From Novosphingobium cyanobacteriorum (GTDB lineage Bacteria; Pseudomonadota; Alphaproteobacteria; Sphingomonadales; Sphingomonadaceae), in assembly GCF_029436685.1 (NCBI RefSeq), contig NZ_JAROCY010000004.1:1-64000 (forward strand): DNA of 64,000 nucleotides. The letters are read 5' to 3'. The translations under genes were made by a program, and so were the position numbers. Below are positions 1 through 64,000 of the stretch, piece by piece (position 1 is the first letter of the stretch; each line of letters starts with the position of its first letter). Below the pieces are notes generated by a model that was not told where the DNA came from, made no database searches, and was given only the letters and a program-made list of their open reading frames with translations.

Positions 1-4
1 CCAC

Positions 5-67
5 CGGTTGTCTGGTCCGCTCTCCGGTCGGGGCTGCGCCCCTCCCTACGATCAGACCAGACAACCG
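5..67. repeat. Nested inverted repeat (13-bp arms) at the left edge
   Basis: The 13-mer CGGTTGTCTGGTC at 5-17 is exactly inverted at 55-67. The 37-bp spacer holds a second perfect hairpin, GGGGC/GCCCC, around 30-42. The outer right arm ends three bases past the stop codon of the minus-strand small ORF at 71-241, so it could act as that gene's transcription terminator, although no T-run follows. It could also be one copy of a dispersed palindromic repeat. The arms are seen directly; the role is inferred. Confidence 0.6.
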
Positions 68-70
68 ATC

Positions 71-241
71 CTACCGGCCATCATAGTCGCCGCTCAACCG
101 GCCATCGTAGTTGTCGCCGCGCAGGAAGACCTGGCCGCACCGGCAGGAAGTGGCGATGAGCTTTGCCCATCCCGTGCTGGGGCATGCCTTTGCGACGGGC
201 GCGTTCTCGCAGATGCAGAAGCCGTGGCCCTGAACCGGCAT
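71..241 (-). CDS. Small Cys-rich protein of unknown function (56 aa)
   Basis: This 56-residue ORF starts with ATG 22 bases beyond the stop of the MarR gene on the same strand and reads to TAG. It contains a CIC motif near residue 10, a single Cys near 19 and a CRCG motif near 33, a spacing that could form a small metal site. The tail holds two copies of a G-D-x-Y-D-G-R type motif, which reflects a short direct repeat in the DNA (73-93 and 97-120). Codon third positions are almost all G or C, like the real genes around it, which argues for coding. No clear Shine-Dalgarno is seen and I recognise no family. It is probably co-transcribed with the MarR gene. Confidence 0.5.
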   Translation of the reverse strand: MPVQGHGFCICENAPVAKACPSTGWAKLIATSCRCGQVFLRGDNYDGRLSGDYDGR

Positions 242-263
242 CGTGCCGGCCTGCGCGGCTTGT

Positions 264-764
264 TCAACGCCCGGTTAGCTTGGCGAGGACAGCCTGGGCC
301 GCACGGTGGAACGCTGCGCGGTCATCGTCCGGCATTCCGCCGAACAGGCTGGCGCCCACCTTTGCCAGTGCGGGTGCCGTATGGCGGAAGATGTCGGCCC
401 CGTGCTCGGTGAGCCGGAACGGCTTGCGCCGCCGGTTGGCCGGGTCGGCACCGGGTTCCACCAGCCCACGGTCAAGAAGGCTGGCAAGCGCGCGGCTGAC
501 GTTCATGGGGGGAACTCCCATGATCTCGGAAAGATCGTGCCCCGCGAGTTCGCCTTCGCCGCCGAGGGCCAGAATAACCCGCAGGTCCGTGGGTGTGAGG
601 CCGAGCGGTTCGGCAACGCTTTCCCGCATCGGCGCGCCGATGAACGTGGCGAGCTTCAGGAGATCGACCAGCAACGTCGCGTCGGCGTCGAAATCGACGG
701 GTACGCGACCAGGTTGCGCCTGTGGCGCTTCGGCAATGCCAGTGGACGTAGACCCGTTTCCCAT
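264..764 (-). CDS. MarR family transcriptional regulator
   Basis: This 166-aa protein has a winged-helix core at about residues 50-125: a helix-turn-helix reading LSEIMGVPPMNVSRALASL, then a wing rich in Arg (PANRRRKPFRLTEHG). MarR proteins bind palindromic operators as dimers and usually release DNA when they bind a small phenolic or oxidised ligand. The gene is divergent from the TonB receptor and shares a 180-bp intergenic region with two palindromes (766-781 and 884-900), so control of itself and the downstream catabolic genes is likely. An in-frame TGA lies directly before the ATG, which fixes the start. The ligand is unknown. Confidence 0.85.
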   Translation of the reverse strand: MGNGSTSTGIAEAPQAQPGRVPVDFDADATLLVDLLKLATFIGAPMRESVAEPLGLTPTDLRVILALGGEGELAGHDLSEIMGVPPMNVSRALASLLDRGLVEPGADPANRRRKPFRLTEHGADIFRHTAPALAKVGASLFGGMPDDDRAAFHRAAQAVLAKLTGR

Positions 765-765
765 C

Positions 766-781
766 GTTCATGAATATGAAC
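766..781. promoter_or_regulatory. Palindrome directly upstream of the MarR start codon
   Basis: GTTCAT-GAAT-ATGAAC is a perfect 6-bp inverted repeat with a 4-bp spacer, starting two bases before the MarR start codon on the minus strand. A dimeric repressor bound here would block translation initiation or early transcription, so autoregulation is plausible. Only the symmetry is seen directly. Confidence 0.45.
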
Positions 782-869
782 AACCGCGCCCGAAGGGGCA
801 AGAGGCGCGCGCCCGATGTGGTGCATTTGCATCAATTGTTAGTTTTTCCGACGCAGCGCGCGGAGAGGC

Positions 870-900
870 TTGCCACGACGAAATTAGTATGCCTTACTAA
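870..900 (+). promoter_or_regulatory. Promoter with MarR-type operator before the TonB receptor gene
   Basis: TTAGTA-TGCCT-TACTAA (884-900) is a perfect 6-bp inverted repeat with a 5-bp spacer, the size and AT-rich style of MarR operators. A -35-like TTGCCA lies at 870-875, and the right arm TACTAA (895-900) could be the -10 with a 19-bp spacer, so a bound repressor would cover the -10. It sits 45 bp upstream of the TonB receptor start. The assignment to the neighbouring MarR protein is inference. Confidence 0.5.
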
Positions 901-945
901 CAAACAGTGAGGCGGTCCCGGAGAGGACCCAGAAGGAGAGGGGAT

Positions 946-3456
946 ATGGCCATGGCCATTCTTAAAACGCAATACCTGCGTCTTTTCACTGCCGGCAGCG
1001 CATCAGCGCTTGCGCTCGGCCTTTCCATGACGGCTTTTGCACAGGAAGCTGCGCAGCAGAGTTCCGACAATTCAGCCTCGCCCCCAGAGATCGTGGTGAC
1101 GGCCCAGTTCCGTGAACAGAAGCTGCAGGATACGCCTATCGCGATTACTGCCGTGACTGGGGAAATGATCGAACAGCGCAGCGCAAGCGCATTGGCGGAC
1201 ATCGCCAATACCGCGCCCAGCGTGGTTTTGCGGCCGGCATCGGCGGCATTCGGCAATTCGATCACTGCCAGCATCCGCGGCTTTGGCCAGATCGACTTCA
1301 ACCCGGCCTATGAACCCGGGGTCGGCCTCTACATCGACGATGTCTATTACCCCCGCCTTACGGGCGCGAACTTTGACCTGATGGACGTGGAGCGCGTGGA
1401 AGTGCTGCGCGGTCCGCAGGGCACGCTGACGGGCCGCAACTCCGAAGGTGGCGCGATCAAGTTCGTTTCGCGCAAGCCGACTGGCAATGGCGGCGGCTAT
1501 GTTTCGGCCACTTACGGCATCCGCAACCGCATCAACCTGCGCGCCAGCGCGGACTTCACCATCGCCAAGGACCTGTTCGCCCGCGTTTCAGGCGCGTTCG
1601 CGGACCAGGAAGGCTATGTGAATGTCATCGACTACGGCTGCGCCAAACCGGCAAGCGGCCTGCCATCCACCACCGGCGGCACCAAGTGCACCAAGTACAA
1701 GCTGGGCGATGTGGGGTACAAGGCGGTTCGCGGCATCCTGCGCTATAACCCGTCCGACCGCGTCGATGTGATGATCAGTGCTGACTACACCAAGGACAAC
1801 CATAACAACGGCGCCGAGGTTCTGCTCTATGCCAACAACCCCAATCCGAACGTGCAGACAGTCAATGGATTGCCGTATGACTCGCGCTTCATTTGCGGGC
1901 GCTGGTGCAACTACACCTCCACCGGGCAGGAAGCCGGGGCGTTTGTTGCCGGGCTGATCCCGCCGCTCAACGGTTTTCCCCTTGCCGCCACCACTGGCCA
2001 GCAATCGTCCGATTATGAAGGCTGGGGCGTCTCCGGCAACATCGATCTGGGGCTGAGCGATTCGTTCAAGCTGACATCGATCACCGCCTATCGTGGCTGG
2101 AACTCCAGCTTCTCGATCGACAACGACCTTTCGCCGGCACGGGTCGGGTTCGGCAACAACCAGCTGACCCACTGGTTCTGGAGCCAGGAACTGCGCCTGA
2201 ACGCCAAGCTGGGCGAGATGGCGGATGCCACCGTGGGCGGCTATTACTCGGACGAGAAGACGACCTACTACACGCTGCAGGACATCCGTTATGTTGCGGC
2301 GAATATCCCCGGTGTCGGGCTGCTGCCGATCTTCCCGCTGCAGTTCATCGGCAACGATCCGGTTCGCACCAAGTCCAAGGCCGTGTTCGGTACGGTGATC
2401 GTGCGCCCGATGGAGGCGATGACCATCACGGCAGGCGTGCGCTATACCAAGGACGAGAAGGCCTATACCTTCTACCGCTACAATCTCGACGGGACGACCA
2501 TCAATCCGTTCCTCGATCCGATCGGCGCCGCCAATGGCGCGGGATACGATGGGCCGAACGGCACCGCCCTGACCGGTCGCACCGCCAAGTTCAGCGGTGA
2601 CCGCGTCGACTATCGCATCTCGCTGGACTACCGCTTTTCGCCCGAGGTGCTGGCCTTTGCAACGGTAGCCACCGGCTACAAGGCAGGGGGAGTCGGTCCG
2701 CGTCCGTTCAACGCTGCCCAGGCGCGTGGCTTCGGGCCCGAAACGCTGACGTCGTATGAAATCGGCATCAAGACTGACCTGCTTGACCGCAAGGTGCGGC
2801 TGAACCTTGCCGGCTTCTACAACGATTTCAAGGACGCCCAGCTCACCCTGCTGTCCTGTCCGCAGTTTGGTGGTCCAGGCCCCTGCGCCCTGCCACAGAA
2901 TGCCGGCAACGCGAAGGTCAAGGGGTTCGAGGCTGAGCTCTCGGCACGCCCGGTCAATGGCCTTCAGATCGATGGCTCGTTCAGTTATGTCGACTGGAAG
3001 TGGAAGTGTGTGAACCCGGCAGTGGTCGGCCAGGCGTCGGGCCCCTGCAATTCCGATCCGGCGATCGTGGGCCTTCTTTCCAAGAACCCGCGTGGCCTGA
3101 TCAAGACCAAGTGGAGCTTCGGCATCCAGTATGACGCCGAACTGGGCAATGCCGGTTCGCTGACGCCGCGCTTCGACATCGCCTACCAGTCGGGCTTGGC
3201 AGGTGGCGACGTGGCACCTGTACCAGGTTCGCCGTCAGCGACCTTCGGCCAGGTGCCGGGCTTCACGCTCAGCAATGCACGACTGACCTGGCAGAACGAG
3301 GCGAAGGATGTGTCTGTTGCCCTTGAAGTGACGAACCTGTTCGACAAGTACTACTTCGTCAGCAAGTTCGACCTGACCGGCGCCGGCGCTGGTGCGATCA
3401 CCGGACAGGTCGGCCGTCCGCGCGAATGGGCGGTCACGCTGAAGAAGAAGTTCTGA
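946..3456 (+). CDS. TonB-dependent outer-membrane receptor
   Basis: This 836-aa protein imports a substrate across the outer membrane using TonB energy. A signal peptide ends near residue 32 (AFA before QE). A TonB-box-like EIVVTAQ stretch near residue 50 is followed by the plug domain (DTPIAITAVTG, a VERVEVLRGPQGTLTGRN motif) and a long beta-barrel ending in the terminal Phe typical of outer-membrane proteins. It belongs to the FecA/CirA-like group that sphingomonads carry in many copies for aromatic compounds and siderophores. I chose the ATG at 946 because AAGGAG lies 7 bp upstream; a longer reading from 907 would add an Arg-rich stretch that does not suit a signal peptide. The substrate cannot be read from sequence; the neighbours suggest an organic carbon source. 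Confidence 0.93.
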   Translation: MAMAILKTQYLRLFTAGSASALALGLSMTAFAQEAAQQSSDNSASPPEIVVTAQFREQKLQDTPIAITAVTGEMIEQRSASALADIANTAPSVVLRPASAAFGNSITASIRGFGQIDFNPAYEPGVGLYIDDVYYPRLTGANFDLMDVERVEVLRGPQGTLTGRNSEGGAIKFVSRKPTGNGGGYVSATYGIRNRINLRASADFTIAKDLFARVSGAFADQEGYVNVIDYGCAKPASGLPSTTGGTKCTKYKLGDVGYKAVRGILRYNPSDRVDVMISADYTKDNHNNGAEVLLYANNPNPNVQTVNGLPYDSRFICGRWCNYTSTGQEAGAFVAGLIPPLNGFPLAATTGQQSSDYEGWGVSGNIDLGLSDSFKLTSITAYRGWNSSFSIDNDLSPARVGFGNNQLTHWFWSQELRLNAKLGEMADATVGGYYSDEKTTYYTLQDIRYVAANIPGVGLLPIFPLQFIGNDPVRTKSKAVFGTVIVRPMEAMTITAGVRYTKDEKAYTFYRYNLDGTTINPFLDPIGAANGAGYDGPNGTALTGRTAKFSGDRVDYRISLDYRFSPEVLAFATVATGYKAGGVGPRPFNAAQARGFGPETLTSYEIGIKTDLLDRKVRLNLAGFYNDFKDAQLTLLSCPQFGGPGPCALPQNAGNAKVKGFEAELSARPVNGLQIDGSFSYVDWKWKCVNPAVVGQASGPCNSDPAIVGLLSKNPRGLIKTKWSFGIQYDAELGNAGSLTPRFDIAYQSGLAGGDVAPVPGSPSATFGQVPGFTLSNARLTWQNEAKDVSVALEVTNLFDKYYFVSKFDLTGAGAGAITGQVGRPREWAVTLKKKF

Positions 3457-3478
3457 CAATTCTCATTCCCGAGAAATG

Positions 3479-3508
3479 GAAGAGGCGGTCGGCAACGGCC
3501 GCCTCTTC
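3479..3508 (+). terminator. Hairpin terminator after the TonB receptor gene
   Basis: GAAGAGGCGG (3479-3488) pairs perfectly with CCGCCTCTTC (3499-3508) around a 10-nt loop, 23 bp after the stop. The following T-run is weak and broken by C, so termination may be partial and allow read-through into the SnoaL-like gene. Confidence 0.6.
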
Positions 3509-3540
3509 TCATTTCTCCGACCTTGCATAAACGATAACAA

Positions 3541-3996
3541 ATGTTAGAAATGCCCTGCGAGCCGAATCCGGCCGCGTCGGGAGAGATTCAGGCGATGCTC
3601 GATCGGGCCGGCTATGATCGCTATGTGGCCGCGTTCAACGCAAAGGACTATGATGCGGTGGCTGACTTCTATGTCGATCCGCCGCAGATGACGTTCTTTG
3701 GCGCAGAGATTCGCTCGCGCCAGGCGCTCAAGGATTTTTACAGCTTCCTCCACGCCCATGTGGCAGAAAGCGTGCGGGTGCTGAACTTCGCCTGTTCGGA
3801 AACACTCACCGCCATCGATGCGGTCGTGCGGGTGGAGGCCTTTGCCGACCTGTCGCGCGAGGCGCTCGATGCGCGGGGACTGCATGGCTTCTTCCCCATT
3901 CGCGCCGGCGAAGTCCAGGAGATGCGGCAGTTCATCTTCTACACCATGGCACAAGGCAAAATTGCCCGCGTAGAGTGCGCGCTGGCGCAGCCCTGA
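3541..3996 (+). CDS. SnoaL-like / NTF2-fold protein
   Basis: This 151-aa soluble protein has the alpha+beta pattern of the SnoaL/NTF2 superfamily: an N-terminal helix with YVAAFNAKDYDAVADFY, then TFFGAEIRSRQALKDFYSFLHAHV and alternating strands. Members are small isomerases, dehydratases, hydrolases or ligand-binding proteins; the reaction here is unknown. It ends 12 bp before the aldehyde dehydrogenase, so the two are likely co-transcribed. No strong Shine-Dalgarno marks the first ATG; a second ATG nine bases downstream is equally possible. Confidence 0.7.
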   Translation: MLEMPCEPNPAASGEIQAMLDRAGYDRYVAAFNAKDYDAVADFYVDPPQMTFFGAEIRSRQALKDFYSFLHAHVAESVRVLNFACSETLTAIDAVVRVEAFADLSREALDARGLHGFFPIRAGEVQEMRQFIFYTMAQGKIARVECALAQP

Positions 3997-4008
3997 AAGG
4001 ATTATTCC

Positions 4009-5481
4009 ATGCTCCTTCCTGCAGGCGTGAACGTCCTACACCCGGACAAGCTGTTCATTGGCGGCCAGTGGGTGTCTGCGCACAGCGGTCGCACGATCGA
4101 GATCGTCTCACCCGACACGGAACAGGTGGTGGCTGCCGTTGCCGAGGCCGACGAAGTGGACATGGATGCCGCAGTCGCCGCCGCGCGCGAGGCTTTCGAC
4201 CGTGGTCCGTGGCCGACCATGCCGCCGGCGGAAAGGATCGCTGCCTTCCGTCGCATGATCGCGCACTTGCGCGGCCGGCAGGACGAGCTGGCACGGGCAT
4301 GGACGGCGCAGATCGGCGGGCTGGCCAGCTTTGCCGGGCCGATGCATGGCGGGGCGGTGATGACGCTGGAGGGCATCGCCGGCTTTGCCGAGAACTTCCG
4401 CTTTGTGGAACAGCGGCCCACCATCGGGGCGGCAGTGGGGCTGCTGGTTCACGAGCCGGTGGGCGTGGTGGCGGCGATCGCACCGTGGAACGGGCCGTTC
4501 GGCATCATGGCGAACAAGGTCGCCTACGCCCTCCTTACGGGATGCGCGGTGGTGATGAAGCCATCGCCCGAAACGCCGCTGGAAGCCTATATCATTGCCG
4601 AGGCGGCCGAGGCGGCGGGCCTGCCGCCGGGCGTGGTCAACCTGGTGACGGGGCACCGCGAGGCCAGCGATCACCTTGTCTGCAATCCCGGCGTGGACAA
4701 GGTGAGCTTCACCGGATCGACCGTGGCCGGCAAGCGCATCGCCAGCGTCTGCGGCGCCCGCATCGCGCGCTGCACGCTGGAACTCGGCGGCAAGAGCGCG
4801 GCGATCATCCGCGACGATTTCCCAACCGAGGCGGCGGCCAAGCTGCTGACCGGCACGATCACGGTGATGAGCGGGCAGGTCTGCGCCATGCTGAGCCGCG
4901 CGATCGTGCCCCGCAAACGGCACGACGAGCTGGCGGAGGCCATCGCGGCGGAGATGCGGACCGTTGTCATCGGACACAGCGACGATCCGGCGACGCAGCT
5001 TGGCCCGGTGGCGATGAAGCGCCAGCTTGAACGGATCGAGGGCTATATCGAGGAGGGGCGGCGCACGGCGGACCTGATTACCGGGGGCGGGCGCCCCAGC
5101 CACATCAACCGCGGGTACTTCATCGAGCCGACGCTGTTCGCCAATGTCGACAACACCAGCCGCATTGCGCAGGAGGAGATTTTCGGCCCCGTGCTCAGCC
5201 TGATACCGGCAGAGGACGAGGAAGACGCCATCCGCATCGCCAACGAAAGCGCCTTTGGCCTGAACGGTTCGGTTCTTACGCACGATGCGGAGGCGGCCTA
5301 TCGCATCGGACGGCGCATCCGCACGGGCGGCTTCGGGCAGAATGGCCTGCGGATGGACTTCGGCCTGCCCTTTGGCGGGTTCAAGCAATCGGGCATCGGA
5401 CGCGAAGGCGGACCGGAGGGGCTCTCGCCCTATCTGGAAGTGAAGACCATGCTGCTCGACGCGATGCCGGGCACGCCCTGA
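4009..5481 (+). CDS. NAD(P)-dependent aldehyde dehydrogenase
   Basis: This 490-aa enzyme oxidises an aldehyde to the carboxylic acid. It has the full ALDH set: PWN (159-161), the coenzyme-binding Lys184, the FTGSTVAGK loop (234-242), general base Glu258 in LELGGK and nucleophile Cys292 in GQVC, then EEIFGPVLS. An AAAGGA ribosome site lies a few bases before the ATG. It follows the SnoaL-like gene by 12 bp and converges, two bases apart, with the hotdog thioesterase gene. In this setting it probably handles an aldehyde intermediate of a small-molecule catabolic route. Confidence 0.93.
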   Translation: MLLPAGVNVLHPDKLFIGGQWVSAHSGRTIEIVSPDTEQVVAAVAEADEVDMDAAVAAAREAFDRGPWPTMPPAERIAAFRRMIAHLRGRQDELARAWTAQIGGLASFAGPMHGGAVMTLEGIAGFAENFRFVEQRPTIGAAVGLLVHEPVGVVAAIAPWNGPFGIMANKVAYALLTGCAVVMKPSPETPLEAYIIAEAAEAAGLPPGVVNLVTGHREASDHLVCNPGVDKVSFTGSTVAGKRIASVCGARIARCTLELGGKSAAIIRDDFPTEAAAKLLTGTITVMSGQVCAMLSRAIVPRKRHDELAEAIAAEMRTVVIGHSDDPATQLGPVAMKRQLERIEGYIEEGRRTADLITGGGRPSHINRGYFIEPTLFANVDNTSRIAQEEIFGPVLSLIPAEDEEDAIRIANESAFGLNGSVLTHDAEAAYRIGRRIRTGGFGQNGLRMDFGLPFGGFKQSGIGREGGPEGLSPYLEVKTMLLDAMPGTP

Positions 5482-5483
5482 CG

Positions 5484-5891
5484 CTAACGGGGCGAGAGCA
5501 GGAAGTTCATCCAGCAACTCGCCACCGGCTTCTGCGGATCGGATTGCCAGGCTTCCACCCGCACGTTGGCCAGGCGCCGACCGGCCCGCAACACGGTGCC
5601 GCGCGCAAAGGTGCGTTCCGCCTGCCCGCCACGCAGGAATTCGATCGACACGTTGACCGGCTTGATCCGGAGATCCAGCTCGCGCTGGGAAAGGTGCGCC
5701 CGCAGCGCGGCAAACGCCGCCATTTCCAGCATGCCTCCGATGGCGCCACCGTGCAGATATCCCGGCCTGCCGCCGACCGTAGCCGAATAGTCCATGGCGA
5801 GTACGGGGCAACCATCGTCGATGTGGTCAACGACCATGCCGAGGGCACGGGCATAGGGAGGAAGCGCGTCAATGGGCGCTGCGACGCTCAC
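5484..5891 (-). CDS. PaaI-type hotdog thioesterase (second of a pair)
   Basis: This 135-aa single hotdog domain fits the PaaI/YigI acyl-CoA thioesterase group: LHGGAIGGMLEMAAFAAL is the central-helix motif with the HGG turn, followed by strands with VNVSIEFLRGG. It would hydrolyse an acyl- or aryl-CoA thioester in the cytoplasm. The GTG start overlaps the stop of the upstream hotdog gene (GTGA), so the two are translationally coupled and may form a heteromer. Confidence 0.82.
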   Translation of the reverse strand: MSVAAPIDALPPYARALGMVVDHIDDGCPVLAMDYSATVGGRPGYLHGGAIGGMLEMAAFAALRAHLSQRELDLRIKPVNVSIEFLRGGQAERTFARGTVLRAGRRLANVRVEAWQSDPQKPVASCWMNFLLSPR

Positions 5892-6409
5892 TTTTCCTCT
5901 GCCCTGATGGCCCGGTCCCTGCCGTCAGCGGCCCATTCGTCACCGTGCACGAGCATGAAGATGCCTGTCGCGTGCGCGACCGGATCGGACGGGTCGCCGT
6001 CATGCGCAAGACCGCGGACAAAGGCCATGGTCCGGCGCAGCCTGTAGCATTCGCCGCGAGCGACGATCGCCTTGCCGCGCGCTGCGGCGCGCAGATAGTC
6101 TATGCGCAGGTCCAACGTGACCTGTGGGCGGAATTCCCCCTGTGACACCCAGGCCGCCATCGAGGTTGCGTTGTCGAGCAGGCTGATGATCGGGCCCGAA
6201 GCCAGCACGCCCGTTTCGGGATCACCAACCAGATCTTCCCGCCAGGGAAGCCCGAGTTCGACCCAGTCCGGCCCGTGATCGCGATAGCTCATGCCGATGA
6301 AGCCGCTGTGGCCGTTGCTGTTCAGCAACTTGCCGAGCTTGGCCGGATCAAAGGGTACTCCGGCTCTAACCAGTCCTGTCCGGGGCAGCTGATCCGTGTC
6401 TTTTTCCAC
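5888..6409 (-). CDS. PaaI-type hotdog thioesterase (first of a pair)
   Basis: This 173-aa protein has a hotdog fold with the helix segment VLASGPIISLLDNATSMAAW and the strand TLDLRIDYLRAAARG. The usual HGG of the helix is replaced by ASGP, a common variant in this superfamily, so activity may differ from its partner. GTG is the start, with AGGA 7 bases upstream. It overlaps the following hotdog gene by 4 bp. Two adjacent, diverged hotdog genes often make one complex or handle different chain lengths; that is inference. Confidence 0.78.
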   Translation of the reverse strand: MEKDTDQLPRTGLVRAGVPFDPAKLGKLLNSNGHSGFIGMSYRDHGPDWVELGLPWREDLVGDPETGVLASGPIISLLDNATSMAAWVSQGEFRPQVTLDLRIDYLRAAARGKAIVARGECYRLRRTMAFVRGLAHDGDPSDPVAHATGIFMLVHGDEWAADGRDRAIRAEEK

Positions 6410-6491
6410 GGTGAAATCCTGCAGGCAGGCGTTGCGGAATACAATCCTTTAATTCCGGCTTTCCGCTGTCCGAAGTGCGGGCCGATGACGG

Positions 6492-6980
6492 TTAGAATGC
6501 CGCGCCTGCCAAGGCGTCGATGGCGCCCTGGAGAATCAGGGCAGCGGCGTGGGAATCGATCCGCTCTGCCCGCTTTGCGCGGCTGAAGTCCTGTTCGATC
6601 ATGGCGCGTTCGGCAGCCTGCGTGGTCCAGCGTTCGTCCCACATCAGGATGGGCAGGGCCAGATCCTCCAGATTGCGGGCCATGGCCCGTGCGGCCTGGC
6701 TGCGCGGGCTTTCACTGCCATCCATGTTCAGCGGCAGGCCGATCACCAGCGCCTTCACGCCACGTTCGGCAATGATCGCGGCGATCTGCGCCTTGTCCTG
6801 CGCGAACTTGCGGCGCGCAATCGTCTTGCCTGCGGTGGCGAAACGCCAGCCGGCATCGCACAGCGCAATCCCGATCGTCTTGGTACCCGTGTCCAGTCCC
6901 ATCAGGACGCCACCGTTGGGGACGGCGCTTCGCAGCTCCGCTGCGGAAAGGGTGATCACTTCCCGCGCGCCTTGAACCAT
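6492..6980 (-). CDS. ruvX: Putative pre-16S rRNA nuclease RuvX/YqgF
   Basis: This 162-aa RNase H-fold protein has the conserved GLDTGTKTIGIALCD motif near residue 28, ALVIGLPLNMDGSE in the middle and WDERWTTQAAE with a C-terminal DSHAAALIL, matching YqgF/RuvX. The family matures the 16S rRNA 5' end and was earlier proposed as a Holliday-junction resolvase. The start overlaps the upstream DUF3089 gene by 25 bp, with GAGGCGGG just before the ATG. It is the last gene of the pyrE-to-ruvX run. Confidence 0.9.
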   Translation of the reverse strand: MVQGAREVITLSAAELRSAVPNGGVLMGLDTGTKTIGIALCDAGWRFATAGKTIARRKFAQDKAQIAAIIAERGVKALVIGLPLNMDGSESPRSQAARAMARNLEDLALPILMWDERWTTQAAERAMIEQDFSRAKRAERIDSHAAALILQGAIDALAGAAF

Positions 6981-8074
6981 CCCGCCTCACGCCGCGCCAC
7001 GTCGGCCCGCAAGGCCTTCCAGAACAGGGGATAGTCATAAACGTGGTAGTTGTTGCCGGGCAGCACGAAGGGGCCGACATCGGGCGGGCTGCCGATCATG
7101 AGCAATCCCGTTCCGGCGTCGCAACGCGCGGGAACGGCGCCGTTCAGCATCTCTTCGTCCTTTGTGTCGGACTTCGGAACCAGCGTGCCCGGGTTGGCCT
7201 TGGCCGGGGCATCGGCTGACGCGCCTCCGGTCAGCGGGTTTGTGCAGAGCCACGGCTCGGCACCCTTGCGCTGGCCGTCGAGCCCGGGCGCGGCACGGTA
7301 GGCATCGATCATCATGCTGGCGTCCGGCGGATCGGCAAAGCTCAGATAGCTGACCACACAGCCTGCCTGATCCGGCGCGGCACAGCGGGCAAGGCCTGTT
7401 TCCGGCAGGTCATGCTGGACCGAAACCGGCCAACCGATCAGATAGGCCGCGACGATGCGATTTTGCACCGGGGCTCCCTTCACCCGCTCCTGCAACAGAT
7501 GCAGAAGATGGAGCGAGCCCTGGCTGTGGCCGGCGAGCACGATGGGGGCATCCGCAGGGACCTGCTTCAGGAACGCATCGAACGCAGCCAGAACGTCTCC
7601 GTGGGCAAGCGCGATGGCCGAGCGTGATTCGGGTTGATTGACGAGGAAGCTGCCGAATGCGGCCTGCCGGTAACGCGGTGCAAAGACCGCAGCCTCGCCG
7701 TTGAACACGCTGGCCATGCCCTGCACGAACATGGCGGCGCGACGGCTGGAATCTGTATCGTTGATGGCGCCGTTCCACCGTTCGCGGGCGAGGTAGCTGG
7801 TCGGGTGGACGAAGAAGACCCAGGCCTTGCCCTGCGGTCCGCGCGCAAACCCCTTGGGCAGGTATTGTGCCGGATCATTCGGCGTACCCGGACGGGAAAT
7901 CCACATCTTCGAGTCGGCGTATGCACCTGGCTGCAGGGCCGGCAACTGTTCGAAGGCGGTGCGGGGCACGAACGCGAAGCGGGTCAGCTCCTTTGACCAG
8001 ATGCGCATCACCAGCAGTGCGACGAGCACCAGGACGATCAGCACGACAATGAAATACAGGAACTTGCGCGCCAT
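6956..8074 (-). CDS. DUF3089 alpha/beta-hydrolase-like membrane-anchored protein
   Basis: This 372-aa protein begins with one N-terminal membrane helix (residues 5-24) and continues as an alpha/beta-hydrolase-like domain: VFFVHPTSY, then a nucleophile-elbow GHSQGS near residue 180, and later LCTNPLTG. This is the DUF3089 pattern. It probably faces the periplasm and has esterase or lipase-like activity, but the substrate is unknown. It lies 3 bp after the AI-2E family transporter gene and overlaps ruvX. Confidence 0.85.
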   Translation of the reverse strand: MARKFLYFIVVLIVLVLVALLVMRIWSKELTRFAFVPRTAFEQLPALQPGAYADSKMWISRPGTPNDPAQYLPKGFARGPQGKAWVFFVHPTSYLARERWNGAINDTDSSRRAAMFVQGMASVFNGEAAVFAPRYRQAAFGSFLVNQPESRSAIALAHGDVLAAFDAFLKQVPADAPIVLAGHSQGSLHLLHLLQERVKGAPVQNRIVAAYLIGWPVSVQHDLPETGLARCAAPDQAGCVVSYLSFADPPDASMMIDAYRAAPGLDGQRKGAEPWLCTNPLTGGASADAPAKANPGTLVPKSDTKDEEMLNGAVPARCDAGTGLLMIGSPPDVGPFVLPGNNYHVYDYPLFWKALRADVARREAGWFKARGK

Positions 8075-8077
8075 GTG

Positions 8078-9145
8078 TCAGGCCGTCGTCTCTATTGCTT
8101 CAGAAGCTTCGGCGGCCTCGGTGGCGGCGCGGTCGTTGCGTTCGGCCTGCCGTTCCAGCGCGATCTTGAGCATCGCCACGATCGGGTCGGCCAGTGCCAG
8201 GCCGAGGATGCCGAACATCACGCCCATGATCAGCTGCGCGCCCAGCACCAACGCCGGGGCAAGGTCGGCAGTGCGCTTGGCCACCATCGGCACGATGATG
8301 TTGCCATCCACCGTCTGCACCACCAGGTACACGACCATGCAGTAGATGCCCATGTTGGTGCCGCCCGAGAAGCCGACCAGCACCATCAGGGCGCCGGAGA
8401 TCGGGGCGCCGATATTGGGCAGGAACGCCAGCAGCCCCGTGAGCAGGCCGAGCAGCGCCGCCATGGGCACGCCATAGACGGCCAGCAGCGCCCAGGTGGC
8501 GATCCCTTCCACCGCCATGCCGATCAGCCGCCCGAACAGCAGCATGCGCAGGGCACGGCCCATGCGGTGTGCGGTGCCATGCCAATGCGCACGGCTCGCT
8601 TCGGGCAGCATCCAGGCCAGTCCGCGCTGGTACAGGTCCGGCTCAAGCACGAAGTAGATGCCGAGGATCATGATGAGGAAAGCGGTGGTGAAGCCGCCGA
8701 AGATGCCGCCCAGCGCCTTGGTGACCGGGCCGACGCCGCCGATCAGCTGTTCCGCCACGCGCGAGAAATCGGCCTGCTGAACGGTGATGCCACGGCTGTT
8801 GGCCCATTCGAGCAGCCGCGCGGCCTGGGTGTTGATGATGGCGGGAAGTTCAGCCGCCTGCGCCGCGATCTGGTTTCCGGCAAAGAACACCAGCCATACG
8901 AGGAAGGCGACCGCGGCCATCAGCACGATGGCGATGCGCAATCCGCGCGGGATCGGCGCGACACGTGCAAGAAGCCGCTGGCCGCCGTCGATCATGGCGG
9001 CAAAGACGATGCCGCCGAAGATCACCAGCAGGGGCTGGGCCAGGAACACGGCCAAGGCCACCAGCGCGGCGGTGCCGATCCAGACGGCCGCCTTCTTGGC
9101 TTCGGAGCGGACGACGTCGTCCTGGATGTCGGTAGGACCGGCCAT
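8078..9145 (-). CDS. AI-2E family transporter (PerM-like)
   Basis: This 355-aa integral membrane protein has several hydrophobic helices, a central soluble segment (about residues 85-160) and a C-terminal group of helices with LTGLLAFLPNIGAPISGAL, typical of the AI-2E/PerM family. Members export small signals or exchange ions; the substrate cannot be told from sequence. I start it at 9145 because that ATG overlaps the lepB stop as TGATG. A longer reading from 9241 would lie wholly inside lepB. Confidence 0.88.
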   Translation of the reverse strand: MAGPTDIQDDVVRSEAKKAAVWIGTAALVALAVFLAQPLLVIFGGIVFAAMIDGGQRLLARVAPIPRGLRIAIVLMAAVAFLVWLVFFAGNQIAAQAAELPAIINTQAARLLEWANSRGITVQQADFSRVAEQLIGGVGPVTKALGGIFGGFTTAFLIMILGIYFVLEPDLYQRGLAWMLPEASRAHWHGTAHRMGRALRMLLFGRLIGMAVEGIATWALLAVYGVPMAALLGLLTGLLAFLPNIGAPISGALMVLVGFSGGTNMGIYCMVVYLVVQTVDGNIIVPMVAKRTADLAPALVLGAQLIMGVMFGILGLALADPIVAMLKIALERQAERNDRAATEAAEASEAIETTA

Positions 9146-10044
9146 CAGCGTGCCTGCACGCTGGAGGGCGGATCGGGCAAAGGCTTTGCGATCATGGGGC
9201 GCAATCTGGTCCACGCGCGCCCCGGGCGCAAGGAGTTCCACCAGTTGAGCGGATTGAGCGAGGACGATCCGTCGAGCGAGAAGGTGACGAATTCGGCGCG
9301 GCCGCCGACGCTGGAAAGCGGCACCGGCCCGCCCAGCCCCTTTTCCTCGATAGGGGCGCGGCTGTCCGCGGAATGGTCGCGGTTGTCACCCATCAGGAAG
9401 ACGTGGCCCGGTGGGACGGTGACCTGCGCATAGTTGTCCAGCGGTTGAGCGGTGTGATCAATGATCCGGTAGGTGGCGCCGTTCGGCAGCGTTTCGCGGA
9501 ACACGGGCAGTTCGCAATACATCTTCCCGTCCGGCGCGCGGAAGCGCAGGCCGGGAAACTCCTCGGGCTCGCACGGCTGGTTGGCATCGACCGGCAAATC
9601 GATTGGCGATTCGGAGACCTGCGGAACCGGCTTGCCGTTCAGGATGATCTGGCCGCCCACCACTGAAATGCGATCACCCGGCAGCGCCACGACGCGCTTG
9701 ATGTAGTCGTCGTCGCTGTTGGGCGGCACGACGATGACGATATCGCCATATTCCGGCGTGCGCGGCAGGATCCGCGTCTGGCTGCGCGGCAGGACGTGGA
9801 ACGAGGCGGAGACCCACGACCAGCCATAGGGATACTTGCTGACCACCAGCCGATCCCCAACCAGCAGGTTGGGCATCATCGAGATGCTGGGAATGTAGAA
9901 CGGCTTGGCCACCAGGCTGTGAAAGCCGATCACCGCCAGCAGCATCAACGCCAGCCCCCGCAGCTCGACCCACCAGTTCGTGCCGCTGTCCTGTTCGGTT
10001 GCGGGCGATTCGGCAGGTGCCTGTTCGCCTTCGGTGTCGCTCAT
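9145..10044 (-). CDS. lepB: Signal peptidase I
   Basis: This 299-aa enzyme removes signal peptides from exported proteins at the inner membrane. One N-terminal helix (about 29-47) precedes the catalytic SISMMP motif with Ser55, and the general base Lys116 sits in [11 protein letters not shown]. The box [12 protein letters not shown] is near the C-terminus. The ATG at 10044 overlaps the acpS stop (ATGA), which decides the start over a longer reading. In many alphaproteobacteria lepB is followed by rnc and era; here the AI-2E transporter follows instead. Confidence 0.95.
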
Positions 10045-10457
10045 GCAGCCACGCCCGGCAGCGGCCGTGCTTCGATCACCACGAAGGCCTGCGCCCATGG
10101 GTGGTCATCGGTCAATGTCAGGTGGACGACTGCCTCGTGCCCTTCTGGCGTGATCGCGGCGAGTCTGGCGGCCGCGCCTCCGGTCAGCGCAAGGGTTGGC
10201 GCGCCACTGCGGGCATTGACCACGCCGATGTCCTTCATGAACACGCCGGCCTTGAACCCGGTGCCGACCGCCTTCGAAAAGGCCTCCTTGGCGGCGAAGC
10301 GCTTGGCGAGGGTGCCGGCCTTGGTGAACGGGCGGCGCTCAGCCTTGGCGCGTTCGATCTCGGTAAAGACGCGCTGTTCGAATCGCTCACCGAAACGCGC
10401 CAGCGAGTTCTGGATGCGCTCGATGTTGCACAGGTCCGAACCCATCCCGATGATCAT
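10041..10457 (-). CDS. acpS: Holo-[acyl-carrier-protein] synthase
   Basis: This 138-aa enzyme transfers 4'-phosphopantetheine from CoA to apo-ACP. It has the [10 protein letters not shown] start motif, with the metal-binding Asp, and [15 protein letters not shown], both diagnostic of AcpS. It lies 22 bp after pdxJ and overlaps lepB by 4 bp in the conserved order pdxJ-acpS-lepB. Confidence 0.96.
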
Positions 10458-10479
10458 GAAGCAGCCTTCGCCTTGCGGC

Positions 10480-11244
10480 TCACCGCGCCGCGTCCATCAG
10501 TTCGCGCATCCGGCGCACGCTCTGTTCAAGCCCGCAGAAGATCGCCTCGCCGATCAGGTAGTGGCCGATGTTCAGTTCGGCCAGCTGCGGAATGGCGGCA
10601 ATCGGCTGGACGTTGTCATAGGTGAGGCCGTGGCCCGCATGCGGTTCGATGCCGTTGCGCGCGGCGAGTGCGGCCATGTCGGCGATTCGCTTCAGTTCGA
10701 CAGCGCGCGCATCCCCTTCGGCATGGGCATATTCACCGGTGTGCAGTTCCACCACCGGCGCACCCAGCTTCATCGCCGCTTCGATCTGGCGTGGTTCCGG
10801 CGCGATGAACAGGCTGACGCGAATGCCCACGTCGGTCAGGCGCGCGACGATGGGCGCGAGCCGGTTGTGCTGGCCCGCGGCGTCGAGGCCGCCTTCGGTC
10901 GTACGCTCCTCGCGCCGTTCGGGCACGATGCAGGCGGCGTGCGGCCTGTGCCGCAGGGCGATGGCCAGCATCTCGTCGGTTGCGGCCATCTCTAGGTTAA
11001 GCGGCAGGTCCGTGGCGGCCTGGATGCGGGCAAGGTCTTCGTCACGGATGTGGCGGCGGTCCTCGCGCAGGTGCGCGGTGATGCCGTCTCCACCAACACT
11101 GGCGACGATCTCTGCCGCGCGCACGGGATCGGGATGTTCCCCACCGCGCGCGTTGCGGATGGTCGCGACATGGTCGATGTTGACGCCCAGCCGGAGCCGG
11201 CCCGGAGCCAGCACGTTCCGGGGGCTGCCCGCCGGGGGCATCAT
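10480..11244 (-). CDS. pdxJ: Pyridoxine 5'-phosphate synthase
   Basis: This 254-aa TIM-barrel enzyme condenses 1-deoxyxylulose 5-phosphate with 3-amino-2-oxopropyl phosphate to give pyridoxine 5'-phosphate. [33 protein letters not shown] and AGHGLTYDN are family signatures. Two tandem ATGs overlap the pyrE stop, so pyrE and pdxJ are coupled. Confidence 0.96.
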
Positions 11245-11825
11245 GCCTGTGCCCGGCTGCCCGGCTTGATCGCCGGCGTGGCTGCGAGTTCGGGCGGAAG
11301 CTCGTCGGGCGCGTAAGTCGGGAAATTCAGCTGCACCAGCGGGTAGAACGGCACCCCGAGGTCAACCGCGCCGGCCGAACGGTCGACCAGCGCCGCTCCC
11401 GCGATGACCTCGCCGCCCGCTTCCTCGATCGCCTTGATCGCCTCGCGGCTGGAAAGGCCGGTGGTGACGACGTCTTCTACCATCAGCACCTTCTCGCCCT
11501 GCGCCAGGGAGAATCCGCGGCGAAGCTCGAATGTGCCGGTGGGCCGTTCGACAAACAGGGCTTCCACGCCCAGTGCGCGGCCCATCTCATGGCCGATGAT
11601 CACGCCGCCCATGGCGGGCGAGACGACCTTCTGTATCTGCTGGCGCACATCGCGCGGCAGCTTGGCCGCCAGCGCCGCGGCAAGGCGGGACGCGCGCATG
11701 GGGTCCATAAGGACTCGCGCGCATTGAAGGTAGTGCGCGCTGTGGCGGCCGGAGGAGAGCAGGAAGTGCCCTTCCAGCAGGGCTTGGCTCGCCCGGAATT
11801 CGGAAAGGATTTCGTCGTCCTGCAT
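11241..11825 (-). CDS. pyrE: Orotate phosphoribosyltransferase
   Basis: This 194-aa enzyme makes orotidine 5'-phosphate from orotate and PRPP in pyrimidine synthesis. The PRPP loop [13 protein letters not shown] and the segment [18 protein letters not shown] are clear. It is the first gene of the minus-strand run pyrE-pdxJ-acpS-lepB. The dihydroorotase gene pyrC is elsewhere in the window (32 kb). Confidence 0.96.
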
Positions 11826-11860
11826 CGCGCCTGTCGTCCATCGTGGCCGGGCAATCCGGC

Positions 11861-11870
11861 CTTATATATA
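11861..11870 (-). promoter_or_regulatory. -10-like region of the pyrE promoter
   Basis: On the minus strand this AT-rich block reads TATATATAAG, about 36 bp before the pyrE ATG, in otherwise GC-rich sequence. No convincing -35 is seen. It is the only good -10 candidate for the operon. Confidence 0.4.
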
Positions 11871-11967
11871 CAGGCGCGCCAAATGGCCTCTGCCACGGTG
11901 CTCTGCAAGCCTTTTCGGCAGGTGGCGCAAGTGCCCGAAGGTGGCTTAAAAAATCCCCTCAGGGCGC

Positions 11968-11998
11968 TTGAGGACAAGGACAACCGCGCGTATAGGCC
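11968..11998 (+). promoter_or_regulatory. Promoter of coxB
   Basis: TTGAGG (11968-11973) and TATAGG (11991-11996) are separated by exactly 17 bp, a good sigma-70 layout, about 80 bp upstream of coxB. The 14-mer CGCGCGTATAGGCC (11985-11998) recurs exactly in front of ctaB at 18155-18168, suggesting common control of the split cytochrome oxidase genes. Confidence 0.6.
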
Positions 11999-12076
11999 GG
12001 TCCAATCGAGGGTATTAGAGGGGTTTGCGTGCGCCGTTCGGGCGTGGCGCATACAGGGAAAGCGGAACTTTTGACG

Positions 12077-13117
12077 ATGAGTCTTGCCGATACCGCCCGC
12101 GTCATGGGCAAAGCGATCCGGACCGTCGGCCTTGCGGCCGCGCTGGCGATCGCCCCGCAGGCCGCCATGGCCGCTCCGGCAGCCGCGCCTGCGGCAGAAG
12201 CAGCCGCTCCGGTTGCCGCCGCCGCCGCTCCGGCTGCCGAGGCGGCCGCCGCGCCTGCGGCTGACAAGTATGTTCCGATGAAGCCCGTTGCGGGCAAGGG
12301 GCAGCCGGTCGAAGGTCGCATCGGTTTCCAGGACCAGTATTCGCCCACGGGCAAGGAAGCGCTGGTCATGCACGATTACGTGCTGATGCCGATCATCACC
12401 GTGATCTCGCTGTTCGTCCTGTTTCTCCTGCTGGTCGTGATGGCGCGCTTCAACCGCCGCGCCAACCCGGTGGCGTCGAAGACCAGCCACAACACCCTGA
12501 TCGAAGTGGTGTGGACGCTGGTCCCCGTGCTGATCCTGGTGGTGATCGCGGTGCCTTCGATCCGCCTGATCGCCCACCAGTACAAGCCGGCGCCCAAGGG
12601 CGCGCTGACGGTGAAGGTCACCGGTTACCAGTGGTACTGGGGCTATAGCTATCCGGACAACGGCGGGTTCGAAGTGATCTCGAACATGCTGCCCGACGAA
12701 GAGGCCCTGAAGCGTGGCGAGCAGCCGCAGCTTGGCGCCGATGCCCGCATGGTCGTTCCGGCCGGCGAGGACATCCGCATCCAGACCACCGGCGCTGACG
12801 TGATCCACGCCTTCGCCGTGCCTTCGCTGTGGTTCAAGCTCGATGCCGTTCCGGGCCGGATCAACGAGAAGGTGATCCACATCGACGAGCCCGGCGTGTA
12901 CTATGGCCAGTGCTCTGAACTGTGCGGCGTCCGTCATGGCTACATGCCGATCGTGGTCGAAGCGCTGCCCCGGCCGAAGTTCGAAGCCTGGGTGAAGGAA
13001 CAGGGCGGCACCGTTGGTGGCGCTGCAGCAGCCGCGCCCGCCGCGGTCACCCCGGCGGCAGCCGCCGCTCCCGCCCCGGCTCCTGCGGCAGACGCTTCTG
13101 CCGCGCCCGCCGCGTAA
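12077..13117 (+). CDS. coxB: Cytochrome c oxidase subunit II (aa3 type)
   Basis: This 346-aa protein receives electrons from cytochrome c through the binuclear CuA centre: GQCSELCGVRHGYMP holds the CuA Cys, His and Met ligands, and GYQWYWGY is the electron-entry aromatic patch. A signal peptide (to about residue 32) precedes an unusual Ala/Pro/Glu-rich linker (33-62) and two membrane helices. The C-terminus has a second Ala/Pro-rich tail of about 30 residues. I start at ATG 12077; a GTG at 12029 is possible but adds no signal-peptide logic. coxA follows 27 bp later. Confidence 0.93.
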   Translation: MSLADTARVMGKAIRTVGLAAALAIAPQAAMAAPAAAPAAEAAAPVAAAAAPAAEAAAAPAADKYVPMKPVAGKGQPVEGRIGFQDQYSPTGKEALVMHDYVLMPIITVISLFVLFLLLVVMARFNRRANPVASKTSHNTLIEVVWTLVPVLILVVIAVPSIRLIAHQYKPAPKGALTVKVTGYQWYWGYSYPDNGGFEVISNMLPDEEALKRGEQPQLGADARMVVPAGEDIRIQTTGADVIHAFAVPSLWFKLDAVPGRINEKVIHIDEPGVYYGQCSELCGVRHGYMPIVVEALPRPKFEAWVKEQGGTVGGAAAAAPAAVTPAAAAAPAPAPAADASAAPAA

Positions 13118-13144
13118 GAATTCCAAGGACAAGGTTCGCACGAG

Positions 13145-14833
13145 ATGGCCACCATACCAGCCGAAGGCTTCGATGCGCACGACCATGCGCACGACCATGA
13201 TCATGATCACAAGCCGGCGTTCTTCGCTCGCTGGTTCATGTCCACCAACCACAAGGACATCGGCACGATGTACCTTATCTTCGCGATCTTCGCGGGGGTC
13301 ATCGGTGGCGCCGTGTCAGGCATGATGCGCGCGGAACTGGCGCAGCCGGGCATCCAGTACCTTGGCATGTTTGCCAAGTTCCTGGGCGAATCGAGCCCGA
13401 GCTTCGACCAGCAGCTTCACCTGTGGAACGTGCTGATCACCGCCCACGGCCTGATCATGGTGTTCTTCATGGTCATGCCCGCGATCATCGGCGGCTTCGG
13501 CAACTGGTTCGTGCCTCTCATGATCGGTGCGCCTGACATGGCGTTCCCGCGCATGAACAACATCTCGTTCTGGCTGACCGTCTCGGGCTTCCTGTCGCTG
13601 ATGTTCTCGGCCTTCGTGCCGGGTGGCGTCGGCAATGGCGCCGGCACCGGCTGGACTGTCTATGCCCCGCTGTCCACCACCGGCTCGGTCGGTCCGGCAG
13701 TCGACTTCGCGATCTTCTCGCTCCACCTTGCGGGTGCGGGCTCGATCCTGGGTGCGATCAACTTCATCACCACCATCTTCAACATGCGCGCGCCGGGGAT
13801 GACCCTGCACAAGATGCCGCTGTTCGTGTGGTCGGTGCTGGTCACCGCGTTCCTGCTGCTGCTGTCGCTGCCGGTCCTTGCCGCCGCAATCACCATGCTG
13901 CTGACCGACCGCAACTTCGGCACCACGTTCTTCGATCCCGCCGGCGGCGGCGATCCGGTCCTTTACCAGCACCTGTTCTGGTTCTTCGGCCACCCCGAAG
14001 TGTACATCATGATCCTGCCCGGCTTCGGCATGATCAGCCAGATCATCTCCACCTTCAGCCGCAAGCCGGTGTTCGGTTATCTCGGCATGGCCTACGCCAT
14101 GGTGGCGATCGGTGTCGTAGGGTTCATCGTGTGGGCCCACCACATGTACACGACCGGCCTCGACGTGAACACGAAGATGTACTTCACGGCGGCGACCATG
14201 GTCATCGCGGTGCCGACCGGCATCAAGATCTTCTCGTGGATCGCCACGATGTGGGGTGGCTCGATCGAGTTCAAGTCGCCGATGGTCTGGGCGATCGGCT
14301 TCATCTTCCTGTTCACCGTGGGCGGCGTTACCGGCGTGGTGCTTTCCAACGGCGGCATCGACGACAACCTGCAGGACACCTACTACGTGGTGGCACACTT
14401 CCACTATGTGCTGTCGCTGGGTGCAGTGACCTCGCTCTTCGCCGGATTCTTCTACTGGTTCCCGAAGATGAGCGGCCGGATGCACAGCGAGTTCCTCTCG
14501 CACCTGCAGTTCTGGGTGTTCTTCGTGGGCGTGAACACGATCTTCTTCCCGATGCACTTCCTGGGCACCCAGGGCATGCCGCGCCGGTATCCGGACTATG
14601 CCCCCGCGTTTGAATACTGGAACAAGATCGCTTCGATCGGCTACGAGATCATGGCCGTGTCGATCGTGATCTTCTTCATCAACATCGCCTACGCGTTCCT
14701 TGCCGGCAAGAAGGCCGCGCCGAACTACTGGGGCGAAGGTGCGACGACGCTGGAGTGGACGCTGTCCTCGCCCCCGCCGTTCCACCAGTTCGAAACGCTG
14801 CCGGTCATCGACGATACCGCGCACGCGCACTGA
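13145..14833 (+). CDS. coxA: Cytochrome c oxidase subunit I (aa3 type)
   Basis: This 562-aa protein has twelve membrane helices and carries haem a, haem a3 and CuB. Visible signatures are [29 protein letters not shown] with the CuB His and the cross-linked Tyr, HHMYTTG, and [10 protein letters not shown] with the haem ligands. The cytoplasmic N-terminus has a His/Asp-rich run (about residues 10-23) before the conserved [14 protein letters not shown]. It follows coxB closely and ends at a strong terminator. Confidence 0.97.
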
Positions 14834-14864
14834 TCCCGACTGGCGACAGTTGGATCAAAGAAAG

Positions 14865-14892
14865 AGGGCCCCGGGAGACCGGGGCCCTTTTC
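14865..14892 (+). terminator. Rho-independent terminator after coxA
   Basis: AGGGCCCCGG (14865-14874) pairs perfectly with CCGGGGCCCT (14879-14888) around the GAGA loop, followed by TTTCGTTT. The stem can be extended by A-T pairs on both sides, so it may also serve the convergent oxygenase gene. It ends coxBA transcription and separates coxBA from the ctaB gene cluster. Confidence 0.88.
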
Positions 14893-14985
14893 GTTTGTCA
14901 GTCTGTCCAGCGCATTGCATGTAGACGTTCCAATCGCTGGCGTCTCGCCGCGCCAATTCGCTGGCCCGGCGAGACAGCGTATCGG

Positions 14986-16005
14986 CTACACCGCATCCGC
15001 TCCTTCGATCGCTTCGTCCCTGCGCATCTGCATCAGCTTGCGGCGCGCGCGGATGGCTGCCGCGTCAGAGGGCATGATCACCGGCCGCATTTCCCAGAAG
15101 TCCCGCCCCTTCATCGCCTCTTGCTGGGCGCGGATCATGGGTTCGTCTTCTTCAAGGAACACACGCCGAGCCATGGCAGCGGCCTCCTCGCCATGCCCGC
15201 GCGTGAAGAAATAGTGCGTCTCTGTAGCGGTCTTGGGCGTCAGGATATGCGGGTTGGCCATCGGCGGAACCACCAGGTCGTTCCTGTCGGTGCCGGTGCG
15301 CGCCATGCCGATGTACAGCGCCAGCGAGGCGGGCGCATGCCAGCGGATGTGAAGCCATTGGTCCACCGGGACTCCAGGCCCCACGATCGGTTCCGCCCAG
15401 ACCGGCGCGCGCGAACCGACCATGTCCCACTTGTTCCAGAGGCCTCCCGAAGCATCGGTCTCGACCGTCTGCTTGCCACACTCGAACAGCGAGCCGTTCA
15501 CGCCGAAGGTCTCCACGTGAAGGAATTCCGCGTGGCTGAGGTCCAGCAGATTGTCCGAGATCAGCTCGTAGTTGACGTCCATGACAAGGTGGTCGCGCGC
15601 GTCGCTGGCGTCATCGATGAACGAAAAATCGGGGATCAGGGCAGGATCGGCCCGGTCCGGGGCACCCGGCCAGAACCAAAGCGCGCCATCCTTTTCGACG
15701 ATCGGGCGTGCAGCAACTTTCGTTTCAGGTGGCACTTCGCGACCGAAGGGATTGAATACGCAGGCGCCATCGGTGTCGAAGGTCAGCCCGTGATACCCGC
15801 AAGCCACGGTGTCACCTTTGCGCTTGCCCCTGCTCAAAGGGACAAACCGGTGCGGGCATCGGTCTGCCATCATCGCCCAAGAGCCATCGGACTTGCGCAG
15901 GATGAGCCAGGGCTCGTCAAGAAAGGTGCGGGCCAGGAAGCCGTCTTCGGGCACTTCGTTGGCCCAGGCCGCCATGTACCAGGTGTTGCGTACGAACTCC
16001 GACAT
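14986..16005 (-). CDS. Rieske [2Fe-2S] aromatic oxygenase, VanA-like
   Basis: This 339-aa protein resembles vanillate O-demethylase and related Rieske mono-oxygenase subunits. The Rieske cluster is formed by Cys50-x-His52 (CPHR) and Cys69-x2-His72 (CGYHG). The mononuclear iron site lies in NLLDLSHAEFLH (His158, His163). Such enzymes demethylate or hydroxylate aromatic acids using electrons from a separate reductase, and no reductase gene is adjacent. GGAGAG lies just before the ATG. The gene sits on the opposite strand inside the cytochrome oxidase region, which suggests insertion of an accessory block. The substrate is not predictable. Confidence 0.85.
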   Translation of the reverse strand: MSEFVRNTWYMAAWANEVPEDGFLARTFLDEPWLILRKSDGSWAMMADRCPHRFVPLSRGKRKGDTVACGYHGLTFDTDGACVFNPFGREVPPETKVAARPIVEKDGALWFWPGAPDRADPALIPDFSFIDDASDARDHLVMDVNYELISDNLLDLSHAEFLHVETFGVNGSLFECGKQTVETDASGGLWNKWDMVGSRAPVWAEPIVGPGVPVDQWLHIRWHAPASLALYIGMARTGTDRNDLVVPPMANPHILTPKTATETHYFFTRGHGEEAAAMARRVFLEEDEPMIRAQQEAMKGRDFWEMRPVIMPSDAAAIRARRKLMQMRRDEAIEGADAV

Positions 16006-16231
16006 TCATCTCTCCGTCTTCACGGGGAGCGGGCACAGCCGGTATCGTTTTGAATCTCGCATGCCCGCACCCACACGCGGGATCGTCCCGCATCAAAGTT
16101 GTGGGGCCTGCAGCTGGCGCCATGCGCCATCCCAAACCGGCGAACGCCGGTAACCAGGCTTTCCCTGCCAAGCAGGTCTCACCCCCATAAATTAGAATGT
16201 GGGTTCAAGTCAAGCTTTGTCCGGTATCGAA

Positions 16232-17503
16232 TCACTCGGGCTTAACGATGACACCTCCTTTCATCACCATCCGTACCTTCCTCAGGGCGGCGATATTGGT
16301 GGAGGGATCGCCTTCAACGGCAATCAGGTCGGCCAGCATGCCCGGCTTCACGCTGCCCAGTCGGTCACCAATTCCGAACAGTCCTGCATTGCCAGAAGTG
16401 GCCGCCAGCAGCACCTTGCCGGCTGTCATGCCTGCCTGCTGCATCAACTCCATCTCGCGCACGTTGTCTCCGTGTGCAAACACGCCGACGTCGCCTCCCA
16501 TGCAGATCGGTGTTCCAGCGGCCAGCGCAAGCCGAAACGCGCGTCGGCTGTCGGTTACCATCGCCGGTCCGGGCTCTCTGCCATTCCAGCCGCGATAACG
16601 CGCGATCGCATCGCCGGCGGCAAGCGTGGGACAGTAACCGATGCCCTTGTCCCGCATCGCCTTGAATAACGCCGGAGTGCCTTCGTCGCCGTGTTCGATT
16701 GTATCGGCACCTGCAGCAATGGCCCGTGCCATGCCCTCGGCAGTGTTGGCATGCACCGCCACGGGACGGCCCGCATCATGCGCTGTCTTGACGGCTGCGC
16801 CGATCTCGTCCGCTGACAACGTTGGCCGGCTGTTTTCGCCGCCTTGGTAATGATAGTCGGCGTAGAGCTTGATCAGGTCTGCCCCCGCAGCAATCTGCTG
16901 GCGAACGGCGCGGACCATTCCCTCTATCCCGCTGGCCTCCTGTGCGCCTTGCGGAACCGCAATGCCTGGCTCGAAGCCCTTGGGGCCATAGGCGCCCTCG
17001 GCAACAATGGCCTTTGTCGCGACGAGCATGCGCGGGCCGGGCACGATTCCCTGGGCAATCGCATCGCGCAGGCCGACATCGGCAAATCCTGCCCCCTCGG
17101 TGCCGAGGTCGCGCTCGGTTGTGAACCCTGCCATCAGAGTGGCGCGCGCCTGCGCCGTCGCCCGCGCAGTCCGCAGCGCAAGCGATTCATGCAGGACCTG
17201 GTCGTTCCAACTCGTCTCATTGTAGGGATGCAGGAAAAGGTGGCCGTGGCCCTCGATCATGCCGGGCATCAGCGTCTGCCGCGGCAGCTCGATCACCTGC
17301 GCATCGGCAGGGGCGGTCAGTGCTGGTCCCACGGCAATGATTTTCTCGCCCTCAATCAGCACCTGCCAGCCCGCATGCGTGGTTTCCCCAAGGCCATCGA
17401 ACACGGCTGCCGGCCTCAACAGGATCGGAGCGGCCAGAGACGGGCTGGCAGCCGCGCCGGCCAGAAGCATCGCCAGCGCGTTACGGGTGTGCAGCAGCTT
17501 CAT
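16232..17503 (-). CDS. Exported amidohydrolase family metalloenzyme
   Basis: This 423-aa protein belongs to the amidohydrolase superfamily, in the imidazolonepropionase/prolidase-like group. A signal peptide (1-25) suggests periplasmic location. The first metal ligands are His86 and His88 in EGHGH; later motifs are DLIKLYADYHYQ, PVAVHANTAEGM, DTIEHGDE and GGDVGVFAHG, and the barrel is closed by GSVKPGMLADLIAVEGDP. It likely hydrolyses a cyclic amide or a dipeptide bond. ATG 17503 overlaps the upstream thioredoxin-like stop (ATGA), so I prefer it to an in-frame GTG 12 bp earlier. Confidence 0.85.
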   Translation of the reverse strand: MKLLHTRNALAMLLAGAAASPSLAAPILLRPAAVFDGLGETTHAGWQVLIEGEKIIAVGPALTAPADAQVIELPRQTLMPGMIEGHGHLFLHPYNETSWNDQVLHESLALRTARATAQARATLMAGFTTERDLGTEGAGFADVGLRDAIAQGIVPGPRMLVATKAIVAEGAYGPKGFEPGIAVPQGAQEASGIEGMVRAVRQQIAAGADLIKLYADYHYQGGENSRPTLSADEIGAAVKTAHDAGRPVAVHANTAEGMARAIAAGADTIEHGDEGTPALFKAMRDKGIGYCPTLAAGDAIARYRGWNGREPGPAMVTDSRRAFRLALAAGTPICMGGDVGVFAHGDNVREMELMQQAGMTAGKVLLAATSGNAGLFGIGDRLGSVKPGMLADLIAVEGDPSTNIAALRKVRMVMKGGVIVKPE

Positions 17504-18027
17504 TTCGCTGGCCACTGCGCAAGCCAGTCTGCCAAACCCTGTGGCGACATGCTGCGGGCATCGGCCAGCGCCGTCACGCGCCCGGCATTGACCAGCTTGC
17601 CGGTGCGGGGATTGACGATCAGGAGAGCTGGCACGCCTTCCAGTCTATCGGTGATGCCATAGCGCGCGGGCACCTGCAGGTTCTTGTTGAACCGGCCCAC
17701 ATCGACGGTCACGATCTCGTATCGCGCGGCAACCCACTGGCGCAGTGGGGCGGTTTCCATCACGCCCGCAAGAATGCGGCAATCCAGGCACCAGTTGCCG
17801 CCCAGATCAACCAGCAGCAGCTTGCCGGCCTTCTTCGCGCGCGCCCTGGCCGCAGCGACGGCGGCATCGGTGGCTTTTGCATCGGCCGCCTCGTCATAAG
17901 GCTTGGGCAGCGGCTGGGCGAGATCGTTGAACCTGGCGATCGGCATGTGCGGGGCCTTGGCCGCCAGCGCGGGCGTCGCGGTCAGTGTGGCCAGGATGGC
18001 AAGGGAAAGCAGATGGAACTTGCGCAT
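17500..18027 (-). CDS. Exported thioredoxin-like protein
   Basis: This 175-aa protein has a signal peptide ([20 protein letters not shown], cut near residue 23) and a thioredoxin-fold domain of the Thioredoxin_7/DsbD-gamma type. The redox motif is Cys80-Leu-Asp-Cys83 in GNWCLDC, with the cis-Pro in EGVPALLIV. It probably reduces or oxidises periplasmic thiols. It is coupled to the amidohydrolase gene by a 4-bp overlap. I chose the start that gives a proper signal peptide. Confidence 0.82.
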
Positions 18028-18154
18028 GTGGGCTCCGAAATGGGGCGAAAGGTTGGCAGTCTGCCGGATTGCGCGGGGAAGGCAAATGCCTTGTCTCAAA
18101 GGGAATCAAGGCGGGAACACGGCCCACCCCGTTTCGCTTTCTTTGGCGGGAAAG

Positions 18155-18168
18155 CGCGCGTATAGGCC
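18155..18168 (+). promoter_or_regulatory. -10 region of ctaB shared with coxB
   Basis: CGCGCGTATAGGCC repeats exactly the 14-mer of the coxB promoter. The TATAGG (18161-18166) ends nine bases before the ctaB ATG, so transcription would start at or within a few bases of the start codon, giving a leaderless or nearly leaderless message. No good -35 is seen. Confidence 0.5.
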
Positions 18169-18175
18169 CCCGATC

Positions 18176-19108
18176 ATGCAGGCAGCCCAGACTCCTTCGA
18201 CCACTGCGGTTCCGCTTCCGGCGGAATGGCGCGATTTCTTCGCCCTCACCAAGCCGCGGGTAATGACCTTGGTCATCTTCTCCGGCCTGTGCGGCCTGCT
18301 CGCCGCGCCGGGATCGCTGCATCCGGTGCTGGCCTTCACCGCCATCCTGTGCATCGCGGTGGGTGCTGGTGGCGCCGCGGCGCTGAACATGTGGTGGGAG
18401 GCTGACCTCGACGCCGGGATGAAGCGCACCGCCAAGCGGCCGCTACCCTCGGGCCGGGTCGATCGCACCTCGGCCCGCGATTTCGGCGTGGCGCTGTCGG
18501 TCGGATCTGTGCTGGTGATGGGGATCGCCATCGGCTGGCTGGCCGCAGGCATTCTCGCGTTCTCGATCTTCTATTACGCGTGGATCTACACCGTGTGGCT
18601 GAAGCCGCGCACGCCGCAGAACATCGTGATCGGTGGGGGCGCCGGCGCCTTTCCGCCGCTGATCGGCTGGGTTGCGGTGACCGGGGACATCACGCTGATG
18701 CCGGTGCTGCTGTTCCTGATCATCTTCATGTGGACGCCGCCGCACTTCTGGGCACTCGCCCTGTTCGTCCAGATCGACTACGCCAAGGTCGGAATCCCGA
18801 TGATGCCCGTGGTTGCCGGAGAACGATCCACCCGCCTGCAGATCCTGGCCTATGCCGCGGTGCTGCTGCCGGTGGCGATGGCGCCCTGGTTCATCGGCGG
18901 CACGGGCATGGTCTATGGCCTTTCGGCGCTCGTGCTGGGGACGATATTCCTGGTTCTTTCGATCAAGGTTGGCCTGCGCAGGGCGGGGCCGGACGATGCA
19001 ATGAAGCCGGAAAAGAGGCTGTTCGGATTCTCGATCCTGTATCTTTTCCTTCTTTTCGGAATGCTGGTGGCAGACCGCGTCGCCACCCTTCAAGGTTGGC
19101 AGGCATGA
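18176..19108 (+). CDS. ctaB: Protohaem IX farnesyltransferase
   Basis: This 310-aa UbiA-superfamily membrane enzyme converts haem B to haem O for the oxidase. The first prenyl-diphosphate/Mg motif is [21 protein letters not shown] and the second loop holds [14 protein letters not shown]. About nine hydrophobic helices are visible. ATG 18176 gives the family-like start before [11 protein letters not shown]; longer in-frame readings run back into the thioredoxin-like gene. It starts the coupled run ctaB-coxF-ctaG. Confidence 0.96.
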
Positions 19109-19284
19109 TGGATGAAGAACAGACCCGCGCCTTCCGCGCGCGGCAGAAGAGCCGGTCGCGCGTGCTGGGCCTCGTGCTCGGCGCTATGGCGGTGCTCTTC
19201 TTTGCCATCTCGATCGTGAAGATCGCCAAGCAGGCGGAAAACCGCCACCCGGTCGAACGTCTTTCCCCGATCAAGCAGTCATGA
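19105..19284 (+). CDS. CoxF-like small membrane protein of the oxidase cluster
   Basis: This 59-aa protein has a charged N-terminus rich in Arg/Glu (about 1-18), one membrane helix (about 20-40) and a short basic tail. Its ATG overlaps the ctaB stop (ATGA) and its own stop overlaps the ctaG start (ATGA). A small one-helix protein at this place between ctaB and ctaG is found in many alphaproteobacteria under the name CoxF. The position and coupling support a role in oxidase assembly; the molecular function is not known to me. Confidence 0.8.
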
Positions 19285-19904
19285 CCATGTCCGCCGCCGT
19301 GCAGCCCGATTCGCGCCGCAACCGCAAGGTGGCGATCATGGTCGGCTCGATCGCGCTGGCGATGCTCGGCCTTGGCTACGCCTCGGTACCGCTGTACCGC
19401 ATGTTCTGCCAGGCGACCGGTTTCAACGGCACCACGCAACGCGCCACCGCGGCGCAGGCGGCGGGCGTGAAAGCCACGGCACGGCCGATCACCATCCGCT
19501 TCGACGCCAACGTGGCCCCCGGTCTGGCGTGGAAGTTCGCGCCGGAACAGGTGACGCAGGACGGCCGGATCGGCGAGCGCAAGATGGCGTTCTTCACCGC
19601 AAAGAACACCTCGAACCGCCCGATCATCGGCCGCGCCGTGTTCAACGTGACGCCCGAACAGACCGGGGCCTATTTCCACAAGATCCAGTGCTTCTGTTTC
19701 AACGAACAGAAGCTGATGCCGGGTCAGGAAGTGCGCATGCCGGTGATCTACTATGTCGATCCGGCAATGCTGCAGGACGATAACGCCAAGGACATTGGCG
19801 AAATCACGCTGTCCTACACCTTCCTTGAAGCGGCGGGCACCAGCGCGGCAGGGGCCGGGGCGCAGCCCCCGGCACAAAAGCCAGCAGAGCCGCGCGCAAA
19901 GTGA
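19281..19904 (+). CDS. ctaG: Cytochrome c oxidase assembly protein CtaG/Cox11
   Basis: This 207-aa protein inserts copper into the CuB site of subunit I. One N-terminal membrane helix (about 15-35, with ALAMLGLGYASVPLYRMFC) is followed by a periplasmic Ig-like domain with the copper motif CFCFNEQ and PVIYYVDP. The C-terminus is Ala/Pro-rich. Coupled by overlap to the coxF-like gene. Confidence 0.95.
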   Translation: MTMSAAVQPDSRRNRKVAIMVGSIALAMLGLGYASVPLYRMFCQATGFNGTTQRATAAQAAGVKATARPITIRFDANVAPGLAWKFAPEQVTQDGRIGERKMAFFTAKNTSNRPIIGRAVFNVTPEQTGAYFHKIQCFCFNEQKLMPGQEVRMPVIYYVDPAMLQDDNAKDIGEITLSYTFLEAAGTSAAGAGAQPPAQKPAEPRAK

Positions 19905-19998
19905 CTGGACCACGCGGCCTGCTCTCGATAAAGGCCGCTGTTGAAACGCGCCCGGGGCAGCCTGGGTGCCCGGATTGACCCTGGGGGAACTGACGACC

Positions 19999-20823
19999 AT
20001 GGCCGGCGCCAAGAACCACGATTACCACATCCTGCCGCCCGATGTGTGGCCGCTCGTCGGCGCGATGTCGGCGCTCACGATGACCAGCGGCGGCGTGCTT
20101 TACATGCACAAGCTGGCCGGTGGCCACGCGGTGTTCTTTGCGGGCCTGCTGGGCGTGATCCTCACGTTCTTCTCGTGGTTCGGGAAGATCATCAAGGAAG
20201 CGCACGCGGGCGATCACACCCCGGTGGTGCAGCTGCACCAGCGCTATGGCATGATCCTGTTCATCGCTTCGGAAGTGATGTTCTTCGTCGGCTGGTTCTG
20301 GGCCTTCTTCGATTTCTCGCTGTTCCCGTCGACGTTGAACACCGACGTGATCGGCGGCGTGTGGCCGCCCAAGGCGATCGAAGCGGTGATGGACGCGTTC
20401 GACCTGCCGCTGCTCAACACGCTGATCCTGCTCTGCTCGGGCTGCACTCTCACCTGGGCGCACCACGCCCTGATCGAAGGTGACCGTGACGGGTTGAAGA
20501 AGGGCCTTTGGGCCACCGTTCTGCTCGGCCTGCTGTTCAGCTCGATCCAGGCTTACGAATACGCGCATGCGCCGTTCGCCTTCGGCAAGAACACCTATGG
20601 CTCGGCCTTCTATATGGCCACCGGGTTCCACGGCTTCCACGTGATCGTCGGCACGATCTTCCTGATCGTGAACCTGATCCGCGCCTACAAGGGCGAGTTC
20701 ACCCCGCGCCAGCACTTCGGCTTCGAAGCGGCTGCGTGGTACTGGCACTTCGTCGACGTGGTGTGGCTGTTCCTGTTCGTCGCCATCTACGTGTGGGGCA
20801 ACTGGGGCGCCGTGATCGAGTGA
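19999..20823 (+). CDS. coxC: Cytochrome c oxidase subunit III
   Basis: This 274-aa membrane protein has seven hydrophobic helices and the family motifs SEVMFFVGWFWAFF, TGFHGFHVIVGT and AAWYWHFVDVVWLFLF. It stabilises the oxidase core. TGGGGGAA a few bases before ATG 19999 fixes the start; a GTG at 19966 is unlikely. The stop overlaps the GTG start of the DUF983 gene. Confidence 0.96.
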   Translation: MAGAKNHDYHILPPDVWPLVGAMSALTMTSGGVLYMHKLAGGHAVFFAGLLGVILTFFSWFGKIIKEAHAGDHTPVVQLHQRYGMILFIASEVMFFVGWFWAFFDFSLFPSTLNTDVIGGVWPPKAIEAVMDAFDLPLLNTLILLCSGCTLTWAHHALIEGDRDGLKKGLWATVLLGLLFSSIQAYEYAHAPFAFGKNTYGSAFYMATGFHGFHVIVGTIFLIVNLIRAYKGEFTPRQHFGFEAAAWYWHFVDVVWLFLFVAIYVWGNWGAVIE

Positions 20824-21185
20824 TCGATCCGGCGGACCAGAGCCACAACGGAAAGGGGCAGCCCGGGGTAACCCAGGCTGCCCTTTTCGGTATGTGCCCG
20901 TGTTGCGGAACGAAAGGGCTGTGGGCGGCACCCGGGCAGTTCACGCAGAGCTGCAAGGGCTGTGGCTTGGACTTTCGCAGGCACGAACTGAAAGGGCGGG
21001 GCGCCTACATGGTGGTCTTCCCGCTCACCCTGGTGCTGATCCTTGCGGCGCTGAAACTGGACGAGGCCGTGCGCCTGCCTGCGCTGGCGCTGGTCACGAT
21101 CTGGCCGCTGCTGGTGGCAGGCACGATCGTTACCGCGCTGCGCTGGGCGAAGGCTGCGGTGCTGGTGGCGCGGGTGCGGGATTGA
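20820..21185 (+). CDS. DUF983 zinc-ribbon membrane protein
   Basis: This 121-aa protein has a zinc ribbon (Cys26-x2-Cys29 and Cys45-x2-Cys48) followed by two membrane helices, the DUF983 pattern usually seen between coxC and surf1. The GTG start overlaps the coxC stop (GTGA). A later ATG at 20892 would start at the first zinc-ribbon Cys and cut off the QAALFG segment that, as I recall the family, normally precedes it, so the GTG is preferred. Its 5' end contains a terminator-like hairpin. Likely a cytochrome oxidase assembly or accessory protein; mechanism unknown. Confidence 0.82.
   Translation: MIDPADQSHNGKGQPGVTQAALFGMCPCCGTKGLWAAPGQFTQSCKGCGLDFRRHELKGRGAYMVVFPLTLVLILAALKLDEAVRLPALALVTIWPLLVAGTIVTALRWAKAAVLVARVRD
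20852..20888 (+). terminator. Terminator-like hairpin inside the start of the DUF983 gene
   Basis: GGGCAGCC (20856-20863) pairs with GGCTGCCC (20876-20883), extended by a G-T and A-T pairs, with a GGG/CCC inner pairing in the loop and a TTTT tail. It lies 33 bp after the coxC stop, where a terminator is expected, yet it is within the predicted DUF983 coding region. It may attenuate transcription between coxC and the downstream genes. Confidence 0.55.
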
Positions 21186-21195
21186 GGACGTTCTG

Positions 21196-21789
21196 ATGAA
21201 GCGCATTCCGATCCCGCCAACGCTGCTGGTGCTTCTCGCCGTTGGGGTGATGGTGCGGCTGGGGTTCTGGCAGCTGGACCGGCTGGCGCAGAAGGAAGCC
21301 ATGCTGGCTGACTATGCGTATGCCAATCAATCAGCGGTTCTGATTGACTATGCCCATTGGATGTCTCCAGACAATCCCACGAGCTATCACCAGGTCCGCA
21401 TAGTCTGCTCGGATGTTGGGCCTGACTCACCCGTTGCGGGACGAAGCTCGACGGGCGCATCTGGCTGGGCGCATCAGTTCAGTTGCCAATTCCCGATCTG
21501 GAATCGCGGCAATGCCCGAGCTGACGTTGTGATCGGCTGGTCTGACAGCCCTGCTGCAGTCCGATGGGGTGGCGGGGAGGTCATTGGCCGCGAAGTGCCC
21601 AGCAAAGGGGCGCTGCACCGGGTCATCGCCGATCCCCCGCTCGCAGGCCTCCAGCCCAACGCAAGGCCCGATCCGCGCGACATTCCCAACAACCACCTCG
21701 CCTATGCGGTGCAGTGGTTTCTGTTCGCGGGTGTGGCGCTGGTGATCTATGCGCTGGCGCTGCGCAAGCGGATGCGGGAACGCGGCTGA
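21196..21789 (+). CDS. SURF1 family cytochrome oxidase assembly protein
   Basis: This 197-aa protein has the SURF1 layout: an N-terminal helix with LGFWQLDRL (about 5-30), a periplasmic domain and a C-terminal helix after NNHLAYAVQWFLFA. SURF1 helps insert haem a into subunit I. The middle region (about 55-100) is short and has few of the usual conserved strands, so it is a diverged member. It follows the DUF983 gene by 10 bp in the standard order. Confidence 0.85.
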   Translation: MKRIPIPPTLLVLLAVGVMVRLGFWQLDRLAQKEAMLADYAYANQSAVLIDYAHWMSPDNPTSYHQVRIVCSDVGPDSPVAGRSSTGASGWAHQFSCQFPIWNRGNARADVVIGWSDSPAAVRWGGGEVIGREVPSKGALHRVIADPPLAGLQPNARPDPRDIPNNHLAYAVQWFLFAGVALVIYALALRKRMRERG

Positions 21790-21972
21790 AGCAGGGCGCC
21801 AGTCAAGGTATTGGTGCCATTGCATAACGTGACGGTGGATTCGGACGAATCTGCGCCTTTCAGAAGCCCGAACACTCGGAATACGACCATTTCGGGTATT
21901 CCCCCTACCCGGGATCTCCGTCATGGGTCTGATACATAGTTAAAAAAGACCGGTGTTCGCGGAGCTTGAAAG

Positions 21973-22128
21973 ATGAACGAAACTGAGGCCCTTCATGTGG
22001 CCCATGCGCTCAACCATTTGCAGGAAGCTGCGAAGCTTGCTGCAGAGCCCAACGATCAGGCCATGTTGCTCATGATGATCGAGGGGCTTGAGAGGATCCT
22101 CCAGTCGGAAGCTGCGCTGATCATTTGA
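21973..22128 (+). CDS. Small helical protein of unknown function (51 aa)
   Basis: The ORF starts ATGAACGAAACT, with GGAG 8 bases upstream, and encodes a 51-residue, probably all-helical acidic protein: two amphipathic segments around HALNHLQEAAKL and MIEGLERILQSEA joined by an Asn-Asp turn. I do not recognise a family. It lies between surf1 and thrC, after a 183-bp non-coding stretch in which I see no clear promoter. Good ribosome site and helical periodicity support coding. Confidence 0.55.
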   Translation: MNETEALHVAHALNHLQEAAKLAAEPNDQAMLLMMIEGLERILQSEAALII

Positions 22129-22207
22129 GGGCGGTGTCTGCAGACGGGAAAGGGATTCTGCCAGAATCCTTGCCACGCTGCGCCGTGCCCGCTAACCGCC
22201 CGAACCC

Positions 22208-23626
22208 ATGAAGTACGTCAGCACCCGGGGGCAGGCACCCTCGCTCGATTTCCAGGGCGTCACGCTCGCCGGCCTTGCCAGCGATGGTGGGCTTTACGTG
22301 CCCGAAGTGTGGCCCGGCTTTACGACAGACGAGATCGCGGCGATGGCGGGGCTGCCCTATGCGCAGCTGGCGCAGCGCGTGATGCAGCCTTTCGTCGGTG
22401 ACTGCCTGACGCCAGAACGCCTGCTGCAGCTGTGCGAGCAGGCCTATGGGCGGTTTGCCCATGCCGCGGTCACGCCCCTGAAGCAGCTTGACGAGCAGCA
22501 GTGGGTGCTTGAGCTGTTCCACGGGCCCACGCTGGCGTTCAAGGATGTGGCGCTGCAGCTGCTGGGTCTGCTGTTCGAGGAATTCCTTGCCCGCGGCGAC
22601 GATCACCTGACCATCGTGGGCGCGACCAGCGGCGATACCGGATCGGCCGCGATCGATGCGGTGGCGGGCCGAGCCAAGGTGGACATCTTCATGCTCCACC
22701 CGCACGGTCGCGTGTCCGACGTGCAGCGCCGGCAGATGACCACGGTGCTGGCGCCCAACGTTCACAACATCGCCATCGATGGCAGCTTCGATGATGCCCA
22801 GGCGATGGTGAAGCGCATGTTCAACGATGCGGCGATGACCGGCCGGTTCGGCATTGCGGCCGTCAATTCAATCAACTGGGCGCGCCTGATGGCGCAGGTG
22901 GTCTATTACTTCGCCGCCGCGCTGCAGCTTGGCGCCCCGCAGCGCAAGGTGGCGTTCAGCGTGCCGACCGGCAACTTCGGCGATGTCTTCGCCGGCTATG
23001 TCGCGGCCAAGATGGGCCTGCCGATCGAACGGCTGATCGTGGCGACCAATGTCAACGACATCCTGCACCGCGCACTGTCCACCGGCGATTATTCCGCTGG
23101 CACGGTCACGCCCACTGCGGCACCTTCCATGGACATCCAGGTCTCGTCCAACTTCGAACGCCTGCTGTTCGATTGCGGCGGACGCGATGGTGCCGCGATG
23201 GCGGCGCAGATGCAGCAGTTTGATGCGACCAAGGCGCTGCAATTGACCAACGCCCAGCGTGAGAGCGCGGCAGCACTGTTCACCAGCGCGCGCGCCGATG
23301 CCGATGACATGGCCAATGCCATGCGCTGGGCCCACGAAGCCTGCGGAGAGGTGCTTGATCCGCACACCGCCATCGGCCTCCATGCCGCGCGCTCGGTTGT
23401 GGGCATCTCCGCCGACGTGCCGGTCGTGACGCTGGCGACCGCGCACCCGGCCAAGTTCCGCGATGCAGTGGAACGCGCCACCGGCGTTCGGCCTTCGCTG
23501 CCGGCGCGGGTGGGTGATCTGTTCACGCGCGAAGAAGCCTGCACCCGTCTGCCGGGCACGTATGATGCGGTGGCCGCCTTCGTGGCTGGTCGGGCGACGC
23601 CTCGGAACGCCCTGGGGAACGGCTGA
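22208..23626 (+). CDS. threonine synthase thrC: Threonine synthase
   Basis: This 472-aa PLP enzyme converts O-phosphohomoserine to threonine. The PLP Lys lies in HGPTLAFKDVALQ, and TIVGATSGDTGSAAI, the phosphate-binding segment, and SVPTGNFGDVFAGY are conserved. It is the longer proteobacterial type with N-terminal YVSTRG. thrC next to surf1 is a recurrent arrangement in sphingomonads. The next gene starts 5 bp later. Confidence 0.96.
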   Translation: MKYVSTRGQAPSLDFQGVTLAGLASDGGLYVPEVWPGFTTDEIAAMAGLPYAQLAQRVMQPFVGDCLTPERLLQLCEQAYGRFAHAAVTPLKQLDEQQWVLELFHGPTLAFKDVALQLLGLLFEEFLARGDDHLTIVGATSGDTGSAAIDAVAGRAKVDIFMLHPHGRVSDVQRRQMTTVLAPNVHNIAIDGSFDDAQAMVKRMFNDAAMTGRFGIAAVNSINWARLMAQVVYYFAAALQLGAPQRKVAFSVPTGNFGDVFAGYVAAKMGLPIERLIVATNVNDILHRALSTGDYSAGTVTPTAAPSMDIQVSSNFERLLFDCGGRDGAAMAAQMQQFDATKALQLTNAQRESAAALFTSARADADDMANAMRWAHEACGEVLDPHTAIGLHAARSVVGISADVPVVTLATAHPAKFRDAVERATGVRPSLPARVGDLFTREEACTRLPGTYDAVAAFVAGRATPRNALGNG

Positions 23627-23630
23627 GGGC

Positions 23631-24614
23631 ATGGCTGACCTCGACCTCCAGCCCAAGCTGATGATCGGCGAAGGCTGGGGTGATTTTGCGCTGATCGATT
23701 CGGGCCATGGTCGCAAGCTGGAGCGCTATGGCGACTACCGCTTCATCAGGCCCGAACCACAGGCGATGTGGGCGCCCCGGCAGGATGACTGGCATGCCCA
23801 TGCCGAGTTCGTTCCCGGATCTGACGAGGACGGCGGTGGGCGTTGGGCGTTTGACCGGCCAGTCCCGCGCGAAGGGTGGACCCTGGCGCGCGGTGACGTG
23901 CGCTTCACCGCAAGTTGCACGCCGTTTCGGCACCTGGGCTTCTTCCCCGACATGGCCCCCGTGTGGGACTGGATGGGAGAACAGCTGCAGCGGCACGTTG
24001 GCCCGCCTGCAGACGCCGGCGCGGGTGGAAGGTCCATCCCCCACGTCGGGCGATCGTCCGCCGCCCCGCGGCCAGAGCCCATGGCGCAGGATGAAGGTGC
24101 CTCGACCATGAACCTGTTCGGGTACACGGGCGTGGGCACCCTGTCGCTCTCGGCCTATGGGCCGGTCACGCATGTCGATGCGTCAAAGAAATCGGTGGCG
24201 CAGGCGCGCGCCAATGCTTCGCTTTCGGGCATGGAAGGCCGCCCGGTTCGCTGGATCGTCGACGATGCGGCCAAGTTCACCGCACGCGAGGTGCGGCGCG
24301 GCAGGCGCTATGACGGCATCATTCTCGATCCCCCGAAGTTCGGCCGCGGGCCAGAGGGCGAAGTGTGGCGGCTGGAAGAGAGCCTGCCCGGCCTGATCGG
24401 CGATTGCGCGCAGTTGCTTGATGCGGACAGCCGCTTCCTGTTCCTGACCGTCTATGCCGTGCGCATGTCGTCGCTCGCCATTGCGGGGCTGCTGGCCGAA
24501 GCGCTGGGCCATCTGCCGGGCACGATCGAGCACGGCGATCTGGGCCTGCGCGAGGAAGGCCCGGGCGGGCGTGTGTTGCCCACCGCGATTTTCGCACGGT
24601 GGCGCGCCGCTTGA
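23631..24614 (+). CDS. Class I SAM-dependent methyltransferase, RlmI-like
   Basis: This 327-aa protein matches the C-terminal catalytic part of RlmI/RlmL-type 23S rRNA cytosine methyltransferases: NLFGYTGVGTLSLSAYG (SAM-binding loop, about residue 163), HVDASKKSVAQARAN and the catalytic DPPKFGRG near 233. It lacks an N-terminal PUA domain. A Gly/Pro/Ala/Arg-rich, low-complexity insertion (about 125-160) separates the N-terminal beta-rich part from the Rossmann domain. The RNA target is unknown. It follows thrC by 4 bp. Confidence 0.82.
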   Translation: MADLDLQPKLMIGEGWGDFALIDSGHGRKLERYGDYRFIRPEPQAMWAPRQDDWHAHAEFVPGSDEDGGGRWAFDRPVPREGWTLARGDVRFTASCTPFRHLGFFPDMAPVWDWMGEQLQRHVGPPADAGAGGRSIPHVGRSSAAPRPEPMAQDEGASTMNLFGYTGVGTLSLSAYGPVTHVDASKKSVAQARANASLSGMEGRPVRWIVDDAAKFTAREVRRGRRYDGIILDPPKFGRGPEGEVWRLEESLPGLIGDCAQLLDADSRFLFLTVYAVRMSSLAIAGLLAEALGHLPGTIEHGDLGLREEGPGGRVLPTAIFARWRAA

Positions 24615-24656
24615 TCGCGGTGGACTCGCGGCCTGCTTGCTGGCAAGGGCCGCGTC

Positions 24657-25031
24657 GTGTCTGACAGCCTCATCCTTGAAGTCGCCGATATCGAAACCGA
24701 CGTGCTCACCGGGATCTATTCCGAGGAGACCGGGCGACCGCAGCCGCTGCGAATCTCGATCACTGCGGCGCTGGAGCCGCAGGCCTTCTACACGCCCGAC
24801 TGCCCGCTGACTGCCAGCAAGAACTACATGGACCTCAAGCAGGCCGCCACCGAGGGGCTGCCCAAGGACGTGCACTTCAAGCTGATCGAATCCGTGGCCG
24901 ACCATATCTGCGAGACGCTGTTCCTGCAGGATGCGCGCGTGAAGCAGGTGACCGTGAAGATCGTGAAGCTGGCGATCAGCGAGAACGGCGAGCATATCGG
25001 CATGACGCTCACGCGCGGGCGACGCGATTGA
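24657..25031 (+). CDS. folB: Dihydroneopterin aldolase family protein
   Basis: This 124-aa protein has the FolB tunnelling fold: an IETDVLTGIYSEETGRPQPLRI first strand pair, KNYMDLKQAA, then ESVADHICETLF and VKIVKLAI. FolB cleaves or epimerises dihydroneopterin in folate synthesis. The start is GTG. Its stop overlaps the ATG of the reductase gene (TTGATG), so the two are coupled. Some catalytic positions differ from E. coli FolB, so epimerase-only (FolX-like) activity is an alternative. Confidence 0.82.
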   Translation: MSDSLILEVADIETDVLTGIYSEETGRPQPLRISITAALEPQAFYTPDCPLTASKNYMDLKQAATEGLPKDVHFKLIESVADHICETLFLQDARVKQVTVKIVKLAISENGEHIGMTLTRGRRD

Positions 25032-25807
25032 TGCCGGGGGCAAGGCCCCTTGCGTTGGTAACCGGGGGCTGGCGCCGCATTGGCGGGGCCATTGCGCGCA
25101 AGCTGGCCAGCGAAGGCTGGGACCTGGCGCTGCATGCGCATCACCCGCGGTCCTTCGATGCGGAATTCACCGGTCAGCTGCAATGGCTGGGTGCCGAAGT
25201 GCTGCCGCTGGCGGGTGATCTTGATGATCCCGCCGTGCCTGCCCGGCTTCTGGCCGAAGTGGGGGAGAAGGCCGGGCGCTCGCCCATCCTGCTGGTCAAT
25301 TCGGCGTCGGCTTTCAACGACGACACCATTGCCTCGATCACGCCCGAAGCGCTTGAGCATCATTTTCGCGTCAACCTGTTCGCACCATTGCTGCTGACCC
25401 GCGCCTTTGCCGAGGCGGTGGCGGCCGAAGCGGAAGACGGCGTGGCCAGCGTGGTCAACATCGTGGACCAGCGCGTGGTCAATCCGGTGCCGGACCAGTT
25501 CAGCTATACCCTGTCGAAGCAGGCGCTGCACGCATCCGTGCGAACGCTGGCGCGGGCGCTGGCCCCGCGCGTTCGGGTCAATGCCGTCGCGCCGGGGCTC
25601 ACCCTGCCGACGCAGGACTACGATGCCGAACAATGGCAGCGGCTGGAGTCGGTCATGCCGCTCAAGCGGTTGGCCGGTGCCGATGAAATTGCCGACGCAG
25701 TGCATTACCTTTCATCTGCCAGATCGGTCAGCGGGCAGACTTTGTTCGTGGATGCGGGCGCAAACCTTGAATCCTACGCCCGAGACTTCGTATATCTGGG
25801 CAAGTGA
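25031..25807 (+). CDS. SDR-family pteridine reductase (FolM-like)
   Basis: This 258-aa short-chain dehydrogenase has the NADPH loop [12 protein letters not shown] (12-23), in which Arg-Arg-Ile-Gly is typical of pteridine reductases, and an Asp-x-x...Tyr-x3-Lys active site ([14 protein letters not shown] then SYTLSK). That is the PTR1/FolM pattern, with Asp instead of the usual SDR Ser. It probably reduces dihydrofolate or dihydromonapterin. Its place between folB and moaA supports a pterin substrate. The stop overlaps the moaA GTG start. Confidence 0.83.
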
Positions 25808-26808
25808 GCAGCCCGGCACCCCTGATCGACCGCTTCGCGCGGCACATCACCTACCTCCGCATGTCGGTGACCGATCGCTGCGACCTGCGCTGCGCCTATT
25901 GCATGCCCGAACGAATGGAGTTCCTGCCGCGGGCCGAAGTCCTGACGCTTGAGGAATTGCACAAGCTTGCGCTGGCGTTCATCGCGCGCGGCGTGCGCAA
26001 GCTGCGGCTGACCGGTGGCGAACCGCTGGTGCGGCGCGACATGATCGAGCTTGTCCGCGCCATCGGGCGTGAACTTGGCCATGGTCTCGATGAGCTGACC
26101 ATGACAACCAATGGCACCCGGCTGGCCGAGTTTGCCGATGATCTGGCCGCAGCCGGTGTCCGCCGTATCAACGTCTCGCTCGACACGCGCGACCGGCAGG
26201 GCTTTGCCCGGCTCGCGCGGCGGGACTGCCTGCCGCAGGTGCTTGAAGGCATCGCCGCGGCAAAGGCCGCAGGCCTGAAGGTCAAGATCAACACCGTAGC
26301 GCTCAAGGGCGTGAACGAGGCCGAGATCCCGGACCTGATCGCCTGGGCCCACGCCGAAGGGCACGAACTGACCCTGATCGAGGTGATGCCGCTGGGCGAG
26401 GTGGAGGGTGACCGCTTCGATCACTACCTGCCGCTCGACGCGGTCCGTCGTGATCTCGAATCGCGCTGGACCCTGACGCCAAGCGACGCGCGCAGCGGCG
26501 GCCCCGCGCGTTATGTCGATATTGCCGAAACGGGCGGACGGCTCGGCCTGATCACGCCGCTCACCGGCAACTTCTGCGAAGGCTGCAATCGCGTGCGTGT
26601 GACAGCGACCGGGCAGTTGTTCATGTGCCTGGGCGGGGAAGGCAAGGTGGACTTGCGCGCTGCCCTGCGCAGCGACGATGCCGATAGCGCCCTGGCCAAT
26701 GCTTTCGCCCGCGCCATGGGGGAAAAGCCGGAGCGCCACGGCTTCGTGATCGACCGGCCGGGGGCGGCCCCGGCGCTGGCCCGCCACATGTCGATGACCG
26801 GCGGCTGA
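25804..26808 (+). CDS. moaA: GTP 3',8-cyclase
   Basis: This 334-aa radical-SAM enzyme starts molybdenum cofactor synthesis from GTP. The N-terminal [4Fe-4S] cluster is Cys26-x3-Cys30-x2-Cys33 (CDLRCAYC). The C-terminal cluster is Cys258-x2-Cys261-x13-Cys275. The protein ends in Gly-Gly, as required for activity in this family. GTG start overlaps the preceding reductase gene by 4 bp. moaC is not next to it, so the partner must lie elsewhere. Confidence 0.97.
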
Positions 26809-26811
26809 GCC

Positions 26812-27051
26812 ATGGCGGCACGGCTGGTGTTTCTCGGGCGGCTGGAAGATGCCGCCGGCATGCCCGAAATGGCGATCGAACCCGGCGCTTTGGAGCAGGT
26901 CCTGGCGCGACTCGATCCCGCGCTTGCTGTCGAACTGCTGGGCGAGCGTGTCCGGCTTGCGCTGAACGGCGCGCTGCTGCCCGAAACAGGCGGCGTGATT
27001 CTGGCGGATGGCGACGAGCTCGCCTTCCTGCCCCCGGTGAGTGGCGGTTGA
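26812..27051 (+). CDS. moaD: Molybdopterin synthase sulfur-carrier subunit
   Basis: This 79-aa ubiquitin-like protein ends in SGG, the thiocarboxylated Gly-Gly tail that donates sulfur in molybdopterin synthesis. DGDELAFLPPVSGG is typical. It starts 3 bp after moaA and its stop overlaps the moaE ATG (TTGATG). Confidence 0.93.
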   Translation: MAARLVFLGRLEDAAGMPEMAIEPGALEQVLARLDPALAVELLGERVRLALNGALLPETGGVILADGDELAFLPPVSGG

Positions 27052-27497
27052 TGCCCCCTGCAGACGTCAGGCTGCTCGGCGATCCGTTCGATCCCGCTGC
27101 GGAACTGGCCGCCTTCACGGCGCGGCATCCGCAGGCGGGGGGAGTCGTCAGCTTCCTCGGCCAGGTTCGTGAAGGCGATGGTGTGGAGGCCCTGGAACTG
27201 CGCCAGTATGGTCCGCTGACCCTGCCCGGCATGCAGCGACTGGCCGAAGCGACGCTGGCCCGCTGGGCACTGGAAGGGCTGATGATCCTGCATCGCCACG
27301 GCAGGATGCATCCGGCCGATCCGATCGTGCTTGTCGCGGCGTCGGCCCGCCATCGCCGCGATGCCTTTGCCGCGGCCGATTTCGCGATGGATCACCTCAA
27401 GAGCGATTCGTGGTTCTGGAAGCGCGAGAAGGCCGATGGCCAGTGGCGCTGGATCGAGCCGCGCGAACAGGACTACGCCGACCGCGCCCGCTGGTAG
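27051..27497 (+). CDS. moaE: Molybdopterin synthase catalytic subunit
   Basis: This 148-aa enzyme converts cyclic pyranopterin phosphate to molybdopterin. The conserved HPQAGGVVSFLGQVRE, HRHGRMHPADPIVLVAASARHRRDAF and WKREKADGQWRW with the catalytic Lys are visible. ATG 27051 overlaps the moaD stop. Last gene of the pterin run; it converges with a lipoprotein gene 3 bp away. Confidence 0.96.
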   Translation: MPPADVRLLGDPFDPAAELAAFTARHPQAGGVVSFLGQVREGDGVEALELRQYGPLTLPGMQRLAEATLARWALEGLMILHRHGRMHPADPIVLVAASARHRRDAFAAADFAMDHLKSDSWFWKREKADGQWRWIEPREQDYADRARW

Positions 27498-27500
27498 GCC

Positions 27501-28046
27501 TCAGCCCGCGACCTGGCCACGCAGCGCGGCGATGGCCGCGTCCTCGTCGGCAATCTGGCTGTTCACGTCTGCCTGCGCCGCCTGCACCAGCCTGAGGTCC
27601 GAATCGGAACCCTCCACCGCCGCCTGCGCCGACACCACCAGCAAGCGATCAAGGTCCGCCATCGCCAACATCGCCTGGCTGCGCGCCGAATCGAGCTTGG
27701 CCAGCGCCACCTGCGCCACCGACCAGGCCTCGCTGCCCGGCGCCGCACCGCGCGCTGCCGCGGCCAGGCGCGCTGCTTGGGGGCGGGCGGCATCGAACGT
27801 GCGGCGCGCATCGGCTGCCTGATCCTTCAGCGCGGCAACGCGTTGCACCACGCTCGCCGAGGCGGGCAGGGGCTGCGCCGCATCGGGCACTGGCGCCGCA
27901 TCCGCAGGCTGCGCACTGCCGAACGCGCGTTCCGCCGGGCGCACTGCCAGCGATGGAAAGCGATCGCGCCCGCCCGCGCAACCGGCAAGAAGAAGCGCGG
28001 CCAGCAAGGCGGCGCAGCGGGGGGATTGGTTGGACAGGAATGCCAT
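27501..28046 (-). CDS. Predicted lipoprotein of unknown function
   Basis: This 181-aa protein starts with a lipoprotein signal (ALLAALLLAGC, Cys near residue 23). The rest is rich in Ala with two long helices (about 75-170), suggesting a helical hairpin or short coiled coil at the periplasmic face. I recognise no family. The ATG at 28046 is chosen because it gives a proper signal and lies 7 bases after a TATGGC -10-like box; longer in-frame readings would have no signal. Confidence 0.65.
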   Translation of the reverse strand: MAFLSNQSPRCAALLAALLLAGCAGGRDRFPSLAVRPAERAFGSAQPADAAPVPDAAQPLPASASVVQRVAALKDQAADARRTFDAARPQAARLAAAARGAAPGSEAWSVAQVALAKLDSARSQAMLAMADLDRLLVVSAQAAVEGSDSDLRLVQAAQADVNSQIADEDAAIAALRGQVAG

Positions 28047-28132
28047 GCCCGCGCCATAGCACGGGATGCGCCCCGTGCCAGTGCCGCTGGGCGTCATGAC
28101 CGGCGGAGCCCGCAATTTCCGCGCCCCCGGCG

Positions 28133-28161
28133 TTGACACGCAGGCCCTGTTCGACTATCCG
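28133..28161 (+). promoter_or_regulatory. Promoter of rplU-rpmA
   Basis: A consensus -35 TTGACA (28133-28138) and a TATCCG -10 (28156-28161) are separated by 17 bp. The predicted leader of about 115 nt before rplU contains a perfect hairpin GATTCGC-TCTCT-GCGAATC (28221-28239). The hairpin could be part of leader control of ribosomal protein synthesis; that is speculative. Confidence 0.65.
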
Positions 28162-28283
28162 CGCCCCTCTCTCCGGGGCTCCGCAATCCAGCGGGGAACC
28201 GGCTTTTGCCCGCTGTCCGCGATTCGCTCTCTGCGAATCAAGGTGCTTGGTGGGCCAGGCATTTGAAACGGATAGCAGATACC

Positions 28284-28580
28284 ATGTTCGCAATCGTGCG
28301 CACGGGCGGCAAGCAGTACCGGGTTGCCGCCGGAGACAAGATCGCGGTCGAGAAGCTGGCTGGTGAAGCCGGTGAAACGATCACCCTCGGTGACGTCCTG
28401 CTCGCGGGCAACGACGGCGAACTGGCCGACGCCTCGAAGGTCACGGTCTCGGCCGAGATCATCGCCCAGGCAAAGTCGGAGAAGGTCGTGGTGTTCAAGA
28501 AGCGCCGCCGCCACAATTATCGCCGCAAGAACGGCCACCGCCAGCAGATGACCCTGCTGCGCATCGTGTCGGTCGCCTGA
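28284..28580 (+). CDS. rplU: 50S ribosomal protein L21
   Basis: This 98-aa protein matches L21: [18 protein letters not shown] at the start and [18 protein letters not shown] near the end, an rRNA-binding basic patch. It precedes rpmA by 23 bp, the universal rplU-rpmA pair. Confidence 0.98.
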
Positions 28581-28603
28581 GCGCAGAATCGGAGTAGTCT
28601 GAG

Positions 28604-28873
28604 ATGGCACACAAGAAAGCAGGCGGCTCGTCGCGCAACGGTCGTGATTCGGCCGGTCGTCGCCTTGGCGTGAAGAAGTTCGGCGGTCAGGAAGTGATCG
28701 GCGGCAACATTATCATCCGCCAGCGCGGTACCCGCGTGTACCCCGGCGCCAACGTCGGCATGGGCAAGGATCACACCCTGTTCGCGCTCGCCGAAGGTCG
28801 CGTACGCTTCCATGCTGGCAAGCTTGGCCGCAAGTACGTTTCGGTCGACGCCATGGCGGAAGCCGCCGAGTAA
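28604..28873 (+). CDS. rpmA: 50S ribosomal protein L27
   Basis: This 89-aa protein begins [16 protein letters not shown], the flexible arm that reaches the peptidyl-transferase centre, and carries [16 protein letters not shown]. It starts directly with MAHKKAGG and has no N-terminal propeptide of the Firmicute type. GGAG precedes the ATG. Confidence 0.98.
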
Positions 28874-28914
28874 ATCGGATGGTCGATAACGGGCCGTCCT
28901 GACGGGATGGCCCC

Positions 28915-28972
28915 GCCGGTCTTGAAAGACCGGCTGACAGAGGGAGAGGGCCCCGCCCGTCTCCCTCTTTTC
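28915..28972 (+). terminator. Terminator of rplU-rpmA
   Basis: Two hairpins follow rpmA: GCCGGTCT-TGAA-AGACCGGC (28915-28934), and AGAGGGAGA (28939-28947) pairing with TCTCCCTCT (28960-28968) followed by TTTTCG. The second is a good Rho-independent terminator. Beyond it lies about 130 bp without a gene. Confidence 0.85.
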
Positions 28973-29118
28973 GTGTCTCCCTCACCCGCCATTGCACTTG
29001 GCTACGCCCCGGAACCACTCGCCGCAAAGCGCAGTGCTTCCGCGCACAGCCGAAATATCCCTGTCATGCCAAACGCCTAGAGGCGCCAAGGCAAGCGGGG
29101 CGGATGAGGAGAGAACCG

Positions 29119-29688
29119 ATGTTCATTCGCAGTGAAAGGCTGTTCCTGCGGCCGGGCTGGCCCGAGGACTGGGCCGAACTGCTGGCGCTGATCGACGACG
29201 AACAGGTCGTGCGCAATCTGGTGCAGGCGCCCTGGCCCTATCGCCCTGAGGACGCGCGCGCCTTCGCCGGGCGTGCCCAGGCGGACCGGCATCCGCATTT
29301 CTTCATCACGCTGCCCGGCGCGCATGGGTCGAAGCTGATCGGCACGGTCGCTCTGGCGCAGTTTGATGGCGAGACCGAGCTTGGCTTCTGGATCGCACGC
29401 AGCCAGTGGAACCGTGGTTATGCCACCGAGGCGGCACGCGCTGTCCTCGCCTTGGCGCGTACGCTGGGCCACCGTCGCATCGCCGGCTGCCACTTCATCG
29501 ACAATCCCGCCTGCGCACGGGTGTTCGCAAAGCTGGGTTTCGAGCCCACCGGCGAGACGCGCCCCCGGCACAGCCCCGCGCGGACAGGCGCGGAACCGGC
29601 CCTGATCTATGCGCTCGACGTGGCGGCTGCGGGCAATTGCACGCTGGCCGGTGGCGATGACGATGAAACGGTGATGCGCGCGGCCTGA
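29119..29688 (+). CDS. GNAT family N-acetyltransferase
   Basis: This 189-aa protein matches the RimJ/RimL-like GNAT type: an N-terminal SERLFLRPGWPEDWAELLAL, the acetyl-CoA motif ELGFWIARSQWNRGYATEAARAVLALA and ACARVFAKLGFEPTGE. It acetylates a protein N-terminus or a small amine; the target is unknown. GAGGAGAG just upstream favours ATG 29119 over one 15 bp earlier. A 30-residue tail after the fold is poorly conserved in appearance. Confidence 0.87.
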   Translation: MFIRSERLFLRPGWPEDWAELLALIDDEQVVRNLVQAPWPYRPEDARAFAGRAQADRHPHFFITLPGAHGSKLIGTVALAQFDGETELGFWIARSQWNRGYATEAARAVLALARTLGHRRIAGCHFIDNPACARVFAKLGFEPTGETRPRHSPARTGAEPALIYALDVAAAGNCTLAGGDDDETVMRAA

Positions 29689-29711
29689 TCCGTCGGGTCA
29701 GGCCGCCAGCC

Positions 29712-30623
29712 TCAATCTTCCGTGCCCAGCCGCGCTTCCGCCTCGGCGATCAGGGCGCGATCATCATGGTTCCAGGGGTGGAAGCCCGGCAGGAAATAGC
29801 CCACCCACAGCGGGAAGATGCGGCTGACCAAGCCGGGTCGGACGAGCAGGAAGGCGGCCAGTCGCGCCTTTACCCGCCAACCCGTCAGCCCATCCTGCGC
29901 CAGCAGTTCCAGCGTGTCTTTCCATCGTTCGCCGATGAATTCACGCGTCACCAGCAGCATCAGCAGCGATTTGACCTTCCAGCGTTCCCACCGGCTCCAG
30001 TCTCGCGTGGCGTGAAGCCAGGTGTCATAGGCGACGCCCTTGTGCTCGATCTCCTCGATCGAATGCCAGCGCCACAGGTTCGCGGTCTGCTCTTCCCCGT
30101 CCTTCAGGTGCGCCGGCGTGCGCAGCAGTTCCAGCGCCAGGATTGCGGTGAAATGCTCCAGCGCCATCGTCGCGGCCAGGTTGGCGATGGGCGGGCGATC
30201 CTTTGTCTCTTCCAGATCCGCCGCCAGCCGCGCATCGATGGCTGCCGTGTGATAGCCCAGCTCTTCGGCCGCGCGGTTGAAGGCGAGGTGCTCGCGCGTG
30301 TGATTGATTTCCTGCTTGATGAAGTCGCGGATCTCCGCCTCCAGCCGAGGCGGCACACCTTCGCGGAAGGCCTTCACCGATTCGATGAAGAACGTTTCGC
30401 CGCGCGGGAAGGTCAGCGAAAGGGCGTTGTACCAGTTGCTCGCCACCGGATCGCCCGCCAGCCACCACCGGCCCGGCTTGCGGTTGCGGCCAAAGCGGCG
30501 GTCGCGCACTGTCAGCGTCAAATCGGCCGGGGTCGCGGTGCGCGCCTTGCCCAGCGCTCCTTGCAGGTCTACGTCTCGCGATTGAACTGCAGCGGTCATC
30601 GGGATCTCCACCGTTGCTGACAT
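29712..30623 (-). CDS. Predicted metal-dependent hydrolase (PF10118-like)
   Basis: This 303-aa protein is of the COG3687 type, with the His/Glu-rich helices expected for a di-iron ferritin-like site: IKQEINHTREHLAFN (about 102-116), MALEHFTAILALE and HSIEEIEHKGVAYD. Sphingomonads carry several copies. The reaction is unknown. It is divergent from a TetR gene with only 38 bp between the two start codons, so the TetR protein probably controls it. Confidence 0.83.
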   Translation of the reverse strand: MSATVEIPMTAAVQSRDVDLQGALGKARTATPADLTLTVRDRRFGRNRKPGRWWLAGDPVASNWYNALSLTFPRGETFFIESVKAFREGVPPRLEAEIRDFIKQEINHTREHLAFNRAAEELGYHTAAIDARLAADLEETKDRPPIANLAATMALEHFTAILALELLRTPAHLKDGEEQTANLWRWHSIEEIEHKGVAYDTWLHATRDWSRWERWKVKSLLMLLVTREFIGERWKDTLELLAQDGLTGWRVKARLAAFLLVRPGLVSRIFPLWVGYFLPGFHPWNHDDRALIAEAEARLGTED

Positions 30624-30661
30624 GAATGTTAGTAGTGCTAGAGATAGAGTAGTTTACATTG
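30624..30661. promoter_or_regulatory. 38-bp divergent promoter/operator between hydrolase and TetR genes
   Basis: The whole intergenic region is 38 bp and AT-rich, with AATGT near the left end inverted as ACATT near the right end and an imperfect TAGTAG/TAGAGTAG repetition between. It must hold both promoters, so a TetR dimer here would block both. Both messages would have very short or no leaders. Confidence 0.4.
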
Positions 30662-31249
30662 ATGTCAACACGGAAGAGGTTGCCGCCCGAGGAGAGCCGC
30701 ATTGCCGCGCTTGAAGCGGCACGGGCCCTGCTGATCGAGGCTGGTCCGCAGGCGGTCACGCTGAAGGCCGTGGCGGGGCGAATCGGCCGCACCCACGCGA
30801 ACCTGCTTCACCATTTCGGCTCGGCCGCCGGCCTGCAGAAGGAACTGGCACGCCATCTCGCTGAAACGATCTGTGCCACCATCCACGATGCGGTGATCGC
30901 CAGCCGCTCCGGCATCGGATCCCCGCGCGACGTGGTGGACTTGACGTTCGACGCCTTCGACCGCGAAGGGGCAGGGGCCCTGGCATCGTGGATGCTGCTT
31001 TCCGGCAACGAGGATGCGCTCGATCCCATCGTTGACCGCATTCACGATCTGGTGGTCGAACTGGGTGAATACGAATCGCAGGCGGAGCGGTCGACCACGC
31101 TGGCGCTGGTGCTGATGGCGCTGGGCGATGCGCTGATGGGCGGGCCGCTCAGCATTGCGCTGGAACTGCCCCGTACCGCCGCGCGAGACCGCGCGGAACA
31201 GATGCTGGTAGACAACCTGAGCCTTGCCCGACCGGCCCAGCACTGCTGA
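30662..31249 (+). CDS. TetR family transcriptional regulator
   Basis: This 195-aa protein has an N-terminal helix-turn-helix (AALEAARALLIEAGPQAVTLKAVAGRIGRTHANLLHHFGSA in outline, residues 15-57) and a variable helical ligand domain. The recognition helix holds THANLLHHF, where most family members have Tyr. ATG 30662 follows a TTG. The likely target is the divergent metal-dependent hydrolase gene. Confidence 0.85.
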   Translation: MSTRKRLPPEESRIAALEAARALLIEAGPQAVTLKAVAGRIGRTHANLLHHFGSAAGLQKELARHLAETICATIHDAVIASRSGIGSPRDVVDLTFDAFDREGAGALASWMLLSGNEDALDPIVDRIHDLVVELGEYESQAERSTTLALVLMALGDALMGGPLSIALELPRTAARDRAEQMLVDNLSLARPAQHC

Positions 31250-31267
31250 CCGGCCGCGCTGCGGGGA

Positions 31268-32014
31268 TCACTCCTCGGCGCGTTCACCCTGCGGCATCCA
31301 GTCGGGCGCCAGGTCCGCAGGAATGTCGTCGACCCGAAGATGGTCAACCGCCAAGCCCAGTTCCGGATAGGCCGCGCGCTGCCGGTCGGGGTTCGATCGC
31401 TCGATGGGCACCACCACCAGCCGCCGGTTCACCTTCTGCCGCCAGTTCATCCGCGCGGTGTTTTCCTGCCCGACATAGCACCCCTTGGTGAAGCTCACGC
31501 CGTTCAGCTCCACCGCGTTCGCTTCCAGCCACAGTGTCTTGTCGCTGCCCAGTTCAGCCTGCCCTTCGGCCACGCCCAGTTTCAGCCGGTGCGCCAGCCA
31601 TTCGGCGTCCACGGCCACATCGTCTGCGGCCACCGGTCCGGTCCATCGCTGGCCCAGCGCGCGCAGCCGGGGATCGTCGGCCCCGCCATCGCCCGGATGC
31701 CCTTCCCAGAACACGCCCAGCCCATCGGCCCGCTCGATGCGGATCTTGCGACGCAGGCGGTAAAGCGAAAGCCGCTTGGCCAGTGCCTCAGCCGCCGCCG
31801 CCTCGCAGTCCAGCAGCAAGCCGTTCGCGCCTTCGGGCCAGACGATGAAATCGAACAGCACCTTGCCCTGCGCCGTCAGCAGCGCCGCCCAGGCAGGCAG
31901 CGCACCCTTCACATCGTTGGTCACCAACCCTTGCAGAAATCCGGCAACGTCCTCGGCCGGATCATCGGCAGCAAGGCGGACAAGGGCGCGATCGAACAAG
32001 CGTGGATTGGGCAT
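31268..32014 (-). CDS. ygfZ: Folate-binding Fe-S assembly protein YgfZ
   Basis: This 248-aa protein has the GcvT-like fold and the diagnostic KGCYVGQENTARM motif with the redox Cys near residue 185. YgfZ supports Fe-S cluster assembly or repair and binds tetrahydrofolate. I start at the ATG in MPNPRLFDRALVRL (32014), which agrees with the family length; a much longer in-frame reading overlaps pyrC on the other strand and is spurious. Confidence 0.92.
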   Translation of the reverse strand: MPNPRLFDRALVRLAADDPAEDVAGFLQGLVTNDVKGALPAWAALLTAQGKVLFDFIVWPEGANGLLLDCEAAAAEALAKRLSLYRLRRKIRIERADGLGVFWEGHPGDGGADDPRLRALGQRWTGPVAADDVAVDAEWLAHRLKLGVAEGQAELGSDKTLWLEANAVELNGVSFTKGCYVGQENTARMNWRQKVNRRLVVVPIERSNPDRQRAAYPELGLAVDHLRVDDIPADLAPDWMPQGERAEE

Positions 32015-32053
32015 GGGTGACAGATAGGCACCATGGCGACTAAGGGGAAGGGC

Positions 32054-33091
32054 ATGACGACGACTCTCACGATCCGCCGCCCCGACGACTGGCACGTTCA
32101 CCTGCGCGATGGCGCCATGCTGAAGGGCGTTGCGCCCTACACCGCGCGCCAGTTCGCCCGCGCGATCGTGATGCCCAACCTCTCGCCGCCGATGACCGAC
32201 ACGGCCGGCGTCGCCGCCTATCGGGATCGCATCCTCGCCGCCCTGCCGGAAGGCAGCGATTTCACCCCGTTGATGACGCTCTATCTCACCGACCATACCG
32301 ACCCTGACGAGGTCGCGCGCGGCCACGGCGAAGGCGTGTTCGTCGCGGCCAAGCTCTATCCGGCGCATGCCACCACCGGCAGCGCCCACGGCGTGACCGA
32401 CATCGCCAACATCATGCCCGTGCTCGAACGGATGGAGCGGATCGGCATGCCGCTGCTGATCCATGGTGAAGTGACCGATGCCCACGTCGATATCTTTGAT
32501 CGCGAGGCGGTGTTCATCGAACGCACGCTGACCCCGCTGGTAAAGGCGCTGCCGGGCCTGCGGATCGTGTTCGAACACATCACGACCGAGGATGCGGCCC
32601 AGTTCGTGGGTGAGGCGGGCGAGAACATCGCCGCCACGATCACGCCGCAGCACCTGCACATCAACCGCAACGCCATGCTGGTGGGTGGCATCCGCCCCCA
32701 CGCCTATTGCCTGCCCGTGGCCAAGCGCGAAAAGCACCGGCTGGCGCTGCGCAAGGCGGCAACGTCGGGCAGCCCCAAGTTCTTCCTCGGCACGGACACG
32801 GCCCCTCATGCCCAGCACCTGAAGGAGGCGGCCTGTGGCTGCGCCGGCATCTTCAACGCGCCCTATGCGCTGGAAAGCTATGTCACCGTGTTCGACGATG
32901 AAGGCGCGCTCGATCGGTTCGAGGCCTTCGCCTCGCTCAATGGCCCTGCGTTCTATCGGCTGCCGGTGAACGAAGGCACGGTCTCGCTGGAAAAGGCACC
33001 CGTGCTGGTCCCGGATTCGGTCGATGCCAACGGCACCACCGTGGTCCCCTTTCACGCCGGAGAAACGCTGCGCTGGCGCCTGCGAGGTTGA
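32054..33091 (+). CDS. pyrC: Dihydroorotase
   Basis: This 345-aa zinc enzyme cyclises carbamoyl aspartate in pyrimidine synthesis. The metal-binding [13 protein letters not shown], the carboxylated Lys segment [27 protein letters not shown] and FLGTDTAPH are all present, as in E. coli-type (class II) PyrC. AAGGGGAAG precedes ATG 32054; an ATG at 32033 is an alternative. The gene is divergent from ygfZ with only 39 bp between. Confidence 0.96.
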
Positions 33092-33137
33092 TTGCTAACC
33101 AAGGTTGTGAACCTGGATAGCCTTGGGTCTGTTTCGT

Positions 33138-33168
33138 CCTGACCTTCGATAAATAGGATTCGGTCAGG
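33138..33168. repeat. Inverted repeat between pyrC and the acyltransferase gene
   Basis: CCTGACC (33138-33144) is exactly inverted as GGTCAGG (33162-33168) around an AT-rich 17-bp loop. A second pair, CCAAGG/CCTTGG, lies just upstream at about 33103-33126. They may end pyrC transcription. No T-run follows. Confidence 0.4.
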
Positions 33169-33216
33169 CAAACCGCCACTCTCGCGCCTCTCATCGATGG
33201 CGCCAAGGGGCGGGGT

Positions 33217-34338
33217 TTGCAGCGGGGCACGGGCATTCGCGAAGACGGTTACGTCTGGATGGACGCGCTGCGCCTCGTGGCCGCGCTCCAGGTCGTGCTG
33301 TATCACGTGGTCCACTGCGGGCTTCGCGAAGGCGGTCTTGCCGTCTCCAGTCCGATCCTGCGCGCCGTCCTGTTTCACCTAACCGCCTATGGCGAACAGG
33401 CGGTAATGGTCTTCTTCGTGCTTTCCGGCTTCTGGATTGCGTCTACGGTAGACCGGCTCAAGCACAGCGATCGCTTCTGGCCCCAATACCTGGCCCGCCG
33501 CCTGTCGCGCCTGCTGGCGGTGCTGGTGCCGGCGCTGCTGATCGGTGGCGCGTTCGATCTGATCGGTGCGCAAGTTCTCCATGCGCCGGTCTATGCCAGC
33601 GCCAGCGCGGCCGCATGGGGCGCATGGCCGCAGATGGGGGAGACGCTCAAGCCCACGGTTCTCGTCGCCAACCTGCTGTTCCTGCAGGATATCGTCGCTC
33701 CGCCGCTCGGCTCGAATGCCGCGCTCTGGAGCCTGTCCTGCGAATTCTGGTACTACCTCGCCTGGCCCGCGCTGGTCCTGCTCGCGCATCGCAGGCCCGG
33801 CCTTGCGCTCGGTGCGGTTCTCCTGCTCGCCGCGCAACCTGCTCTGCTGGAAACATTTCCGGTCTGGCTCATCGGCGTGGCGCTGTTCCATGGCGAGCGT
33901 CGCCTGTCCTCATCCTGGACGCCACCCCGCTGGCTGCTGCCCTTGGCACTGATAGCGCTGGCCGGTGCGCTGGCGCTTGCCCGCTTCGCTCCGGTCGATC
34001 CGCTGGCGGGCCAAGGGCTGCTCGGTCTCGCCACAGCGCTCCTGCTTTTCGCCCTGCTGCGCGCCGCGCCGCGCCCCGGCATGCTTGCCCGCCGGCTTGC
34101 CGCCATGGGCTCGGCAGGCTCCTATTCGCTTTACCTTGCGCACATGCCGTTGGCGGTGCTGCTCGGTGCGCTGGCATGGAGCCAGGGCGTTGCTGACTCA
34201 CTCCTCCTTCGCCTCGGCATCGTGCCGGTGGTGCTGGCGTGGGGCTGGCTCATCGCCCGCCTGTTCGAATCGCGCACCCAGTTCCTGCGCCGGCTGGCGC
34301 TCAGCGTGGGGGCCGCCGGCGCAACATATCGCCGGTGA
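33217..34338 (+). CDS. Acyltransferase 3 family membrane protein
   Basis: This 373-aa protein has the OafA/NodX-type acyltransferase_3 pattern: MDALRLVAALQVVLYHVVH with the active-site His near residue 31, a FFVLSGFWIA motif, a LWSLSCEFWYY segment and about ten membrane helices. It would O-acylate a cell-surface sugar. The start appears to be TTG at 33217, with AAGGGG 6 bases upstream. Its 3' end overlaps the convergent rarD gene by 38 bp. Confidence 0.83.
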   Translation: MQRGTGIREDGYVWMDALRLVAALQVVLYHVVHCGLREGGLAVSSPILRAVLFHLTAYGEQAVMVFFVLSGFWIASTVDRLKHSDRFWPQYLARRLSRLLAVLVPALLIGGAFDLIGAQVLHAPVYASASAAAWGAWPQMGETLKPTVLVANLLFLQDIVAPPLGSNAALWSLSCEFWYYLAWPALVLLAHRRPGLALGAVLLLAAQPALLETFPVWLIGVALFHGERRLSSSWTPPRWLLPLALIALAGALALARFAPVDPLAGQGLLGLATALLLFALLRAAPRPGMLARRLAAMGSAGSYSLYLAHMPLAVLLGALAWSQGVADSLLLRLGIVPVVLAWGWLIARLFESRTQFLRRLALSVGAAGATYRR

Positions 34339-35197
34339 ACAGCGCGATCGCCACCCAGATCAGCACGAAGCACACCAGCTTCACCGGGGCCAATGGTTCG
34401 TCAAACGCCAGCAGCCCCAGCACGAAGGCAATCGTCGGGCTCATGAACTGGACAAAGCCCAGCGTCGAAAGGTCCAGCCGCCGTGCCGCCACCGCAAACA
34501 TCAGCAACGGCACCGCTGTCAGCACCCCGCTTCCCACCAGCAGCAGCGCGGTTCCGATCCCGTGCATCAGCGCAGATCCCGCGGGCGCGGCGCCATACCA
34601 CGCAGCCACCGCGCCCGCTGCCGGCAGCAGCAGGATCGTCTCGGTTGCCAGTCCCGGCACCGCACCCACCGGCGTCAGCTTGCGCACCAGGCCATAGAGC
34701 GCGAAACTCACCGCCAGCGTCAACGCCAGCGCCAGCATCTCCACCGCGCCCCACAGCAGCAGGGCAATGCCGCATGCCGCTATCGCCACCGCCGCCCAGC
34801 GCGCGCGGTTCAGCCGCTCGCTCAGGAATACTGTGCCCAGCAGGATGTTGAGCAGCGGGTTGATGTAGTAGCCGAGGCTCGCCGCGAGCACGTGGCCCTG
34901 TTGCACCGCCGCCACATAGATGACCCAGTTGGCCGCAACCAGCACGGCGCTCAGCGCCAGCCTCGCCAGCGTGCGGGGCGACGTGAAGATCGCGCGCATC
35001 TCTGGCCATTGCCCGCGCATGGTCACGATGGCCAGGCACAATGGCAGCGTGAACAGCACGCGCCATGCCACCACTTCAAGCGGCGGCACATCGTGCAGCA
35101 GCTTGAAGTACAGTGGCAGGAAGCCCCAGATCAGATAGGCACCCAGCGCAAAGGGCATGCCCCCGCGCTGCGCTTCGCCTTGGTTGGTGCCAGACAT
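34301..35197 (-). CDS. rarD: RarD-type EamA transporter
   Basis: This 298-aa membrane protein has ten hydrophobic helices in two EamA halves and RarD hallmarks: GAYLIWGFLPLYFKLL, VAWRVLFTLPLC, NWVIYVAAVQQGHVLAASLGYYINPL. Substrate unknown (RarD was named from chloramphenicol resistance). AAGGA is placed before ATG 35197, which decides the start. Convergent overlap with the acyltransferase gene. Confidence 0.9.
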   Translation of the reverse strand: MSGTNQGEAQRGGMPFALGAYLIWGFLPLYFKLLHDVPPLEVVAWRVLFTLPLCLAIVTMRGQWPEMRAIFTSPRTLARLALSAVLVAANWVIYVAAVQQGHVLAASLGYYINPLLNILLGTVFLSERLNRARWAAVAIAACGIALLLWGAVEMLALALTLAVSFALYGLVRKLTPVGAVPGLATETILLLPAAGAVAAWYGAAPAGSALMHGIGTALLLVGSGVLTAVPLLMFAVAARRLDLSTLGFVQFMSPTIAFVLGLLAFDEPLAPVKLVCFVLIWVAIALFTGDMLRRRPPR

Positions 35198-35366
35198 GTG
35201 ACGTTCCTTGGCAGGGTGGCGGCGGCTGCGTAACCCCCCAATGCCAACCTTTTCACCGCGATGCGCCATCGCCTCGTCGCATTCCGCAAATCTGACAGCG
35301 GCGTTGCATCGGGTTCAGATTCCGCAGGTTAGCGTGTTTCCAAGATACGAGAACAGGAGACCTGCG

Positions 35367-35801
35367 ATGAACCCGTTCAAGACCGCCGCCCTTTCGCTCG
35401 CTGCCGCCGGCACCCTCGCCGGGGCGGCAACGCCCGCTCTCGCGCTGTCGGCCCTGCATCCCGCCCCGGCAAGCGCCACGGTTGCCCATGATGCCGATGA
35501 TGGCTGGAACCATGGCCGCGATCATTGGCGCGATCGCCGCTATCGTGGCGATTACGGCCGCCGCTATTATGCCGACGACTATCGTCGTGATTACTACCGC
35601 GGTCCGTCATGGCGCGGTCGCGACGGTCGGTATTACTGCAAGCGGTCTGATGGCACCACCGGCCTGCTCATCGGCGGCGCCGCCGGCGCGCTGATCGGCC
35701 ACGGCATTGCCGGCGATCGCACGCTTGGCGCCATCCTCGGCGGTGCAGGCGGCGCGCTGCTGGGTCGCGAGATCGAGCGCAGCGGTTCGCGCTGCCGCTA
35801 A
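35367..35801 (+). CDS. Exported glycine-zipper 2TM protein
   Basis: This 144-aa protein has a signal peptide (to about residue 27), a strongly basic and aromatic middle rich in Arg, Asp and Tyr (about 46-90), and a glycine-zipper hairpin GLLIGGAAGALIGHGIAG / GAILGGAGGALLGREIE (about 98-135). Similar outer-membrane-associated proteins affect envelope integrity; exact role unknown. AGGAGA lies 6 bases before the ATG. Confidence 0.82.
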   Translation: MNPFKTAALSLAAAGTLAGAATPALALSALHPAPASATVAHDADDGWNHGRDHWRDRRYRGDYGRRYYADDYRRDYYRGPSWRGRDGRYYCKRSDGTTGLLIGGAAGALIGHGIAGDRTLGAILGGAGGALLGREIERSGSRCR

Positions 35802-35916
35802 GTCACCCAGCCCTACGGCTCGTACCAAGGGCATCGGCAGGGGCGCCGTGGCATCGGGCCGCAGCGCCCCTTCGCTTACCCCGCCTTAACCACGCCGGGC
35901 GCATGGGCGTTGCTCG

Positions 35917-36150
35917 ATGTCGCGCGCCCGCCACCTTGCCCTGCTGCTCGTCCTTCCGCTCTGCGCCTGCGGATCGGAAACGCAGCGCGCCGTCGTCACC
36001 AACGATGATCCGGTCATGGCAGAAGCGCTGGAAGGCCAATTGATGGTCGATCCGGACCTGTCTCAGCAGAACATGCGCAATTATGCCGTCGTGCCATCCG
36101 GCCCGGCCGATCACGCGCTGCCCGTGCCCGACAGCGTGCCCGGCAAGTAA
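35917..36150 (+). CDS. Small predicted lipoprotein
   Basis: This 77-aa protein has a lipoprotein signal ending LPLCACGS (lipidated Cys near 18) and a short polar mature part. No family recognised. Its stop is 3 bp from the convergent astD stop. The small size and clear signal suggest a real envelope protein. Confidence 0.62.
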   Translation: MSRARHLALLLVLPLCACGSETQRAVVTNDDPVMAEALEGQLMVDPDLSQQNMRNYAVVPSGPADHALPVPDSVPGK

Positions 36151-36153
36151 CCC

Positions 36154-37569
36154 TCAGGTGTCGCGCAGGCCCACGCCGATGCTGGCGCGCGGCTGCTCCA
36201 TCTCGGTCGAGGCGACCGGATAGGCGCAGTAATCCGCCGCGTAATAGGCGCTGGGGCGATGGTTGCCGGAAAGGCCCACGCCGCCAAACGGCGCGGCGCT
36301 CGATGCGCCATTGGTCGGGCGGTTCCAGTTGACCACCCCTGCGCGGATGTTGGCCCAGAACCGGTTGTATTCCTGGGGGCTGCCGCCCACCAGCGAGGCA
36401 GAAAGGCCAAAACGCGTGTTGTTCGCCTCGGCAATCGCCTCGTCGAACTCGCCTACCTTCACCACCTGCAGCAGCGGGCCGAACAGCTCCACGTCGGGCC
36501 GCTCCTTCATCGCGGTCACGTCGATGATCGCGGGCGAAAGGAAGGGCAGGTCCTCGCGCAGGCGGATCATGTGCTTGATCGGCCGCCCGCCGTTGGACAG
36601 CAGGTAGACGAAGCTCTCGGTCAGGCCATCCGCCGTGCGATTGTCGATCACCGGGCCCATGAACGGCGCCGGCTCGTCAAACGGCGCGCCCACGATGATC
36701 CGGTCGGCCAGCCGCTTCACCTCGTCCAGCAGCGCGTCATACATCGTGTCCTTCACGATCAGCCGCCGCCCGGCGGTGCAGCGCTGGCCCGCGCTGGTAA
36801 AGGCGGATTGCACCACCAGGATCGCCGCGTCGCTGATCTTGGGCGTGTCCCACACCACGATCGGGTTGTTACCGCCCATTTCCAGCGCCACGATCTTGCC
36901 GGGGTTCGGGGCCAGCTTGCGGTTGATGGCGATGCCGGCATGGGCCGATCCGGTGAACAGCACGCCGTCGATGCCGTCATGCGCCACCAGCGCCTGCCCC
37001 TCTTCCGGCCCGCCGATCAGCACCTGCACCACCGCGGCGGAAATGCCTGCGCGGTGGAAGCACTGCGCCAGCGCCTCGCCCACCGCGGGCGTCTTCTCGC
37101 TCGGCTTGAACACCACCACGTTGCCCGCGATCAGCGCGGGCACGATGTGGCCGTTGGGCAGGTGCGCGGGGAAGTTGTAGGGGCCCAGCACCGCCAGCAC
37201 GCCGTGCGGCTTGTGCCGCAGCGCGGCCGTGCCCTGCAGCGCGTTGTCCAGCTTGCGCTGGCTGGTCCGCTCGGCATAGGCGCGGACCGAAATCTCCACC
37301 TTGTTGATCACCGATTCCACTTCGGTGCGCGCTTCCCACAGCGGTTTTCCGGTTTCGCGGGCGATCAGCTCGGCCAGCTTGTCGGAATCCTTGCGCACTT
37401 CGTTGGCAAAGCGGCGGACCAGTTCGATGCGGGTGGACAGCGGCTGCGCGGCCCAGGCCGGCCAGGCGCGGCGGGCGCGGCCGACAACATCGTCGACGTC
37501 GCCCACGCGTCCGCGCCACATCTCCACACCGGTTGCAGGCTCGAACGAAACGATTTCGCGGGCTGACAC
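36154..37569 (-). CDS. astD: Succinylglutamate-semialdehyde dehydrogenase
   Basis: This 471-aa aldehyde dehydrogenase resembles AstD of the arginine succinyltransferase pathway: GPYNFPAHLPNGHIVPALIAGN (about 129-150), FTGS (205-208), Glu230 in ALEMGGNN and nucleophile Cys264 in GQRCTAGRRL. It oxidises succinylglutamate semialdehyde to succinylglutamate with NAD. The start is GTG. No other ast gene is adjacent, so a role in another route with a similar semialdehyde is possible. Confidence 0.87.
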   Translation of the reverse strand: MSAREIVSFEPATGVEMWRGRVGDVDDVVGRARRAWPAWAAQPLSTRIELVRRFANEVRKDSDKLAELIARETGKPLWEARTEVESVINKVEISVRAYAERTSQRKLDNALQGTAALRHKPHGVLAVLGPYNFPAHLPNGHIVPALIAGNVVVFKPSEKTPAVGEALAQCFHRAGISAAVVQVLIGGPEEGQALVAHDGIDGVLFTGSAHAGIAINRKLAPNPGKIVALEMGGNNPIVVWDTPKISDAAILVVQSAFTSAGQRCTAGRRLIVKDTMYDALLDEVKRLADRIIVGAPFDEPAPFMGPVIDNRTADGLTESFVYLLSNGGRPIKHMIRLREDLPFLSPAIIDVTAMKERPDVELFGPLLQVVKVGEFDEAIAEANNTRFGLSASLVGGSPQEYNRFWANIRAGVVNWNRPTNGASSAAPFGGVGLSGNHRPSAYYAADYCAYPVASTEMEQPRASIGVGLRDT

Positions 37570-37594
37570 GATCCCTCAGTCCATTTCAATTGCG

Positions 37595-37611
37595 GGCGTT
37601 GCGCCAACGCC
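37595..37611. repeat. Hairpin upstream of astD
   Basis: GGCGTTG-CGC-CAACGCC is a perfect 7-bp inverted repeat 25 bp before the astD start. It could be an operator or the end of selO transcription, which reads toward it from the right. Only the symmetry is seen. Confidence 0.4.
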
Positions 37612-37680
37612 ATCCTGTCGACAAGCCTGTTAACTGGTAACGAAAGAAACGCAATCAAGCCAGCAACAATGCTGCGCGGT

Positions 37681-39075
37681 TCAGGCCGCTTCCTCGGCGG
37701 CTGCGCGGTGCCCTGCCGCCACGGGCGCGGCCCCATGCGCCTCGCCCATCCGGCGCAGCGCCGCCACCTTGGCGTGGAACGCGCTCCAGTCGTCATCGTC
37801 GGCAATCGGGCTCCAGATCGCCTCCACTTCCTCGATCAGCATCGCCTGTGGTGCGGCGTCCAACCAATAGGGATGATCGGATGCGGTTGCGGCATAGGGC
37901 CTCAGCGCCTCAGTCAGCGGACCTTGGGCATTCGCACCGCCGCGATGGCGGAAGAAGAAGGCGTCGGGGCCGATGCCTTCGTCCACCATCGCCTGCTCGC
38001 ACAGCGCGATCATCGCCGAATCCTCTTCCACCCCGCGCGGGCTCACGCCCAGCCGCCAGCACCAGCGCCGCGCCATCGCCTCGCGATAGAGGTCGGGAAA
38101 GCGGTTCAGCGCCTCGATCAGCGGCGGCGCTTCTTCCAGCAGGCGCAGCGCCACGGCCAGCTGGCCGCAGTTCCAGTGCAGCGCCTCGGGCTGGCGGCCA
38201 AAGGCATAAAGGCCGGAATGGTCGAAGTAGGCTGCGGTAAAGCCGCCATCCCAGCGCGGCAGCCAGCGCCACGGGCCGTAATCGAAGCTTTCGCCCGTGA
38301 TGTTCATGTTGTCGGTGTTCAGCACGCCGTGGACAAAGCCCGCCACCATCCAGCTCGCGGCCAGGTCGGCCAGCCGCTCCACCACCTGGTGCATCAGCCG
38401 CGCTGCCGGGCTCGCGCCTTCCGGGCCCGCCGCTCCGGGATAGTTGGCCAGGCAATAGGCCACCAGCTGCGCCATCTCGTCCGGCTTGTCGAGCGCCAGC
38501 AGCCGCTGGAACGTGCCGATGCGGATATGCCCGTGGCTCAGCCGCACCAGCACCGCCGCGCGCGTCGGGCTGGGCTCGTCGTCGCGCCACAGCCGCTCGC
38601 CGGTTTCCACCACGCTGAAGGTGCGGCTGGTGTTCACGCCCAGCGCCTCCAGCATTTCGGTGGCCAGCACCTCGCGCACCGCGCCTTTCAGCGTCAGCCG
38701 CCCGTCGCCGCGCCGGCTCCACGGTGTCTGGCCCGATCCCTTGGTGCCCAGGTCCATCAGCCGGTCGCGCCCGTCCAGCATCTGGGAATAAAGGAACCCG
38801 CGCCCGTCACCCAGTTCGGGGTTGTACACGCGGAACTGGTGGCCATGATATCGCAGTGCCAGCGGCTGTGGCAGGTTGCCCTCCAGCGGGCGGAACCGCC
38901 CCATATGCTTCACCCAGTCCGCGTCGTTCAGCCCGTCCAGCCCCACCTGCGCGGCGGCGCGGTCGTTGCGAAAGCGCAGGATCGTTTCGGGGAAGTCGGA
39001 TGGCGAAACCGGATCGCCCAGCCACTCGGCAAGCGAAAGGATGCGCGGGGCGGGGCGGTAGGTGGTGCTGTCCAT
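37681..39075 (-). CDS. selO: Protein adenylyltransferase SelO
   Basis: This 464-aa pseudokinase transfers AMP from ATP to protein hydroxyls. The family motifs are DLGTKGSGQTPWSRRGDGRLTL in outline (about 107-128), ATEMLEALGV, NTDNMNITGESFDYGP with the catalytic Asp, and AYFDHSGLYAFGRQP. I chose ATG 39075 because the longer reading adds an N-terminus not typical of the family. Confidence 0.94.
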   Translation of the reverse strand: MDSTTYRPAPRILSLAEWLGDPVSPSDFPETILRFRNDRAAAQVGLDGLNDADWVKHMGRFRPLEGNLPQPLALRYHGHQFRVYNPELGDGRGFLYSQMLDGRDRLMDLGTKGSGQTPWSRRGDGRLTLKGAVREVLATEMLEALGVNTSRTFSVVETGERLWRDDEPSPTRAAVLVRLSHGHIRIGTFQRLLALDKPDEMAQLVAYCLANYPGAAGPEGASPAARLMHQVVERLADLAASWMVAGFVHGVLNTDNMNITGESFDYGPWRWLPRWDGGFTAAYFDHSGLYAFGRQPEALHWNCGQLAVALRLLEEAPPLIEALNRFPDLYREAMARRWCWRLGVSPRGVEEDSAMIALCEQAMVDEGIGPDAFFFRHRGGANAQGPLTEALRPYAATASDHPYWLDAAPQAMLIEEVEAIWSPIADDDDWSAFHAKVAALRRMGEAHGAAPVAAGHRAAAEEAA

Positions 39076-39103
39076 CCTGCCGTTGTGGTGCCCCTGCGAT
39101 TGG

Positions 39104-39128
39104 TTCGCAAGGCGAGCGCCCTTGCGAA
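39104..39128. promoter_or_regulatory. Inverted repeat between selO and the alpha/beta hydrolase gene
   Basis: TTCGCAAGG (39104-39112) is perfectly inverted as CCTTGCGAA (39120-39128) around 7 bp, in the 112-bp divergent intergenic region. It might be an operator for both genes or a hairpin in either leader. Confidence 0.4.
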
Positions 39129-39187
39129 TCACCGCTTTTCGCCCCACCGCATCGCCTGTTGCGACCAATCACGGGATTTCACGGGTC

Positions 39188-40048
39188 ATGGCGGATTACG
39201 AACTGCGCAGCTGGACCAGCCGCGACGGGTTGCGCCTGTGCTATCGCGATTATGTCGGCCCGGATGATCGCCCGCCGCTGCTGTGCCTTCACGGCCTCAC
39301 CCGCAATGCCCGCGATTTCGCCGGGCTGGCCGATCGGTTGGGCGGAAAATGGCGGTTGATCGTGCCGGAAATGCGCGGGCGCGGGGACAGCGACTATGCG
39401 CGCGATCCGATGACCTACAATCCTGCCCAGTATGCCGATGATCTTGAAGTGCTGCTGGCGGACCTGGCGTTCGATCGCTTCGTCACGATCGGCACCTCGA
39501 TGGGCGGCCTGCTTTCGATGATGCTGGCTGCCGCCAATCCCGCGCGCATTGCCGGGGCTCTGCTCAACGATATCGGTCCGGTGATTGATCCGGTCGGCCT
39601 GGCGCGCATCCGGGATTACGTGGGGCAGGGGCGCAGCTTCGAAACCTGGATGCACGCCGCCCGCGCGCTGCAGGAAAGCCAGCGTGATGCCTATCCTGAC
39701 TACGGGATTTCCGATTGGCTGGCCATGGCCAAGCGGCTGATGGTGCTGGGCAGCGGCGGGCGCATCGCTTTCGATTATGACATGAAGATCGGCGTCCCGT
39801 TCGAACAGCCCGCCGGCGCCGCGCCCGAAGTTGACCTGTGGCCGCTGTTCGATGCGCTGGCGCAGGCGCCCATGCTCATCGTGCGGGGAGAACGCTCGGA
39901 CATCCTCTCCGCAGAAACGGCGGGCCAGATGGCGGCGCGCGCCTCCGGGGCCGAACTCCTCGTCCTGCCGCGCACCGGCCATGCGCCCACGCTGGATGAA
40001 CCTGATTGCGTCGCGGCGATCGATCGCCTGCTGTCGCGGGTGGGCTGA
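39188..40048 (+). CDS. Alpha/beta hydrolase
   Basis: This 286-aa protein has an alpha/beta-hydrolase fold: oxyanion motif LCLHGLTRNARDF, nucleophile elbow GTSMGG (Ser near 101), a late Asp near 238 (GERSDILS) and the catalytic His in PRTGHAPTLDEP. Likely an esterase or C-C bond hydrolase; the substrate is unknown. A glycosyltransferase gene starts 12 bp later. Confidence 0.88.
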   Translation: MADYELRSWTSRDGLRLCYRDYVGPDDRPPLLCLHGLTRNARDFAGLADRLGGKWRLIVPEMRGRGDSDYARDPMTYNPAQYADDLEVLLADLAFDRFVTIGTSMGGLLSMMLAAANPARIAGALLNDIGPVIDPVGLARIRDYVGQGRSFETWMHAARALQESQRDAYPDYGISDWLAMAKRLMVLGSGGRIAFDYDMKIGVPFEQPAGAAPEVDLWPLFDALAQAPMLIVRGERSDILSAETAGQMAARASGAELLVLPRTGHAPTLDEPDCVAAIDRLLSRVG

Positions 40049-40060
40049 ACCTTCGCCTCC

Positions 40061-41188
40061 ATGCGTATCCTGCACCTTCATTCCACGTTCAACGCCGGGG
40101 GCAAGGAGCGGCGCTGCGCAGCGCTGATCAACCGCTTCGGGCCGGGCGTGTCGCACACCATCGTATCGGCCATGCCCGATGCGCTGGGCGCACGCACGCT
40201 GATCGATCCGGCCGTTCCGGTGGAATTTCCCGCCGATTTCCCGTCGCTTGCTGGCCCGCTGCGGGTGCGGCGGCTGCGCGCACTGGCGCGGGCGATGCAG
40301 GGTTTTGATCTCGTCCTGACCTACAACTGGGGGGCGATGGATGCGGCCATGGCCCATGCCGTGTTCGCCCCGATCCTGCGCCTGCCGCCGCTGGTCCACC
40401 ACGAAGACGGCTTCCATGTTGATGAGGCGCAGCGCCGCAATCCGCGCCGCAACTGGTATCGCCGCATCGCGCTGGCGCGCGCTTCGGCGCTGGTGGTCTG
40501 CTCGGCTGCGCTGGAACAGGTGGCGCTTACCGATTGGGCGCAGCCGCGCGGCCGCATCCGCCGCATCCCCAACGGCATCCGCACGGCCGATTATGGCCGC
40601 AAGGTGCGGCCCGACGCGCTGCCCCGCATCGTCAAGCGCAAGGGCGAACGCTGGCTCGGCACGCTGGCCAACCTGCGCCAGGTGAAGAACCTGCCCCGCC
40701 TTGTCCGCGCCTTTGCCGCCATGCCGCCCGAATGGCAGCTGGTGATCCTGGGGGAAGGGCCGGAACGCCAGACCATCCTGGCCGAAGCGATGAAGCACCG
40801 GCTCGAAGACCGCGTCCACCTGCCCGGTCACGTCCCTGATCCCGCCGCGGCCATCGGCCTGTTCGATCTCTTCGCCCTCTCGTCAGACAGCGAACAGGCC
40901 CCGCTCTCGGTGATCGAGGCGATGGCGGCAGGTCTTGCAGTCGCCAGCCCGGCGGTGGGGGACGTGGCGGAAATGGTCGCGGCAGAGAACGCGCCCTATG
41001 TCGTTCCGGCCGGAGACGAGGCCGCGCTGGGCCAAGCGCTCGCCACGCTCGGCATGGACGAACCGCTGCGGCGCGTGGTGGGGGAGGCCAATCGCAAACG
41101 GGCGCAGCGCGAGTTTGACGAGGCGGCGATGGCGGAGCGCTATGGGGCGGTCTATGCCGCCGCGATGGGGCGTGTCAGCTTCCCCTGA
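40061..41188 (+). CDS. Family 4 glycosyltransferase
   Basis: This 375-aa GT-B enzyme has the N-terminal HSTFNAGGKERR segment and the C-terminal nucleotide-sugar half with LVILGEGPERQTI, VHLPGHVPDPAA and the ALSSDSEQAPLSVIEAMAAGLAVAS motif of GT4. It likely builds a surface or storage glycan. It probably shares a transcript with the hydrolase gene. Confidence 0.88.
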   Translation: MRILHLHSTFNAGGKERRCAALINRFGPGVSHTIVSAMPDALGARTLIDPAVPVEFPADFPSLAGPLRVRRLRALARAMQGFDLVLTYNWGAMDAAMAHAVFAPILRLPPLVHHEDGFHVDEAQRRNPRRNWYRRIALARASALVVCSAALEQVALTDWAQPRGRIRRIPNGIRTADYGRKVRPDALPRIVKRKGERWLGTLANLRQVKNLPRLVRAFAAMPPEWQLVILGEGPERQTILAEAMKHRLEDRVHLPGHVPDPAAAIGLFDLFALSSDSEQAPLSVIEAMAAGLAVASPAVGDVAEMVAAENAPYVVPAGDEAALGQALATLGMDEPLRRVVGEANRKRAQREFDEAAMAERYGAVYAAAMGRVSFP

Positions 41189-41207
41189 ACCGGCCTTGAC
41201 CGGGTCT

Positions 41208-41249
41208 CAGTCGATCTCAACCCCGCGTCAGTCGTTTTCAACCCCCTCT
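41208..41249. repeat. Two imperfect 21-bp tandem units
   Basis: Two adjacent 21-bp units both begin CAGTCG and contain TCAACCCC; about three quarters of positions match. They lie in the 202-bp non-coding stretch between the glycosyltransferase and the YfgM-like gene, where I see nothing else clear. Confidence 0.4.
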
Positions 41250-41390
41250 CAAATCACGCCGATCGGCTTCAGCCAGCGTTCAGCGGGGGAAATCCACCTT
41301 TCAGCCGCTTGTCATTCCGGTTGAAAAGGCGTTCCCATCCGCTAAACACCCCCAAACCTCCGTTAACCGCCTTTTTCTGAAAGCCCTCCC

Positions 41391-42149
41391 TTGGCGCTCT
41401 TTTCCCCCACCCCCTCCAATTCGGCCGCCAGCAAGGCCGCAGAGCGCGACGCGGCGCAGCAGCATGTGCTGATGCGCGAGATCGACGACGCCCTGCGCGA
41501 GGACGAGGCGCGCGCCATGTTCTCCCGCTATGCCAGGCCGGTGGGCGCGCTGGTGGTTGCCGGGCTGGTCGCGCTGGCCGGATATCTGTGGTATGACAAC
41601 CACTTGCAGGAAAAGAACGGTGAGACGGGCGAAGCCATGACGCTGGCGCTCGATCAGGTTGAAGGCGGCAACCTGCCCAAGGGCAATGCCGATCTGGCCG
41701 CGTTGCTGAAGGACGCCGGCCCCGGCTATGCCGGCGCCGCCCGCATGATGCAGGCCGGCATTGCCGAGGAACAGGGCAAGGGCGCCGACGCTGCCCGCAT
41801 GTTCAACGAAGTGGCCGCCGATACCAAGGCGCCGCAGGCCTACCGCGATCTCGCCACCATCCGCGCCACCGCCGCGCAGTTTGACAGCCTGCCGCCGCAG
41901 CAGGTGATCGACCGGCTGAAGGGCCTGGCAGTACCCGGAAATGCGTGGTTCGGCAGCGCCGGCGAACTGGTGGGCATGGCCTACGTGAAGCAGGGCCGCG
42001 CCGATCTGGCAGGCCCGCTGTTCGCCGCCATCGCCAAGGACAAGTCCACCCCGGAATCGCTGCGCCGCCGCATCCGCCAGGTGGCGGGCCAGCTGGGCGT
42101 TGACGCGGTGGAAGATCCCGAAACGGCCGCCAAGGTGGGCGAGCAATAA
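41391..42149 (+). CDS. YfgM-like TPR membrane protein
   Basis: This 252-aa protein has a cytoplasmic N-terminus with MREIDDALREDEARAMFSRYARP, one membrane helix (about 51-66) and a periplasmic domain with TPR-like helices. It matches YfgM-type (TPR_21) proteins that work with the Sec translocon and periplasmic chaperones. The start appears to be TTG; an ATG at 41472 would remove the polar first 27 residues. bamB follows by 32 bp, as in the E. coli yfgM-bamB pair. Confidence 0.82.
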   Translation: MALFSPTPSNSAASKAAERDAAQQHVLMREIDDALREDEARAMFSRYARPVGALVVAGLVALAGYLWYDNHLQEKNGETGEAMTLALDQVEGGNLPKGNADLAALLKDAGPGYAGAARMMQAGIAEEQGKGADAARMFNEVAADTKAPQAYRDLATIRATAAQFDSLPPQQVIDRLKGLAVPGNAWFGSAGELVGMAYVKQGRADLAGPLFAAIAKDKSTPESLRRRIRQVAGQLGVDAVEDPETAAKVGEQ

Positions 42150-42181
42150 CCATTTCACGTGCAGAGGACGCCGTAAGCCTG

Positions 42182-43531
42182 ATGAACAACGCCAAGTCCA
42201 ACACCCGTCGCATCCGCCAGGCGGGCGTCGCCGGGGTCATGATCCTCGCCTTGGCGCTGGGCGGCTGCGGCATCGGCAAGAGCAAGACCAAGTCCACCCC
42301 CACGGTGGGCCAGCGCGTGCCGATCCTTTCACGGATCGAGGCGGGCACCAAGGTGGACACCGCGATTTCCGGCATCGACGTGGTCCTGCCCCCGGCCGAG
42401 GCCAACCCCGATTGGGCGCAGGCCGGCGGCACGGCGTCAAAGTCCTATGGCCACCTCGCCATCGGCGATGCGCCGCAGCGCCTGTGGACCGCCAACATCG
42501 CCGGTTCGTCGAAGAAGCAGCGCCTGGCCGCCGCGCCGGTGGTGGGCGATGGGCACCTGTTCGTGATGGACACCGAAGGCGAAGTCCACGCCTATGACGC
42601 CAACACCGGGAAGCAGGTCTGGTCCGCCGGTTTCCGCCTGCCCGACAGTGGCAGCTCGGTTTTCGGCGGCGGCGTCGCCTATGACGATGGCGTGGTCTAT
42701 GTGACCACCGGGCTTGGCGAAGTGGCCGCGATCAACGCCAAGGACGGCACCAGCAAGTGGCGGGTGAAGCCGGCCGGTCCCGATCGTGGCGCGCCGACCA
42801 TCGGCTTTGGCCAGGTCTTCGTGATGACGCAGGACAACCAGATCGTGGCGCTGAACAGCGACGATGGCAGCCTGCTGTGGAACGAATCCGCATCGGTGGC
42901 GCAGACCGGCGTGTTCGGCGTGGCTGCGCCTGCCGCCGGGCAGGGCACGATCGTGGCGGGCTACAGCTCGGGCGAACTGGTCGCCTATCGCTATGAAAAC
43001 GGGCGCCAGCTGTGGTCCGATGCGCTGGCGCGTACCTCCATCGCCACCTCGGTTTCCACGCTGACCGACATCGACGCGGACCCGATCATCGAACGTGGCC
43101 GCGTCTATGCGCTGGGCCAGGGCGGGCGCATGGCCGCCTATGAACTGGTGACCGGGCAGCGCATCTGGGAACTGAACCTGGCCGGTATTTCGACTCCGGC
43201 GGTGGCGGGTGAATGGATCTTCACCCTGACCGACGAAGCGAAGCTGCTGTGCATTTCCAAGAACAACGGCAAGGTGCGCTGGATGCAGCAACTGCCGCGC
43301 TGGGAAAACGTGAGGAAGAAGAAGAACCCGATCTTCTGGACCGGCCCGGTGCTGGCGGGCAACCGCCTGTGGGTGGCCAATTCCAAGGGCCAGATCCAGA
43401 CCGCGTCGGTAACCGACGGCACGGTGACCACGTTCGCCAAAGTGGGCGCACCGGTCTCGCTGGCGCCGGTGGTGGCCAACCAGACGCTCTATGTGCTGGA
43501 CGACAGCGGCCGGATCACCGCGTTCCGTTGA
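42182..43531 (+). CDS. bamB: Outer-membrane assembly lipoprotein BamB
   Basis: This 449-aa lipoprotein (LALALGGC lipobox, Cys near 29) forms an eight-bladed beta-propeller made of PQQ-like repeats, for example NTGKQVWS, KDGTSKWRV, DDGSLLWNE and NNGKVRWMQ. BamB helps the BamA complex insert beta-barrel proteins. In many genomes der follows; here it is absent and a REP-type repeat region follows. Confidence 0.9.
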   Translation: MNNAKSNTRRIRQAGVAGVMILALALGGCGIGKSKTKSTPTVGQRVPILSRIEAGTKVDTAISGIDVVLPPAEANPDWAQAGGTASKSYGHLAIGDAPQRLWTANIAGSSKKQRLAAAPVVGDGHLFVMDTEGEVHAYDANTGKQVWSAGFRLPDSGSSVFGGGVAYDDGVVYVTTGLGEVAAINAKDGTSKWRVKPAGPDRGAPTIGFGQVFVMTQDNQIVALNSDDGSLLWNESASVAQTGVFGVAAPAAGQGTIVAGYSSGELVAYRYENGRQLWSDALARTSIATSVSTLTDIDADPIIERGRVYALGQGGRMAAYELVTGQRIWELNLAGISTPAVAGEWIFTLTDEAKLLCISKNNGKVRWMQQLPRWENVRKKKNPIFWTGPVLAGNRLWVANSKGQIQTASVTDGTVTTFAKVGAPVSLAPVVANQTLYVLDDSGRITAFR

Positions 43532-43548
43532 TCGGCCGGTTGCGCGGG

Positions 43549-43660
43549 CATCCTTCGACAGGCTCAGGATGAGCGGGTTTAGTTTGGGTCGGATTTGCGG
43601 AAGTCAGCTCCTCCCCAATTCCAATTCCTGACCGTTCGTGGTGAGCTTGTCGAACCACAG
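43549..43660. repeat. REP-type palindromic repeat pair 1
   Basis: Two facing units share the core TTCGACAGGCTCA. The first (43549-43577) is bracketed by CATCC/GGATG; the second, on the other strand (43631-43660), by GTGGT/ACCAC, giving small stem-loops in each unit. The second repeat element at 45513-45612 has the same plan. Such elements are frequent in sphingomonad intergenic DNA and are spread by RAYT-like transposases or related activity; no such gene is seen here. Confidence 0.75.
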
Positions 43661-43689
43661 CAGCGCAACGCCCGGCTAAGGCGCGGCCC

Positions 43690-44046
43690 CTACTTCCCCG
43701 GAAGCCCCGCCACATAGGCTGAAAGATCGGCGATGTCCTGATCCTGCATCGTCGTTGCCACCGCCTGCATCTGCGCGGCGTTTGCGCCGGTGGCGGTGCC
43801 GGTGCGATAGGCATTCAGGCGTTCGGCAAGATAAGCCGCGGTGCGGCCCGCCAGCGCAGGCGCCACGTCGCTGCCGCGCAGGCCTTCGCCATGGCAGCCG
43901 GCGCAGGCATAGCCGCCATATTCGCCCCAGTCCTGCGCCAGCTGCGCGCCGCGCGCGGCGTCACCAGCGGGTGCTGCGGCCAGGGCCACGGCAGGCACGG
44001 CGAGAACGGTCAGGGCAAGGCTGCGGCTGCGCAATGGGTGGGGCAT
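43690..44046 (-). CDS. Single-haem c-type cytochrome
   Basis: This 118-aa periplasmic protein has a signal peptide (to about residue 24) and one haem motif Cys48-Ala-Gly-Cys51-His52, with Met100 as the probable second ligand (TTMQDQDIADLSAYV). It is a class I cytochrome c of the cytochrome c553/c4 type and could carry electrons to the aa3 oxidase encoded earlier in the window. The start is set by the signal peptide. Confidence 0.88.
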   Translation of the reverse strand: MPHPLRSRSLALTVLAVPAVALAAAPAGDAARGAQLAQDWGEYGGYACAGCHGEGLRGSDVAPALAGRTAAYLAERLNAYRTGTATGANAAQMQAVATTMQDQDIADLSAYVAGLPGK

Positions 44047-44126
44047 CCCTGCAATGTGCCGCAAACCTGCCCCGTGCGGTAGCCCTTTCACCATTTGCTC
44101 ACCCCTTCGCGCTATCGCGACAGACC

Positions 44127-45491
44127 ATGAGCACCGATCCGTCCGCCGCGGCCCCGCGCCAGCGCCCTGAAAGCGATGTGTCCGCTGCGGTGGGCCTTTC
44201 CGGCCTGGCCGGCCTGCTGGTGTGGCTGCTGGTCTGTCGCAACTGGCCGGCGATTTCCGATGCGCTGGCACTGCCGGGGCCGCACGAGCGGCTGAACGGC
44301 GCCAATGCCGCGCTGGCCGCGCTGCTCTTTTCCGGCACGCCGATGGTGCTGTGGTCGCTGTTGGTGGACAAGGTGCATCGCCGCCCCTCCACCGGGATCG
44401 ATTGGGACAATCCGCGCCCCCTGCGCAACGTGATGGACGTTTCGATCACCAAGATTGCCGGCCTGTGGGCCACGTGGTCGATCATCGGCTTCGTCTATTG
44501 CCTGGGCCGCTGGTACTGGCGCGGCGGATACCTGTTCGCGATGGATATCCTGACGACCATCGCCCCGCTGATGTTCCTGGGCGCCATTCCCTATGTGCTG
44601 TGGCTGGATCGCGTGCTGGTGAACCCGCGCGATGGCGCCTGGCATTTCGGCGCGCTGCTGATCGGGCGCGAGCCTTACGACATCGAGCAGGTGTGGCACC
44701 ACCTGCGCGCCTGGGCGGTGAAGGGCTTTTTCTGCGCCTTCATGATCATGATCCTGCCCGGCGGTTTCCTGGCCATGGTCAACATGGATTGGAGCCAGGT
44801 GCCGTTTCATCCGGTGGCGATCGGCGATGCGACGATCCAGTTCATGTTCATGGTCGACGTGCAGATCGCCATGGTCGGCTACCTGCTGACGATGAAGCCG
44901 CTGGATGCGCAAATCCGCACCGCCAATCCCTTTCTGGGCGGGTGGGTCTCGGCGCTGATCTGCTATCCCCCGTTCATTCTGATGGGCGATGGCGCGGTGC
45001 TGGATTATCACCAGAACACCGCCGAATGGAACGTGTGGCTGCAGGATTACACGCCGCTGCTGTGGGTCTGGGCGGTGCTGCTGGTGGTGCTGACCGGCAT
45101 CTATGCCTGGGCCACGGTGGCGTTCGGCCTGCGCTTTTCCAACCTTACCTATCGCGGCGTGCTGACCAACGGGCCCTATGCCTATACCCGGCACCCGGCC
45201 TATCTTTCCAAGAACACCTACTGGTGGCTGGCGACCATGCCGTTCCTGGCGACGAGCGGATCACTGGTGGACGTGGTGCGCAACACGGTGACGCTGGGGC
45301 TGGTGAGCGCGGTCTATTACTGGCGCGCGCGCACCGAGGAAAAGCACCTGCTGGGCGAGGATGCGAAGTACCGCGCCTATCACGCGTGGATGAACGAACA
45401 TGGCCTGATCACATCGCGCCTGTACCGGCTGGGCCGGTTGGTGACGGCGCGGCATCGGCGCAGCGCGGCGGCCTTGCAGCCCGCGGAGTGA
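44127..45491 (+). CDS. ICMT-like multi-helix membrane methyltransferase
   Basis: This 454-aa integral membrane protein has about ten helices. The C-terminus carries the isoprenylcysteine methyltransferase/phospholipid methyltransferase signature: GPYAYTRHPAYLSKNTYWW and EEKHLLGEDAKYRAYHAWM, which bind SAM. The long N-terminal helical part (residues 1-320) is not found in simple ICMT proteins. A lipid or a membrane quinone-like compound is a possible substrate. Flanked by two REP-type elements. Confidence 0.75.
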   Translation: MSTDPSAAAPRQRPESDVSAAVGLSGLAGLLVWLLVCRNWPAISDALALPGPHERLNGANAALAALLFSGTPMVLWSLLVDKVHRRPSTGIDWDNPRPLRNVMDVSITKIAGLWATWSIIGFVYCLGRWYWRGGYLFAMDILTTIAPLMFLGAIPYVLWLDRVLVNPRDGAWHFGALLIGREPYDIEQVWHHLRAWAVKGFFCAFMIMILPGGFLAMVNMDWSQVPFHPVAIGDATIQFMFMVDVQIAMVGYLLTMKPLDAQIRTANPFLGGWVSALICYPPFILMGDGAVLDYHQNTAEWNVWLQDYTPLLWVWAVLLVVLTGIYAWATVAFGLRFSNLTYRGVLTNGPYAYTRHPAYLSKNTYWWLATMPFLATSGSLVDVVRNTVTLGLVSAVYYWRARTEEKHLLGEDAKYRAYHAWMNEHGLITSRLYRLGRLVTARHRRSAAALQPAE

Positions 45492-45512
45492 AAGGGGCGG
45501 GCGTCGCCCGGT

Positions 45513-45612
45513 GGTGGTTCGACAGGCTCACCACGAGCGGTTTGAGGGTGACGGCCCAATCTAACTATCCGCTTTACCCAACGCCGCTCACCCTGAGCCT
45601 GTCGAAGGGTGC
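45513..45612. repeat. REP-type palindromic repeat pair 2
   Basis: The first unit (45514-45540) has GTGGT/ACCAC around the TTCGACAGGCTC core; the facing unit (45584-45612) has CACCC/GGGTG around the same core on the other strand. Same plan as the element at 43549-43660. It lies between convergent genes and could also act as a bidirectional transcription stop. Confidence 0.78.
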
Positions 45613-45624
45613 TGGCGCAACCGA

Positions 45625-45924
45625 TCAGACCGGGGTGCCGTCGTCGGTTTCGAATATCTTGATATCGCGGTCGAACATGCCGAGGCCGGCGCGTTCCTGC
45701 GCCCAGACGGCCATGTGCTCGGTCTTGAAATGGGCGTCGAGCGCGGCGCGGTCGCGCCACTTTTCGGTAATGCGGAACAGGTCGGGCTCGATCAGGTCTC
45801 GCGAATAGGCATAGAGGATGCAGCCATCCTCTGCACGGGTGGCGGCGACGACCTTTTCCATCATCGGCAGGATCGGTTCGACGTTTTCCAGCGGCACGCG
45901 CACGCTGCCGATCACCATGATCAT
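45625..45924 (-). CDS. Antibiotic biosynthesis monooxygenase (ABM) domain protein
   Basis: This 99-aa ferredoxin-like protein has the ABM pattern: MVIGSVRVPLENVEPILPMM, AEDGCILYAYSRD, FRITEKWRDRAALDAHFKTEHM. Related proteins are quinol monooxygenases (YgiN) or stress-linked enzymes. AAGGCG precedes the ATG. It starts 30 bp after gshA and is likely co-transcribed with it, which could fit an oxidative-stress role. Confidence 0.85.
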   Translation of the reverse strand: MIMVIGSVRVPLENVEPILPMMEKVVAATRAEDGCILYAYSRDLIEPDLFRITEKWRDRAALDAHFKTEHMAVWAQERAGLGMFDRDIKIFETDDGTPV

Positions 45925-45953
45925 CGCCTTGTTCCCTTCCAGTGCGGGCAGGA

Positions 45954-47327
45954 TCAGAAGCTTTTGGCTTCGTAGATCTTCGAAAGATCGCCGCCCCATT
46001 CGCCGTGATAAAGGTCAAGCAGCCGCTCGGCCGGTGTCTTGCCCTGCGCCACGATCTCGTCAAGCGGCAGGAGATAGCCGGTTTCGTTGTCGCCCGCCGC
46101 GTTCAGCCGGGCGCGGGCGGACAGGCCGCCGCGTGCGATGGCCAGCGCCTGGCCCGCGATGTCGCGCAGCGTGCCGCCGCCGGGGATCGGCGCATCAAGG
46201 CCAAGCCGGGGCACTTCGGCGCGCAGCCGTTCGCGCCCGTCCATGTCCCAGTCCTTGACCAGGTCCCACGCCGCATCAAGCGCGCCCTGATCATAAAGCA
46301 GGCCGACCCACAGCGCCGGCAGCGCGCAGATGCGGCTCCACGGGCCGCCATCGGCGCCACGCATTTCCAGGAAGGACTTCAGCCGCACTTCGGGGAAGGC
46401 GGTGGACAGGTGGTCGATCCAGTCGGATTCGCGCGGCAGTTCGCCGGGCAGGGCGGGCAGTTCGCCCTTCAGGAAATCGCGGAACGACTGGCCGGAGGCA
46501 TCGATGTATTTCCCGTCACGGAAGACGAAGTACATCGGCACGTCGAGCATGTAGTCGACATAGCGTTCATAGCCGAAGCCCTCTTCGAACACGAAGCCGA
46601 GCATGCCGGTGCGCGCCGGATCGGTATCGGTCCAGATGTGGCTGCGATAGGAGAGGAAGCCGTTGGGCTTGCCTTCCAGGAAAGGCGAATTGGCGAAGAG
46701 CGCGGTGGCGAGCGGCTGCAGCGCAAGGCTCACGCGGAATTTCTGCGCCATGTCCGCCTCGCTCGAATAATCGAGGTTGGTCTGGATGGTGCAGGTGCGC
46801 AGCATCATGTCCAGCCCCATCGAGCCGACGCGCGGCATGTGGCGCAGCATGATGTCATAGCGGCCCTTGGGCATGATCGGCAGCTCGGCCCGGGTCTTGT
46901 CGGGCCACAGGCCAAGGCCGAGATAGCCGAGACCCAGCCTGTCGCCGATGGTCTTCACCTGGGCGAGGTGACGCCCGGTTTCCTGGCAGGTCTCGTGCAG
47001 GTTTTCCAGCGGGGCGCCTGAAAGCTCCAGCTGGCCTGCCGGTTCAAGGCTGACCGCGCCGTCGGGGCCGGACATGGCGATCACGTTTTCGCCTTCCATC
47101 ACCGGCTCCCAGCCATATTCGGTCAGGGCCATCAGCAGGTCACGGATGCCGCCGGGCTCACCATAGGACGGCGCGCGGTGGTCGGCAGTGCGATAGACGA
47201 ACTTCTCGTGCTCGGTGCCGATGCGCCAGCGCTCGCGCGGCTTCTCGCCCTTCTGCATGGGCGTGATGAGCTGGTCCCGGCTCTCGATCACCGGTTCGTT
47301 GCTGTCTGAAACCTGTCGCGTGCTCAT
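45954..47327 (-). CDS. gshA: Glutamate-cysteine ligase
   Basis: This 457-aa enzyme makes gamma-glutamylcysteine, the first step to glutathione. It is the alphaproteobacterial/plant-like GshA type: RWRIGTEHEKFVY, SLEPAGQLELSGAPL, YDIMLRHMPRVGSMGLDMM and FLEMRGADGGPW. gshB is not nearby. Confidence 0.95.
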   Translation of the reverse strand: MSTRQVSDSNEPVIESRDQLITPMQKGEKPRERWRIGTEHEKFVYRTADHRAPSYGEPGGIRDLLMALTEYGWEPVMEGENVIAMSGPDGAVSLEPAGQLELSGAPLENLHETCQETGRHLAQVKTIGDRLGLGYLGLGLWPDKTRAELPIMPKGRYDIMLRHMPRVGSMGLDMMLRTCTIQTNLDYSSEADMAQKFRVSLALQPLATALFANSPFLEGKPNGFLSYRSHIWTDTDPARTGMLGFVFEEGFGYERYVDYMLDVPMYFVFRDGKYIDASGQSFRDFLKGELPALPGELPRESDWIDHLSTAFPEVRLKSFLEMRGADGGPWSRICALPALWVGLLYDQGALDAAWDLVKDWDMDGRERLRAEVPRLGLDAPIPGGGTLRDIAGQALAIARGGLSARARLNAAGDNETGYLLPLDEIVAQGKTPAERLLDLYHGEWGGDLSKIYEAKSF

Positions 47328-47403
47328 GCGCGTGCCGTTAATGGGTGGAGAGCGTTAACGCCAGCGTGAAATCTGAAACGCAGCAATCCAGAAAACGGAC
47401 GGA

Positions 47404-48165
47404 TCACGCCTTCCAGTCGCCGGAAAGGCCCATCCACAGCGCCGTTGCGGCGATGGCGGCGGTCTCTCCGCGCAGGATCCGCGGGCCAAGCGCAATCGGC
47501 ACGGCGGCGGGATGGGCGCGGATTGCGGTGCGCTCGGCATCGTCGAAGCCGCCTTCGGGGCCGATCAGCAGGCCGGCAGGGCCGGGATGCGCGGCAAAGG
47601 CGGCGGCGGCCGGCTGCCCGCCGTTCTCGTCGGCGAAGAACAGCGTGCGCCCATCTGGCCAGTCGCGCAGCAGCGCGTCCAGCTTTACCGGATCGGCCAG
47701 CACGGGCAGGGCGGTGCGGGCGCATTGCTCCGCCGCCTCGGTCACGATGGTGCGGGCGCGGTCGGGGTTCAGCCTGTCGGCCACGCAGCGGCGGGTGATC
47801 ACGGGCTGGATCGCGGCGACGCCCAGTTCGGTCGCCTTTTCCAGCACCAGGTCAAAGCGGTCCTTCTTCAGCAGCGCCGGGCACAGCCGGAAATCGGGCA
47901 CCGCCTCGCGCGGGCGGAGCAGGCGTTCGACGGACAGCGCCACGTCCCGCTTGCCCGCGTGCGCCACGCTGGCGAGCCATTCGCCGGTTGCGTCATCGCA
48001 CAGGATCACCGCATCGCCGGGCGCGGCCCGCATCACCTTGCCCAGGTAATGCGCCTGCTGGCCCTCAAGCGCGACGGACGCGCCTTCGGCCAGCGGGCCG
48101 GGCACGAACAGGCGCGGCGCGGACTTCGGCGGCCAGGCCGGCGTGGCGGGATTGTGCGTGGTCAT
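47404..48165 (-). CDS. rsmE: 16S rRNA (uracil-1498-N3)-methyltransferase
   Basis: This 253-aa SPOUT enzyme has the knot motifs LLIGPEGGFDDAE and LGPRILRGETAAI and an N-terminal PUA-like part. It methylates U1498 of 16S rRNA. rsmE next to gshA is a common alphaproteobacterial pair. A GCTAATCC box (the alphaproteobacterial -10 style) lies about ten bases before the ATG. Confidence 0.94.
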   Translation of the reverse strand: MTTHNPATPAWPPKSAPRLFVPGPLAEGASVALEGQQAHYLGKVMRAAPGDAVILCDDATGEWLASVAHAGKRDVALSVERLLRPREAVPDFRLCPALLKKDRFDLVLEKATELGVAAIQPVITRRCVADRLNPDRARTIVTEAAEQCARTALPVLADPVKLDALLRDWPDGRTLFFADENGGQPAAAAFAAHPGPAGLLIGPEGGFDDAERTAIRAHPAAVPIALGPRILRGETAAIAATALWMGLSGDWKA

Positions 48166-48206
48166 CCTCGCGGATTAGCGTGCGGGGGCGGGCTGCGCCA
48201 GCAGGC

Positions 48207-48986
48207 TCAAAGGCCCAGCTGGTCCAGCGTCAGCTGCACGCCTAGCACCTTGCGCCAGTCGGCCAGCGGGTGGCCCTGCTTGCGGCACTGCGCGATCTGG
48301 ATCTTCGCGGCGTCGGCGAGATAGGCGTCCACGGCAGCGGGCGAGGGGGCATAGCCGATGTCGCGGATCGCCGCCGCCACCTGCGCCGCAGAACCCGCCA
48401 TGGAAAACCGCGCGCGGCGGTTGGCCTCGATATCCGACAGCAGCGCCTGCCGCGTGGCCGGATCGAGCGGCATGGGATACCGCAGCTTCGAAAGCGGAGG
48501 CGAACCGCGCAGCATCGTTTCGTTGATCTCCATCTGACGATAGATGATGGCGAGGCGGCGCTGCTCGCGCACAGGCATGTGAACCGTGGTGCCGTCGGCT
48601 TTGAGCGATTCCCAGACCGGGCCGGACAGCAGGCGGATCGTGCCGTTGAAGACATTGCCGCCATCGCCGATGAAGGCGGTCCGCGGGCTCAAGGCCTCGG
48701 TCGGGGCGGGATCGAGCGTTGCGCCGCTCCTGAGCACGCGATCGGCCAGGACATCGAATTCGGCGGACTTGCAGGGCGCGAGCACCACCTGGAAGATCGC
48801 GGACTTGAATGCACCGTCGAGCTCGACCTTCAGCCGCTCCTCGCCCTCATGCACCTTGTGCCGCCAGTGCAGTTCTTCGACGATCTGTTCGAACCCCAGC
48901 GCGATCAGCACGCCGACGACAATCACGAAGATCTCGTTGAGGAACTCCTTCCAGCCATGGAGCGGCTTGGGTGGGTGTACGTGCAT
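48207..48986 (-). CDS. Membrane-anchored protein of unknown function, paralogue B
   Basis: This 259-aa protein starts MHVHPPKPLHGWKEF, followed by one membrane helix (about 17-35, NEIFVIVVGVLIALGFEQ), the segment HWRHKVHEGEERLKVEL, and a soluble helical part that ends in a Cys-containing AQCRKQGHPLADWRKV motif. The first 50 residues are nearly identical to those of the gene just upstream (48988-49773), while the rest has diverged. GGAGG precedes the ATG, which is one base after the upstream stop. I recognise the N-terminal style from sphingomonad and Caulobacter unknowns, and Bacteroidetes DUF6090 proteins have a similar EI-VIGILIAL helix. Function unknown. Confidence 0.75.
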   Translation of the reverse strand: MHVHPPKPLHGWKEFLNEIFVIVVGVLIALGFEQIVEELHWRHKVHEGEERLKVELDGAFKSAIFQVVLAPCKSAEFDVLADRVLRSGATLDPAPTEALSPRTAFIGDGGNVFNGTIRLLSGPVWESLKADGTTVHMPVREQRRLAIIYRQMEINETMLRGSPPLSKLRYPMPLDPATRQALLSDIEANRRARFSMAGSAAQVAAAIRDIGYAPSPAAVDAYLADAAKIQIAQCRKQGHPLADWRKVLGVQLTLDQLGL

Positions 48987-48987
48987 G

Positions 48988-49773
48988 TCAGGGCCTCCGC
49001 GGTGAAGGGGCGGCGGGCAGGGCGGCGACCCGCTGGCGCCAGTCATCCAGCGGCAGGCCTCCGGCCTTGCAATAGTCCACAGTCTGCGCGGTGCCCGTGT
49101 GCAGCCGGCGCAGGCGGTCATTGATTTCCGCATCCGACGGGGCGAATTCGAGCCGGCGAATGCGCGCCAGCATCTGCAGGGCGATCAGGCTGCCGGCGCG
49201 CGTGCGGACCTGCTGCGCCCAGATGTCCCGCAGGAGGTCGGCGCGCAGCTCCGGGGACAGCGCGACTGGGTAGGCGGCCAGCCGCAGACGGCTCCAGCCT
49301 TCCAGCGATGCAATGTTGAAGCGCTGAATGGAATCGAGCTGCTGGTAGGTGATGTTGAGGTTGTTCTGCTGATCGTTGGTCAGGTGGTTGGCGGTTCCGT
49401 CCTGCTGCAGGGTTTGCCAAGTCTGCGCGGACCAGACCCGCATTGGCATCCGCACCACGGTTTCCGGCAATCCGGGCGACCGGACGAGCGGCACGGGATC
49501 AATGTGCCCGCCGGCAGCCAGCGTCTTCGCCTCGATCCGGCCCAACTGCGCCTCCACGCAGGGCGCGGTCTCGACATATTCGGCGAGATTGGCGGAAAGG
49601 GTGAGCAGCTCGACTTTCAGCCGCTCCTCCCCGTCATGCACCTTGTGCCGCCAGTGCAGTTCCTCCACCACCTGCTCGAACCCCAGCGCGATCAGGACGC
49701 CGACCACGATCACGAAGATCTCGTTCGCGAATTCCTTCCAGCCGTGCAGCGGCTTTGGCGGATGTACGTGCAT
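48988..49773 (-). CDS. Membrane-anchored protein of unknown function, paralogue A
   Basis: This 261-aa protein has the same plan as its downstream paralogue: MHVHPPKPLHGWKEF, membrane helix (17-35), HWRHKVHDGEERLKVEL, then a diverged helical domain that ends DYCKAGGLPLDDWRQRV. The shared C-terminal Cys-x-x-Gly-x-Pro-Leu-x-D/A-W-R motif suggests a common fold or partner. GGGGGGAA precedes the ATG. Divergent from ubiA with a 145-bp intergenic region. Confidence 0.75.
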   Translation of the reverse strand: MHVHPPKPLHGWKEFANEIFVIVVGVLIALGFEQVVEELHWRHKVHDGEERLKVELLTLSANLAEYVETAPCVEAQLGRIEAKTLAAGGHIDPVPLVRSPGLPETVVRMPMRVWSAQTWQTLQQDGTANHLTNDQQNNLNITYQQLDSIQRFNIASLEGWSRLRLAAYPVALSPELRADLLRDIWAQQVRTRAGSLIALQMLARIRRLEFAPSDAEINDRLRRLHTGTAQTVDYCKAGGLPLDDWRQRVAALPAAPSPRRP

Positions 49774-49918
49774 CGGTGTCGTTCCCCCCGGTACGACGGC
49801 TGAGCCATGCACGATATCGCCGGGTTCCCGCTCGGCAAGCGGTTGCGCCACCCTTTTTGCGTCCGTTTTGTCGAGCATCCGTCTTGCTCGTGCCGCCAAT
49901 CCGGAGCAGGGAACGCCG

Positions 49919-50833
49919 ATGGACCCTGCCGCGCAGATCGTACCCGACAGCGAACATCGCGGGCTGGTGGCGCGGTTGCCGGCCACGATGCGCAACTATG
50001 CGCTGCTGGCGCGGTTCGACCGGCCGATCGGCTGGTGGCTGCTGTTCTGGCCCTGCGCCTGGGGCCTGTTCCTGGGTGGCGGCGCGGCGCGGTGGGACGT
50101 GCTGCTGTGGATGCTGCTGGGCGCGATCGCCATGCGCGGGGCGGGCTGCGTCTATAACGATATCGTCGATGCCGATCTCGATGCCCGCGTGGCGCGCACC
50201 GCGGCGCGGCCGGTGGCGAGCGGCGCGGTTTCCAGGAAGCAGGCATGGGCCTGGCTGCTCTCGCTCTGCGCGGTGGGGCTGGTGGTCCTGCTGCAGCTGC
50301 GCTGGCAGGCGCAGGTGGTGGCGCTGGGCAGCCTGGCGCTGGTGGCGGCCTATCCCTTCATGAAGCGCATCACCGGCTGGCCGCAGGCGTGGCTGGGCCT
50401 GGTCTTCACCTGGGGCGCGCCCGTCGGCTGGATCGAGGCGCGCGGGTTCGAAGGCCTTGGCCCCCTGGCGCTGCTCTATGCCGGGTGCTGGGGCTGGTGC
50501 ATGGCCTATGACACGATCTACGCGCTGCAGGACCGCGAGGACGATGCGCTGGTCGGCATCGGATCGTCCGCGCTTTCGTTCGGCAAGCATGTGAAGGCGG
50601 GCGTGGGCGGGCTCTATGCGCTGGCGCTGGCCTGCTGGGCAGGGGCGCTGTGGCTGGTGCGGCCCGATCCGCTGGCGCTGCTGGCGCTGGCGCCGATGGC
50701 GGCGCACCTCGGCTGGCAGGTGCTGACCCTGCGCGAAGACGGCGCGGACCCGCTCACCAAGTTCCGTTCCAACCGCTTCGCCGGGCTGCTGATGGCGCTG
50801 GCCTGCCTGACTGTGGGTCTGGCAGCGGGTTGA
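49919..50833 (+). CDS. ubiA: 4-hydroxybenzoate polyprenyltransferase
   Basis: This 304-aa membrane enzyme prenylates 4-hydroxybenzoate in ubiquinone synthesis. The first Asp-rich motif is NDIVDADLDARVARTAARPVA and the second is YDTIYALQDREDD. Eight to nine helices. GGAGCAGGGA precedes the ATG. Converges on the VOC gene. Confidence 0.95.
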   Translation: MDPAAQIVPDSEHRGLVARLPATMRNYALLARFDRPIGWWLLFWPCAWGLFLGGGAARWDVLLWMLLGAIAMRGAGCVYNDIVDADLDARVARTAARPVASGAVSRKQAWAWLLSLCAVGLVVLLQLRWQAQVVALGSLALVAAYPFMKRITGWPQAWLGLVFTWGAPVGWIEARGFEGLGPLALLYAGCWGWCMAYDTIYALQDREDDALVGIGSSALSFGKHVKAGVGGLYALALACWAGALWLVRPDPLALLALAPMAAHLGWQVLTLREDGADPLTKFRSNRFAGLLMALACLTVGLAAG

Positions 50834-50839
50834 GTTCGC

Positions 50840-51214
50840 TCACCCATAGCTGACAAGTTCGAACTCGATCCCGTCGTGATCGTAGAAATAGAACCTGCGC
50901 CCCGGCGCATAGTCTGCGTGGCTGAACGGTTCGTAGCCATGGGCGATCACCACCTGCTCGGCGGCGTCCAGATCGTCCACCACGATGCCCACGTGTTGCA
51001 GCGGGTTGCCCTTGGGAAAGGGGCCGGGCACGCCTTCCTTGGGCGTGTAGAGCGCGATGTAATCAAATTCCGCGCCGAGGTGGATGGTCCAGCCATCGTC
51101 GATGGCGGGGCCGCGCCAGCGTTCTGTCCATCCTGTCAGCTTAGCCAGGAAGGCGGCGGTCCGGTCCGGATCGCTGACCCGGATGTTCACGTGTTCAAGC
51201 CGTGCGACGGGCAT
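50840..51214 (-). CDS. VOC-family (glyoxalase-like) protein under a SoxR-type promoter
   Basis: This 124-aa vicinal-oxygen-chelate protein has the paired beta-alpha-beta modules with LEHVNIRVSDPDRTAAFL and QHVGIVVDDLDAAEQVV, and a metal-binding Glu near the end (YDHDGIEFELV). VOC enzymes include glyoxalases, thiol transferases and dioxygenases; the substrate is not predictable. The gene is divergent from soxR and its promoter has a perfect SoxR box between -35 and -10, so redox-cycling compounds likely induce it. Confidence 0.85.
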   Translation of the reverse strand: MPVARLEHVNIRVSDPDRTAAFLAKLTGWTERWRGPAIDDGWTIHLGAEFDYIALYTPKEGVPGPFPKGNPLQHVGIVVDDLDAAEQVVIAHGYEPFSHADYAPGRRFYFYDHDGIEFELVSYG

Positions 51215-51258
51215 CTACTTGAGTCCTTTCCCTTATCTGGCGCGAATCGCCGCACCGG

Positions 51259-51289
51259 TTTATGCAACCTCAAGCGAACTTGAGGTCAA
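51259..51289 (-). promoter_or_regulatory. SoxR-activated promoter with perfect SoxR box
   Basis: CCTCAAGCGAACTTGAGG (51268-51285) matches the SoxR box (CCTCAAG, 4 bp, CTTGAGG) exactly. On the minus strand a -35 TTGACC (51289-51284) and a -10 CATAAA (51264-51259) flank it with a 19-bp spacer, the overlong spacing that needs SoxR to twist the DNA. This points at the VOC gene rather than at soxR. Confidence 0.88.
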
Positions 51290-51319
51290 GTGCCCAAGGG
51301 GATTGGCGAGGGGAACCTG

Positions 51320-51766
51320 ATGAACCGCAACGATCTGATCCCCATCGGCACGCTGGCGCGGCGCACTGGCCTCGCCGTTTCGGCCATCCGTTACTACGAG
51401 GAGCGCGGGCTGGTGCAATCCGTCCGCACGGGCGGAAACCAGCGCCGGTTCCTGCGCGCCGACATCCGCCGGTTGAGCTTCGTGCTGATCGCCCAGAAGC
51501 TGGGGCTTGGCCTCAACGAGATCGAGCGTGAGCTGGCGGCGCTGCCGCAGGGGCGCACGCCCACGGTGATGGACTGGCAGCGCATCAGCCGCTCGCTGCG
51601 CAAGGAGATCGACAGCCGGATCCAGCTGCTCACCCGCACGCGCAACAAGCTGGACGAATGCATCGGCTGCGGCTGCCTCAGCCTTGAACGCTGCGCGCTC
51701 ACCAACAAGGAAGACCGGGCGGGCGCCGCAGGCCCGGGGCCGCGCTATGTGCTCGATCAGGTCTAG
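51320..51766 (+). CDS. soxR: Redox-sensitive MerR-family activator SoxR
   Basis: This 148-aa regulator has an N-terminal MerR helix-turn-helix (IGTLARRTGLAVSAIRYYEERG, in outline 9-30) and the [2Fe-2S] motif Cys114-x2-Cys117-x-Cys119-x5-Cys125. SoxR is activated by oxidation of the cluster by redox-active drugs. GAGGGGAA precedes ATG 51320; a reading from 51290 would overlap the regulatory box. Its last 4 bp overlap the convergent smc gene. Confidence 0.96.
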   Translation: MNRNDLIPIGTLARRTGLAVSAIRYYEERGLVQSVRTGGNQRRFLRADIRRLSFVLIAQKLGLGLNEIERELAALPQGRTPTVMDWQRISRSLRKEIDSRIQLLTRTRNKLDECIGCGCLSLERCALTNKEDRAGAAGPGPRYVLDQV

Positions 51767-54700
51767 GCGGTTGCCAGCAGGTCCACCGCACCACCAAGGT
51801 CCACGCTGACGAGGCGGGAGACGCCCTGTTCCACCATGGTCACGCCGAACAGGCGGTGCATCCGGCTCATCGTCACGGCGTTGTGCGTCACGATCAGGTA
51901 GCGGGTCCTGGTTTCGCCCACCATGGCGTCCAGCATGTCGCAGAAGCGTTCGACGTTGGCATCGTCGAGCGGGGCGTCCACTTCGTCGAGCACGCAGATC
52001 GGCGCGGGGTTGGTGAGGAACAGCGCGAAGATCAGCGCCACCGCGGTCAGCGCCTGCTCCCCGCCCGACAGCAGAGTGAGCGACTGCAGCCGCTTGCCCG
52101 GCGGCTGGGCGAAGATTTCGAGGCCGGCCTCCAGCGGATCATCGCTGTCCACCAGCGCCAGGTGCGCTTCGCCGCCGCCGAACAGGCGGGTGAACAGGCG
52201 GCGGAAATGGCCGTCCACCGCTTCGAACGCGGCGCGCAGCCGTTCGCGCCCCTCGCGGTTGAGGTTGCCGATCGAACCGCGCAGGCGATGCACCGCCTCG
52301 GTCAGCTCGGCCTGCTCGGCCACGCTGGTGCCATGGCGCGCCTCGGCCTCGGCCAGCTCTTCCGCCGCGACAAGGTTGACCGGCCCGATCCGTTCGCGCT
52401 CGGCCACCAGCCGGTCATGCTCGGCGCTTTCCGCGCCTGCCGCACCCACTTCGGCCGAGGCGAAGGCGAAGCGTTCGGGCAGCAGAGGCGGCGGGCACTG
52501 GAAGCGTTCGCCGGAAATGCCCGCCATTTCCTGCCGCCGCTGGTCCTCGGCCTCTGCCCGGGCGGCCGATCCGGCGCGGCTTTCGCGTGCGCTGGCGAGG
52601 CTCTCGTTCGCGGCGGCGAGCGCGGCATCGGCCCGGCGCGCCGCATCCTCTCCTGCGGCCAGCGCGGCTTCGGCGCTGGCCAGTTCCTGCAGCAGGCGGT
52701 TGCGGATCGCCTCGCCGCTCTCGATCTCGCGCATCAGCCCGGCGGGCTTGGCGGCAATCACCTCGCGGTCCTGCGCCAGTTCTTCGGCGCGGCTCGCCAT
52801 ATCGGCCAGCCGCCGTGCGGCATCCCCGGCGCGGCCCTGCCAGTTGCGGATGTCAGCCTTCAGCGCGGCCTGCCGCTCCCGTCCCACGGCCACGGCCTGT
52901 TCCAGCGCGGCGAGCGCCGCGGTCGCTGATTGCAGCGTTGCGCGCGCAGCCTCGTGCCGGGCGCGCGCTGCGTCCACCTCGGCACGGCCCAGCGCCGGAT
53001 CGGGCAGGGCCGCGCGCCGCGCCTCGGCGGCCTGAACTTCGGCACCGGCGGCGCTGCGCTGATCGGCAAGGTCCGCCAGCACGCGGTCGAGTTCCGCCTT
53101 GCGCGCGGCCATGCGCGCCTGTGCCGCCTCGGCAGCATCGAGCGCGCGCAGCGCGGCGCGTTCGGCATCGGCGGCGCTGGTCAGCGTGCGTTCCACGATC
53201 GCCAGTTCCGCCTGCACCGTGTTCAGCCCGCTGCGCGCCGCTTCATGCGCCCGATCGGCGTCGGTCACCGCCTCCCGCAGCGCGGGCAGGCGTGCCTGAA
53301 GCTCCTCCAGCCGGTTTTCCGCTTCCAGCGCCGCCGCTTCCGCCGCGCCTTCGCCGCGCGCCACGAAGCCGTCCCAGCGCCGCAAGTGTCCGGCACGGGT
53401 CACCAGCCATTCGCCGGTCTTCAGCGGCTGACCTTCGTCGGCATCGGCCACCCGCACCAGCGCAAGGCGCGCTGCCAGTTCGGGCGGGCAGGCGGGCACG
53501 TGATGCAGCAGCGCATCGGGCAGCGCCTCGGCCTTTTCGGCCCCGGTCCAGAACCGCCCGTCCGCACCCTGTGGCGCAGGGCCAACCGGCGCGGCGGCAT
53601 CGCGCCCCAGCACTGCGGCCAGCGCGCGTTCGTATCCCGGCGCGGCGCGGCTGCCAGAGATGGCGCTCCTGCCACGCCCCTTGGCGGCGGCGGCCTTTTC
53701 TCGCGCCGCCTTGTCGCGCGCCAGCGCCTCGGCCTCGCGCTCGATCCCGGCAAGGTCCGCGCGGGCGGCGGCGAGTGCATTGGCGGCGGCATCGCGCGCG
53801 GTGACCAGCTCCTCGCGCTGCGTGTTCAGCGCCGTTCGGCGCGCCTGCGCTTCGGCCAGTTCGGCGGCGGCGGCATCCCGCCTTGCGCCGGCCTCGACAA
53901 TCTGCAGGGCCGGGTCGGGCTCGCGCGCCAGCGCCTCGGCCTGCCCGGCCAATCGCGCCGCATCGCTCTCCACGCGCACCAGCCGAGCCCTGGCCGCGCT
54001 CACCGCCGCTTCGGCCACGCGCCATTCGGCGTCGATCCCGGCCTGGTCCGCCACCTTCTGCGCCAGCGCCAGTTCGGCCACGCGGCCGGCCCGCTCGGCA
54101 TCCTCCAGCGCAGCCGCAGCCTGCGGGCGCCGCGCTTCGTCGCCGGCAAGCGCGGCTTCGGCGGTGGCGGCGTCGGCCTCAAGCCGGGCGAGCGCAGTCG
54201 CGGCGTCTGCGGTCAGGCGGTCGGCCTGCGTGCGGTCATCCTCGATGCGGCGCAACTGGCGGTCGATGTCGGCCAGCCGCTGTTCCGCCGCTTCCAGTTG
54301 CGCTGTCAGCGCGGCCATGCGCTGGCCATGCGCGCCGGAATCCTGCCGCCGGTCGAACAGGTCCTCGCGCGCCAGCGCCAGCGCCGCGCCTGCCAGGTGC
54401 TGCGCGCCCTGCGCCTTTTGCGCCGCGCCCTGCGCCGCCAGCACCGCCGCCTCGGCTGCAGCGGCCTCCTTGCGCGCGGCATCGGCAGCGGCGGCGGCAT
54501 CGCGCCAGCGTGCAAAGACCAGCCGCGCCTCGGCCACGCGGATCTTCTCGCTCACCGCCTTGTATCGCTCGGCGGCGCGGGCCTGCCGCCGCAGCGTGGC
54601 GATCTGGCTTTCCAGCCCCGCCATCATGTCTTCCAGCCGGGCAAGGTTGGCTTCGGTGGCGCGCAGCTTCTGTTCGGCGTCGCGCCGCCGCACGTGCAGG

Positions 54701-55200
54701 CCCGCGATGCCCGCCGCTTCTTCCAGCATCATGCGCCGTTCGGCGGGCTTGGCCGCGATCACGGCCGCGATGCGGCCCTGGCTCACCAGTGCGGGGCTGT
54801 GCGCGCCAGTGGCGGCATCGGCAAAGACCAGCGCCACGTCCTTGGCGCGCACGTCCTTGCCATTCACGCGATAGGCGCTGCCTGCACCGCGTTCGATCCG
54901 GCGGACGACTTCAAGCTCGCCACCGTGCGGCCCGCCGGGGTCGGTCTCGGCGGTCAGCATCACTTCGGCAAAATCGCGCGCGGGGCGGTTGGCCGTGCCG
55001 GCAAAGATCACGTCTTCCATGCCGCCGCCGCGCATGGACTTGGGGCTGCTTTCGCCCATCACCCACCGGATCGCCTCCAGCAGGTTTGATTTGCCGCAGC
55101 CATTGGGGCCAACCACGCCGGTCAGGCCGGGTTCGATGCGCAGTTCGGCAGGCTCGACAAAGCTCTTGAAGCCCGCAAGCTTCAGGCGCTTGAACTGCAT
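51763..55200 (-). CDS. smc: Chromosome partition protein Smc
   Basis: This 1145-aa SMC ATPase condenses and separates chromosomes. Walker A GPNGCGKS (31-38), two Ala-rich coiled-coil arms, a compact hinge near the middle (about residues 505-600, GYERALAAVLGRD onward), the signature LSGGEQALTA and Walker B CVLDEVDAPLDDANV are all seen. The hinge is shorter than in Bacillus, as usual in alphaproteobacteria. ATG 55200 gives the family start MQFKRLKLAGFKSF. Confidence 0.96.
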   Translation of the reverse strand: MQFKRLKLAGFKSFVEPAELRIEPGLTGVVGPNGCGKSNLLEAIRWVMGESSPKSMRGGGMEDVIFAGTANRPARDFAEVMLTAETDPGGPHGGELEVVRRIERGAGSAYRVNGKDVRAKDVALVFADAATGAHSPALVSQGRIAAVIAAKPAERRMMLEEAAGIAGLHVRRRDAEQKLRATEANLARLEDMMAGLESQIATLRRQARAAERYKAVSEKIRVAEARLVFARWRDAAAAADAARKEAAAAEAAVLAAQGAAQKAQGAQHLAGAALALAREDLFDRRQDSGAHGQRMAALTAQLEAAEQRLADIDRQLRRIEDDRTQADRLTADAATALARLEADAATAEAALAGDEARRPQAAAALEDAERAGRVAELALAQKVADQAGIDAEWRVAEAAVSAARARLVRVESDAARLAGQAEALAREPDPALQIVEAGARRDAAAAELAEAQARRTALNTQREELVTARDAAANALAAARADLAGIEREAEALARDKAAREKAAAAKGRGRSAISGSRAAPGYERALAAVLGRDAAAPVGPAPQGADGRFWTGAEKAEALPDALLHHVPACPPELAARLALVRVADADEGQPLKTGEWLVTRAGHLRRWDGFVARGEGAAEAAALEAENRLEELQARLPALREAVTDADRAHEAARSGLNTVQAELAIVERTLTSAADAERAALRALDAAEAAQARMAARKAELDRVLADLADQRSAAGAEVQAAEARRAALPDPALGRAEVDAARARHEAARATLQSATAALAALEQAVAVGRERQAALKADIRNWQGRAGDAARRLADMASRAEELAQDREVIAAKPAGLMREIESGEAIRNRLLQELASAEAALAAGEDAARRADAALAAANESLASARESRAGSAARAEAEDQRRQEMAGISGERFQCPPPLLPERFAFASAEVGAAGAESAEHDRLVAERERIGPVNLVAAEELAEAEARHGTSVAEQAELTEAVHRLRGSIGNLNREGRERLRAAFEAVDGHFRRLFTRLFGGGEAHLALVDSDDPLEAGLEIFAQPPGKRLQSLTLLSGGEQALTAVALIFALFLTNPAPICVLDEVDAPLDDANVERFCDMLDAMVGETRTRYLIVTHNAVTMSRMHRLFGVTMVEQGVSRLVSVDLGGAVDLLATA

Positions 55201-55241
55201 CGGCGCCGGCCCCCCCACAGGCCGTTCCTACGCTGCAAGCA

Positions 55242-55997
55242 TCAACGCGCGCCCGCGTTCTGCAGGATCGGCTCCAGCCCTTCCCAAGAAGCGACGTTGT
55301 CGATCTTGGTGCCGTTCATGATGAAGGTCGGCGTGCCTTCGATGTTGTACTGGTCCACGCTCTTCTGCACCTGGTCGGCCAGTTGCTGCGCGGTGCCGGT
55401 GTTGGCCAGGCACTGCGCTGCCTTGTCCTTGGCGATGCCGCGCGCGGCGAAGAAGTCGATCAGCCCGCCACGTTCGCCCAGCACCGGAAACAGCTTGTCC
55501 GCCGGGACCGATGCCATCGCCGGGTCCTGCGCCAGCGGCTGCAGCTTGTCGAACAGCTCCTTCTGGTTGGCGAATACCTGCTCGGTCAGCGCGAAGAAGC
55601 TTTCCGGCTCGCCACAATGGGTCAGCATGACCAGCGCGGTGTCGAACTTGTCACGCACGAAGTTGCGGAATTCGATCGAGACGCGGCCCGATGCGACATA
55701 TTCGTCGCGCAGCTTGGGAAAGCCCTTTTCGCTGAACTCGGCGCAGTGCGGGCAGGTAAGCGAGCCATATTCGATCAGCTTGATCGGCGCATCGGGGTTG
55801 CCCATGCGGTATCCGCCTTCGGGCGTCGTGCTGATCACGTCGGCCCATTCCTTGCCGGCGGGCGGGGCCACCTTGGCCAGCGCCGTGGCGGTGGTCTGCG
55901 TGGCCAATGGGTCGCCGTCCTTCTTGTCGCAGGCGGCAAGGCCCAGCGACAGCGCGGCGATCGAAACGGTGAACAGCGTATTGCGGACAAGCGTCAT
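55242..55997 (-). CDS. DsbA-like thiol oxidoreductase, lipoprotein
   Basis: This 251-aa protein has a lipobox (LGLAAC, Cys23) and a DsbA/BdbD thioredoxin domain with Cys82-Pro-His-Cys85 and cis-Pro in EGTPTFIMNG. It would introduce disulfides in exported proteins from a membrane anchor. The ATG at 55997 is chosen for the lipoprotein signal. Lies between smc and a second DsbA-like gene. Confidence 0.9.
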   Translation of the reverse strand: MTLVRNTLFTVSIAALSLGLAACDKKDGDPLATQTTATALAKVAPPAGKEWADVISTTPEGGYRMGNPDAPIKLIEYGSLTCPHCAEFSEKGFPKLRDEYVASGRVSIEFRNFVRDKFDTALVMLTHCGEPESFFALTEQVFANQKELFDKLQPLAQDPAMASVPADKLFPVLGERGGLIDFFAARGIAKDKAAQCLANTGTAQQLADQVQKSVDQYNIEGTPTFIMNGTKIDNVASWEGLEPILQNAGAR

Positions 55998-56079
55998 GGG
56001 ATTCGGGCTTTCCGTTGGTTGTGGCAATTGGCTAGCCGATCCTGCGCCCGGATTGAAGCGCATGAAGCGGCACTTATCC

Positions 56080-56799
56080 TCAGCGCAGGCGCGCTTCCAC
56101 CTGCGGCTTCAGCGCGTCCCAGTCATATGTTCCCGCCAGCGGCACGCCGTTCAGCACGAACGAAGGCGTGCCCTGCACGTTGTCGTTCTCCACCGCGTCC
56201 TGCGTCTGCTTGGCCAGCTGGTCGCCCAGTGCGCGGTTGGACAGGCAGCGGTCCACTTCGGCGCGGCCATATCCGCGCTTTTCCATGATGTCGTACAGCT
56301 TCAGGTCGCTCGCCACCGCGCGCATCCGGGCGCCGAAGTCCGGGTTGTTCCAGCGCGCCTTCTGCGCCTCGGTCAGGCTCTGCACCGGCGCCATCCACTG
56401 CTGCTGAGAAGACAGGAACGCCGCGTGGTTGCCATAGAACTTCGTCGGCGGCCCGCATTCGGCCAGCAGCGAGACGGTGACGTCGAGCATGTTGCGTAGG
56501 AAGGGGCGCACTTCCAGCGATCCCTTGCCCGGCCCGATCATGCCGATACGCAGCTGTGCGTCGCTTTCCTGTTCGAAGTGCGCGCAGTGCGGGCAGGTAT
56601 AGCTGATATAGGCGACCAGCTTCACCGGCGCATCGGGATTGCCGAGCAGGTAGCCGCCCTTGGGCGTCTTCGTCACCGTGGCGTTCCAGTTCCTCGCCGC
56701 TGGCGCCAGCGTCGCCTTGGGCTTGGTCGCGGCTGAAAGCATGCCGACCCCCGCCAGCGCCGCCATCAGCAGTGCGATCGTCTTGAAAAGCTTGGTCAT
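56080..56799 (-). CDS. DsbA-like thiol oxidoreductase, soluble
   Basis: This 239-aa protein has a signal peptide (to about residue 24), the redox motif Cys69-Pro-His-Cys72 and a cis-Pro loop QGTPSFVLNG. It is a paralogue of the downstream lipoprotein version, without a lipobox. Its start overlaps the DUF721 stop (ATGA). Confidence 0.9.
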   Translation of the reverse strand: MTKLFKTIALLMAALAGVGMLSAATKPKATLAPAARNWNATVTKTPKGGYLLGNPDAPVKLVAYISYTCPHCAHFEQESDAQLRIGMIGPGKGSLEVRPFLRNMLDVTVSLLAECGPPTKFYGNHAAFLSSQQQWMAPVQSLTEAQKARWNNPDFGARMRAVASDLKLYDIMEKRGYGRAEVDRCLSNRALGDQLAKQTQDAVENDNVQGTPSFVLNGVPLAGTYDWDALKPQVEARLR

Positions 56800-57377
56800 G
56801 TTCTGCCCTGTTTGCTCTCGCTTGCTTCCCCCAGGCTGCGCGCCAGCGATTCCAGCACCGCGCGCAGTTCCGGATCGCCGATGTCGCGCAGGGAATCGCC
56901 CAGCTCCATCGGAATGGGTTTGAGCGAAGGCGGCGCGGCGGTCCGGGCGTCTTCCTTGGGTTTCGGCGCCTGAACCGCGCCTTGACGCATCTTCACCCGC
57001 GCCACCGCGCGATATCCGAAAAAGCGGTTCACCCGCTCGATGATCTCGGGGATCACGTGCTGGATGATCGGGGCGTGCGCCGGGCTCACCACCAGCTGAA
57101 GGATGCCCTCGCTTTTCTCGCCGGGGGCAAAGCGGATCGATTCGGGGGCGCAGTGCCGCGCATGCGCCGCGCCCACGATCTCGGGCCAGCGCGTCACCAC
57201 GCTCGATTGCACGAAGCCGAAGCGGCGGAACGCGGTGCGGCCGATCGCGGGCATCAGGTCGGCAATCTGCCGCGCCTCGCCCCCGCGCTGCCGCTCAAAG
57301 GGTTTTGCGCCCTTCTCGCCTGCGCGGTTGCCTGCCGGCCTGTCCTTGCGGTCGCGTTCCATATCGCGTACGCCCAT
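56796..57377 (-). CDS. DUF721 (DciA-like) protein
   Basis: This 193-aa protein has the DUF721 domain (about residues 45-135): VQSSVVTRWPEIVG, LQLVVSPAHAPIIQH and INRVNRFFGY-like segment. DciA proteins load the replicative helicase DnaB in bacteria that lack DnaC; that role is family knowledge. The C-terminal tail is polar and Pro-rich. Start uncertain between 57377 and 57362. Divergent from mutY with only 14 bp between start codons. Confidence 0.83.
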   Translation of the reverse strand: MGVRDMERDRKDRPAGNRAGEKGAKPFERQRGGEARQIADLMPAIGRTAFRRFGFVQSSVVTRWPEIVGAAHARHCAPESIRFAPGEKSEGILQLVVSPAHAPIIQHVIPEIIERVNRFFGYRAVARVKMRQGAVQAPKPKEDARTAAPPSLKPIPMELGDSLRDIGDPELRAVLESLARSLGEASESKQGRT

Positions 57378-57391
57378 GCCATAGCGGCGCG

Positions 57392-58483
57392 ATGCAGGCC
57401 AGCACCCAAGCGCACCCGTCCCCGATCCTTGATGCGCCAGAAGTGGTCGCACCGCTCCTGCTCGGCTGGTACGACGCCCATGCCCGCCGCCTGCCGTGGC
57501 GCGCGTTGCCGGGCGATCCCGCGCCCGATCCCTATCGCGTGTGGCTGTCCGAAGTGATGCTGCAGCAGACCACCGTCGCTGCCGTCACCGCCTATTATGC
57601 AAAGTTCCTGTCGCTCTGGCCGCGGGTTGAAGACCTGGCCGCTGCGCCCGATGCCGATGTCATGGCGGCGTGGGCGGGGCTCGGCTACTATGCCCGCGCG
57701 CGCAACCTGCTGGCCTGCGCGCGTGAAGTCGCGCGGCGGGGCGCCTTTCCCGATACGGAAGAGGGCCTGCGCGCGCTGCCCGGCCTGGGCGCCTATACCG
57801 CCGCCGCCGTGGCCGCCATCGCATTCGGCCGCCGCGCCGTGGTGGTTGACGCGAATGTAGAGCGCGTCGTCGCCAGGCTCTTCGCCATCGAAACGCCGCT
57901 GCCCGCCGCGCGCCCGGCCATCCGCAGGGCGACCGATGCGATCACGCCCGCGGCCCGCGCGGGCGATTTTGCGCAAGCCATGATGGACCTCGGCGCCACC
58001 GTCTGCACCGTGCGTGCCCCGCGTTGCCAGCTCTGCCCGCTGCGCTCCGCCTGCCGCGCGCAGGCGCAGGGCGAGCCCGAGCGCCTGCCCGCCAAGGCGC
58101 CGAAAAAGGCCAAGCCGGTGCGCAGGGGCCGCGCCTTCTGGATCGAGCGCGATGGCGCGGTCCTGCTCGTCACCCGCGCGGGCAAGGGCATGCTTGGCGG
58201 CATGCGCGCGCTGCCCGACGATGGCTGGTCTGCCCGTGCCGATGGCCATGCCACGCCGCCGCTCGCCGGGGAATGGCGCTCCGGCGGCGTGGTCCGCCAC
58301 GGCTTCACCCATTTCGATCTCGAACTGCAATTGATGCTTTGCGATTCGCCCGATCCGGCTACTCTGCCCGCCGGGGAATGGTGGCCGGTCGATGCGATCG
58401 AGCAGGCCGGCCTTCCCACCGTCTTCGCCAAGGCCGCGCGCCTTGGCGTGGCGGGCAAGCAAGAACGGGACCGGGAGAGATGA
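57392..58483 (+). CDS. mutY: A/G-specific adenine glycosylase
   Basis: This 363-aa repair enzyme removes adenine opposite 8-oxoguanine. Catalytic Glu54 lies in WLSEVMLQQT, Asp153 in VVDANVERV, and the [4Fe-4S] cluster is Cys205-x6-Cys212-x2-Cys215-x5-Cys221. The C-terminal NUDIX-like domain recognises 8-oxoG. The stop overlaps the next start (ATGA). Confidence 0.97.
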   Translation: MQASTQAHPSPILDAPEVVAPLLLGWYDAHARRLPWRALPGDPAPDPYRVWLSEVMLQQTTVAAVTAYYAKFLSLWPRVEDLAAAPDADVMAAWAGLGYYARARNLLACAREVARRGAFPDTEEGLRALPGLGAYTAAAVAAIAFGRRAVVVDANVERVVARLFAIETPLPAARPAIRRATDAITPAARAGDFAQAMMDLGATVCTVRAPRCQLCPLRSACRAQAQGEPERLPAKAPKKAKPVRRGRAFWIERDGAVLLVTRAGKGMLGGMRALPDDGWSARADGHATPPLAGEWRSGGVVRHGFTHFDLELQLMLCDSPDPATLPAGEWWPVDAIEQAGLPTVFAKAARLGVAGKQERDRER

Positions 58484-59745
58484 TCGAAACCGCCCTTACA
58501 CGCCGCGCCTTGCTGCGCACGTCGGCCCTGCTTGGCGCAGGCGCGCTTCTGCCCGGCGCCTCGCGCGCCGGTCCGCAATGGGCCAATGTGAAGCGCCTGG
58601 TCACCGGCTATGTCGATGGGGGCAAGCTGCCTGGCATGGTCGCCATTCTGGGGCAGGGGCAGGCCGCGCCCCATGTGATCGCCCGCGGCACCACCGAGCG
58701 CGGCGCGTCACCCCCTGTCACCGCAGACAGCCTGTTCCGCATCTATTCGATGACCAAGCCGATCACGGGCATGGCCGCGATGATCCTGGCGGATGAAGGC
58801 AAGCTCGGCCTCGATCAGCCGCTTGGCGATATCCTGCCGCGCTTTGCCCGGATGCAGGTGCTGGACAATCCCGATGCCCCGCTCGATCAGGTTCGCCCCG
58901 TGCGCAACCCCATCACCATCCGCCACCTCCTCACCCACACCGCCGGCCTTGGCTACACCATCGTGCAGAAGGGCCCGATCAAGCAGGCCTATGAAGACGC
59001 CGGGCTGGTCCCCGCGCGTGTCAGCCGGGTGCCCATGCCTGATCTCGATACGCTGCATCCCGCGCCCAGCCTTGCCGCCTTCGCCGATCGCTTGGCCAAG
59101 CTGCCGCTTGTCTATGAACCGGGAGAGCGCTGGTCCTATTCGGTTTCGCTTGATCTGCTTGGCCGGGTGATAGAGGTGGTGTCGGGCCTTCCGCTCGATG
59201 CGTTCATGGCGGAACGGATCTTTGGTCCCTGCGGCATGCAAAGCACCGCATTCCAGGTTCCACGGCGCGATGCGGCGCGGCTCACCACCAATTATGGCTA
59301 CTTCGATGGCATGCCGGTGCCGCTGGATCCAGCGCGCGCGTCGATCTATTTCGATCCTCCCGCCTTCCCCTTCGGCGGGGCCGGGCTGGTCAGCTCGCCA
59401 CGCGATTATGACCGCTTCCTCGCCATGCTGCTGGGCGGCGGGCGCCTGGGCCGCACGCGGGTGATGAGCGATGCGGCGGTGCGGCTGGGCATGGCCAACC
59501 TGCTGCCGCCTGCCGCCATCGCCCCGCAGATCAACGGCCGCGTGGTCGGCTTCGGCGCGGGCGGCATGGTCGGGCTGGGTGAAGATGCCGGCACGTTCGG
59601 CTGGTCGGGCGCGGCGGGTACCGTGGGCTTCATCAATGCGCCCCGGTCGGTGCGCGCCGGCCTCTTCGTGCAGTTCATGCCGTTCAATGCCTTTGCCGTG
59701 CAGTCAGAATTTCCTGCGGCCGTGAAGGCCGATATCCTTGCGTGA
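58480..59745 (+). CDS. Exported serine hydrolase, class C beta-lactamase family
   Basis: This 421-aa protein has a Tat-like signal (TRRALLRTSALLGAGALLPG) and the catalytic Ser90-x-x-Lys93 (SMTK), a YSVS motif after GERWSY and a late GTVGF segment replacing KTG. It fits the EstB/PBP4* esterase or peptidase group rather than true AmpC. Coupled to mutY by a 4-bp overlap. Confidence 0.88.
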   Translation: MIETALTRRALLRTSALLGAGALLPGASRAGPQWANVKRLVTGYVDGGKLPGMVAILGQGQAAPHVIARGTTERGASPPVTADSLFRIYSMTKPITGMAAMILADEGKLGLDQPLGDILPRFARMQVLDNPDAPLDQVRPVRNPITIRHLLTHTAGLGYTIVQKGPIKQAYEDAGLVPARVSRVPMPDLDTLHPAPSLAAFADRLAKLPLVYEPGERWSYSVSLDLLGRVIEVVSGLPLDAFMAERIFGPCGMQSTAFQVPRRDAARLTTNYGYFDGMPVPLDPARASIYFDPPAFPFGGAGLVSSPRDYDRFLAMLLGGGRLGRTRVMSDAAVRLGMANLLPPAAIAPQINGRVVGFGAGGMVGLGEDAGTFGWSGAAGTVGFINAPRSVRAGLFVQFMPFNAFAVQSEFPAAVKADILA

Positions 59746-59755
59746 AAGCCTCCCG

Positions 59756-60640
59756 ATGACCGCATCCACCATCGCCTTTTCCGGTTCCGCGCTCGATCGC
59801 GCCGATCACATCCGAGCCAATTCGGAAAAGCTGGCCGAACTCACCAACTGGCGCGCCCGCCTGCTCAAGCTTGATGGACTGGCTCCGGTCATCGCGCCCG
59901 AAGGCGGGCTGGAATGGGGCACCCTGGCCGATGCCGATCCCGCCGCCGAACTCGTCTTCCTCGGCCTTTCTGCCGAAGGTCGCGCCTGCTTCGCCGCCGT
60001 CTCGCCCGCATTGATCGGCAGCGTCGCCCCGCCCAGCCCGGCGTTGTGGCAGGTGATGTCGCTGCTCGCGCCCGATGAACTCGCCACTTATGGCGGGGCC
60101 AAGGCGCTGGTCGATTGGCACGCCCGCCACCGCTTCTGCGCCCGCTGCGGCAGCGCCACCGTGCTGGCCAAGGGCGGGTGGCAGCGCAACTGCACCAACG
60201 GCGCGTGCAAGGGCGAACATTTCCCCCGCGTCGATCCGGTCACGATCATGACCGTGGAATGCGATGGAACGCTCCTGCTCGGCCGCCAGCCCCGCTTCCC
60301 GCCCAGGCGCTTCTCCGCGCTCGCCGGGTTTGTCGAGCCGGGCGAAACGATCGAGGAAGCCGTCGCGCGCGAAGTGCACGAAGAAGCGGGCGTGCGCGTC
60401 CGCGATGTCACCTATGTCTGCAGCCAGCCCTGGCCGTTCCCGTCCTCGCTGATGATCGCCTGCCACGCCCATGCCGACGATCCCGCGCTCACCATCGACG
60501 AAACCGAGCTCGACGACGCGCGTTGGTTCTCGCGCGCGGAAGTGGCCCACGCGATGAGCGGGGCCGAAGACGGCGCCTTCATCGCCCCGCCGCCCTTTGC
60601 GGTGGCGCATCACCTGCTCAAATGGTGGCTGGAACAATGA
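59756..60640 (+). CDS. nudC: NAD+ diphosphatase NudC
   Basis: This 294-aa Nudix enzyme hydrolyses NADH and removes NAD caps from RNA. A zinc ribbon CARCGS with later Cys (about 126-150), the Nudix box GFVEPGETIEEAVAREVHEE in outline and the NudC-specific SQPWPFPSS are present. ATG 59756 is chosen over a TTG 18 bp earlier. Coupled to the next gene by ATGA. Confidence 0.95.
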   Translation: MTASTIAFSGSALDRADHIRANSEKLAELTNWRARLLKLDGLAPVIAPEGGLEWGTLADADPAAELVFLGLSAEGRACFAAVSPALIGSVAPPSPALWQVMSLLAPDELATYGGAKALVDWHARHRFCARCGSATVLAKGGWQRNCTNGACKGEHFPRVDPVTIMTVECDGTLLLGRQPRFPPRRFSALAGFVEPGETIEEAVAREVHEEAGVRVRDVTYVCSQPWPFPSSLMIACHAHADDPALTIDETELDDARWFSRAEVAHAMSGAEDGAFIAPPPFAVAHHLLKWWLEQ

Positions 60641-61356
60641 ACGCCCATTCCCAACTCGAACCCGCCTCCGTCACCATAGACATCTGGTCCGACGTGATGT
60701 GCCCGTGGTGCGTGATCGGCACGCGCCAGCTGGAAACCGCGCTCGATGCGCTGGAGGGGGAGATAGAGGCCACCGTCCGCTTCCACCCCTTCGAGCTGAA
60801 CCCTGACATGCCGCCCGAAGGCGAGGAGCAGGCCGCCCACATCCAGCGCAAGTACGGCCGCAGCGCGGCGGAGTCCGCAGGTGTGCGTGACCGGCTGAAA
60901 CAGGCGGCCGAAAGCGCCGGCTATTCCTTCGACTATACCGGCCCCGGCGAAGCCCCGCCCGCCATGATGTGGAACACCCGCGCCGCGCACCGCCTGCTGG
61001 TTTGGGCGCTGCGCGACCTCGGCCCCCAGGCGCAGGTCAGCCTCAAGCACGCCCTGTTCGACGCCCACTTCCGCCTGCGCCGCAACCTGTCGGACCCTGA
61101 TGTGCTGGCCGACATCGCCGAGGAAACCGGGCTTGACCGCACCGCCGCCGAAGCCGCCATCACCGATCCCCAGATCGACGCCATCGTCGAAGCCGGCGAA
61201 CGCCAGGCCTGGGACTGGAACATCACCGGCGTCCCCGCCATGGTCATCAACGGCAAGTTCCTGATCCCCGGCGCCCAGGACCCGGCGACCTATGCGGGAG
61301 CCCTGCGCAAGGTGGTGGAGCGGGAAAGGGCTGCGGCTGAGGCGGCCGAGGACTAA
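60637..61356 (+). CDS. FrnE-like DsbA family oxidoreductase
   Basis: This 239-aa cytoplasmic thioredoxin-fold protein has Cys22-Pro-Trp-Cys25 in IDIWSDVMCPWCVIG and the cis-Pro NITGVPAMVINGKF. It fits the FrnE group of disulfide isomerases linked to oxidative stress. No signal peptide. Last gene of mutY-hydrolase-nudC-frnE. Confidence 0.9.
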   Translation: MNAHSQLEPASVTIDIWSDVMCPWCVIGTRQLETALDALEGEIEATVRFHPFELNPDMPPEGEEQAAHIQRKYGRSAAESAGVRDRLKQAAESAGYSFDYTGPGEAPPAMMWNTRAAHRLLVWALRDLGPQAQVSLKHALFDAHFRLRRNLSDPDVLADIAEETGLDRTAAEAAITDPQIDAIVEAGERQAWDWNITGVPAMVINGKFLIPGAQDPATYAGALRKVVERERAAAEAAED

Positions 61357-61371
61357 GGCAAACCTCCCGTC

Positions 61372-61434
61372 CCTCCCCATTTTTGCGCAGCAACAAATGG
61401 GGAGGTGTCAGCGCGAAGCGCTGACGGAGGGGTG
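61372..61434. repeat. Double-hairpin repeat element
   Basis: CCTCCCCATTT (61372-61382) is perfectly inverted as AAATGGGGAGG (61395-61405), followed by a second hairpin GTCAGCGC-GAA-GCGCTGAC (61107-offset at 61407-61425). This two-hairpin unit looks like a dispersed sphingomonad repeat and lies between convergent transcripts, so it may be the terminator for both the FrnE-like gene and the AT-rich unit. Confidence 0.68.
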
Positions 61435-61471
61435 TTGCTTGCGGAGTTAGTTAAACTGTCCCCCGAATTCC

Positions 61472-61657
61472 CTAATTCCCTGAAATGTTCGGAAAAATCC
61501 GCTTTTTCGCCATTTCCTCAGCAATGCAACCTCCGGGATGCAAACCCAGAACCGACAATGGAATCAGCCCGAGTGCCAGTAATATCAGCAATGCCACCAA
61601 CATCGTAAGGATTCCAGGCGGGCTAATTTTCATTGTTTTGAATTTCGGGAAAACCAT
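61472..61657 (-). CDS. One-TM microprotein of unknown function
   Basis: This 61-aa protein has a basic N-terminus, one long hydrophobic helix (about 15-38, ILTMLVALLILLALGLIPLS) and a short tail with a single Cys and KKR. ATG at 61657 shares TGATG with the stop of the lipoprotein gene, so the two are coupled. Base composition is AT-rich compared with the surroundings. No family recognised. It may form a pair with the lipoprotein. Confidence 0.6.
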   Translation of the reverse strand: MVFPKFKTMKISPPGILTMLVALLILLALGLIPLSVLGLHPGGCIAEEMAKKRIFPNISGN

Positions 61658-62184
61658 CACTGCAAGGCTGTGATGCCAAGCTTATTCATCCAAAATAAAT
61701 TTAGCACATTGCTATCATTTTCATAATGAATTCTTTTATATTTTTGAAAATTGTATTCATATCTTGTAATTGAATATTCTTGATTAATTGATAGATTTAA
61801 AATTTTATTTTTTGACTGAAATTCTTTAGCAATAATGAGCGGCATTTTTTGATAAAATTTCACCGATAGCTCGGTCGGGCCCTCCCACCTTATAAGTGGT
61901 CCCGCGTCGTTTGCCCCTATCCCTCCGACAGGAATCCAAGTCAGATCTTGCAAATCATATTCTCTATTTGAATGTTTCCTTATGAAAATGAATTCATCAC
62001 TTTCTATTGAGCCCGTATCGCAGTTCAATAAGAAAGCCGCAGCATCATATCGAAAATCTGGCGACGTCGCATGGTCACCTACTGCATAGCGACAACTCGG
62101 CCTTGATTGCATGCAGCTGCAGAGTAAGATTAGACCAAGGAGTTTTGGAAGGAGTTTCGGAGACAGTTTACTTAATTGCCTCAT
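61657..62184 (-). CDS. AT-rich lipoprotein of unknown function
   Basis: This 175-aa protein has a basic start (RQLSKLSPKLLPKL), a hydrophobic stretch and a lipobox-like LLCSC (Cys near 23), then a mature part rich in Asn, Lys, Ile and Tyr, quite unlike the Ala/Gly/Arg-rich proteins around. Long A/T runs fill the gene, so it was probably acquired. It ends in a TGATG overlap with the microprotein. It follows an XRE regulator gene by 16 bp. The GPLIRWEGPTELSVKFYQ segment suggests a small beta-sandwich, but no family is recognised. Confidence 0.62.
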   Translation of the reverse strand: MRQLSKLSPKLLPKLLGLILLCSCMQSRPSCRYAVGDHATSPDFRYDAAAFLLNCDTGSIESDEFIFIRKHSNREYDLQDLTWIPVGGIGANDAGPLIRWEGPTELSVKFYQKMPLIIAKEFQSKNKILNLSINQEYSITRYEYNFQKYKRIHYENDSNVLNLFWMNKLGITALQ

Positions 62185-62200
62185 CAAGTCGCACCCCCAC

Positions 62201-62488
62201 TCACCGCAGCAGTTCGCTCACCAGCGAGGGCCTTTGCGCGATCATCGCCAGCAGCACTTGCGCCGGGCCCCTGGGGCGGCGTCGGCCCTGTTCCCAGTTA
62301 AGCAACGTACCCTTGGCCACGCCGATGCTGCGCGCGAAGGCGCTTTGCGAAAGGCCGGTGCTGGCGCGGATCGCCGCGACATCGACCTTGGGCACATCCA
62401 CCGTGTGAACCACCGCGCCAATCTCGCGGCCTTCGGCGAAGGCCAGCGCCTCGCTCAGTCCCTGCTTGATGCTGTCATAGGCGCTCAT
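62201..62488 (-). CDS. XRE/HigA-like helix-turn-helix regulator
   Basis: This 95-aa protein has an N-terminal 40-residue arm and a C-terminal HTH_3 (IRASTGLSQSAFARSIGVAKGTLLNWEQG, in outline 40-70) followed by RRRPRGPAQVLL. This is the HigA/NadS antitoxin type, which normally pairs with a RelE-like toxin. No toxin gene is next to it, so it is an orphan antitoxin or a plain regulator of the lipoprotein/microprotein genes that follow. Confidence 0.82.
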   Translation of the reverse strand: MSAYDSIKQGLSEALAFAEGREIGAVVHTVDVPKVDVAAIRASTGLSQSAFARSIGVAKGTLLNWEQGRRRPRGPAQVLLAMIAQRPSLVSELLR

Positions 62489-62496
62489 GGACCGCC

Positions 62497-62502
62497 ACTA
62501 TA
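62497..62502 (-). promoter_or_regulatory. -10 of the XRE gene (leaderless promoter)
   Basis: On the minus strand GCTATAGT fits the alphaproteobacterial -10 style; TATAGT ends eight bases before the ATG. Transcription would then start at or next to the start codon. No clear -35. Confidence 0.45.
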
Positions 62503-62581
62503 GCAAGCAAAGAGCAGCTTGCCGAGGGCAACCACCGCCGTGTCTTGCCATCGCTCCGCCACTGGCGAGTGTGCCCTCAGT

Positions 62582-62974
62582 TCAAACCAACCCCAGCCGC
62601 GCCAACTCCCCCGCAATCTCCGGCGGCAGGATGTCCGCGCTTTCGCCTTCGCCCAGGTCGGGCGGGCAATCGGCGTGTTCCAGGTAGCGCCAGCCCTGGT
62701 GGGCGCGGCGGGGTTTGGGGTGGACGTCGATCAGGTGGGTCCTGATCACGATCTCGGTGCGACCGTCGGGCGCTTCCTCGAAGCCGATGATCTCGCTGCG
62801 CGCCACCAGTTGGTGCTTGAGGATCCAGTAGACCGAGCCGCCGATCATCTCCGCGGCGCGTTTGGGGCGGTTGCGCGTGGTCAGCTTCGCCACCTCGCCA
62901 CGGGTGCGGAACCAGCCGTGGACTTCGGCCAGCGACTGCGCGCCATAGGCGACCTTGGTCATGCTCAGCGGCAT
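62582..62974 (-). CDS. DUF1489 family protein
   Basis: This 130-aa protein matches DUF1489 of alphaproteobacteria: MTKVAYGAQSLAEVHGWF, TTRNRPKRAAEMIGGSVYWILKHQLVAR and RPRRAHQGWRYLE in outline, ending DCPPDL. Function unknown; cytoplasmic, no signal. It follows mgtE by 13 bp. Confidence 0.85.
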   Translation of the reverse strand: MPLSMTKVAYGAQSLAEVHGWFRTRGEVAKLTTRNRPKRAAEMIGGSVYWILKHQLVARSEIIGFEEAPDGRTEIVIRTHLIDVHPKPRRAHQGWRYLEHADCPPDLGEGESADILPPEIAGELARLGLV

Positions 62975-62987
62975 CGCGGTGCGCCCT

Positions 62988-64000
62988 TCAACCCGTCAGG
63001 CCGGTCAGCACGGCAAGGCCGAGGAACGAGAAGAAGCCCATCACGTCGGTCGCCATCGTCACGAACACCGCCGAGGACACGGCGGGGTCCACGCGCAGCC
63101 GGTCGAGCGTGACCGGCACCATGATCCCGGCGAGCCCGGCGACGAGGTTGTTGATCACCATCGCCGCGCCGATCACCGCGCCAAGGTGCGGGTTGGCGAA
63201 CATCAGGCCGGTGCCCAGCCCGATCAGCGCACCGAGCGACAGGCCGTTGGCCTGCGCGATGCGGAATTCGCGCAGGATCATGCGGATGGTGTTGGAACTG
63301 GTCAGCTGGTTGGTGGCGATGGCGCGCACCACCACGGCCAGCGTCTGCGTGCCGGCGTTGCCGCCCATGCCCGAAACGATCGGCATCAGCACGGCCAACA
63401 GCGCGAAGCGGGCGATCGCGCCCTGGAACAGCCCCACCACCGATGATGCGATGATCGCGGTGCCCAGGTTCACCACCAGCCAGGCCAGGCGGGTGCGCAC
63501 GGTCAGCGCGATCGGCTCGTTGATGTCGCCATCGCCCGCGCCCGACAGGCGCAGCACGTCCTCGCTCGCCTCTTCCTGGATGATGTGGACCACGTCGTCC
63601 ACGGTGATCTGGCCCACCAGGCGGCCGCTCTCGTCCACCACCGCGGCAGAGATCAGCGCGTACTTCTGGAAGCGCAGCGCCACCTCTTCCTGGTCCATCG
63701 CCACGGGAATCAGCGTCTGGTCGCGCTTCATCACGTCGGACAGGGCCACGTGGCGCGGGGTGCGCAGGATCCAGCTGAGCACGCAGGTCCCCACGGGGCG
63801 GTGCTTGGGATCGACGATGAACACTTCCCAGAACTCGGTGGCGAGGTCCTCGTCCTCGCGCAGGTAGTCGATCAGGTCGCCCACCGTCAGGTGTTCGGGC
63901 ACCGCGATGAAGTCGCGGCTCATCAGGCGGCCGGCGGACTCCTCGGGAAAGGACAGCGCGCTCTCGATCGCGGCGCGGTCTTCCGGCTCCATCTCGGCAA
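62988..64000 (-). CDS. mgtE: MgtE magnesium transporter, N-terminus outside the window
   Basis: The visible 337 residues hold the end of the N-domain, two CBS domains (about SAGRLMSRDFIAVPEHLTVG and LSDVMKRDQTLIPVAMD onward) and five membrane helices with the pore motif SGMGGNAGTQTLAVVVR. MgtE is a Mg2+-gated Mg2+ channel. The coding frame runs past base 64000, so the start is not seen. Confidence 0.93.
   Translation of the reverse strand, partial: AEMEPEDRAAIESALSFPEESAGRLMSRDFIAVPEHLTVGDLIDYLREDEDLATEFWEVFIVDPKHRPVGTCVLSWILRTPRHVALSDVMKRDQTLIPVAMDQEEVALRFQKYALISAAVVDESGRLVGQITVDDVVHIIQEEASEDVLRLSGAGDGDINEPIALTVRTRLAWLVVNLGTAIIASSVVGLFQGAIARFALLAVLMPIVSGMGGNAGTQTLAVVVRAIATNQLTSSNTIRMILREFRIAQANGLSLGALIGLGTGLMFANPHLGAVIGAAMVINNLVAGLAGIMVPVTLDRLRVDPAVSSAVFVTMATDVMGFFSFLGLAVLTGLTG

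Follow-up and report, generated by a model that had tools for sequence, protein, structure and literature searches.

The locus was analysed within a window, meaning the whole 64,000-nucleotide stretch of DNA from Novosphingobium cyanobacteriorum (contig NZ_JAROCY010000004.1; source genome G000, 4.8 Mb in 74 contigs). Three reading frames lie here between two convergent native genes, a DsbA-like oxidoreductase gene (60637..61356, plus strand; PF01323, E 2.3e-36) and a DUF1489 gene (62582..62974, minus strand; PF07370, E 9.4e-40). DUF1489 was found in 112 of the 119 genomes of the genus, and the DsbA-like gene is its neighbour in relatives. The three frames, all on the minus strand, are an XRE gene (62201..62488), a lipoprotein-like orphan ORF of 175 residues (61657..62184; ATG at 62184, stop ending at 61657), and a putative 61-codon ORF (61472..61657; ATG at 61657, alternative GTG at 61660). 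As the original prediction described, they are closely spaced: the lipoprotein ORF starts 16 nt past the XRE stop, and the small ORF overlaps the lipoprotein stop as TGATG.

The base composition of the three frames is not uniform. The XRE gene (67% GC, GC3 0.83) is similar to the DUF1489, DsbA and NUDIX genes; the lipoprotein ORF has 38% GC, and the small ORF 46%. The AT-rich island spans positions 61447-62175 (729 bp; GC 0.40 inside vs. 0.68 outside), and its right end falls inside the 5' end of the lipoprotein ORF. The XRE gene had been assigned to this island, which is incorrect. The locus is composed of a native part (the XRE gene) and a foreign AT-rich part side by side, rather than one AT-rich unit.

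The island ends are 25-nt inverted repeats with 76% complementarity, which, like the remnant of a toxin gene described below, had been overlooked in the original prediction. The left copy (61447..61471, plus strand) contains CTGTCCCC, which reads GGGGACAG on the opposite strand; the right copy (62151..62175, minus strand) contains GGAGACAG and overlaps a 12-nt tandem iteration. The two copies are inward-facing. A pattern written from both copies was matched only by those two in the window, and by four places in the whole genome with at most three mismatches; its rarity in shuffled sequence is not independent of these two copies, whereas the searches of the genus and the family are. The repeat already noted near the locus does exist and belongs to another family. 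It is a palindromic repeat (61357..61446, GC 62%; inverted arms 61372-61382/61395-61405) of the form CCTCCCC...GGGGAGG plus TCAGCGCGAAGCGCTGA, scattered in the genome (e.g. C34:122634-122696, 86% over query positions 12-76). A search with positions 61357-61480 yielded 23 matches at E<=1 within the own genome, with the self match and both strands of some places counted.

The XRE protein aligns over its full length with the NadS antitoxin profile NF041265 at 52.5 bits (cut-off 60), and also matches HTH_3 (1e-06). Two of its homologues scored 55.2 bits (L034) and 61.1 bits (L036), the latter passing the cut-off. PADLOC models gave partial matches only. Among 73 named loci with an XRE homologue, a full-length RelE-type toxin match (PF06296, E 4.8e-14) lies directly upstream in 51; of the others, four have a partial toxin match, 14 have none, and four are cut off, the counts being of similarity matches with frameshifts unchecked. 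The toxin precedes the antitoxin, and in several close relatives the two genes overlap as ATGA. An intact toxin is absent beside the XRE gene of the window. Only about the last 17 codons, AVVALGKLLFACYSGGP, and the overlapping TGA are left (62485..62538, minus strand), in frame before the XRE ATG. Scored against 13 intact toxin tails, this stump reached 26.8, compared with 14.6 for the next best of the 98,224 stop-free 17-codon frames of the window. By homology, the XRE gene is therefore the antitoxin half of a RelE (PF06296)/NadS-like pair, with the toxin lost save for these codons. The full-length homology and the retained stop overlap link it to the known pair; however, the truncated toxin and the score below the NadS cut-off set it apart.

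The same remnant occurs in one relative. In the Novosphingobium MAG G167, the stump GLIALGKLLIAHYRDRQ, followed by a stop, lies at the same DUF1489-XRE-DsbA site, and the XRE of this genome is a 92% match to that of the window. The toxin loss therefore probably predates their split, since the stump is common to both. The XRE dN/dS between the two is 0.11 (0.046/0.414), which indicates purifying selection; the values are 0.31 for DUF1489, and 0.39 for DsbA and 0.10 for MgtE over their visible parts. The XRE gene is therefore under about the same constraint as MgtE, and under a stronger one than DUF1489 and DsbA; it is probably still functional. It may persist as an autoregulated DNA-binding protein; alternatively, it may counter homologous toxins that enter the cell, in an anti-addiction role. 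An anti-addiction role was suggested for Klebsiella orphan antitoxins, which are also kept without a toxin, in the available part of PMC7192599; however, the host is different, and the stump is still visible here.

Some other members of this antitoxin family were also found. Within the genus, four further XRE homologues, L051 (G030), L054 (G006), L055 (G062) and L058 (G085), have in-frame stops and are antitoxins of this family in decay. A NadS/RelE-like pair is also present in L184 (JAATWA010000014.1), a record titled as a plasmid of the cyanobacterium Pseudanabaena biceps. Its XRE is 82% identical to the sphingomonad XRE; contamination and transfer are both possible.

The slot between the DsbA and DUF1489 genes was compared in loci from 30 of the 112 genomes with DUF1489; DsbA lies in the locus in 12 of the 29 relatives. 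The DsbA-DUF1489 gap ranges from -12 to 1827 bp, the locus of G167 (L033) included, and in G003 the matches of both flanking genes are 46 bp apart. In G167, the stump and the XRE gene are followed, 17 nt past the XRE stop, by an exact CTGTCACCGTAACTC. Next come a second motif copy with iterations and a gene for a 228-residue BamE-like protein of 43% GC; the far side has only a weak motif copy with three mismatches in 15. This protein (L033:634-1320, minus strand) matches PF04355 exactly at the 23.2-bit cut-off and has an N-terminal hydrophobic stretch by eye. The slot, the antitoxin and the repeat family are thus the same in the two genomes and the cargo is different, which is the strongest indication of an exchangeable cargo that is independent of the XRE gene.

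These comparisons bear on the proposal that the three frames form one defence or toxin-antitoxin operon, in which the XRE protein regulates and neutralises an envelope-active toxin (the microprotein, the lipoprotein, or both) encoded on the same message. XRE regulators often control small toxin operons, and the tight spacing (16 bp and TGATG) would fit such an arrangement. However, the XRE gene is native in composition and the other two frames are foreign; its partner in 51 of the 73 loci is a RelE-type toxin; and in G167 it adjoins a different AT-rich gene. The repeat, of a kind found at transposase ends, also parts it from most of the lipoprotein gene, and neither effector matched a defence profile. 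A true three-gene operon is thus very improbable. The split in composition and the repeat in between indicate that the lipoprotein and the microprotein are not partners of the XRE protein, and co-evolution of the XRE gene with the AT-rich cassette as a toxin-antitoxin or defence unit is not supported. What survives of the earlier comparison with toxin-antitoxin and immunity layouts is that the XRE protein belongs to a RelE/NadS-like antitoxin family, and that slots bracketed by such repeats elsewhere hold AT-rich foreign genes, some of them immunity-like.

The lipoprotein ORF has a lipobox (LCS-C24, by eye). Its frame has 176 codons, whereas the longest frame in 1000 dinucleotide-shuffled versions of the island had 156; it is therefore unlikely to be due to chance. 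Its start codon lies just outside the right repeat, through which the frame reads, so that codons 4-11 (LSKLSPKL, in the n-region) are repeat-encoded. Since the start is outside the cassette, the signal peptide could be a fortuitous fusion. At the limits used, no relatives of the lipoprotein were found in genome contigs, plasmids, phages or viral contigs, or in 396 genomes of the order. Among 148 genomes it occurs only in its own, which is hardly what is expected of a unit shared by all relatives. Weak matches in the 396 genomes (E 0.003 to 1, 38 other genomes) were dismissed, and the two that were inspected, L071 and L073, both span unrelated ORFs.

The 61-codon ORF has a single hydrophobic stretch (by eye), and its stop is supplied by the tandem continuation of the left repeat. 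When its own 190 bp were shuffled 1000 times, a frame of this length arose in 80 cases, and it may therefore be due to chance; it is regarded as a putative gene. No relatives were found in the 148 genomes or in viral contigs; 88 other genomes gave matches at E 0.008 to 1 that look like chance resemblance of hydrophobic helices. As had been stated, neither effector is recognisable: profile searches of Pfam, NCBIfam, PHROGs and PADLOC gave no match above chance for either protein, and none of these collections linked the lipoprotein to a known immunity family. The only weak profile line of the lipoprotein was PF22155 (E 0.21). An AF2 single-sequence model had a pLDDT of 33.9, and its fold was not usable. 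The stretch RWEGPTELSVKF is reminiscent of small exported DUF5412-like proteins; such an identity was rejected, being without profile support.

It might be asked whether the AT-rich segment is simply decayed and functionless foreign DNA, with a truncated lipoprotein ORF fused by chance to the repeat and a spurious microprotein. The lack of relatives of both ORFs in the collections searched would agree with decay, as would the start codon outside the cassette with codons 4-11 taken from the repeat, the small ORF being within chance, and the weak codon-position signal (GC1/2/3 0.43/0.35/0.35). However, the 176-codon frame exceeds all of the shuffles, a plausible signal peptide and lipobox (by eye) have been kept, and such repeats are repeatedly accompanied by AT-rich ORFs of 90 codons or more. 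Decay is considered a rather unlikely account of the segment.

The terminal repeats resemble the terminal inverted repeats (TIRs) of Y1 (TIRYT-type) transposases. The left copy, GGGGACAG, fits the GGGGWSAS core, and the right copy is one mismatch off. In the available part of PMC3733652 this core belongs to some TIRs of TIRYT transposases, not to all; the TIR core is also treated in the available part of PMC6006769. Related repeats (TTAAGTAAACTGTC[AC]CCG[GT]AATT and variants) were found in 18 of the 119 genomes of the genus, and the variant ACCGTAATT, with at most two mismatches, in 23 of 298 genomes and 18 of 96 genera of the family; a reversed control pattern gave no matches in any row shown. 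Y1 transposases occur in 12 of 53 motif regions and in none of 40 controls, and PF01797 is present in L164 and L251. No Y1 transposase lies inside the window cassette. In the own genome, two Y1 queries detected no complete TIRYT gene but only the C-terminal half of a TIRYT transposase, on contig C14 beside another motif copy. An assignment of the repeats to REPs or integron attC sites was dropped, since the transposases in outward-facing pairs and the GGGGWSAS core indicate TIRYT TIRs.

In L315, L320, L326 and L327, the tail of many TIR copies is partly repeated in tandem after the copy itself, for example as repeated CCGTAATTC. Both TIR copies of the window show tail iterations too. These iterations may be a trace of the mechanism.

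The content of the repeat pairs depends on their orientation. A pair was defined as neighbouring copies 200-2000 bp apart, and as inward-facing when the AATT ends face each other; part of the genus motif matches were fetched, and several pairs share one region. A Y1 transposase is enclosed in 6 of 6 unique outward-facing intervals. Inward-facing pairs, not counting that of the window, have one in 1 of 20 (a fragment of 41 residues), and same-direction pairs in 1 of 14. Between inward-facing copies, the GC content was below that of the flanks for 13 of 14 pairs of the first set (window included, one tie) and for all seven pairs of a fresh, previously unseen family-wide set. Combined, this is 20 of 21 with the window included, of which five (L163, L258, L158, L315 and L327) differ from the flanks by just 0.00-0.03. 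Outward-facing pairs had a higher-GC interior in 3 of 3 (first set) and 3 of 3 (fresh set), and a lower one in 0 of 6. Same-direction pairs followed no rule, with GC-poorer interiors for 2 of 6 first-set pairs and 3 of 8 fresh ones (one tie), or 5 of 14. A polarity of GC content was also observed by region. With W=400, GC content drops from the 5' to the 3' side of the motif in 14 of 17 regions from the genus (p 0.013), in 11 of the 12 selected ones, and in 17 of 19 from the fresh set (p 0.0007).

AT-rich ORFs, defined as at least 90 codons and at most 48% GC, are also enriched in the motif regions. In the first set, 15 were found in 34 motif regions (window included) vs. 1 in 20 controls. These 34 regions comprise the window, 13 regions chosen with knowledge of their repeats, cargo or Rhs content, and 20 taken from the genus motif list, not by content, many of whose surroundings had already been seen. 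The effect is weaker in the latter 20, with seven such ORFs in 5 of 20 regions (controls 1 of 20 regions); 4 of the 7 are near the motif compared with 25 of 127 other ORFs (p 0.04). In the fresh set, 20 motif regions contain 32 AT-rich ORFs and 20 controls contain 6, one of which is an artefact of a masked stretch (L346). By region, the counts are 14 of 20 vs. 5 of 20, the latter including the same artefact. Half of the fresh AT-rich ORFs (16 of 32) lie within 100 nt of the motif, compared with 23 of 130 other ORFs (p 0.0003). Because the overall GC content of many fresh regions is 49-59%, an ORF there falls more readily under the fixed limit of 48%; the orientation and polarity tests are independent of this limit. 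The control regions were picked by hand, with round numbers as coordinates, and some motif genomes are without one (G263, G195, G655, G529, G548, G593 and G445 of the fresh set).

Two loci, L158 (G172:C171) and L170 (G172:C235), contain arrays of paired repeats, with inverted copies starting 51 bp apart. The arrays alternate with single ORFs, several of them AT-rich, and with an Rhs fragment; superficially they look like cassette arrays.

The pattern might also arise if TIRYT repeats merely prefer to insert beside AT-rich foreign DNA, and the cassette is not carried by them. Such a preference would be compatible with TIRs that lie beside ordinary genes, as in the 15 of 20 genus motif regions, not chosen by content, that have no AT-rich ORF. 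The mobility of TIRs was itself proposed as still to be assessed in the available part of PMC3733652. However, an insertion preference does not readily account for the orientation rule, by which inward-facing pairs hold low-GC DNA, outward-facing pairs a transposase, and same-direction pairs neither consistently. It also has to explain that both island boundaries in the window coincide with a TIR, and that the same slot in G167 has a different cargo. Insertion beside existing foreign DNA is therefore judged possible, with considerable doubt.

Some of the motif regions suggest a link with immunity genes. The motif occurs in 6 of 22 Rhs-core loci and 3 of 29 XRE loci, compared with 0 of 28 and 0 of 18 comparison loci. 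In some Rhs loci the order is Rhs tail, small exported protein and repeat (L160, 41% GC; L161, 51% GC). A Pfam scan covered 41 motif-region ORFs, namely 40 of the 46 AT-rich ones besides that of the window, plus L112 (49% GC); L244:277-1353, L256:1-347, L163:1-646, L317:4232-4675, L321:2565-3104 and L321:11087-11501 were left out. Immunity or abortive-infection families were matched by 5 of the 41 (Imm39, SUKH and Abi_C once each, and YezG-like twice, both just below the cut-off). There was one match each to M78 peptidase, DUF7946, Sel1, DsrE and acyltransferase models, and at least 31 of the 41 had no match at E 0.01. A crude detector found five lipoboxes among these ORFs. No immunity family was present among the matches listed (25 of 63 families) for 60 control ORFs.

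Orphan immunity genes of Rhs, CDI and T6SS polymorphic toxins are a known category. The cassette resembles them in that small, often exported or membrane proteins lie near Rhs tails beside the repeat, and immunity families are found among the motif-region ORFs. It differs in having no toxin partner: the Rhs core TIGR03696 was not found in the own genome at E 1e-8, and therefore no source toxin is visible. The lipoprotein also resembles none of the 3350 ORFs of the motif loci (best E 0.90). The lipoprotein cassette may thus be described as orphan-immunity-like only from its context.

Taken together, the architecture of an orphaned antitoxin beside a repeat-bracketed cassette is well supported. 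The favoured explanation, held with modest confidence, is that an orphan-immunity-like cassette lies beside a toxin-less antitoxin, the two being independent leftovers in one slot. The toxin was lost, and the antitoxin was kept and selected. AT-rich ORFs are bounded by inward-facing TIRYT-like repeats, a pattern which recurs in the genus and the family. The cassette may have arrived by TIR-based exchange, either transposase-mediated or via recombination between TIRs. Read-through from the XRE message into the cassette might occur, and both parts may be co-transcribed. Translation of the lipoprotein would then begin at the start codon beyond the right repeat and proceed across this repeat, and the protein would be exported and lipidated. 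It might serve as an orphan immunity-type protein, protecting in the envelope against a competitor's toxin. Against this explanation, the two TIRs pair imperfectly (76%), the right copy departs from the published core by one base, and TIR insertion beside already AT-rich foreign DNA could yield part of the pattern.

TIRYT/TIRtron elements resemble the present case in that repeats with a GGGGWSAS-type core flank an IS200-like Y1 transposase, and in that single, dimeric and grouped copies occur as well (available parts of PMC3733652 and PMC6006769). However, these parts place TIRs around the transposase gene or treat them as repeat families, and contain no description of inward-facing pairs that bracket AT-rich foreign genes. 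The terms 'Sphingo' and 'Novosphingobium' are absent from the main text of PMC3733652. In the accessible portions of the literature, RAYT/TIRYT repeats are treated as intergenic repeats that are either miniature mobile elements or structural in nature; among the matches listed, these portions contain no link of TIRYT repeats with Rhs or immunity proteins.

The orphan antitoxin itself is ordinary, and the bracketed cassette is of moderate interest. A speculative wider reading is that inward-facing pairs of TIRs of single-strand (Y1, TIRYT-type) transposases in the Sphingomonadaceae bracket exchangeable cassettes of one or two AT-rich foreign genes, many of immunity type, located at fixed chromosomal slots and in Rhs arrays. 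Orphan immunity genes would then be collected and swapped by a RAYT-like rather than an integron-like route, and the window would be a one-cassette example in which the n-region of the lipoprotein is taken from the repeat. With the supposed three-gene defence unit dissolved, others are spared chasing it. If the wider reading is true, the TIR repeats would gain a cargo, and the combination of repeat, orientation and GC content would be a handle for finding unknown immunity genes of sphingomonads.
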